This document shows, one piece after another, positions 1 to 35,093 of a DNA stretch of 35,093 nt. Below the pieces are notes generated by a model. That model did not search any database, was not told the DNA's origin, and was given only the letters and a program-made list of their open reading frames with translations. Made by a program: the position numbers and the translations under genes. The DNA is from Cycloclasticus sp. symbiont of Poecilosclerida sp. M (GTDB taxonomy: Bacteria > Pseudomonadota > Gammaproteobacteria > Methylococcales > Cycloclasticaceae). The stretch's first letter is position 1. The number at the start of each line of letters is the position of its first letter. The stretch spans positions 1 through 35,093 of the forward strand of contig LWTN01000229.1 of the NCBI GenBank assembly GCA_002101225.1, given 5' to 3'.

Positions 1-80
1 ATAGAAAAGTACCGAATAAGTTCTCTAAATTTCTTTTCGGAAAGGCGGGAACGGTGCGCATACTTGTTTTTTATAGTCAT
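1..80 (-). CDS. IS1595-like transposase, N-terminal part (partial at window edge)
   Basis: ATG at 80 (minus), open to position 1; MTIKNKYAHRSRLSEKKFRELIRYFS. Confidence 0.75.
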   Translation of the reverse strand, partial: MTIKNKYAHRSRLSEKKFRELIRYFS

Positions 81-130
81 AACAAAACCTTAGCATGATA
101 ATACTCATGCTTAACTTGTCATGACCCAAG
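1..130 (-). mobile_element. IS1595-family-like insertion sequence, 5' end only (truncated by window edge)
   Basis: Reverse strand from 80 reads MTIKNKYAHRSRLSEKKFRELIRYFS, an IS1595-type transposase N-terminus. The terminal sequence cttaacttgtcatgacccaag (110-130) is the inverse complement of 34785-34805. Confidence 0.8.
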
Positions 131-272
131 AAATTTAATCATCTTCGTGCTCGCGCCTAGCTTGTGCGTTGACGGATTGATTGATAAGGGCTAAATCGGC
201 TATACTATCTGGCCGACATTTGTAGAGATGTTGGCTCTTATTGATTAATAATTTAGTATAGGTGTTAGCCGA

Positions 273-3200
273 GTGAAACAAACCTCCATTCAACAAGCAG
301 GTTTATATAGCCCTGCGTTTGAGAAAGACAGCTGTGGCTTTGGTCTTATCGCGCAGATAGACGATAAGCCGAGTCATTGGTTGGTACAAACGTCGGTTGA
401 ATCGTTAGCAAGGTTAACGCACCGCGGGGCCGTCGCTGCAGATGGCAAAACGGGCGATGGCTGCGGCTTGCTGTTAAAAACACCTGAGGCATTTTTTCGC
501 GCAAAAGCGCAGGAGCTTGGCGTTGAAGCGGCAGAAGTTTTTGCGGTTGGCATGGTCTTTTTAAATAGCGACCAAGCTAAAGCAAATAAAGCGAAAAAAG
601 CCGTTGAAGAAGAAATCAAAAAACAGGGTTTAGAGTTTCTAGTTTGGCGAGACGTGCCAACAGATAAATCGGCCTGTGGTGAGCAAGCGCTAGCGACATT
701 GCCCGTCATAGAGCAAGTTTTTGTTAACGCAAAACCGGGCATGGATAGCACCGACCTCGATCGACGTTTATATATTGCCAGAAGGTGTGCAGAAAAACGG
801 TTAGAAAAGAACGATGGGATGTTTTACATCGCGAGTCTTGCCTCTAACGTCATTTCGTACAAGGGCTTGGTGATGCCTGAAAAATTGCCAATTTTTTACT
901 TAGATTTGAACGACCCAACGCTAGAGAGTTCGCAGTGTGTTTTCCATCAGCGATTCGCTACCAATACTTTTGCGCAATGGCGCTTAGCGCAGCCGTTTAG
1001 ATACTTAGCGCATAACGGCGAAATAAACACGATTCAGGGCAATCGTAATTGGGCGCGAGCGCGTAGTTATACGTTTGAAACACCGTTAATTCCAAATATG
1101 GATGACGTGCGGCCGATGGTTGCATCAGAGGGCTCTGACTCGAATAGCTTGGATAACATGTTGGACGGCTTGTTGGCCGGTGGGATGGATATATTTCGTG
1201 CGATGCGCCTGCTTATTCCGCCTGCTTGGCAGAATGTACACACCATAGACCCTGAGTTACGCGCGTTTTACGAATACTCATCGATGCATATGGAACCGTG
1301 GGATGGCCCTGCTGGTATCGTGCTAACCGATGGTCGATACGTCGCTTGTTGTATGGATAGGAATGGTTTGCGTCCGGCGCGTTTTGTAATTACAAAAGAC
1401 CGGCATATCACTCTCGCATCAGAAATTGGTGTTTACGATTACGAGCCAGAAGATGTTGTTCGTAAAGGTCGATTAAAGCCGGGTGAAATGTTGGCGGTCG
1501 ATACCCAAGAGGGCACAGTAATTGAGTCGACCGACATCGACGTTATGCTGAAACAGCGCCAGCCCTACAAAAAATGGTTGGCAGAACATACAAAGCGCAT
1601 CATGACTGAAGAAGGAAGCGACCCGCTTACATTTGTAGCGTTTGATAAAGAGCAATTACGCGTTTACGAAAAGCAGTTTCAATTAAGTTATGAAGAGCGT
1701 GATGAGGTGCTTAAGGTATTAGCTGAAGCGGGCCAAGAAGCTGTTGGTTCAATGGGCGATGACATTCCTATGGCTGTGTTGTCAAAAAAAATACGTAGTC
1801 CCTACGATTATTTCAGACAACAATTTGCCCAAGTAACGAACCCGCCCATCGACCCCTTACGTGAACAAGTCGTGATGTCGTTGATGACCAGCTTTGGCAA
1901 AGAGAAAAATTTATTTGAAGAGTCATCAGAGCACGCGCATCGGCTAGAGATTGACTCGCCCATATTGTCGGCCGCAAAGTTTAAGGCCTTGATAGAGGTT
2001 GAAGATGTTGCTTATCAAAATGCAATTATTTCTTTGCAATATGACCCCGAAAAAACCTCGCTAAAGCAGGCGATACGGGGCGTGTGCGAGCAAGTAAAAG
2101 AACAAATTGAAGCAGGAGCCGTTGTCTTGGTGCTCAGCGATCGTGGAATAGAAAAGGGCTTGTTGCCTATTCATGTACTTCTGGCGACTGGCGCGGTTCA
2201 TCATCACCTCGTAAACACGGGCCTTCGTTGCTCAGCCAACATTGTGGTAGAGACAGCCACCGCGAGAGACCCGCACCAATTTGCCACTTTAATTGGCTAT
2301 GGAGCGACGGCCGTCTATTCATACCTCGCTTTTGAGACGCTACAAGATATGCTTAAAACGGGGGCGATCGTTGATCAAGATGAGGGGGAGCTGGCGAGAA
2401 ATTACCGTAAGGGCATTAACAAAGGGCTGTATAAAATCTTATCTAAAATGGGCATTTCAACAATAGCGAGTTACCGTGGCTCTCAGTTATTTGAAATAGT
2501 TGGGTTTCAAGAAGACGTGGTATCGACTTGTTTTGAAGGTACGGTAAGCCGCATACAAGGAACGGGGTTTGATGAGCTCGAACAAGAGCAGAAGCACTTA
2601 GCTAAACTAGCCTGGAACCCGCGTAAGCTATCGGAACAAGGTGGCTTATTAAAGTTTGTACACGGTGGCGAGTATCACGCGTACAACCCAGACGTGGTTA
2701 ATTCGCTGCAGTTAGCAGTTCGTTCTGGGGACAAGCGCAAGTATCAGGAATATGCTGATTCGGTCAACCACCGCGCGCCTTCAACGATGCGCGATATGTT
2801 GCGGTTAAAGTTGGATGATAAAAACGCCATTTCGATAGATCAAGTTGAACCGGCAGAAGACCTTTTTACTAGATTTGATACAGCGGCTATGTCGCTGGGT
2901 GCTTTGTCGCCAGAAGCGCACGAAACACTCGCGATGGCAATGAACCGTTTAGGCGGACGCTCAAACTCGGGTGAAGGTGGGGAAGATCCAGCGCGTTATA
3001 GAACCGATAAGGTGTCTAAAATTAAGCAAGTTGCGTCGGGCCGATTTGGCGTAACACCGCACTACTTAGTGAACGCAGAGGTGTTACAAATAAAAGTGGC
3101 ACAGGGTGCGAAACCGGGTGAAGGTGGCCAATTACCGGGTGATAAGGTCAATAAAATGATTGCAAAACTGCGTCATTCAAAGCCTGGGGTTGCGCTTATA

Positions 3201-4748
3201 TCGCCACCACCCCACCACGATATTTATTCTATTGAAGATTTAGCGCAGCTCATTTTTGATCTGAAACAAGTCAATCCAGATGCGCTCGTGTCGGTTAAAT
3301 TGGTATCAGAGGCGGGTGTAGGTACTATTGCCGCCGGTGTTGCTAAGTGCTATGCAGACTTAATCACAATTGCTGGATACGATGGCGGAACGGGCGCAAG
3401 CCCAATAACCTCTGTTCGCTATGCAGGCGCACCGTGGGAACTGGGCTTAACAGAAACACACCAGATTTTATTAGCGAACGATTTGCGTAGCAAAGTTCGT
3501 CTGCAAACAGACGGCGGGCTCAAAACAGGCCTAGACGTGATTAAAGCCGCTATTTTAGGGGCGGAAAGCTTTGGCTTTGGAACCGGACCGATGGTGGCGA
3601 TGGGTTGCCGATATTTACGTATTTGCCACCTGAATAATTGCGCGACGGGCGTTGCAACACAAGATAATTTATTACGCGAAAAGCACTATCACGGTGAAGT
3701 TGAGTATGTGATGAACTATTTCCGCTTCTTGGCCCAGGAAGTACGCGAGTGGCTAGCAAAATTAGGCTTTACAAAGCTGGAAGATATAATTGGTCGTACC
3801 GACCTGTTAGAACAAATTGCAGGCTCAACGGATAAACAACGAGGGTTGAATTTAACGCCACTCTTAGAATTAATACCCGGTAACGAATCAAAGACTCAGC
3901 ATTGTATTACGCCGCAAAACTTACCTTTCGATAAGGCCGAATTTGCAGAAAATATGGTTAAAGATGTTTTGCCGTCTATTGAAGCCAAATCAGCAGAAAT
4001 ATTTAGCTATGAAATTAAAAACGTAAACCGCTCGATCGGTGCGCGTTTGTCGGGTGAAATAGCCAAGCGTTACGGCAACCAAGGCATGGAAGATGCACCC
4101 ATTCAAATTAACTTCAAAGGCACTGCAGGGCAAAGTTTTGGGGTTTGGAATGCGGGTGGGCTTCATCTAACGATTGAGGGCGATGCAAACGATTACGTGG
4201 GCAAAGGTATGGCGGGTGGAAAGCTTGTATTAAGGGCCCCCTCGGGCAGCACCTTCGATAGCGATGCTACAACCATTATGGGTAATACCTGCTTGTATGG
4301 CGCAACGGGCGGTAAACTTTTTGCCTCGGGCCTCGCGGGGGAACGGTTCGCGGTTCGTAACTCGGGCGCACTAGCAGTGGTAGAAGGCGTTGGAGACCAC
4401 GGTTGTGAGTATATGACCGGCGGTGTCGTCGTCGTGCTGGGTGAAACAGGTATTAATTTTGGTGCGGGTATGACAGGTGGCTTCGCGCTGGTACTCGATG
4501 AATCACGACATTTTGTTGATCGTTATAATCACGAGTTAATCGAAATTCATCGGATTATGTCTGAGTCTACGGCAGAATATTGTAATTATTTACGTAAAAT
4601 TATTGAGCAGCACGTGGCCGAAACGAGCAGTAAAAAAGGCCAGCAAATACTCGATAATTTCGCTGACTATATCCATAGTTTTTGGCTTGCCTCACCTAAG
4701 GCGACAGACATAAAAACCCTACTTGATTCGTTAAGACAAGCGGCTTAA
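273..4748 (+). CDS. gltB: Glutamate synthase [NADPH] large subunit
   Basis: 1491 aa ORF with GTG start; class II amidotransferase N-terminus [11 protein letters not shown]/Fe-S glutamate synthase core ([28 protein letters not shown]) and GXGXG C-terminal domain. Confidence 0.98.
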
Positions 4749-6188
<1,440 letters not shown>

Positions 6189-6232
6189 GCCTTTCTTGTT
6201 AGCAAGCGACTAAGCGCAAGGGAAATCACAAA

Positions 6233-7291
6233 ATGACGAGTTTGAAAAACGATTTAATACTCAGAACGCTACGCGGTGAAAAAACTGAGCGCACACCCGT
6301 GTGGATGATGCGCCAAGCGGGTCGTTATTTACCAGAGTATCGTGCTACACGGGCACGAGCTGGCAGTTTTCTAGACCTTTGTAAAAATGCAGAGTTGGCG
6401 TGTGAGGTAACTCTGCAGCCACTTGAGCGTTATCCTCTTGATGCCGCCATCTTATTTTCAGATATTTTAACAATCCCCGACGCGATGGGTTTAGGCCTGT
6501 ACTTTACAGAGGGTGAGGGGCCAAAATTTGAACGCCCCGTGCGCACAGCGGCGAATGTTGATAAATTATTTGTACCGGATCCGAACCAAGAATTGCAGTA
6601 CGTGATGAACGCCGTTTCAACTATTAAACAAGGGCTGCAAGGCCGAGTGCCTTTGATAGGTTTCTCGGGAAGTCCGTGGACACTGGCGTGTTATATGGTC
6701 GAGGGAAGTGGCAGTAAAAATTTCGCCCGAATTAAAAAAATGATGTACGACGCGCCAGAATTGATGCACCGTTTGTTGGAGATTGTCAGCCAATCGGTTA
6801 TTAGCTATCTACAGGCTCAAATTGAAGCAGGCGTGCAGATTGTGATGGTGTTTGATACTTGGGGCGGCAATTTAACGACGGCAGATTACCAAGAGTTTTC
6901 GCTGGCCTATAGCCAAAAAATAGCACAGGCACTGCAAGCAAATAATCCAGAAACACCGCGCATGTTGTTTACTAAAGCTGCAGGTGTTTGGCTAGCGCCA
7001 ATGGCAGATGCTGGCTATGATGGTTTGGGCGTGGACTGGACTACCGACCTCAAACCAGCAAGAGAACTGACGCAAGACAGGGTTGTTCTACAAGGCAATT
7101 TGGATCCTACGGCGCTTTACGCGAGTCCTGAAACTATTCGCCAAAAAGTACGCAACGTACTGGCCGATTACGGGCATGGACATAAGCATATCTTTAATTT
7201 AGGCCACGGAATATTGCCGGATATAAACCCTGAACACGTAACGGCAATGATTGATGAAGTACATCAATCCAGTCCGGCATATCACAAATAG
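6233..7291 (+). CDS. hemE: Uroporphyrinogen decarboxylase
   Basis: 352 aa; signatures [49 protein letters not shown]. Confidence 0.98.
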
Positions 7292-7303
7292 GTTAAAACC
7301 GTT

Positions 7304-7756
7304 TTAACGCCAACATCCTGTGCCAGTAGCAGTTTTAGTACCTGTTTGATTGTAAGTCATGGTGCCACATTTGTCGGCCGTTTGATCATTTTGTGGAACA
7401 GCTTGTAGCACAAAAGCTGTTTGCGTAGGGGCTGCTGGGGCTGCTGCAAATGAGTATTTGTAATCATTGTGCTTTATACTTTTATCTAATAAAGGAATAC
7501 AACCACCCACAGTTCCACAGGAAGGGTTAGGTGTTATGGGGTCTTTCACTCCATCTGGTATGAGGTATGAGTTGTTCTCAGTAAAACGACGCTCAATAAA
7601 ATTAGCTAACTTCAATAAATCTGATTGAGCTGCCGCGCGTTTAGTTGCACGCGTATTGTCGACATAAGCTGGATAGGCAAAGGATGCTAATATACCAATA
7701 ATAACTACAACAATCATTAACTCAACAAGAGTAAAGCCGGCTCTATTTTTCATCAT
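7304..7756 (-). CDS. pilE: Type IV minor pilin PilE-like
   Basis: Class III prepilin signal GFTLVELMIVVVIIGILASFAYPAY, C-terminal Cys pair, end of minor pilin cluster after pilY1. Confidence 0.9.
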   Translation of the reverse strand: MMKNRAGFTLVELMIVVVIIGILASFAYPAYVDNTRATKRAAAQSDLLKLANFIERRFTENNSYLIPDGVKDPITPNPSCGTVGGCIPLLDKSIKHNDYKYSFAAAPAAPTQTAFVLQAVPQNDQTADKCGTMTYNQTGTKTATGTGCWR

Positions 7757-7773
7757 ATAAATTTACTCTTTAG

Positions 7774-10700
7774 TTATCTTAACTGACGCCATGATTGTCT
7801 TCCTGTGGGGCTACCAGAGGCCCTTTTTATCACGCCTAAACTACCACTACCACTAGTATACAGACACTCTGTGCGATCATCACAGACGAGCACACTTGGG
7901 GCTTTAATAATGCCGAGCCCATATTTTCTGATGCCGCTTATAGCAATATTGTCTAAGGCATCAATTTTACCGTCTCCATTAGTGTCGTATATATGGACAA
8001 GATCATTTAAGTCAATCGCGCCATCGTTATTGATATCGAAGGGTGAGGTGCTCAAACGGCTACCATTTACAGCATCTAATTCCATTAACCAACTGGAACC
8101 GCCTGAACCGCAAGGGTTTGAGCTAGGGATTAAGGTTACAACGATGAGACGGCCATTTCTGAGTAAAGGGACGCTGACGACGCGTTCGCCCTCTGGCCCA
8201 TTGGCAGTCGGGACGTTCAGATCCATATACCAACCATCTTTTTCAGAGTAGTTTACAGTGGTGTCGGAAGTGACTCGGATATCAATAGATAAAGCAGCCA
8301 TAGTCGCTTCAGATAAAATTTGTTGTTCTTGTAAACGAGAGCGGCTTGCAACGGGAGCACCTTGGTCTCTAATACCATAGAAAGTTTGTATTTGAGGATT
8401 GTCTCCGACGATTTGGTCATTGTTAGCATAGTATTTGCCAGTACCAAAATAGACCATTAAGCCGCCATCAGGGTGTCTTCCTACTTGCAGCTTGGCGGTG
8501 ATTGGTTGTGGAGTACTTAACGCATCAAGCGCCCTGTAGAGTGGTGCAGGATTCGAGTTTGTGCTATAGGCCACCCCCCAGGTATTTGAGGACCTGCCTG
8601 ATACATCAAATTTCCATAAGTTACCAAGCAAGTCACCGGCATAAATACTGTCGGTTACGCTATCTCCATCTTCATCAATAGCAATTGGGGTAGAGAGCCC
8701 GTTAGGATTTTCAGCGTTACCGACCCCGGTGTCTATGCTTTTTATGATATGCCCTGTTTGAATGTCTATAAGGTATAAAACGGCTTTATGGCTGGCGCTT
8801 TCATACCCATTTGCAACAACGGCAGCCCAGTTGCCATTGTGCATTTTAACGACAGAGGCTTGAGGCAGTGTATAGCCCAAATTATTGGAAAAGTCTGTTA
8901 AATCACTGCTTGGGCCAGGTGCTTGGGTAGTAGAAATCTCCCATAAAACATTACTGGCGGAGAAGCTTGAAGGCTTGGTAACGTCTAAGGCGAAAAGCCC
9001 CTTGCCACCAGCACCTAAGGTATTGACCATAACGGAATGCCACGCGCTGCCAAAGTAGGCGTCGCCAACAAGGGGGGATCCATCTACGCTGTACCTGTGA
9101 GGGATGCAGCCAGCATCCGCACAACCATAAAGGGGGTCGCTCAGAGTGCTTAACGAGGCAATGGTTGCGTCAGGTACATATGTAAATAGTTCGGAACCAG
9201 TTACTGCATTAATAGCGTGTAACATAGCATCATTGGCTGAGAAATACATGGCGGGCGTTCTGGAAAGTTTTGCCGTTAAATAAGCTGCATAGGTGGAGCC
9301 TTCGGGGCTGTCTAGTTGAGTGTAACCAAAGTCTCCAACCGTGCCCGCAAACCAAGGGTCGGAATTAATCACATCACCCAATAAAGAGGAGCGGTCTCTA
9401 AATGCCCCGCCATTTTGTTCTTCGGTGCTGGTATCGCCTCGAATGTAATCAGCCCTCGTTGCTCCTAAAGTGTCTGTTCCCCCTGATGAATCAGTGTTCA
9501 TTAGAGCTTGTTGGGAGGTGTTAAGGTTGGCGTACTCAAAGACAATGCCCGTAGAGCTGCCGCTTGTAGCGTCATAAGAAAATATTTTACGGCTATTTTC
9601 AGTAGGGATTAATGTTGCGGCATCCCAAGCTTGTGTGCCAATGCTACCGTCTGTGTTTAAGTCAAAAGCCAATAGTTGCCCTGTCCATGTGGCGCTATCA
9701 AAACGGGCTTGGTAGATTTTTGAATTGATGTTGAGCCGAGTAGCGTTAGCTGCTACCGATGTTGCGGAAGAGCTCCCTTCCTTAATAGTATAAAATGCTC
9801 GGCTAAGAGCAGAGACGAGCTTATCGGGTTCGGTGGCTAATACATAATTGTCTGGCACGCCGTCTGAGTCGGCATCCCATTCGGTTGTTGATGCTCCAGG
9901 CGACCCATTATTGGGGTCACCGTCAGCATTATCATCAATAAATCCGCCGTATTTACCCGCCAGCCACAGCATATTCGTTTGGCCCAATAATGGGTTGAGG
10001 CTATATTCTTGCGTATCTATCATAAAAGTAGAAATGGTTTGTTTTCCAGCAAAGTCAGTTGTTGCGCCCAAACGACCCGTCGCACCAGTACGGATATCTT
10101 GCGTATTGGCATAGTAAGCGAGTCCAGCAATATAATAAGAATTCTCTTTATCTCCGTTTGTAGGTGTACCGAAGACTTCGCCTAGCTTCGTGAGGGTTTT
10201 TTTAGTAACTGCTTTACCAGAATCACATTCTAGAGCAGTGCAACCGATAAACTGCTCGGTGCCGTTTAAGCCTTCTAAATCACCAACGGTATTGGTTAGG
10301 TTAGTTACATTAATGTCTAAGTCTGGCGTGCTTGGCGGCCGAAAGTCATCGAGGATATCTCTGCCATTAAACGTACGGGAAGTAAAATGAGTGCCTGGCA
10401 ATCTTTTGTCTTTCCATGGATTAGCATCGTTTATTGCTATAATAAAATTCTTTTGGCACTCGTATTGGATAGGGTCTTGCCATTGGTTCAGCCTTAAAAT
10501 AGGGAAGCCACCCTTATTACCGATTAAGTATTCACTTGTTGGCCCAAGGTTTTTGAAGTAACGAATAGATTCATAAAATAATTCCCCTGCAGGGTCGTTG
10601 GCTTTATAGCCAAAGTCACTAAATTTATTTAAATAGGTAATTACACCAGAGAGAGTAACACCGCTTGTCCTAGCATCGACGGGATTAGAGTTGGTGTTAA

Positions 10701-11655
10701 TGATGCCAGTTGGTAATATTTCTGCGAGAGGGTTAGCTTTTGTTCCGCCGTTACCATCTGGCATGGTTGTGCCGACGTACTTAATATTTGAGCGCAAAAC
10801 ACCTCCCTGAATACCGTCACCGCTGGTGTTGCTGTAACTGGTAACGCCAAATCGCATATGATCTGCATTGTTTTGTATCAAGCCTTCAGGTTTATAGTAA
10901 CTACCGTCCCCGTCCCCGTAGGGTGTGCAGTTAGCCTCTAAATTACTCTCTTTCTCACATACTCTTACTCGTAGCTTGTATGTTCCTCCGTGGCTTAGGT
11001 CATCTCCATCAACTGAGGTCCCAAATTTAACGCCAAAGTCTTCATTGCGAATATAAACGGGCACAGGCCAAGGGGTTACGGTTGATGGGGACACGTTGAG
11101 ACCAGGCGCAATAAATTTACGAGGAAACCCATAGTTACTACTTGATTTGCGTGTTCTACGGATCACCGTTTCCTCTATAGTATCTACTACGCGGTTGCCG
11201 CCGGTCATCGTTAAGACAAACATATCCATGGCTGTCATGGTGGCCCAGTTCATAAAGTTGCCACTGAATTTAGCAATACAGTCGTGGTCAGGGCTATTGA
11301 CTGCCCCATCTGGATTAAATTGGTCAGTAGCACGATCATAGATATAACATTTGTTAGAGTCAAAATAGCCGAGATATACGCGGCTAGGGGTGTAACAAAC
11401 ACCGAGGCCACCCTGTTCCCCACTAATACGACCACCACAGTGAGTGCTATCAGTGCTATCAGTGCCATCAGTCCCCCGATCATTATAAGCGGCGCCGCCG
11501 ATCGGGGCTTCAATAGACATATTTAAAAGTACATTTGGGTCGACTGATGTAGTCAAAAACAAGGGTGACTGGGCAATGGTTGCATAAGCAGTGCCGGCGG
11601 TATATAAAGCGGCAAAAGTGATAAAAATAAGTTTTTGGATGATAAGTTTCAGCAT
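7774..11655 (-). CDS. pilY1: Type IV pilus tip-associated protein PilY1
   Basis: 1293 aa with signal peptide; beta-propeller region (YFSANDAMLHAINAVTGSELFTYVPD, GAGGKGLFALDVT, YAGDLLGNLWKFD), Ca-binding-like DINNDGAID/DTNGDGKID. Confidence 0.95.
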   Translation of the reverse strand: MLKLIIQKLIFITFAALYTAGTAYATIAQSPLFLTTSVDPNVLLNMSIEAPIGGAAYNDRGTDGTDSTDSTHCGGRISGEQGGLGVCYTPSRVYLGYFDSNKCYIYDRATDQFNPDGAVNSPDHDCIAKFSGNFMNWATMTAMDMFVLTMTGGNRVVDTIEETVIRRTRKSSSNYGFPRKFIAPGLNVSPSTVTPWPVPVYIRNEDFGVKFGTSVDGDDLSHGGTYKLRVRVCEKESNLEANCTPYGDGDGSYYKPEGLIQNNADHMRFGVTSYSNTSGDGIQGGVLRSNIKYVGTTMPDGNGGTKANPLAEILPTGIINTNSNPVDARTSGVTLSGVITYLNKFSDFGYKANDPAGELFYESIRYFKNLGPTSEYLIGNKGGFPILRLNQWQDPIQYECQKNFIIAINDANPWKDKRLPGTHFTSRTFNGRDILDDFRPPSTPDLDINVTNLTNTVGDLEGLNGTEQFIGCTALECDSGKAVTKKTLTKLGEVFGTPTNGDKENSYYIAGLAYYANTQDIRTGATGRLGATTDFAGKQTISTFMIDTQEYSLNPLLGQTNMLWLAGKYGGFIDDNADGDPNNGSPGASTTEWDADSDGVPDNYVLATEPDKLVSALSRAFYTIKEGSSSATSVAANATRLNINSKIYQARFDSATWTGQLLAFDLNTDGSIGTQAWDAATLIPTENSRKIFSYDATSGSSTGIVFEYANLNTSQQALMNTDSSGGTDTLGATRADYIRGDTSTEEQNGGAFRDRSSLLGDVINSDPWFAGTVGDFGYTQLDSPEGSTYAAYLTAKLSRTPAMYFSANDAMLHAINAVTGSELFTYVPDATIASLSTLSDPLYGCADAGCIPHRYSVDGSPLVGDAYFGSAWHSVMVNTLGAGGKGLFALDVTKPSSFSASNVLWEISTTQAPGPSSDLTDFSNNLGYTLPQASVVKMHNGNWAAVVANGYESASHKAVLYLIDIQTGHIIKSIDTGVGNAENPNGLSTPIAIDEDGDSVTDSIYAGDLLGNLWKFDVSGRSSNTWGVAYSTNSNPAPLYRALDALSTPQPITAKLQVGRHPDGGLMVYFGTGKYYANNDQIVGDNPQIQTFYGIRDQGAPVASRSRLQEQQILSEATMAALSIDIRVTSDTTVNYSEKDGWYMDLNVPTANGPEGERVVSVPLLRNGRLIVVTLIPSSNPCGSGGSSWLMELDAVNGSRLSTSPFDINNDGAIDLNDLVHIYDTNGDGKIDALDNIAISGIRKYGLGIIKAPSVLVCDDRTECLYTSGSGSLGVIKRASGSPTGRQSWRQLR

Positions 11656-11676
11656 GTTTAGTGCTCCTGAATACAG

Positions 11677-12198
11677 TTAGCGTTTATATGTGCTTTGTAG
11701 CATAACAACAGCAGTGTTTGTGCCACCAACCGCGTTGGTGGTTATACGGTAATAACGATTTTGAACAGCTACACCAGTTTCTAGACTGCCTCCAGACTCA
11801 GTAATGGTTGGCAGTTCTTCAACGATGTAAGCGGGTGGCGATGCAATGCCATCCAATTTGCCGGTATAGGAGATCGCACCGTTTGCGGGGTCAGACCAGT
11901 TAGTGATTGTATCCCAGCGAGCTGCACCAGCGGTGGTGGGTTGATAGTGCCCTAAAATGCCATCGGTAAAAGACGGTAATATAGGCGTTACTCTCAGGTA
12001 CTCCTCTGCCTCGCGTAGCGCCGATTCGGCTGCTTGTAAAGACATGTTCCTGTCTTTGAAGTTACCCGCCATTCTTTCTTCTAGAACGGTTGTTTGCATG
12101 CCAGAAATGCCCAGCAATGTCATTAACAATAACATGATGAGGCTGACGAAAAGAATGGCGCCAGCTTGTTTTTTGTGGGATTTAAAATTATTATTCAT
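11677..12198 (-). CDS. pilX: Type IV pilus assembly protein PilX
   Basis: KKQAGAILFVSLIMLLLMTLLGISGMQTTVLEERMAGNFKDRNMSLQAAESALREAE is characteristic of PilX N-termini; position in cluster. Confidence 0.93.
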   Translation of the reverse strand: MNNNFKSHKKQAGAILFVSLIMLLLMTLLGISGMQTTVLEERMAGNFKDRNMSLQAAESALREAEEYLRVTPILPSFTDGILGHYQPTTAGAARWDTITNWSDPANGAISYTGKLDGIASPPAYIVEELPTITESGGSLETGVAVQNRYYRITTNAVGGTNTAVVMLQSTYKR

Positions 12199-12200
12199 AC

Positions 12201-13268
12201 TTATTGCACTCGGTTTCTAATGCCTACGACGGTCGTAAAAACTCGTCGTAGGCGGTTGTCTGGTGAGGTGACAGTTGCACCATTGTACGTGTAGATAAGC
12301 TTGTCGGTCGTTAGGTTATCGGCCTGTGTTTCAACCAATAAGCTGATTTCAGCACTGATGACATTGCCCCAATTAGCGGCTGCACCTACATCATTGGCAG
12401 TTTGATAGACATCAATAATGTCATCACCTGTGGTGTCCACGCCGTATTTTATTTGCATGTTTTCAACGCCCTCTATTAACTCCCTCGCTTTTCCCGCGGT
12501 ATTGTCGTATGCCCATAGGGCATTGCGCCCACCCTCCCCTTTGCGTATATAGTAGGTAAGCGAAGTAAGCTGCAGTAACTCGGAGTCTGAGCCGTAAAGT
12601 TTTGCGTTACCAGTGCCGCAAACACCGGTGCCAATACCCGCTTGATTAAGGCATAAGCTCCCCCCGGTGTTTTTGTCAACAGTGTGTGTGATGGTTTGTG
12701 GGGAGCCACTGGAAACAGTAGTGGCCTTGAAAATGTGTGCATCTTGGCAGTCTGAAATCATCAAAGTATCGTCTTTTTTTAGGTTGCAACTATTAGCTGC
12801 CGAAATTTGTATGACGGCATCCGAGGAGAGCATCGGCACAGTTAATGTCGCGCCACAACTACTGCCTTTCTGAATGGTAATAGTATCGGTGCCGCCGATA
12901 GTTGTGGTAGCAATACTAGCGTTTAATACGGGCGCCCATACAGTGAGCGATGTGGCTTCATTTCCGCTAATGGTACTGTCTTTATCATAATTAGGGACAG
13001 GAGCTTGAGCAACAGTTTGTACATTCATTTCTTCAATGGCTCTACAGCCAGTGTAGCCAGCTTCTCGAACGTCTTTAGTGATGAATTGGAAGCCGAAACG
13101 GGTATTTTCTTGAAGTCTAGAGTGTTCTTCGGTAATTCGGTACGTTTTTTGGGTGCTGATAAAAATTTGACTGACACCTGCGATTAATATTAGACCGATG
13201 ACCATCGCAACCATTAATTCAACAAGTGTAATGCCTTGCTGATTTATTTTTTTAGTTAAAAAAGTCAT
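12201..13268 (-). CDS. pilW: Type IV pilus minor pilin PilW
   Basis: QQGITLVELMVAMVIGLILIAGVSQIFISTQKTYR...ENTRFGFQFITKDVREAGYTGC; typical PilW. Confidence 0.93.
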   Translation of the reverse strand: MTFLTKKINQQGITLVELMVAMVIGLILIAGVSQIFISTQKTYRITEEHSRLQENTRFGFQFITKDVREAGYTGCRAIEEMNVQTVAQAPVPNYDKDSTISGNEATSLTVWAPVLNASIATTTIGGTDTITIQKGSSCGATLTVPMLSSDAVIQISAANSCNLKKDDTLMISDCQDAHIFKATTVSSGSPQTITHTVDKNTGGSLCLNQAGIGTGVCGTGNAKLYGSDSELLQLTSLTYYIRKGEGGRNALWAYDNTAGKARELIEGVENMQIKYGVDTTGDDIIDVYQTANDVGAAANWGNVISAEISLLVETQADNLTTDKLIYTYNGATVTSPDNRLRRVFTTVVGIRNRVQ

Positions 13269-13702
13269 AGCTCAGTACTCATGGAAAAACTTCGGGTATT
13301 GCTGCCGCTAAGACCGTTTGAGTCATACCATTGTACGGTAATGGTGGTTACGCCGTCTACTGCTGTAACAATAGTGCCCTTTCCAGCAGGAAGAGACGCT
13401 GCGATAGCGGTTTTCCATGCTTGCCAGTCGTCGTCTACAACAGAGCCTGAATTAGGAGATGCGGCGGCGATATCGTAGCCGCCCGCTTTTGCAACTAATT
13501 TGTTAATTCTCATTCTGTCTATAATGCCGTAGATGTGCACGACTGCCTCTGTTCGCAATTGAGCGCTGTGGTTACTTTTAAGGCTCGCTATTTGCAATCC
13601 AGCGATGCCTAATAATCCTATAGCGAGAACAAATACGGCAACCATAACCTCTATCAATGAGAAACCGTTTTGTGTTGTTTTATTGGGTTTAATTATGGAC
13701 AT
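13265..13702 (-). CDS. pilV: Type IV pilus modification/minor pilin PilV
   Basis: QNGFSLIEVMVAVFVLAIGLLGIAGLQ; start overlaps the upstream gene, end overlaps pilW. Confidence 0.92.
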   Translation of the reverse strand: MSIIKPNKTTQNGFSLIEVMVAVFVLAIGLLGIAGLQIASLKSNHSAQLRTEAVVHIYGIIDRMRINKLVAKAGGYDIAAASPNSGSVVDDDWQAWKTAIAASLPAGKGTIVTAVDGVTTITVQWYDSNGLSGSNTRSFSMSTEL

Positions 13703-14271
13703 AATGCGGTTCCCGTTGAAGTTCGGGGGCGTCCAGAAAGGTTGACTGCAACAGCCCTAGACTTGGCCGTGTTGGCGTCGCCTGCGCATAGTCTAAACGT
13801 GTCATTTGAGAGTCCTCCAGATCCCTTTGATAAACCGCTAGGTAAATAGCTAACCCATTTGGCATAGGTGGCGCCTGTGCGCAAGGTGAAATTAGTTGGT
13901 AGTGAGCCATAGGTTCTTAAAAGGCAATCTTCACCAACTTCGCAAAGATTGGTGTCAGCATCATCATCAAATGTGCCGTCTGCATCTAGGTCAGTAAATA
14001 GGTCCCAGCCGTTATCCCAAACTTCGTCGGTGGTGCCTTTACGGCGAACAGTCACCCGAACGCCTCTTTTGATGGCCTCGCTCCGCGCTAAATTTAGCAC
14101 TGCGACCAGATTGTTGGTTTGTGTAACGGTATGGTTTTTTTGTATAAATTGTTGATAACTAGGGACGCCTATAGTTAATAGAATGCCGGCAATGACCACG
14201 GTCGTTAAAAGCTCAATAAGCGTAAAGCCTTGCCGCTTTTTTGGACTAGGGCGTTGTAATAGAGTCTTAAT
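13693..14271 (-). CDS. GspH/FimT family minor pilin (start codon uncertain, no ATG/GTG/TTG upstream of the prepilin signal)
   Basis: The ORF track starts at an internal GTG (14199). In-frame upstream sequence encodes ...IKTLLQRPSPKKRQGFTLIELLTTVVIAG, i.e. the class III prepilin signal. First in-frame stop upstream is TAA at about 14311-14313 with no canonical start between. ATT at 14271 is one candidate. Confidence 0.8.
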   Translation of the reverse strand: MKTLLQRPSPKKRQGFTLIELLTTVVIAGILLTIGVPSYQQFIQKNHTVTQTNNLVAVLNLARSEAIKRGVRVTVRRKGTTDEVWDNGWDLFTDLDADGTFDDDADTNLCEVGEDCLLRTYGSLPTNFTLRTGATYAKWVSYLPSGLSKGSGGLSNDTFRLCAGDANTAKSRAVAVNLSGRPRTSTGTALCP

Positions 14272-14350
14272 AGCTTGCAGTTTAACAGGTATTTTTTTAA
14301 GTTCTACTGATTAAGTGGTGAGCGGTATTGTTCGCCAGATAAACGGTTCA

Positions 14351-15463
14351 TTACTTAGTATCCACTAGATGAATGGTGTCTTCGTCTAGCCCTGGAGCAG
14401 AATCAGCCCCTAGTTTAATCATTAGACGAACTTCGTTGGTGGAATCGGCATGCCGTAGCGCGTCTTCATAACTGATATGGTCGGCTAGGTACAAATCATA
14501 CAAGGCCTGGTCAAAAGTTTGCATGCCTTGCTCAGTCGAGTTTTTCATCAATTCCTTAAGCTTATGGACATCGCCTTTTCTAATAAAATCAGATGCTAAC
14601 GGGGTGTTAATTAGAATTTCCACAACGGGTTTGCGGCTTTTACCATCTATGGAAGGCACAAGTTGCTGGGCTATAATTGCTTTTAGATTAAGCGATAAAT
14701 CCATAAACAATTGTTTATGCGCATCATCTGGAAAGAAGTGAATAATGCGGTCGAGCGCTTGGTTAGCATTGTTTGCGTGTAAGGTTGATAGGCACAAATG
14801 CCCTGTTTCCGCAAAAGCTATCGCGTGTTGCATGGTTTCGCGCGCACGAATCTCGCCAATTAGTATAACGTCGGGCGCTTGACGCAATGTGTTTCTTAGC
14901 GCTATCTCGTACGACTCTGTATCGATACCGACTTCGCGTTGGCTAACGACGCAGCCGGTGTTATTGTGCAGGTACTCGATAGGGTCTTCGATTGTAATGA
15001 TATGCCCTGTGCCATTTTTATTGCGGTATCCAACCATCGCTGCCAGCGAGGTAGATTTACCCGCTCCAGTCGCACCAACAAAAATAATGAGGCCACGCTT
15101 GGTCATCGCAAGCTCGTTTAAAATAGGCGGAATACCAAGTTCTTCTGCAGTGGGGATTTTGTTTTCAATACGACGTAGTACCATGCCGACACTACTTCTT
15201 TGCACAAAGGCGCTTACTCGAAAACGACCTATCTCGGGCCTTTGAATTGCAAATTGACATTCTTTGGTGTCTTCAAACTCTTTTTGTTGTTCGGAGTCCA
15301 TAATGCTAAGGACTAAGGCTTTCGATTGCTGAGCATCTAGGCTTGTTTTAGAAGCACCTTTAAGTACGCCATTAACCTTGATGGTGGGAGGGTAGTCAGA
15401 CGTGATAAATACATCAGACGCCTTTTGTTCAACGGAGTATTTTAGTAACGAATCAAAATCCAT
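14351..15463 (-). CDS. pilU: Twitching motility ATPase PilU (PilT paralog)
   Basis: 370 aa; Walker A GATGAGKST, IRARETMQHAIAFAETGHLCLSTLHANNANQALDRI. Confidence 0.96.
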   Translation of the reverse strand: MDFDSLLKYSVEQKASDVFITSDYPPTIKVNGVLKGASKTSLDAQQSKALVLSIMDSEQQKEFEDTKECQFAIQRPEIGRFRVSAFVQRSSVGMVLRRIENKIPTAEELGIPPILNELAMTKRGLIIFVGATGAGKSTSLAAMVGYRNKNGTGHIITIEDPIEYLHNNTGCVVSQREVGIDTESYEIALRNTLRQAPDVILIGEIRARETMQHAIAFAETGHLCLSTLHANNANQALDRIIHFFPDDAHKQLFMDLSLNLKAIIAQQLVPSIDGKSRKPVVEILINTPLASDFIRKGDVHKLKELMKNSTEQGMQTFDQALYDLYLADHISYEDALRHADSTNEVRLMIKLGADSAPGLDEDTIHLVDTK

Positions 15464-15483
15464 AGGTATCCTCTAAGCGAACT

Positions 15484-16521
15484 CTAGCTGAATGTTTTTT
15501 TGTCAGTTGCTTTTAGTTTGGCATCGTTTCGTGAAACTATGCCGCTATTAACGAGTTCGGCTAGGTGTTGATCAAGGGTTTGCATGCCATCTTTGCGACT
15601 AGTTTGTATTGTCGAGTACATTTGGGCAATTTTGCCCTCACGAATCAGGTTTCGGATAGCAGCGGTACCAATCATAATTTCCCAAGCTGCGATACGCCCG
15701 CCGCCAATTTTTTTCATTAATGTTTGTGCAATAACGGCGCGAAGTGACTCCGATAACATGGAGCGTACCATGCCTTGTTCCCCTTCTGGAAAAACGTCAA
15801 TAATACGGTCAATAGTTTTAGCGGCGGAGCTGGTATGTAGAGTGCCGAAAACGAGGTGGCCGGTCTCAGCGGCAGTTAATGCTAGACGGATGGTTTCTAG
15901 ATCGCGTAGCTCACCCACTAGGATAACATCTGGGTCTTCACGCAACGCAACGCGTAATGCCTCGGTAAAGCCGTGGGTGTGTTTAGCGACCTCTCGTTGG
16001 TTTATAAGACATTTTTTGCTTTTATGAAGAAATTCGATGGGATCTTCTATTGTAAGAATGTGCTCATAAAAGTTATCATTTTTATAATCCATCAGGGCAG
16101 CAAGTGTTGTGGATTTGCCGGAGCCTGTAGGCCCCGTTACTAAGATAAGACCGCGTGGCACGTTAATTATTTCTTTGAAGAATTCTGGACAACCTAAGGC
16201 ATCTAGCGTAAGTATATCGACAGGAATGGTTCTAAATACGGCGGCAAGCCCCCGATCTTGATTAAAGGCATTAACACGGAAACGTGCAAGATTGGGTATT
16301 TCAAAGGAAAAGTCGACTTCTAAGAATTCTTCAAGGTCCTTGCGTTGTTTATCGTTCATGATGTCGTAGACCATGCTGTGAACTTCTTTGTGTTCAAGCA
16401 CGGGCATGTTGATACGGCGGATATCTCCATCGACGCGAATCATGGGCGGAAGGCCAGCAGATAAGTGCAAATCAGAGGCTTTGCTTTTAACGCTGAACGC
16501 TAATAGGTCAGAAATATCCAT
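15484..16521 (-). CDS. pilT: Type IV pilus retraction ATPase PilT
   Basis: 345 aa; MDISDLLAFSVKSKASDLHLSAGLPPMIRVDGDIRRI, GPTGSGKSTTLAAL, AAETGHLVFGTLHTSSAAKTIDRIIDVFP. Confidence 0.98.
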   Translation of the reverse strand: MDISDLLAFSVKSKASDLHLSAGLPPMIRVDGDIRRINMPVLEHKEVHSMVYDIMNDKQRKDLEEFLEVDFSFEIPNLARFRVNAFNQDRGLAAVFRTIPVDILTLDALGCPEFFKEIINVPRGLILVTGPTGSGKSTTLAALMDYKNDNFYEHILTIEDPIEFLHKSKKCLINQREVAKHTHGFTEALRVALREDPDVILVGELRDLETIRLALTAAETGHLVFGTLHTSSAAKTIDRIIDVFPEGEQGMVRSMLSESLRAVIAQTLMKKIGGGRIAAWEIMIGTAAIRNLIREGKIAQMYSTIQTSRKDGMQTLDQHLAELVNSGIVSRNDAKLKATDKKTFS

Positions 16522-16693
16522 GGCGCTGTTCTATTTTTTAGCTAAAAGATGTTGGTTAAGTATGTCATGATATTTATACATTGCGAGCATTAATAATTCA
16601 AACTAAAGTGGTTTGAAGGTACCATTAACGCTAGGCTATGTAAATTTCAAATTAATATCAATGCTGATATTAGTATAGACATGAATAGAATTT

Positions 16694-17395
16694 ATGCCGT
16701 CTTTATTACAGCGCTACTCTTTGCAGTGTAGAAAAATAAAAAGCTTAGAAAATAAGCATCAGCTGGACGAGCGTTCTGTTCGTTTGATCGCGGTGAGTAA
16801 AACACGTTCTAGCGAAGAAATAGCTTGTTTATATCGTGCGGGTCAGCAAGATTTTGGTGAAAATTATCTGCAAGATGCCTTGCCGAAACAACGTGCGTTA
16901 ACGCATCTTGCTATTTATTGGCACTTTATTGGTCCAATCCAATCAAATAAAACACGCGATGTGGCGCGTTATTTTCAGTGGGTTCATAGTGTTGAGCGTT
17001 TGAAAATCGCACAAAGGCTGGCGCAACAAAGGCCGAGTTTTTTGCCCAAACTAAATATTTGTTTACAAGTTAACGTAGACGAAGAGTCGAGGAAATCTGG
17101 CTTTTTAATAGATGAGCTTGAAGAGGTTATTGAGCCGATATTAAGTCTAAAAGGGCTTAAATTAAGAGGCTTAATGGCCATTCCACGAGCGACGAGCAAG
17201 ATAGACGAACAACGAAAATCATTTAGACGCTTGGCGGCTGCAAAAAGCCAGATAAATGCAAAATTTGGCTTACAGCTTGATACGCTCTCAATGGGTATGA
17301 GCAGCGATTTATCTTCAGCTATTGCCGAAGGGGCAACCATGGTTCGTGTGGGGACGGCAATTTTTGGCCAAAGGCAGAAAAGCGTTCAAAAATAA
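16694..17395 (+). CDS. yggS: YggS family pyridoxal phosphate homeostasis protein
   Basis: VRLIAVSKTRSSEEI, FGENYLQDALPKQ, WHFIGPIQSNKTR, GLMAIP, LSMGMSSDLSSAIAEGATMVRVGTAIFG; divergent from pilT and upstream of proC. Confidence 0.96.
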   Translation: MPSLLQRYSLQCRKIKSLENKHQLDERSVRLIAVSKTRSSEEIACLYRAGQQDFGENYLQDALPKQRALTHLAIYWHFIGPIQSNKTRDVARYFQWVHSVERLKIAQRLAQQRPSFLPKLNICLQVNVDEESRKSGFLIDELEEVIEPILSLKGLKLRGLMAIPRATSKIDEQRKSFRRLAAAKSQINAKFGLQLDTLSMGMSSDLSSAIAEGATMVRVGTAIFGQRQKSVQK

Positions 17396-17615
17396 TCGCT
17401 ACTGTAGGTTAGAATTAGTAGGTGAGACCTTTCCACGGAAGAAGGTTTCGTTTCTAGGCACCAAAAGTAGGCGCTTTAGGCGAGGCAAAAATGCGCGAAT
17501 GAGGGAGTTTACAACTGTAAATGACCGATTGAGCACGTTTTTAACGATGCATAGGAGCGAAAGAGCTTTCGTGTAAAGGTTTCCAGATGTTAGTTAACTT
17601 AAACAAGAGAGATGC

Positions 17616-18440
17616 ATGCAAGACCAAATTATAGGATTTATTGGCGGTGGAAATATGGCAAATAGCCTAGTTGGTGGTTTAGTGAGCAATGCCTACCCCG
17701 CAGATAAAATTATTGTCTCAGATTTAGATGAAAAAAAATTAGCCTTTTTAAATGAGCAGTTCGGCGTTAACACAACACAAGATAATGTGGGGCTAGCTGG
17801 GCGTTGCGATATTCTTGTATTGGCCGTCAAACCGCAGCATATGCGTTCAGTCGTAGAGCCGTTAGAGCAGGCAGTACAATCGAACAGGCCCGCTGTGGTT
17901 TCCATTGCTGCGGGTATTCGTGAAGCTCATTTAGAAAAGTGGCTTGGGGGTGGCGTACCCGTTATCCGCTGTATGCCCAATACGCCAGCACTGGTTAAAA
18001 CGGGGGCGACGGGCTTGCACGCGAATGCTTTTGTGAGTGAAGAACAAAAAGACCGAACAGAATCTTTGTTAAGGGCAGTGGGCGTTACCGTTTGGTTAGA
18101 CAATGAGCAACAACTTGACATTGTAACGGCACTTTCTGGCAGTGGTCCCGCGTATTTCTTTTTAATGATGGAGGCCTTAGAAAAGGCGGCCGTTGACGCG
18201 GGTCTTGAGCAAAAGACAGCGCAGTTACTAACCCAAGAAACCGCGCTGGGTGCCGCGAAAATGGCGCTTGAGTCGAGCGAATCTGCTGCAACTCTAAGAG
18301 AACGTGTCACCTCTCCAGGTGGCACGACTGAAGCCGCGTTAACCGTGATGGAAGAGAAAGGCTTGCGTGATATTTTTGCGCAGGCCGTTGACGCTGCAAA
18401 GCATCGTTCGATAGCGCTATCTGAAGAATTAGGAGGCTAG
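17616..18440 (+). CDS. proC: Pyrroline-5-carboxylate reductase
   Basis: IGFIGGGNMANSLVGGL, CMPNTPALVKTGATGL, ALSGSGPAYFFLMMEALEKAAVDAGL, RERVTSPGGTTEAAL. Confidence 0.97.
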   Translation: MQDQIIGFIGGGNMANSLVGGLVSNAYPADKIIVSDLDEKKLAFLNEQFGVNTTQDNVGLAGRCDILVLAVKPQHMRSVVEPLEQAVQSNRPAVVSIAAGIREAHLEKWLGGGVPVIRCMPNTPALVKTGATGLHANAFVSEEQKDRTESLLRAVGVTVWLDNEQQLDIVTALSGSGPAYFFLMMEALEKAAVDAGLEQKTAQLLTQETALGAAKMALESSESAATLRERVTSPGGTTEAALTVMEEKGLRDIFAQAVDAAKHRSIALSEELGG

Positions 18441-18441
18441 G

Positions 18442-19014
18442 ATGTCAGGCGATTATTTAACCAACCCGCTCGTATTCCTCATAAGCTCTGTCATAGGGCT
18501 ATATATTGTGGTCCTTATGGTGCGTGTGTTGCTCCAGGCAACGGGCGCGGATTTTCGCAATCCGGTTTCTCGCGTCGTTATTAACGCAACGCGGCTTCCA
18601 TTGCAGGGCTTAAGGCCGTTTTTTCCAACGGTTAAAGACCTTAACTTAGCCGCGATTGTGTTGATGCTTGTGCTGCAGATGTCAGTCGGCTTTATTAAGG
18701 CGGGTCTTGCATCTGGGAGTCAGTTAATGGATCAACCATGGCCTTTGTTTATCTGGGCGCTCGTTGAGCTATTAGATGGTTTTATTAATATCTTTATTTT
18801 TTCTATCTTTGTTGTCGTTATTTTGAGTTGGATAAACCCAAGTTCGCATAACCCAGCTATCAGTCTGCTATATAAAATATCAGACATTATTTTAAAGCCG
18901 CTGCAAAGGGCTGTGCCGCCATTTGGTGCTTTTGATTTGACGCCAATTGTGGCGCTGTTTGGGCTGCAAGTATTAAAAATGCTGTTGTTCCCACCGCTAT
19001 ACGCGCTGATGTAA
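18442..19014 (+). CDS. yggT: YggT family integral membrane protein
   Basis: 190 aa with two YGGT-type membrane repeats, immediately downstream of proC. Confidence 0.92.
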   Translation: MSGDYLTNPLVFLISSVIGLYIVVLMVRVLLQATGADFRNPVSRVVINATRLPLQGLRPFFPTVKDLNLAAIVLMLVLQMSVGFIKAGLASGSQLMDQPWPLFIWALVELLDGFINIFIFSIFVVVILSWINPSSHNPAISLLYKISDIILKPLQRAVPPFGAFDLTPIVALFGLQVLKMLLFPPLYALM

Positions 19015-19038
19015 AAGAGCAGTCGTGTTATCAGAAAT

Positions 19039-19734
19039 TTATTTTGTGTAAAACAAGATATCCCAAACGCCATGACCCAAGCGTATTCCGCGGCGTTCAA
19101 ACTTTGTTATCGGGCGGTGCTTAGGACGTGTGATATACCCTTTCACTTTATTAACAAAACCCGAGTGCGCAGATAAAGTAACAAGCATGTGTTCGGCATA
19201 GTGTTGCCAATCTGTGGCGGCGTGAAAAGCACCGTCACTTTCAAGTTTACGGTGGATTAAATTCAGGAAGTTAGTTTGTACGATGCGCCGTTTATGGTGT
19301 CTTTTTTTATGCCACGGGTCGGGGAAAAATAGCTGAACACAATTCAGGCTATGGTCTGGAATTGCTTTCTCCAACACCTCTATAGCATCGGTGTCGAATA
19401 CGCGAATATTGGTGAGGCCTTCGTCCTGTACGCGCCTTAGTAAATGCCCCATGCCAGGGCGGTGGACTTCAATACCAATATAGTTTCGCTCGGGGTTTTC
19501 CCTAGCCGTGTCGGCCAGGCTTTCACCATCGCCGAAACCGATTTCCAGCGTTATTGGCTTGTTATTGTCGAAAGCCTTAGTGAGGTTAACGGCCGATTGG
19601 CTATTGAGGCCAAATTTCGGCCAGCCAGATTCAATGGCTTGTTCTTGCCCCGGCGTTAACCGACCTTCACGACGGACGAAACTGCGTATACGTCGGAGTA
19701 CGCTATGCTCGTTTGGGCGCTTGCTATGTTCCAT
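19039..19734 (-). CDS. trmB: tRNA (guanine-N7-)-methyltransferase
   Basis: LEIGFGDGESL, NYIGIEVHRPGMGHLL, NCVQLFFPDPWHKKRHHKRRIVQ. Confidence 0.97.
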   Translation of the reverse strand: MEHSKRPNEHSVLRRIRSFVRREGRLTPGQEQAIESGWPKFGLNSQSAVNLTKAFDNNKPITLEIGFGDGESLADTARENPERNYIGIEVHRPGMGHLLRRVQDEGLTNIRVFDTDAIEVLEKAIPDHSLNCVQLFFPDPWHKKRHHKRRIVQTNFLNLIHRKLESDGAFHAATDWQHYAEHMLVTLSAHSGFVNKVKGYITRPKHRPITKFERRGIRLGHGVWDILFYTK

Positions 19735-19749
19735 AAAGGAGGCTTTTTT

Positions 19750-20751
19750 TTAAATGAGGCCGTCAATCGGCGAAGAAGCCGAGGCGTATCGGCGGCGAGG
19801 CATACGGCCTGCCAGATAGGCTTCGCGACCTGCTTGCACGGCTTTTTTCATGGCAGAGGCCATAAGAACAGGATCTTTAGCGTGGGCGATAGCGGTATTC
19901 ATAAGAATGCCCTCGCAACCTAGCTCCATACCAACCGCTGCATCCGAGGCTGTCCCGACTCCAGCATCGACGATAATAGGGACATTGGCATTTTCAATAA
20001 TGGTGAGGATATTGTATGGGTTTCTAATACCTAGGCCTGAGCCTATGGGGGCGGCCAGCGGCATCACGGCAACGCAGCCCATTTCTTCTAATCGCTTAGC
20101 AATAACTGGGTCGTCGTTGGTGTATACCATCACATCAAAACCCTCTTTAACCAGCACGTCTGTCGCCTCGAGTGTGGCGGTAATATCGGGAAATAAGGTT
20201 TTTTCATCGCCTAGAACTTCCAGTTTAACCAAGGAGTGTCCGCCTAATAACTCACGCGCTAAACGACACGTACGTAGCGCTTCCTGCGCGGTGTAACAGC
20301 CCGCGGTATTGGGTAAAATCGTGTATTTTTCGGGGGGGATAACGTCGAGCAGATTGGGCTCATCTACATTTTGGCCTATGTTTGTTCGACGAATGGCCAC
20401 GGTGACAATTTCCGCACCACTGCATTCGATAGCAGCCTGTGTTTCAGCTAGATCTTTATATTTACCGGTGCCTACCAGTAGCCGTGAGCTATAGCTTTTC
20501 CCAGCGATAATAAGAGAGTTGTTTTGCTCTTTATGGGGATTTTTTTCTGCTTGGCCACCACCAATAGCTTGTACTATTTCAACGTGGTCCCCATCTTTGA
20601 GTTTAATGAGGGAGTAGCTATCAGAGGGTCGTATTTCTTCGTTTAATTCGACTGCAAGACGCTTGCCTGTGAAGCCAAGTTGCGCAACCAATTGAGCCAA
20701 ACTTAAAGAATCATGGCACGAGTGGGCTTCACCATTGAGCTGAATTATCAC
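19750..20751 (-). CDS. thiG: Bifunctional sulfur carrier (ThiS) / thiazole synthase (ThiG) fusion
   Basis: N-terminal ~66 aa ThiS-like domain ending in ...[10 protein letters not shown], then ThiG ([83 protein letters not shown]) in a single 333 aa ORF. Confidence 0.95.
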
Positions 20752-20769
20752 GGTCGAGCCTAATAAGCT

Positions 20770-21849
20770 TTAATTATTAGAAGCATCTATTCTGCTTTCT
20801 CGACGGGTGCGAACGGCTGCTGCGAGCTGCTCCAACAACTTCACGCCGCTTTCCCAGTCGATACAGGCATCGGTAATGCTTTGCCCGTAGACGAGCTCTT
20901 GACCTTCAACTTGATCCTGTCTACCTTCCACAAGGTGGCTTTCAATCATAACGCCACTGATACGCATATCACCATTTGAAATTTGCCCAGCAACGTCATC
21001 GCTAACCAACATTTGACGCTCGTGCTGTTTTCTACTATTTGCATGGCTGAAATCAATCATGATGTGTGAGTTAACGCCTGCTTTACCTAAAGCGGCTGCA
21101 GCGCGATCGACGCTTTCAGCATCGTAGTTGGGTTCTTTACCGCCGCGAAGAATCAGGTGGCAATCTTCGTTTCCGCTGGTTTCAAAAATAGCGGAACGGC
21201 CTTCTTTGGTCACTGATAAAAAGTGGTGTGGGTTGTTAGCAGAACCGATAGCGTCGATGGCTACTTTGACGGTTCCATCGGTGCCATTTTTGAATCCGAT
21301 TGGGCAAGATAGTCCTGATGAAAGTTCTCGGTGTGTTTGGCTTTCTGCCGTTCTTGCGCCAATTGCACCCCACGCGATTAGGTCTGATACATACTGCGGG
21401 GTGATTAAATCAAGGTACTCTGTAGCCGCTGACACGCCTTGTGAATTTAAAGAGAGCAAAAGCTCGCGCGCTTTCTTTAGCCCTTTATTGATTTGAAAAC
21501 TATCGTCTAAATCAGGGTCATTAATCAAGCCCTTCCAGCCGACCGTCGTGCGTGGCTTTTCAAAATAGACGCGCATGACAATAATTAAGTCCTCTGCAAG
21601 GCTATCAATGTACGGCTTAAGGCGCGATGCGTACTCTAAGGCGGCCTCGGTATCATGGATTGAGCAGGGGCCAATTACGACTAGGAGCCGATCATCTTCG
21701 CCGTGCAATACCCTGTGGATAGCCTCACGAGCTTTTAAGGTAGTTGAGGCGGCCTCATTATTAATGGGCAGCTGTTGTTGCAAGCTGTCTGGGGAAATAA
21801 CCTCTTGCATGCCAAGGATTCTAATGTCGTCAGTCTTTATTACACTCAT
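20770..21849 (-). CDS. 3-deoxy-7-phosphoheptulonate (DAHP) synthase, class I AroF/G/H type
   Basis: LLVVIGPCSIHDTEAALEYASRL, VYFEKPRTTVGWKGLINDPDLD, GFKNGTDG, IMIDFSHANSRKQ. Confidence 0.96.
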   Translation of the reverse strand: MSVIKTDDIRILGMQEVISPDSLQQQLPINNEAASTTLKAREAIHRVLHGEDDRLLVVIGPCSIHDTEAALEYASRLKPYIDSLAEDLIIVMRVYFEKPRTTVGWKGLINDPDLDDSFQINKGLKKARELLLSLNSQGVSAATEYLDLITPQYVSDLIAWGAIGARTAESQTHRELSSGLSCPIGFKNGTDGTVKVAIDAIGSANNPHHFLSVTKEGRSAIFETSGNEDCHLILRGGKEPNYDAESVDRAAAALGKAGVNSHIMIDFSHANSRKQHERQMLVSDDVAGQISNGDMRISGVMIESHLVEGRQDQVEGQELVYGQSITDACIDWESGVKLLEQLAAAVRTRRESRIDASNN

Positions 21850-22117
21850 GGTCTAGCCTGTTTGTTTTGGAGCCTAAGTTCTGTTGAAGAAACAAGGCTG
21901 TTAATAAATATTTAAAAAGGTTGGGAATGATACCGTTAATCGTTTGATTTTTCATGCTAATTTCTTCGCAAAGCGCTAATAAATAGTGCTCAAACGCATG
22001 TTAAACGGAAAAAGCTCTTTTACTGGATAGCGAAATTTAAAGTTCTGTTAAGATTGTAGATAGCTGCAGTTCTTGAGATCTAGTGAACGAACTAATTTAA
22101 AAAAAAGGTTTTGACTC

Positions 22118-24040
22118 ATGCTAAAACTTCTAAAATTCTTAATCGGCCTCGTATTATTGTTACTGGTCGTCATTATTGTGGCGCCGATGGTTATAGACCC
22201 TAACGACTACCGTGAACAAATTGAAACGGTTGTTGAGGAAAAGACGGGGCGTGAACTGACAATAGATGGAGATTTGAGCCTATCGGTATTTCCTTGGCTT
22301 GGCGTTGGCATTAATGATGTGTCGCTGAGTAATGCAGTGGGTTTTAAGGCTGAAAAATTTGCTCAAATTAAGCGAGCCAATGTCAAAGTTAAGTTGTTGC
22401 CGCTTCTCAGTAAGCAGGTTGAAGTGAGTGCAATTGTACTTCAAGGGATGCGTTTGAATCTAGAAAAAAACGCGTCCGGTATCACTAATTGGCAAGACCT
22501 ATCGCAAGCATCATCTAAAGACGAACCAAGTGAGTCATCTGAGGGGAGCGGCACCAGCGAGGCGGGCGTTGCAGCGTTGGCGGTTGGCGGTTTGAAAATT
22601 GAAGACGCTAATGTGAATTGGGATGACGCCAGTAAAGGTGAGCGTTACAGCATTACTAATTTAGATTTAAAAACGGGCGCGCTATCATTAGGTGGCCCAA
22701 TGCCAGTCGATTTGGCCTTTACCGTGGAAAGCAACAAACCAAAAACCACGGTGCGTTTGAAATTAAATGGTGATTTGGTTATCAACGCAGACTTGAATAA
22801 ATTTGACTTTCAAAACATGGTGTTTATCGTAGACGCAGCGGGTGACCCTATCCCCAGAGGCGCGATGAAAATTGATATCGCCAGCCACTTAATCGTAGAT
22901 TTGGCGGGACAAGGCTCGCTTTTACTGAACCCGCTATCAATCCGTTTTGATGAGACGACGATTACCGGCCAAGCTGCGGTTAATAATTTGGCCAAGCCAG
23001 CGGTTAAGTTCGCTTTGGCTGTCGACACCCTAAACGTTGATCGCTATTTATCGGAACCCGACGAAGGCGCAAAAGCGGACCCCTCTTCAAGCAAAGTGAC
23101 ACTCACGCCGCCTCCTGCAGCAGCGGCTTTGTTGCCTGTTGATACGATTCGCGGGCTAGATATTGATGGAAAAATCAGCATACAGTCACTATTTGTAAAT
23201 GGCTTAACGGCGGGTGATGCAAGCCTGACGGTTAAAGCAAAAAATGGCGTGCTGACGACAACACAGGCTGTTAAACAGTTCTATAACGGTGGTTACGCAG
23301 GCTCAACGGTGATAGATGTACGTAGCGGCGTGCCACAGGTCAAGGTGGCTGAGCAAGCGAAAAATATTAATATAGAAGGCATGTTGGCAGATATGTTAGG
23401 TGAGGCGAGCGTATCCGGTGTCGCAAATTTAAAGGTAAATTTAATGACACATGGCAATACGATTCCTGCTTTTAAGTCAGCGCTTAATGGCACGACGGAG
23501 TTTAGTGTAAAAGACGGCGCGATAAAGGGCCTAGACGCAGAAGCGCTTATAAAACAAGCGCAGCAGGTTGTTAAAGGTAATCTTGGCGCGTTGGCACAAA
23601 AAGGCGGTGGAGAAACACCTTTTTCTGAATTGTCAGGTACGGCTACCATCACCAACGGGTTAGTACGAAACTCTGATTTGTTGGCAGCCTCACCGGTACT
23701 TAACCTACAAGGCAAGGGAACAGTAGACCTCATAAGAGAGAAAATTGATTACCGTATGTTTATCAAGAGGACTAAAGCGTTGGAGGCTGATGAAGCGTCC
23801 GACAAGAATGATTTAAAAAACATGACGATTCCAATAAACATCACAGGCACATTTTCTAAGCCGAGTATCAGTCTAGATGTGCAAGCTATGGTGATGGAGT
23901 TTCAGCGCGAAAAAATTGATGAAAAGGCAACGGAGTTAAAAGAGAAGCTGAATAAAAAGCTGGACAAATCATCTTCAGCAGATGAGGAAGAAGGCGATAA
24001 AAAGATTAATGCAGGTGATCTATTAAAAGGACTGTTTTAA
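22118..24040 (+). CDS. AsmA family protein
   Basis: 640 aa; N-terminal TM then VIDPNDYREQIETVVEEKTGRELTIDGDLSLSVFPWLGVGINDVSLSN, characteristic of AsmA. Confidence 0.95.
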   Translation: MLKLLKFLIGLVLLLLVVIIVAPMVIDPNDYREQIETVVEEKTGRELTIDGDLSLSVFPWLGVGINDVSLSNAVGFKAEKFAQIKRANVKVKLLPLLSKQVEVSAIVLQGMRLNLEKNASGITNWQDLSQASSKDEPSESSEGSGTSEAGVAALAVGGLKIEDANVNWDDASKGERYSITNLDLKTGALSLGGPMPVDLAFTVESNKPKTTVRLKLNGDLVINADLNKFDFQNMVFIVDAAGDPIPRGAMKIDIASHLIVDLAGQGSLLLNPLSIRFDETTITGQAAVNNLAKPAVKFALAVDTLNVDRYLSEPDEGAKADPSSSKVTLTPPPAAAALLPVDTIRGLDIDGKISIQSLFVNGLTAGDASLTVKAKNGVLTTTQAVKQFYNGGYAGSTVIDVRSGVPQVKVAEQAKNINIEGMLADMLGEASVSGVANLKVNLMTHGNTIPAFKSALNGTTEFSVKDGAIKGLDAEALIKQAQQVVKGNLGALAQKGGGETPFSELSGTATITNGLVRNSDLLAASPVLNLQGKGTVDLIREKIDYRMFIKRTKALEADEASDKNDLKNMTIPINITGTFSKPSISLDVQAMVMEFQREKIDEKATELKEKLNKKLDKSSSADEEEGDKKINAGDLLKGLF

Positions 24041-24045
24041 CAAAT

Positions 24046-25110
24046 ATCACGCAAAACACAACTATAGAGCCTGAAGCTTTTCAGGCTCTAATTCTTAATT
24101 GGGTTAGCCAGCATGGACGCACGCATTTACCGTGGCAAAAATCGCCTACTGCGTACCGTGTGTGGGTTTCGGAAATCATGCTGCAGCAAACACAAGTTGT
24201 GACGGTTATTCCCTACTTCGAACATTTCATGCAACGTTTTCCTGAGTTAGCCGAACTCGCTAATACCCCGCTTGATGAAGTATTAAGTTTTTGGTCAGGC
24301 CTTGGCTATTACGCGCGTGCAAGAAACTTACACGCAACGGCCAAAATAATTCTAGATAAAAATAAGGGAGTATTTCCCCAACAATTAAATGAGCTAATCG
24401 CGCTACCCGGCATTGGCCGCTCAACGGCAGGTGCAATTGCCAGCTTAGCGATGGGTCAGGCAACACCGATTTTAGATGGAAACGTTAAACGTGTTTTGTG
24501 CCGCGTGTTTGCTATTGATGGTTGGCCTGGGCGTGCAGAAACCTTAAAAAAACTCTGGTCGATTGCGGAATGCTACACACCGGAGAACAAAACAGGCCAA
24601 TATAATCAAGCAATAATGGATATTGGCGCGACTGTTTGCACGCGTTCAAAACCAAAGTGCGGGGCATGTCCATTGGTGCAACAGTGTATCGGTAAAGCAG
24701 AGCAACTAACTGACAGTTTACCGACGCCAAAAGCGAAAACGACGTTACCTATTCGAAAGGCTTATTGGCTCGTGCTACACGGTGTGGAAGGTGTTTTTTT
24801 GAGCAAACAGCCAACGATTGGGCTGTGGGGTGGTTTGTGGGTTTTACCACAGGTTAAAAATATTGCTGAGGTTGAAGCCTGGTGTAACCGTCAGGGGTTG
24901 ACGGCATTAAGTATCGAAAGGAAAGAGCAGAAGAGGCACACATTCTCGCATTTTCATTTAGATTACACGCCCATTCATATTGAAGTGTCAACAAAGGCGA
25001 GTCGTGTAACCGAAAAAGATAATACTTGTTGGTACACTCCAAAAAGCGAGGTAAAATTAGGGCTTCCCTCGCCGGTAAGTCAGATATTAAATCGGCATTT
25101 TTCAGTTTAA
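24046..25110 (+). CDS. mutY: A/G-specific adenine glycosylase MutY (true start upstream of the ORF-track GTG at 24160, start codon non-canonical or unresolved)
   Basis: FQALILNWVSQHGRTHLPWQKSPTAYRVWVSEIMLQQTQVVTVIPYF is encoded in frame upstream of 24160; HhH LPGIGRSTAGAIAS; Fe-S C-x6-C-x2-C-x5-C. Frame is open from 24019 with no ATG/GTG/TTG before 24160. Confidence 0.93.
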   Translation: MTQNTTIEPEAFQALILNWVSQHGRTHLPWQKSPTAYRVWVSEIMLQQTQVVTVIPYFEHFMQRFPELAELANTPLDEVLSFWSGLGYYARARNLHATAKIILDKNKGVFPQQLNELIALPGIGRSTAGAIASLAMGQATPILDGNVKRVLCRVFAIDGWPGRAETLKKLWSIAECYTPENKTGQYNQAIMDIGATVCTRSKPKCGACPLVQQCIGKAEQLTDSLPTPKAKTTLPIRKAYWLVLHGVEGVFLSKQPTIGLWGGLWVLPQVKNIAEVEAWCNRQGLTALSIERKEQKRHTFSHFHLDYTPIHIEVSTKASRVTEKDNTCWYTPKSEVKLGLPSPVSQILNRHFSV

Positions 25111-25135
25111 AACCAGCAATAAATTTGGATACATT

Positions 25136-25396
25136 ATGTTTTGTAAAAAATTAAAACGCGAGGCCGAGCCTTTAGAAAAAGCGCCTTACCCGGGTGAACT
25201 TGGAGAGCGGATTTTAGAAAATATTTCTAAAGAAGCGTGGGCTATGTGGTTGCAACAACAAACGATGTTGATTAACGAAAACAGGTTAACGCCTTTCGAG
25301 CCAAAAGCAAAAAAATTACTGAAGGAAGAAATGGAAAAGTTCTTATTTAGTGATGAAAGTAGTGCCCCAGAGGGGTACACACCGCCCGTTAAATGA
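25136..25396 (+). CDS. yggX: Probable Fe(2+)-trafficking protein YggX
   Basis: 86 aa; FCKKLKREAEPL...YPGELGERILENISKEAWAMWLQQQTMLINENRL; downstream of mutY. Confidence 0.96.
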   Translation: MFCKKLKREAEPLEKAPYPGELGERILENISKEAWAMWLQQQTMLINENRLTPFEPKAKKLLKEEMEKFLFSDESSAPEGYTPPVK

Positions 25397-25462
25397 TTGT
25401 TTAGTTAACTACCTTGACTAAAGACGTGTGCCACTGTCTAATACGCGTCCTCAACAAGCGTT

Positions 25463-25538
<76 letters not shown>

Positions 25539-25548
25539 AGCACAAAAG

Positions 25549-25580
25549 ACCTTCGACTATCATCAGCTGAAGGTTTTTTT
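25549..25580 (+). terminator. Rho-independent terminator after tRNA-Phe
   Basis: accttcgact...agctgaaggt hairpin followed by ttttttta. Confidence 0.75.
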
Positions 25581-25612
25581 ATGTTTCTAGGTTTTAAGGT
25601 GAGGCAGGCGTT

Positions 25613-25849
25613 TTATTTCAACTTACCGGCAATAAACAATAAAAGTGCAGCGCCTGCGGTTGCGGTGATAATAGAACCGATTAGGCCAGAAGTAGAAATA
25701 CTTAGTAGGTTAAAGACAAAACCGCCTACGACAGCGCCAATTACACCGACGACGATATTACCAAAAAGCCCAAAGCCGCCGCTCTTCATTAAGTTGCCTG
25801 CCAACCAACCCGCAACAGCCCCGATGGCTAGAAAAATTATTATTCCGAT
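25613..25849 (-). CDS. GlsB/YeaQ/YmgE family (transglycosylase-associated) small membrane protein, apparent ATC start
   Basis: ORF-track TTG start (25804) truncates the protein. Upstream in-frame GIIIFLAIGAVAGWLAGNLMKSGGFGLFGNIVVGVIGAVVGG is the family N-terminus. AAGGAG (25855-25860, minus) lies 5 nt before ATC (25847-25849). Confidence 0.85.
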   Translation of the reverse strand: MGIIIFLAIGAVAGWLAGNLMKSGGFGLFGNIVVGVIGAVVGGFVFNLLSISTSGLIGSIITATAGAALLLFIAGKLK

Positions 25850-26006
25850 AACGACTCCTTCTATATATCTTGAATGAACTAAAGCATACGCAACTTAAAT
25901 AGGTTGAGGTGCTTTTCAAAGTTAATTTCGTATAAAAAACCTAATAGGAAGCAAAATTTAGTATTCTTTAGTTTGTGTGAAAACTTGTAAAGTGAGGGAG
26001 TGTTTT

Positions 26007-26591
26007 ATGTATAGCTTAAGAAACTATGGATTAATAATTACGTTAGTATTTTTTACTGCGACCGCACAAGCCGATTGGGTGCTTGATGGTGAAAATTCAA
26101 GCTTGAATTTCGTGTCTGTTAAAAAGGACAAGATAGGGGAAGTAAATCATTTCAAAACGTTATCAGGTGAAATTACAAACGAAGGGAAAGCGAGCGTCAC
26201 TATTGACCTTGCGAGTGTAGAAACAAATATTGATGTTCGCAACGAGCGAATAAAAAACATTCTGTTGGAAGTTGATGCATATCCTAAGGCAAAAGTCATG
26301 CTGAAACTTGATGCAGCCCAATTGATGAGTTTGGCAATAGGTGAAAGGCGTGTAGTGCCCGTAAATTTAACGGTCTTGCTTCATGGGAAAAGAAAAGAAA
26401 TGATGTTTGATGTGATTGTTGTAGGATTAGTGGGTGGTTCTTTAATGGTGCTTTCTTTGCAGCCGATAATTTTGAACGCTTTCGACTTTGGGTTGGATGT
26501 CGGTATCTCTAAGCTAATAGAGATTACAAAATTGCCATCAATTGACTCAGCGGTACCAGTGACGTTTAACTTAGTGTTTAAAGCTAAGTAA
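26007..26591 (+). CDS. YceI family protein (secreted)
   Basis: Signal peptide then DWVLDGENSSLNFVSVKKDKIGEVNHFKTLSGEIT...SVETNIDVRNERI; GGGAG upstream of ATG 26007. Confidence 0.9.
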   Translation: MYSLRNYGLIITLVFFTATAQADWVLDGENSSLNFVSVKKDKIGEVNHFKTLSGEITNEGKASVTIDLASVETNIDVRNERIKNILLEVDAYPKAKVMLKLDAAQLMSLAIGERRVVPVNLTVLLHGKRKEMMFDVIVVGLVGGSLMVLSLQPIILNAFDFGLDVGISKLIEITKLPSIDSAVPVTFNLVFKAK

Positions 26592-26595
26592 CACG

Positions 26596-26744
26596 GTTGT
26601 GATTTGCGGATAGACCTTAGTCGGTTACACTAAATGATGGCATTCAAACATTCGGCGGACTGTTGTGATTTGCGGATAGACCTTAGTCGGTTACACTTAA
26701 AACGAGTGTGCAAATACAACGGACTATGTTGTGATTTGCGGATA
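26596..26744. CRISPR. Minimal orphan CRISPR-like array: 36-bp repeats at 26596-26631 and 26662-26697, truncated third repeat 26728-26744, two 30-bp spacers
   Basis: GTTGTGATTTGCGGATAGACCTTAGTCGGTTACACT occurs twice identically; its first 17 nt occur a third time. Period is exactly 66 bp; intervening 30-mers are unlike each other. Confidence 0.75.
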
Positions 26745-26822
26745 TAATTAAACGGGACGCTACCCTTTGTTTGAGAATCATGGGGTGAGTTCACAAATAA
26801 TTAGGTCAGAGTAAAATTAATC

Positions 26823-27521
26823 TAACTAGCTATGACGCCTTTGGCAACCTGATTGAGACCGAAGACAGCCAAGGCAATATTATCTACACCCGTTACGATG
26901 CACGAGGCCGCAAGGTCGGCATGGACGACCCGGATATGGGTCAGTGGAGCTATGCCTATAACGTACTCGGTCAACTGGTCAACCAGACCGACGCGAAAGG
27001 CCAAACCTCAAGCTTAGTCTATGATTTACTGGGGCGCCTGATCAGCCGTACTGAAAGTGAGGGGACGAGCACTTGGCAATACGATAGCGCCCAATGGTGT
27101 TGGCAAACTGCATTTAGAGAACGGCACCGCCGCAGACGCTAAAGAATACAGCTATGACAGCTTAGGGCGTAACAGCGAGGTGACCACCGCCATCGATGGC
27201 ACCCTGTATCACCTCACTACGACCTACGATGCCTACTCACGCGCCGATACGATCACCTATCCTATCAGCACCCAATACCCCACCGGCCTAGTGATCCAAA
27301 ACAGCTATACCGATGCGGCTACTGATGGCTCTGAGGGGTATTTAAAAGCGGTTACTAACCCCATAGTCTTTACCGTGTACTGGCGGGCGATGAGCCAAAA
27401 CGCCGCAGGCCAACTGACCGAGGTAAAATTGGGTAACGGCATCACCAGCCAATATTTTTACGACGCCCAGACCAATTTAATTGAAAGCATCACAAGCGCC
27501 ACCCCAGGCGGTACCGGCTTG
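26823..27521 (+). pseudogene. RHS/YD-repeat protein fragment, frameshifted near 27090 and truncated at both ends
   Basis: YD repeats SYDAFGNLIETEDSQGNIIYTRYDARGRKVGMDDPDMGQWSYAYNVLGQLVNQTDAKGQ / GRLISRTESEGTSTWQYD then, in another frame, GVGKLHLENGTAADAKEYSYDSLGRNSEVTTAIDG. Confidence 0.88.
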
Positions 27522-27893
27522 CATCTGCTTATCAGGTTCTGTTTCAAAGCGAATGCTCGCTGGGGGAACCACATTACCGCGCAATTAAACCAAGTGCTCA
27601 CGCACTCGTGTGATACCGCCGTCATACCCATGCTCTTTAATCTCTCGAACAATGACAACAGCACTTAAATGAATAGGCAACGCCGATTCAATACGCCCTT
27701 TAATATAGGGCTTATAAGGATTAAGCTTATGGGCAACGCCCGGCCTTGGTTGATAGCTTGGCTTATCAATATCTCTAGATAAATGCTTGTTAACGGTGTT
27801 AGGAGAGACGCCTAATTGCTTCGCAATAGCGCGCTTTGAATGGCCTTGTTTGTGTAATATTTTAATGGTCATGAGTTCCTCTATTGAAATCAT
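27522..27893 (-). pseudogene. IS21-family IstA transposase remnant (N-terminal part, truncated and frameshifted)
   Basis: MISIEELMTIKILHKQGHSKRAIAKQLGVSPNTVNKHLSRD...; continues in another frame as RFETEPDKQMQ before abutting RHS sequence. Confidence 0.85.
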
Positions 27894-27944
27894 GATGTTC
27901 CTGTTTATAAAAAGCATCAGTGTGAGTCATGTGGCTCACTTTTC

Positions 27945-28282
27945 AACCGTTAAGGATGAAGGTAATGCTTTAGAACGCATAGCAGCAAAGGACTGTAGCT
28001 TTCGCACCATTTCTTGACGGTCCCCGTCGCATCGAGAACCTGAGAGAAAAAAGCCCAGAAGGTGTTTTCTTTACTGAATAAGCGGCGCCGACTCTGCGCA
28101 CCCGATTGGGCGAGTTGTAAATGATGCTGAGGAATAAATGGTTCGAAGTATTCGCTTAACTGACTAAATGATTTTTGCTTTATTTGCGCTGCTTTATCCA
28201 GCAAAATTTGGCGTGATGAACGAGGAGTACGGCGCAGTGTTTGAAGGTGGAATCTGGGGAGATAAAGAGTCTTGTTTTTCAC
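27945..28282 (-). pseudogene. IS4-family transposase remnant (N-terminal part, frameshifted)
   Basis: RTPRSSRQILLDKAAQIKQKSFSQLSEYFEPFIP...FWAFFSQVLDATG; alternative frame continues RQEMVRKLQSFAAMRSKAL. Confidence 0.75.
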
Positions 28283-28410
28283 GCGAAATTATCGCACAAA
28301 ACGCCTGCTTTTACCTTAAAATCAAATGCTAAACAGGCTTAACTTAGTGCCATTCGGGACTGTCCTAGATAACTGAATTAATCTAGGATAGCAAAGTGAG
28401 AAAGAATAAA

Positions 28411-28593
28411 TTAAGTTGGTATTAATAAAACAACAGCCATTTTTATATACGAGATGCCATCATTATTAATGACGCCGTGGGCCAAAATTTGGCTAAGTGA
28501 AAGTGCGAGATTTATTAGGCCTGTCGCTATTAGCAAGGGTTTAAAACTAATCGTAGATAGATGCGTTTCTATAAAAGAAAATGATTGGTGCAT
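28411..28593 (-). pseudogene. Truncated N-terminus of a membrane protein (possibly glycosyltransferase-39-like), downstream of msbA and probably disrupted by the IS4-like remnant
   Basis: 60 aa ORF starting 9 nt after the msbA stop; hydrophobic segment followed by HGVINNDGISYIKMA, which resembles membrane glycosyltransferase N-termini; collapses next to the IS4 fragment. Confidence 0.4.
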
Positions 28594-28601
28594 GAGAGAG
28601 A

Positions 28602-30362
28602 TTAAGTGCCAATAGTATTTTGGACATATGTATTGTGGAATTTTGCATAGGCCGAATTTTTCTTAATTAACTGCGTGTGAGTTCCCTGCTCAATAATTTC
28701 GCCCTGACTCATCACAAGAATTTCATCAGCATTTTCGATAGTCGATAAGCGATGTGCAATCACAATAGTCGTTCTACCTTGCATGGCGGTTTCAAGTGCG
28801 TCTTGGATTTTTCTCTCTGATTCCGAGTCAAGCGCTGAGGTGGCTTCATCCAAAATGAGAATAGGCGCATCTTTTAGTAAAGCGCGTGCGATCGCCAAAC
28901 GTTGCCGTTGGCCGCCAGAAAGCTTTAATCCATTTTCGCCGATAAGCGTGTCTAGGCCGTTTGGAAGTTGTTCGATGAACTCCATGGCATGAGCCTTTGT
29001 GGCGGCTTTAATAACATCTTTCCTTGAAAAAGAGCTGAGCGATCCGTATGCAATATTATGCTCAATGGTGTCGTTAAATAATGTGACGTGTTGAGTGACG
29101 AGAGAAATTTGTTCTCTTAAATTTGACAGCTCATATTCGGTTATATCAATACCATCAAGTAAAATTTGTCCTTCGCCATGTTGATAAAAACGAGTAATTA
29201 GGTTAGCTAGGGTCGTTTTACCACTCCCTGAATGCCCGACTAGGGCAAATGTTTTACCAGCAGACTGGCTGAAAGATATGTTTTTTAAAACAGCTTTATC
29301 TTCCTTGTCGTAAGCAAAGCAAAGGTTTTTAATTTCGAGATTGCCTGTGACACGCTTTACCTTGTGCCGACCAGTGTTTTTTTCAGCCTCAGCGTCCAAT
29401 ACGTCAAATATACTTTCTGCGGCAGCAATACCTTTTTGAATGGTTGCATTGACTTCACTTAATTGCCTAATAGGCTTAGGAATCATCCCAGCTGCGGTGA
29501 TGTAAGCAATAAAGTCGCCCGTAGAGGCGCCTTCCATTAGCAAAAGCGCTAAAAATATGAGCGTTGCTAGTGCCGCCGCCACAATAAGTTGCAATACGGG
29601 GGTTTGAATAGCGGATGTTTTCACCATACGCATGGACTGTAGAAAACTATATTCGCTAGCGGCTAAAAAGCGGCCTTTTTCGTAACCCTCACCACCAAAG
29701 CTCTTAACAACACGGTTCCCAGTGACCGATTCGGATGTAACATGCGTTAGGTCACCCATGGAGGTTTGAATTTTTTTACTGATACTATGGAATCGTTTAG
29801 TTGCTATTTTTACTACTAATCCAATTAAAGGCGCGATGGCAATAAAAATCAAAGAGAGGGCCCAATTCATATAAAACAAATAACCAAATAGGCCGAGGAC
29901 AGTAAAGCCTTCTCTGGCAATCACTTTTATAGCTTCTGTTGCAGCGCCCGTTACCATTCCGACGTTGTAAGTGATACGTGAAATTAAATGCCCCGAATTG
30001 TTATTATCAAAAAAGGGTATGGGTAAAACGGTGTACCGGTTAAAAAGTTGGCAACGTAGGGTGTGAACAATTTTATTAGAGACAAGGGCAATATAGTAGG
30101 TGCCAATAAACGATCCAATTCCACGATAGAAAACAATAGATACCAAACCGATAGGAATCCAAAAAATGGCGTCTCTTCGTTGCTCTTGTAAAGAGTCAAC
30201 CATGAATTTCATCATGTAAGCCACCATGGGTTGGCTGGAAGCAAAAATCAAAAACCCAATCAAGCTAAGCGAAAACAGAGCCATGTGCGGTTTAAGGTAC
30301 TGTAGAAGCCTTAAGTAAACTTTTAGACTGCTATCTTTTGTTGAAGCTGATTTAGTGTCCAA
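28602..30362 (-). CDS. msbA: Lipid A export ATP-binding/permease protein MsbA
   Basis: 586 aa ABC exporter; GHSGSGKTTLANLITRFYQ, LSGGQRQRLAIARALLKDAPILILDEATSALDSESE. Confidence 0.93.
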   Translation of the reverse strand: MDTKSASTKDSSLKVYLRLLQYLKPHMALFSLSLIGFLIFASSQPMVAYMMKFMVDSLQEQRRDAIFWIPIGLVSIVFYRGIGSFIGTYYIALVSNKIVHTLRCQLFNRYTVLPIPFFDNNNSGHLISRITYNVGMVTGAATEAIKVIAREGFTVLGLFGYLFYMNWALSLIFIAIAPLIGLVVKIATKRFHSISKKIQTSMGDLTHVTSESVTGNRVVKSFGGEGYEKGRFLAASEYSFLQSMRMVKTSAIQTPVLQLIVAAALATLIFLALLLMEGASTGDFIAYITAAGMIPKPIRQLSEVNATIQKGIAAAESIFDVLDAEAEKNTGRHKVKRVTGNLEIKNLCFAYDKEDKAVLKNISFSQSAGKTFALVGHSGSGKTTLANLITRFYQHGEGQILLDGIDITEYELSNLREQISLVTQHVTLFNDTIEHNIAYGSLSSFSRKDVIKAATKAHAMEFIEQLPNGLDTLIGENGLKLSGGQRQRLAIARALLKDAPILILDEATSALDSESERKIQDALETAMQGRTTIVIAHRLSTIENADEILVMSQGEIIEQGTHTQLIKKNSAYAKFHNTYVQNTIGT

Positions 30363-30492
30363 AAGAATATCTTTTTCGAATTGGTAAAGCGCGCATTATA
30401 GCCCATTGGCCTAAACAGAGCACCACGTAGTCAAGAGGGTGTCGAGGTCAAAAATTTGTTATTAAATTGGGCGGCCTGCAATCTGATTCAGC

Positions 30493-33387
30493 TCAGTCAT
30501 TTTCTAAGGCCTGATAATGTGCATATAATAACTTCAATTCAGGAATAACGGCATCGCTAGCGAGAGCCTCTGAGAACATAGATGATTTCTGCAGCAGTTC
30601 ATCTAAACCATCATTTAATTCAATAATATGCGTGCTAAATTTCTTCGCCATAACGAGAAAATACAAATAATGCATGGAGCGTATAAGCAATTGAGGGTTT
30701 GTTTGAGCTTGCCTAACAGCGGATAAAAGAGCCAATTGCAAAGATCGGGTGTACTTATCGAGCTCTAGTCGGCCATTGATATCTTTACACATGGCAGATA
30801 GCGCCTTTTTTTGACCATCTTCGTTGAAACGCAAGTCAGGCCACGGCCGCTCGATCATTTTACTACCAAATTTTTCTGCATATGCTTTTAGATAACACTA
30901 GGAAATACTTGAGGCGATGCGGTCACCAATAGGGCAGGCGTCACAATCTGCCATGGTGGTTATTGTCGGTAAAAGGGCGTTACGGATATCTTTTGCCGAA
31001 CGATCATAGGACGCGGCTTCTAATCCACGATAGCCGAAACCGGATAACAAAACGATGCGAGTAATTTCATTATAGTTGCCGACTTCGTCTAAAAACTTCC
31101 GCACTGCAGAAGGTTCAATAGGAACAGTTGTCCATGAAATAAAGGCAAGAACGTCCCCAACAATTGAAGAATTGTCGGTTTGCTGCCAGGTGTTTAGTAC
31201 CTGATCTGCAATTTTCTCAGTCACCATTTCATCACGCATAAGCTGACCTGCCATTCGGTAAATGACAGGGTTAAAGGCGGTTTCGCCAAAGTCGACGACA
31301 TTCCCGAGCGTTAAGCACTGTTTAAAATAAAGTGCAATTAGATAGTCGTGCCATTGTCGGTTAGAAAAGCGTATTTTGTTATGGCCCGTAGTAATAAATA
31401 AAGTACGTTGAATCAGGCCCGAGATAAAGTAATGTTCGTTTAGTAGTGAGAGCGCACCCCCCAAGCTTTTGTATTCTTCCTCTAAGGCGTGTTCTTTCAG
31501 ATAAAGCTTCCAATCATTTGCAATGACATTGGCTTCAGTTCTTATTTGATTTAAGCTTATTTCGCCTAAATTGTTTTTGAAAAAGGCCCACGCCATCAAC
31601 ATTAATGAGATCAGTAAATGCTCGCGGTTAAGAAGTGTTCCATCTTGCAACTTGGCATTTTCGAGTCGACTGCGCTTTAAGATTGAATCGATGGAGTGGC
31701 CGATAATGTCGGCGGCATTCAAGCTGCCGTTTTCTAGGTCTGGAGCCTCGTCTAATGAGGCCAAAATAAGGGGCGTTAGTACAATATCCATCAACTTTTG
31801 ATCCTTAATATAATTCAACCAAGTGCTGCAAATGGGAAAATGGCTTTTAGCTTCCTCAACGCTTAGGCGAGAGACTTCATAGGAATCCCTTTTTGAATTT
31901 ACGTATTTTTCTATCCCTGGCAAGCTGTTGCGGCAAACAGTTAAGATTGAAAACCTCTGATTGTTACGATATCGTTGGGTGGCCTCTCTAAAGAGTTTAA
32001 AACTTGGCTGCTGCTGACTTCATGCTGCAAGGCCAAAAATTCATCAAGGCCGTCGAATAGAATGCAGACAGCTTGTGTGTCAAAGCAAGAAATGGCTTTA
32101 GTTGAACGAAAGTAGCGATCAGGGAAAAGATCATTAACCCAGTTTTCGTGCCACTTCCATAAACTATCCCAGTCTAGCTCAGCGCCAAATTCTTGGCTAG
32201 ATGGCATTTGTAGAGGCATAGAAAAGGGGATAATTTTCTGTGGGCTGGGGTTCATCAAATAATCAAAAGACAGGCGCCAGATAAGTTCACGCATGACAGT
32301 TGATTTACCCGAGCCGCCATTACCGGTGAGTAAGAGTTGATGAGGAAAGTTTTATCACTGTTTAAGCGCGCATACATGAGGTCAAATACGCGTTGCTGGC
32401 TCTCAGAATTTGTTGGTTGTGTACTTGAATTTTGTGCGCCAGGTTCAGATCTCCCTATTAAAATTTGCGTACCTAGCTCCCGGTTTAAAGCATCTAGTTT
32501 CCGGGTGATAGCGTAGGCGTGCATCACGAGGTAATAGTTGGAGCCCGAATAATCCATCACTTGTGTGACGAGGATATCCATAATTGGACCATTGATATTG
32601 TCAGGTACTTTTACCGTATCGTGATTGCCGCGAAAGGTTACTTGGCGGGGCCCATTCGTATCAGTGGGGACGGCAACATCCGAGCCTGCAAGAATGTCGA
32701 AAGAGGCGGGGTAGGGTAATCTAAGTTCTTGCGATTTCGCGAGGGCACTTTCATTTTCTGTGTGCAAGGTTCGCAGCCAAGGGTTGTTATGTCGAAGCGA
32801 ATCGATGATTTCATTCTTACCCACATCCGCCGCCCCTTGCGTGAGAGTGCGGATTAATTTAAGAAAGGGCTTAGCGAGCAGATACACATATTTGTAAATT
32901 GATTGTCCAATTCTTGTTAAGGAGGGGTCGCCGCCATTATGTGGTACGGCAACATTAATAATACGGCGTGTTTTAAACCAAAGTGAGGGGCTTTCTGCAA
33001 AGCTAAAAGTATTGTTTTCTATTCCGTGGTTTATTTCATTGAAAGCGGTGTTGAGCATGTGTTTAACAACTAGCCCCCGTGCTATGGGTAATGAAAATTA
33101 TAAAATGGTAACGCTGATACGCAGTATCAAGGCAGGTGCGTAGGTCATCAGCGGCTTGAGGAATACTGGCTTTTTGCCATAAACCCGAGGCGCAAGAAAA
33201 ATTTAGAATATCAACGTTTGAACCGATGCGTTCAGAAAGCCATTCAGGGGGGCTCTTCCCATGTATCGGCTGGGCTGCCAAAGATGCCGTGTACGAAAAC
33301 CACCAGTAAATCTGAACGGTATTTTTTTGCGTCTTTATCGGCTTGATGAAAAAGGCCGTAACGAGTTTTCTGGTTCCAGAAGGCCAT
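30493..33387 (-). pseudogene. Decayed alpha/beta-hydrolase + NACHT/STAND-type NTPase (NLR-like) gene
   Basis: Conceptual product spans ATG 33387 (MAFWNQKTRYGLFHQADKDAKKYRSDLLVVFVHGIFGSPADTWEEPP), ORFs 33281-33063 (FITHSTG nucleophile elbow), 33058-32255, 32294-31941 (LLLTGNGGSGKSTVMREL Walker A; VCILFDGLDEF Walker B), 31923-30898 and, after an in-frame TAG, 30897-30493. Confidence 0.8.
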
Positions 33388-33460
33388 AAAATATTAGAAC
33401 GCTTGGGTTGAACTTATATTGCAGGACAAGAGCAACTTTTTATATAACGCTCAGCAACGG

Positions 33461-33757
33461 TTAGTTTCTTTGTTGGACGAGAATCCACGGTAAAACAATA
33501 ACGGACCAAAGTTCACTCTTCCCTTTTTGCCATAAAGCCGCTTCATTGGTAGAAACGCCCGCGACGAGGCCTTTCTTCATCCAGTTTTCGACGGTCAATT
33601 TGTTGTCATTCGAAATCTCCAGGGCGGCGTCTACAAGGTCAATATTTTTTGCAACGCGTAGCAAATTGCCTTTGGCAAAAAAGCGCTCTAAATCTTTCCA
33701 AGCGATTGCTGCAGTTTCGGCATGTAGCGCATGCCATTTCTCAGTTTTATTTCCCAT
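33461..33757 (-). CDS. DUF2288 family protein
   Basis: HAETAAIAWKDLERFFAKGNLLRVAKNIDLVDAALEISNDN...WSVIVLPWILVQ; typical DUF2288 pattern. Confidence 0.8.
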   Translation of the reverse strand: MGNKTEKWHALHAETAAIAWKDLERFFAKGNLLRVAKNIDLVDAALEISNDNKLTVENWMKKGLVAGVSTNEAALWQKGKSELWSVIVLPWILVQQRN

Positions 33758-33853
33758 TTGTTCATTTTACATGGATTTAAAAGGCTTTCGATGAAGCGAA
33801 TACTTATGAAGTTTGATAATATTCATATACTTTATTCAAGATGAGAGGAATCT

Positions 33854-34288
33854 ATGGAAAACTTTACCCCTTATGCTTCGTCAGCGGGTGGTGTTTTGAT
33901 TGGCATTAGCGCAAGTTTACTCATGTTTTTAAATGGCCGGGTCGCTGGGATTAGCGGTATTGTCGCAGGATTATTTACAAATCCAGCCATGATAGAAAAG
34001 GCGTGGCGTTTTGCCTTTATTACAGGGCTAATTTTAGGTGGTTTAGCCTACGCGAGCTTTAATCCAGTTGAAATTATGCCACGCGAAAACATGAGCACGG
34101 CAATCTTGATTGTAGGTGGTTTACTAGTGGGTTTTGGTACGGCTATGGGCGGCGGTTGCACCAGTGGTCACGGGGTATGTGGCATGTCGCGATTTTCGTT
34201 ACGTTCTATTTTAGCGACATTTACCTTTTTGCTGAGCGGAATTATAACGGTCTATCTTGTGCAGCATGTGATAGGGGGCGCATCGTGA
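33854..34288 (+). CDS. YeeE/YedE family inner membrane protein (half-length, first subunit)
   Basis: GGVLIGISASLLMFLNGRVAGISGIVAGLF; GFGTAMGGGCTSGHGVCGMSRFSLRSI. Confidence 0.9.
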   Translation: MENFTPYASSAGGVLIGISASLLMFLNGRVAGISGIVAGLFTNPAMIEKAWRFAFITGLILGGLAYASFNPVEIMPRENMSTAILIVGGLLVGFGTAMGGGCTSGHGVCGMSRFSLRSILATFTFLLSGIITVYLVQHVIGGAS

Positions 34289-34701
34289 ATAAGTTTATAA
34301 GTGCATTGGCGGCAGGGTTAATATTTGGCGTTGGTCTTGTTTTATCAGGCATGGTTGACCCGAATAAAGTGGTCGGATTTTTAGACGTTGCAGGGAACTG
34401 GGGCCCGAGTTTGATGTTTGTTTTAGGCGGTGCAGTCGTGACAACGACTATTGCGTATCGTTTTATTTTTGCGAAAGGTAAGCCCATGTTTGGTAGTGAT
34501 TTTCACTTACCAACAATCATCAAGGTTGATCAAAAATTATTATTTGGCGCCGCCATTTTTGGAATTGGTTGGGGCTTGATTGGTTATTGCCCGGGTCCTG
34601 CTGTGGCGAGCTTGGGGTTTCGTCCAGAGGGGCCTCTTATTGTTGTTGTGTCAATATTAGCGGGGCTTTTATTATATAAAGTTGTGGAGCGAAGCTCGTA
34701 A
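34285..34701 (+). CDS. YeeE/YedE family membrane protein (half-length, second subunit)
   Basis: GTG start overlapping the TGA of the upstream gene (GTGA); ALAAGLIFGVGLVLSGMVDPNKVVGFLD...GLIGYCPGPAVASLG. The ORF track start (34156) is an upstream over-extension. Confidence 0.9.
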   Translation: MNKFISALAAGLIFGVGLVLSGMVDPNKVVGFLDVAGNWGPSLMFVLGGAVVTTTIAYRFIFAKGKPMFGSDFHLPTIIKVDQKLLFGAAIFGIGWGLIGYCPGPAVASLGFRPEGPLIVVVSILAGLLLYKVVERSS

Positions 34702-34728
34702 GAAATTTTTCGCGTAAACGTAAAAGAC

Positions 34729-34752
34729 CCAAGCTAAATGCTTGGCTTTTTT
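34729..34752 (+). terminator. Rho-independent terminator after the YeeE/YedE pair
   Basis: ccaagc-taaat-gcttgg stem followed by cttttttatt. Confidence 0.85.
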
Positions 34753-34784
34753 ATTGATTAAATTAAGTACTAAGCTTAATTAAT

Positions 34785-35093
34785 CTTGGGTCATGACAAG
34801 TTAAGCGGCTCTTTTCTGAACATTTTGAGTAAAATATTGTATATATCTTGCTCTCGATTATTAAATCTAAACTCACACTCTTTAAGGTGCAAATTGAACA
34901 AACCTTTATCCATTCCTTTAAACTTCACCAGTCGTATTTTAGCATAGCCCCAAAACGACTCAATTCCATTGATATGGCTCGTGCCTCTAACAAACTCATT
35001 TTGGCTATGATGCACTCTAAAATGCTTCTTGTAACCAAAATCGACAAGTCCATTATAACCGCGCCAACCATCAGAATGAATAACGCTGTTGAT
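34785..35093 (-). mobile_element. IS1595-family-like insertion sequence, 3' end (truncated by window edge)
   Basis: Terminal inverted repeat cttgggtcatgacaagttaag (34785-34805) matches the inverse complement of 110-130; transposase C-terminus inside. Confidence 0.85.
34791..35093 (-). CDS. IS1595-like transposase, C-terminal part (partial)
   Basis: INSVIHSDGWRGYNGLVDFGYKKHFRVHHSQNEFVRGTSHINGIESFWGYAKIRLVKFKGMDKGLFNLHLKECEFRFNNREQDIYNILLKMFRKEPLNLS; DDE ISXO2-like C-terminus. Stop codon lies within the TIR. Confidence 0.88.
   Translation of the reverse strand: MNSVIHSDGWRGYNGLVDFGYKKHFRVHHSQNEFVRGTSHINGIESFWGYAKIRLVKFKGMDKGLFNLHLKECEFRFNNREQDIYNILLKMFRKEPLNLS

Follow-up and report, generated by a model that had tools for sequence, protein, structure and literature searches.

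A small CRISPR array broken mid-repeat behind a yceI-like gene in a Cycloclasticus symbiont, probably a stranded type II-C remnant

The window analysed here is a stretch of 35,093 nucleotides (contig LWTN01000229.1) from the draft genome of the Cycloclasticus sp. symbiont of Poecilosclerida sp. M, which is called G000 below. Genomes G400 and G408 belong to two other species of the same genus and G245 to another order. Behind a yceI-like gene the window carries a very short CRISPR array, which ends within its third repeat and is followed by mobile-element fragments. The features are as follows.

26007..26591, + strand: yceI-like gene (from its ATG), directly upstream of the array; named from the earlier note and orthologue context
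26596..26631, + strand: CRISPR repeat 1, intact, 36 nt; an exact match, one base off the array repeat of G400 and G408 and the same as the repeats of contig L004
26632..26661, + strand: spacer 1, AAATGATGGCATTCAAACATTCGGCGGACT
26662..26697, + strand: CRISPR repeat 2, intact, 36 nt, the same as repeat 1
26698..26727, + strand: spacer 2, TAAAACGAGTGTGCAAATACAACGGACTAT
26728..26744, + strand: partial third repeat, its initial 17 nt identical and the sequence then diverging
26744..26835, no strand assigned: array-breaking segment of about 93 bp with the AAACGGGACGCTACCC motif, 98% identical to G000:C233:2885-2977
27518..27951, - strand: IS21-family transposase fragment, 84% identical in nucleotides to L033:12176-12609; its IS21 profile match is below the cut-off

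The repeat, GTTGTGATTTGCGGATAGACCTTAGTCGGTTACACT, occurs at 26596-26631 and 26662-26697, with 36 nt in each copy and 0 mismatches between them. None of 100 dinucleotide shuffles yielded any copy of it, even with up to 3 mismatches allowed, so chance is excluded for the pair. Both steps between the repeats measure 66 nt, and the two spacers, each 30 nt long, are dissimilar to one another. With near-identical repeats, regular spacing and unlike spacers of similar length, 26596-26744 is a genuine CRISPR array. An earlier note on this DNA had described these repeats with their 66-nt period, a third copy of 17 nt and the 30-nt spacers, and a recount found each of them in place. The 4-nt gap it had reported after the yceI stop is also there, the frame stopping at 26591 and repeat 1 starting at 26596. 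A tandem or dispersed repeat of another kind is excluded, since the repeat adjoins cas genes in relatives and the spacers are not shared.

On the left, congeneric yceI orthologues are 47-54% identical to the window's at the protein level and have other sequence downstream, with no repeat. The DNA at 25118-25537, upstream of yceI, matches the DNA adjoining yceI in congeners. Since the DNA upstream is conserved and congeneric yceI genes are free of the repeat, the array has been added to a gene neighbourhood that is itself conserved.

Screening bacterial genomes for the 5'-terminal 21 nt of the repeat yielded two contigs, L003 and L004. The first, from a Thiotrichaceae MAG, has 27 repeats next to cas genes, namely the final part of cas1 and all of cas2, and the second (Gammaproteobacteria MAG RS_11_10, JAGLTQ010000148.1) has at least seven full copies of the identical 36-mer. 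Within the genus, G400 has an array of 12 repeats and G408 one of three repeats plus one decayed copy, all of the form GTTGTGATTTGCGGATAAACCTTAGTCGGTTACACT, one base from the window repeat. Both arrays adjoin a cas9-cas1-cas2 operon, complete with a predicted tracrRNA, and the operon's profile matches are all above cut-off (Cas9 TIGR01865, 646 bits; type II Cas1 TIGR03639, 295 bits; Cas2). The profile search saw no further cas gene in the operon, and cas9, cas1 and cas2 without a fourth gene are the II-C layout. The same layout is found in G245 (locus L022), with 41 repeats of the window repeat family by the cas genes. A related Cas9 also occurs in several order-mates whose genomes contain such repeats. 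The earlier note had left the choice open among type II, V and VI-B and had proposed looking for matching repeats next to cas genes; such repeats are present in G400, G408 and other gammaproteobacteria, and judged by the sequences of these loci the array type is settled as II-C. Types V and VI-B are ruled out, as the associated effector is Cas9 with a type II Cas1.

A predicted tracrRNA lies antisense and directly upstream of cas9 in G400, G408 and G245, as located by complementarity alignment with gaps. The positions are as follows.

L032:14514, + strand: predicted tracrRNA of G400
L033:5233, - strand: predicted tracrRNA of G408
L022:7269, + strand: predicted tracrRNA of G245

Each consists of a repeat-complementary stretch and hairpins, and then of a GC stem and T run that resemble a terminator. 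Pairing engages chiefly the 3' two thirds of the repeat; past a bulge it resumes at the 5' end. An anti-repeat query limited to a 16-nt core at the 5' end of the repeat missed the tracrRNA because pairing mostly involves the 3' part; the gapped alignment recovered it. As is characteristic of a type II-C array, the window repeat pairs with these predicted anti-repeats (tested against G400, G408 and G245). With the G408 anti-repeat it forms a nearly full-length duplex at -46.5 kcal/mol, compared with -13.6 (SD=2.8) for shuffled repeats, and the repeat of G408 itself pairs more weakly with the same anti-repeat (-40.1). That the G408 anti-repeat fits the window version suggests that the window retains an older form of the repeat. 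The 17-nt third repeat reaches -10.1 with the anti-repeat against -8.6 (SD=2.3) for shuffled sequence, no better than chance.

Type II-C arrays acquire new spacers at their last repeat, and every repeat has its own promoter (PMC12080349). Decayed repeats stand at the 5' end of the G245 and G408 arrays, in repeat sense, and cas2 at the 3' end, a polarity that fits the published scheme. With acquisition at the 3' (right) end, the window array has lost its growing end. The earlier note had read the array as what remains of a larger CRISPR locus, truncated and orphaned, partly because no leader fits on its left. The remnant reading stands, and the leader argument falls, since growth at the last repeat and repeat-borne promoters make a missing left leader uninformative; the leader side would be the right, which is the broken end. 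A scan for consensus promoters found no sigma-70-like site inside the window repeats, a result that speaks neither for nor against a promoter there.

At that right end the third repeat breaks off at the very point where a segment begins that recurs at G000:C233:2885-2977, next to a gene read by eye as Rhs-like, which bears out the earlier view that the right side is cut mid-repeat and followed by mobile debris. The AAACGGGACGCTACCC motif recurs around a gene on C243 (L071) resembling a REP-associated tyrosine transposase, below its family's curated cut-off. Rhs-like (by eye) and IS21 fragments lie beyond the break, and a relative of the IS21 fragment lies near the G408 CRISPR array. The right end was thus severed either by rearrangement or by an assembly misjoin, the latter being possible because the junction sits in repeated sequence. 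A misjoin would leave the absence of cas9 and tracrRNA unchanged.

That absence concerns the whole assembly, which comprises 2.32 Mb in 244 contigs and is listed as 99.99% complete. A search of G000 found no repeat copies besides the two full ones of the window. Neither a Cas9 profile nor congeneric protein queries found Cas9 in G000, and G400, G408 and others were positive in the same search; no tracrRNA was found by a search that recovers those of G400 and G408 at 1e-42 and 1e-53. Congeneric cas9, cas1 and cas2 likewise had no tblastn match in the window, while the control locus L022 was strongly matched, in agreement with the earlier report of no cas genes there. A complete type II-C system has cas9 and a tracrRNA in one genome, and the same searches that found this pair in congeners found neither in G000. 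The array had been thought potentially functional if an effector and a tracrRNA lay elsewhere in the genome; the searches found neither.

The spacers were compared with virome, phage and plasmid sequences, as proposed at the outset, and neither matched. For spacer 1 an exact 22-mer and 20-mer, and for spacer 2 an exact 22-mer and 19-mer, are absent from IMG/VR, and blastn against phages and plasmids gave no acceptable match for either. Among 18 congeneric genomes there is no second site for spacer 1 (up to 3 mismatches) or for spacer 2 (3-mismatch patterns).

Intact single copies of the window repeat family also exist without arrays, in phages and in chromosomes. One phage, represented by contigs L005 and L006 (100% identical over the 5 kb they share; terminase and head-tail genes), carries at L005:6658-6693 (L006:4413-4448, - strand) a single repeat that is exactly the Thiotrichaceae array repeat of L003; a small phage gene ends 2 nt before it. 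An unrelated phage, L121, with Erf-like, RecE-like and SSB genes, has one intact repeat at about 3313-3348 (- strand) that is exactly the G564-type array repeat and is followed by a strong predicted hairpin. Going by their anatomy, which matches that of Racr candidates, these phage repeats are candidate RNA anti-CRISPRs against type II-C Cas9. Racr candidates have been reported for almost all types, and those of I-C, I-E, I-F and V-A were tested (PMC10651486); a test of a type II-C Racr would be new as far as the text of that paper shows. Repeats near one another were clustered there as arrays or mini-arrays and excluded (PMC10651486).

Among chromosomal copies, G578 has a single 36-nt repeat between atpG and atpD (L026:1501-1536), 4 nt past the atpG stop; its genus-mates have no repeat there, and the aligned region measures 511 nt in G578 and 475 nt in genus-mate G505. 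Three species, G572, G494 and G488, share a solitary repeat at one chromosomal position ahead of a rhodanese-like gene (L037:4724-4759, L036:4115-4150 and, with three changes, L104 of G488), and it is not recognisable in G482. G353, in whose genome no Cas9 was found, has two solitary repeats in one orientation 4 kb apart (L021:5134-5169 and 9104-9139), flanking a RES/Xre toxin-antitoxin-like pair (antitoxin below the profile cut-off, toxin named by eye), and the sequence after the second repeat looks, by eye, like the tail of a tracrRNA. In G592 (L030:1350-1521) a solitary repeat following a cysH-like gene has a cas9 start fragment beside it, plainly what is left of a type II-C locus. The solitary chromosomal repeats were also considered as tracrRNA anti-repeats, a candidate dropped once the true tracrRNA was located.

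The window array is very probably a stranded, inactive remnant of a type II-C (Cas9) array, consisting of two repeats, each with its spacer, and the initial 17 nt of another. We infer its type II-C ancestry, at or before its arrival here, as well as the loss of function and the order of events. In intact relatives each repeat would contain a promoter, following the published type II-C model, the tracrRNA would pair with the pre-crRNA, the duplex would be trimmed by host RNase III, and crRNA-guided Cas9 would cut matching DNA. In the window, the acquisition-side (3') end would have been lost on the joining of the Rhs/REP-associated segment, and no cas9 or tracrRNA is left in the assembled genome. 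With neither of these the array should be inert, and any transcript of it would remain so unless a mobile element supplied a compatible Cas9 and tracrRNA. Counting against the remnant reading, repeats 1 and 2 are the same and show no decay, which means that the loss was recent or the array has been kept for some use.

Under an alternative that we consider improbable, the array is a functional orphan making crRNAs from repeat-borne promoters and served by Cas9 and tracrRNA from an unassembled contig or plasmid or from mobile elements. A plasmid or contig missing from the 244-contig draft could carry cas9, the genus has complete systems, and the intact repeats fit the congeneric tracrRNA almost perfectly and belong to a type in which repeats bear their own promoters (PMC12080349). 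However, cas9 and tracrRNA are missing from an assembly listed as nearly complete, in searches whose positive controls worked; the promoter scan of the repeats was empty; and the repeat of the last crRNA, cut to 17 nt, pairs like shuffled sequence.

It is just as doubtful that the window array is one case of repeats of this family, single or few, being put in ectopically, in sense orientation just behind genes, with no decay of a local locus. The G578 region is exactly 36 nt longer than that of G505, the length of one repeat, with the insert 4 nt past a stop codon; other solitary repeats sit 2-59 nt from genes; and the window array itself lies 4 nt past yceI, which lacks an array in congeners. 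Against this, two spacers and a broken third repeat are what a piece of an ordinary array would show. Of the solitary chromosomal repeats, at least one (L030, by the cas9 start fragment) is left over from a decayed locus, and a second, at L021:9104, runs into tracrRNA-tail-like sequence. We know of no insertion mechanism for such repeats. A broader form of the idea, to which we give an equally slim chance, is that the window repeat family has been inserted recurrently by an unrecognised process, singly or as mini-arrays, in sense and a few bases past chromosomal or phage stop codons. One example of such a process would be repair of a Cas9 cut templated by the array, which would also destroy the PAM. 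If insertion is recurrent, the window array would be among its products and could make the 3' end of its upstream gene a guide, given Cas9 and tracrRNA.

It is highly improbable that the window array is a mini-array that a mobile element or phage uses as weapon or decoy against rival elements or Cas9 systems: mini-arrays and solitary repeat units are known on mobile elements (PMC10651486) and solitary repeats of this family occur on the phage contigs L005/L006 and L121, but chromosomal genes lie upstream (congeners have conserved the DNA ahead of yceI), IS21 and Rhs-like fragments lie downstream with no phage or plasmid genes seen, and the spacers match no known mobile element in IMG/VR, phages or plasmids.

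Read as a type II-C remnant, the array records the loss of a Cas9 system, with a recognisable scar, within a genus where some species keep theirs. Starting from the window repeat, the searches also uncovered related type II-C loci, and predicted tracrRNAs with them, in several gammaproteobacterial genomes.

Compared with known systems, the G400 and G408 loci share with the window a 36-nt repeat (one base different), 30-nt spacers and the 66-nt period, and their tracrRNA fits the window repeat; they differ in having their own cas9, cas1, cas2 and tracrRNA and in lying at other chromosomal sites, whereas only two spacers, and no such genes, are present in the window. The L004 array shares the identical 36-mer and the 66-nt period, and its 5'-most repeat is also truncated, with 13 nt remaining, but it holds at least seven full repeats and ends at the contig end; no cas genes were seen within the 8 kb examined, and it has no spacer in common with the window. 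Solitary repeat units and Racrs (PMC10651486) resemble the window in having a repeat without cas genes. A Racr is a single full repeat on a mobile element, without another copy within 100 bp; the window carries a chromosomal mini-array, with two full repeats and a partial one at 66-nt spacing and two spacers. With orphan CRISPR arrays in general the window shares an array without neighbouring cas genes, and it stands apart from them in being unusually small and broken mid-repeat by an identifiable segment.

Follow-up and report, generated by a model that had tools for sequence, protein, structure and literature searches.

Bacterial NACHT defence proteins carry the effector at the N-terminus and the sensor at the C-terminus (PMC12169576), and alpha/beta-hydrolases are predicted membrane-lipid effectors of bacterial conflict systems (PMC8195603). 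The THSTG motif defines the PlaB family, lipolytic family XVIII, which was described as confined to Legionellaceae (PMC6622161). DS-8, an enzyme–NACHT defence gene, was validated with a method directed at genes outside defence islands (PMC13092281). A locus of the Cycloclasticus sp. symbiont of Poecilosclerida sp. M was compared with these systems; the stretch analysed (35,093 nucleotides, LWTN01000229.1) is called the window below.

The window carries on its minus strand, at 30493–33387, a gene of about 960 codons that is broken by four frame changes (near 33.25, 33.07–33.10, 32.35 and 31.99 kb) and one in-frame TAG. The bounds given in an earlier note were confirmed (ATG at 33387, stop codon ending at 30493), and all the peptides quoted there were located on the minus strand, spread over three reading frames: LLVVFVHGIFGSPADTW, FITHSTG, FRGNHDTVKVPDN, LLLTGNGGSGKSTVMREL, VCILFDGLDEF and LTVCRNS. 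Search of the genome with the protein of an intact relative gave colinear pieces (query residues 1–50, 45–111, 99–338, 337–463 and 458–957 of 960), 64–70% identical to the intact homolog L001:8630–11512 with E from 5e-21 to 1.5e-231, far beyond chance; since the pieces are colinear and intact homologs exist, the proposal that the fragments join to one broken gene holds. The window gene is a recent pseudogene of a one-gene NLR-like protein.

Pieces in the order of translation (all minus strand): piece 1, 33244–33387 (homolog residues 1–50; E 5.5e-21), holds the start codon and the oxyanion-type FVHGIFG motif; piece 2, 33063–33254 (residues 45–111; E 1.7e-24), the nucleophile elbow THSTG with Ser102; piece 3, 32354–33094 (residues 99–338; E 3.2e-102), the rest of the hydrolase and a linker, including the candidate acid Asp (GSD) and the catalytic His (RGNHDTVKVP); piece 4, 31983–32363 (residues 337–463; E 6.3e-54), the first half of the NTPase with Walker A GNGGSGKS and Walker B ILFDGLDE. 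Piece 5, 30901–32001, holds the second half of the NTPase (LTVCR arginine, VLTPLIL), the NACHT-associated IRFSNRQWHDYL motif and a helical region; the in-frame TAG at 30898–30900 divides the C-terminal region, and piece 6, 30496–30897, aligned to the homologs, supplies its last ca. 134 codons, likewise helical (pieces 5 and 6 jointly, E 1.5e-231). Upstream, the DUF2288 gene (33461–33757, minus strand; Pfam DUF2288, E 9.9e-28) marks the conserved site; downstream, an msbA-like ABC exporter (28602–30362, minus strand; Pfam ABC_membrane/ABC_tran) stands in place of the hrpA of relatives and is outside the system. An ISXO2/IS1595-type transposase fragment at 34791–35093 runs off the contig end.

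In an alignment of 13 intact homologs, oxyanion H33-G34, S102 (THS-S/T-GG elbow), D237 and H256 were invariant in 13/13, and the gathering score of Abhydrolase_6 was passed in one homolog (L052; 39.1 vs 26.3 bits). By these residues the N-terminal part is assigned as an alpha/beta-hydrolase domain with a conserved Ser-Asp-His set, in which D237 would be the acid residue. The hydrolase profile matched ABC-three-component hydrolases on conjugative plasmids (hhalign 99.3%, E 9e-21) over most of the hydrolase length, including the catalytic His; the PlaB phospholipase was matched as a PDB profile (E 1.6e-4) at residues 26–117 only, with the THSTGG elbows aligned. The domain is probably a SERAC1/SesB/PlaB-like serine hydrolase and a predicted phospholipid esterase with a putative lipid substrate.

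Walker A GxxGxGK[ST] was found in 13/13 homologs and in the window piece; in the Walker B DG-x-D-E/D, D440, G441 and E/D444 were conserved in 13/13 and D443 in 12/13; downstream of it R481, T533-P534, R668, W674 and L678 were invariant in 13/13. Pfam NACHT gave E<=0.01 in 13/13, and its gathering score was passed by L056 only (34.9 vs 26.7 bits); the Cycloclasticus copies score below that threshold, as does the window fragment (piece 4; E 7.9e-4). An RF-(S/N/H)-(N/H)-R-x-W motif after the NTPase aligned with the antiphage NACHT protein HyoA (hhalign E 3.8e-4), and no Pfam family matched the C-terminal region. AlphaFold models of the L001 protein (4-row alignment; pLDDT 45.5) and of its C-terminal half (7-row alignment; pLDDT 55.7) were too poor for use, and PDB fold searches with both gave nothing at E<=0.001. 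The hydrolase, NACHT/STAND-type NTPase and helical C-terminus of the earlier note are thus upheld by the profile matches and by catalytic and Walker residues that are invariant in nearly all 13 homologs, and an NLR-like architecture is supported at the level of sequence. Two further NACHT sequences were noted. In the same assembly as the window, contig C177 (NACHT at 5684–6139; L106) holds a second NACHT domain (51 bits) followed by leucine-rich-repeat-like reading frames, resembling an animal NLR and possibly host DNA, in which case the bacterium would be an animal-associated one. In a related genome, the intact gene L108 (G006:C1:1531554–1535822) exceeds the HyoA cut-off (1613 vs 1200 bits), so the genus also carries a recognised NACHT defence gene.

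Six related genomes, congeneric and with Cycloclasticus or Piscirickettsiaceae in their titles, carry intact copies of 958–970 aa. Scanning of genome contigs yielded 5 relatives with these titles, 4 of which encode an uninterrupted protein of 958–960 aa; in the fifth, a Bathymodiolus heckerae symbiont MAG (G004; L003 8635–11497), the homolog is split in two reading frames. Search of 18 same-family genomes added 2 intact copies and a 3' remnant (G002). The gene is present in 9/18 genomes of the genus, in one of these as a remnant only. Any match was obtained in 23/201 genomes of the order and 7/369 of the class, some in the hydrolase region only; full-length homologs outside the family, within the order and the class, were 31–49% identical, and no additional full-length homolog was found in a phylum sample of 399 genomes. 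No homolog was found in the phage records and viral contigs searched, and plasmid records gave matches in the hydrolase part only, with no full-length copy. The 13 intact homologs (several gammaproteobacterial families) have a common layout of alpha/beta-hydrolase, NACHT/STAND-type NTPase, NACHT-associated motif and helical C-terminus; those of 958–1028 aa show the tripartite arrangement in a single ORF, the C-terminus being the putative sensor.

The gene order of the genus is asmA-mutY-YceI-hrpA-(OsmC)-NACHT gene-DUF2288-yedE pair with the NACHT gene variably present; where it is lacking, hrpA/OsmC and DUF2288/yedE flank an empty site. Two changes suffice for the non-carriers on a flanking-gene tree, and with the G002 remnant this makes loss from an ancestral state the simplest reading: the ancestor of the genus had the NACHT gene at this one fixed locus, and at least two losses followed. 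Besides these losses the genus shows one remnant and two broken copies. The genomes of the two broken copies (window and G004) may both be host-associated. The earlier placement of the gene between msbA and DUF2288 is correct for this genome and does not extend to relatives, where hrpA takes the place of msbA. In the window hrpA is absent from its place (26.6–30.4 kb), and it was not found elsewhere in this genome; the place is taken by msbA and by insertion debris at 27057–27917 (an RHS-repeat fragment overlapped by an HTH/transposase-like fragment), and asmA, mutY, YceI and DUF2288/yedE are kept despite the hrpA loss. The window locus is eroding: the NACHT gene is broken and hrpA is gone too. 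A split hrpA (two reading frames; L084 3217–7077) was observed in G009, a genome also without the NACHT gene.

Two candidate partners were dropped: DUF2288, found in 15/18 genomes of the genus, remains at the site without the NACHT gene, and an outer-membrane barrel gene, the upstream neighbour of four distant homologs (L052, L056, L057, L058), belongs to a family that 173/201 genomes of the order possess, whether they carry the NACHT gene or not. The search for intact homologs and defence islands suggested in the earlier note was fruitful in its first part; in the second, homologs beyond the genus adjoin unrelated housekeeping genes, and no defence genes were recognised in that part of the neighbours of homologs that was scanned. 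An integrase lies ca. 1.6 kb upstream of the L055 homolog.

The NACHT gene is under strong purifying selection. Between intact copies pN was 0.14–0.26 and pS about 0.74–0.85; synonymous sites are saturated, and for that reason no pairwise dN/dS value is given. The window copy (pN 0.20–0.27) is only slightly more divergent than the intact copies, which indicates that it was long under selection and broke recently. In pairs of carriers the identity of the NACHT gene is close to the hrpA value, G005 excepted (60–63% vs 69–74%). Within-genus conservation was 0.71 for the C-terminal part and 0.69 for the hydrolase, and gave no sign of a diversifying sensor in the C-terminal part.

The best explanation, which we consider probable, is an ATP-switched lipid hydrolase of stress- or phage-triggered abortive defence, recently inactivated here. 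The picture is drawn from the anatomy, the published bacterial NACHT proteins and the alpha/beta-hydrolase effectors. In the resting state the N-terminal serine hydrolase would be kept inactive by the central NACHT/STAND-type ATP switch; a trigger would be sensed by the helical C-terminal region; the switch would then exchange nucleotide and might oligomerise; and the clustered hydrolases would attack membrane lipids, with growth stop or cell death as the outcome. Abortive defence is the use held most likely, and the sensor would recognise something conserved. The antiphage or cell-suicide role proposed in the earlier note did not gain from the search, which found housekeeping neighbours, a conserved rather than fast-evolving protein and no phage or viral copies. 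Further points against a defence reading are that full-length plasmid copies and defence-island neighbours were not found, that the locus is fixed and ancestral with housekeeping-like conservation, that the C-terminus is conserved like the effector, unlike many fast-evolving sensors, that no member reaches the cut-off of any antiphage family and that no confident structure model was obtained. Missing island neighbours do not exclude defence, since DS-8, another enzyme–NACHT gene, was confirmed in a study not confined to islands (PMC13092281), and the defence role is plausible but unproven. As a tentative wider reading, held at somewhat less than an even chance, the homologs would form an island-free gammaproteobacterial NLR-like family in which the effector would be a membrane-lipid hydrolase and a conserved sensor at the C-terminus would respond to a conserved signal, internal or from phage; the family would be ancestral and slow-evolving in Cycloclasticus and repeatedly lost, possibly with host association.

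Slow evolution and the fixed locus leave room for a housekeeping role. The same protein would then be a housekeeping or envelope-stress regulator and not an antiphage gene, its lipid esterase being switched by ATP to remodel the membrane on an internal signal. Strong constraint at rates like those of hrpA, the ancestral site, a C-terminus that is not diversifying, the absence of defence neighbours and the absence of the full-length protein from phages and plasmids all agree with it; the sporadic distribution (9/18, 23/201 and 7/369 genomes, with the remnant and hydrolase-only matches counted in) and repeated loss at an otherwise intact site do not, and dispensable genes with such an architecture would typically be conflict genes, so that we regard this reading as rather unlikely. 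Assignment of the central domain to another P-loop class (AAA+/ORC-like) was suggested by weak AAA_16, nSTAND5 and orc1/cdc6 matches and by Cdc6 as the best fold match of a low-confidence model (E 7e-3; Avs3 second). NACHT is the sole family with E<=0.01 in 13/13, with the gathering score passed in L056, and conservation extends to the DG-x-D-E/D Walker B, the TPLIL motif and the RFxxRxW/Q motif linked to NACHT; an AAA+/ORC-like domain is accordingly highly improbable.

As to the lesions, the gene could be intact in the organism and the interruptions be errors of sequencing or assembly close to the end of a contig: the assembly consists of 244 contigs, of which the window is one in full length, the gene lies ca. 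1.7 kb from the contig end, and its pieces are so strongly conserved that inactivation, if real, must be recent. Five lesions fall within 2.9 kb, whereas the remaining large ORFs of the window have no interruptions, which makes a general sequencing problem unlikely; hrpA has disappeared from this locus, where RHS and HTH/transposase debris is found, and G002 has the gene in decayed form or not at all, while in G004 it is split. Such errors are an improbable source of the lesions. Expression of the pieces as a split or frame-shifted functional system would fit the high conservation kept in every piece and is hardly credible, since the frame changes interrupt the hydrolase close to its nucleophile and the NTPase in its interior, away from domain borders, and recur in no intact homolog. 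Recent inactivation of a once functional hydrolase–NACHT gene is the reading retained. One locus in one genus offers a natural series of intact, split, remnant and empty sites for studying selection for and against such a gene, and the intact homologs, some 960 codons long and free of islands, lend themselves to easy testing.

Comparison with known systems: The bNACHT proteins (bNACHT25, PMC12169576; HyoA and EruA, NCBIfam) are alike in the single-gene tripartite layout and the NACHT-type NTPase, and the RF-H-R motif after the NTPase is common to the window-gene family and HyoA; the effector of bNACHT25 is a DNase (PMC12169576), whereas that of the window-gene family is a predicted lipase-type hydrolase, and the NCBIfam cut-offs of HyoA and EruA (1200 and 1000 bits) are far above the best scores obtained (25.9 and 21 bits, local matches only). 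PADLOC models gave weak matches only, none beyond the P-loop (best E 1.4e-4, to mad8). Avs (AVAST) proteins seem to be alike in STAND-class sensor-effector logic, and Avs3/Avs4 were among the best, non-significant fold matches of the models; the C-terminus of the window-gene family is much shorter, and no AVAST model was matched in PADLOC. The plasmid ABC-three-component hydrolase (as annotated in L050 and L107) has a domain homologous to the window-gene hydrolase and is encoded apart from, though adjacent to, an AAA ATPase and a middle component, whereas in the window-gene family the hydrolase is fused to the NACHT switch. PlaB (family XVIII, PMC6622161) has the same THSTG nucleophile motif; it is a free-standing enzyme (ca. 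490 aa), and the similarity is confined to the N-terminal ca. 90 residues of the window-gene family. Fungal SesB-type NACHT/NB-ARC NLRs (PMC4986451) are alike in layout, with a predicted lipase N-terminal to the NACHT switch; in contrast to them the window-gene family is without Pfam-recognised WD40/ANK/TPR repeats, is bacterial and is vertically inherited at one locus. As judged from these comparisons, the family lies outside HyoA, EruA and any PADLOC system found, appears to function like bacterial and fungal NLR-related proteins, and brings a putative lipase-type effector, paired as in fungal NLRs, to those bacterial NACHT proteins that can be recognised from sequence.
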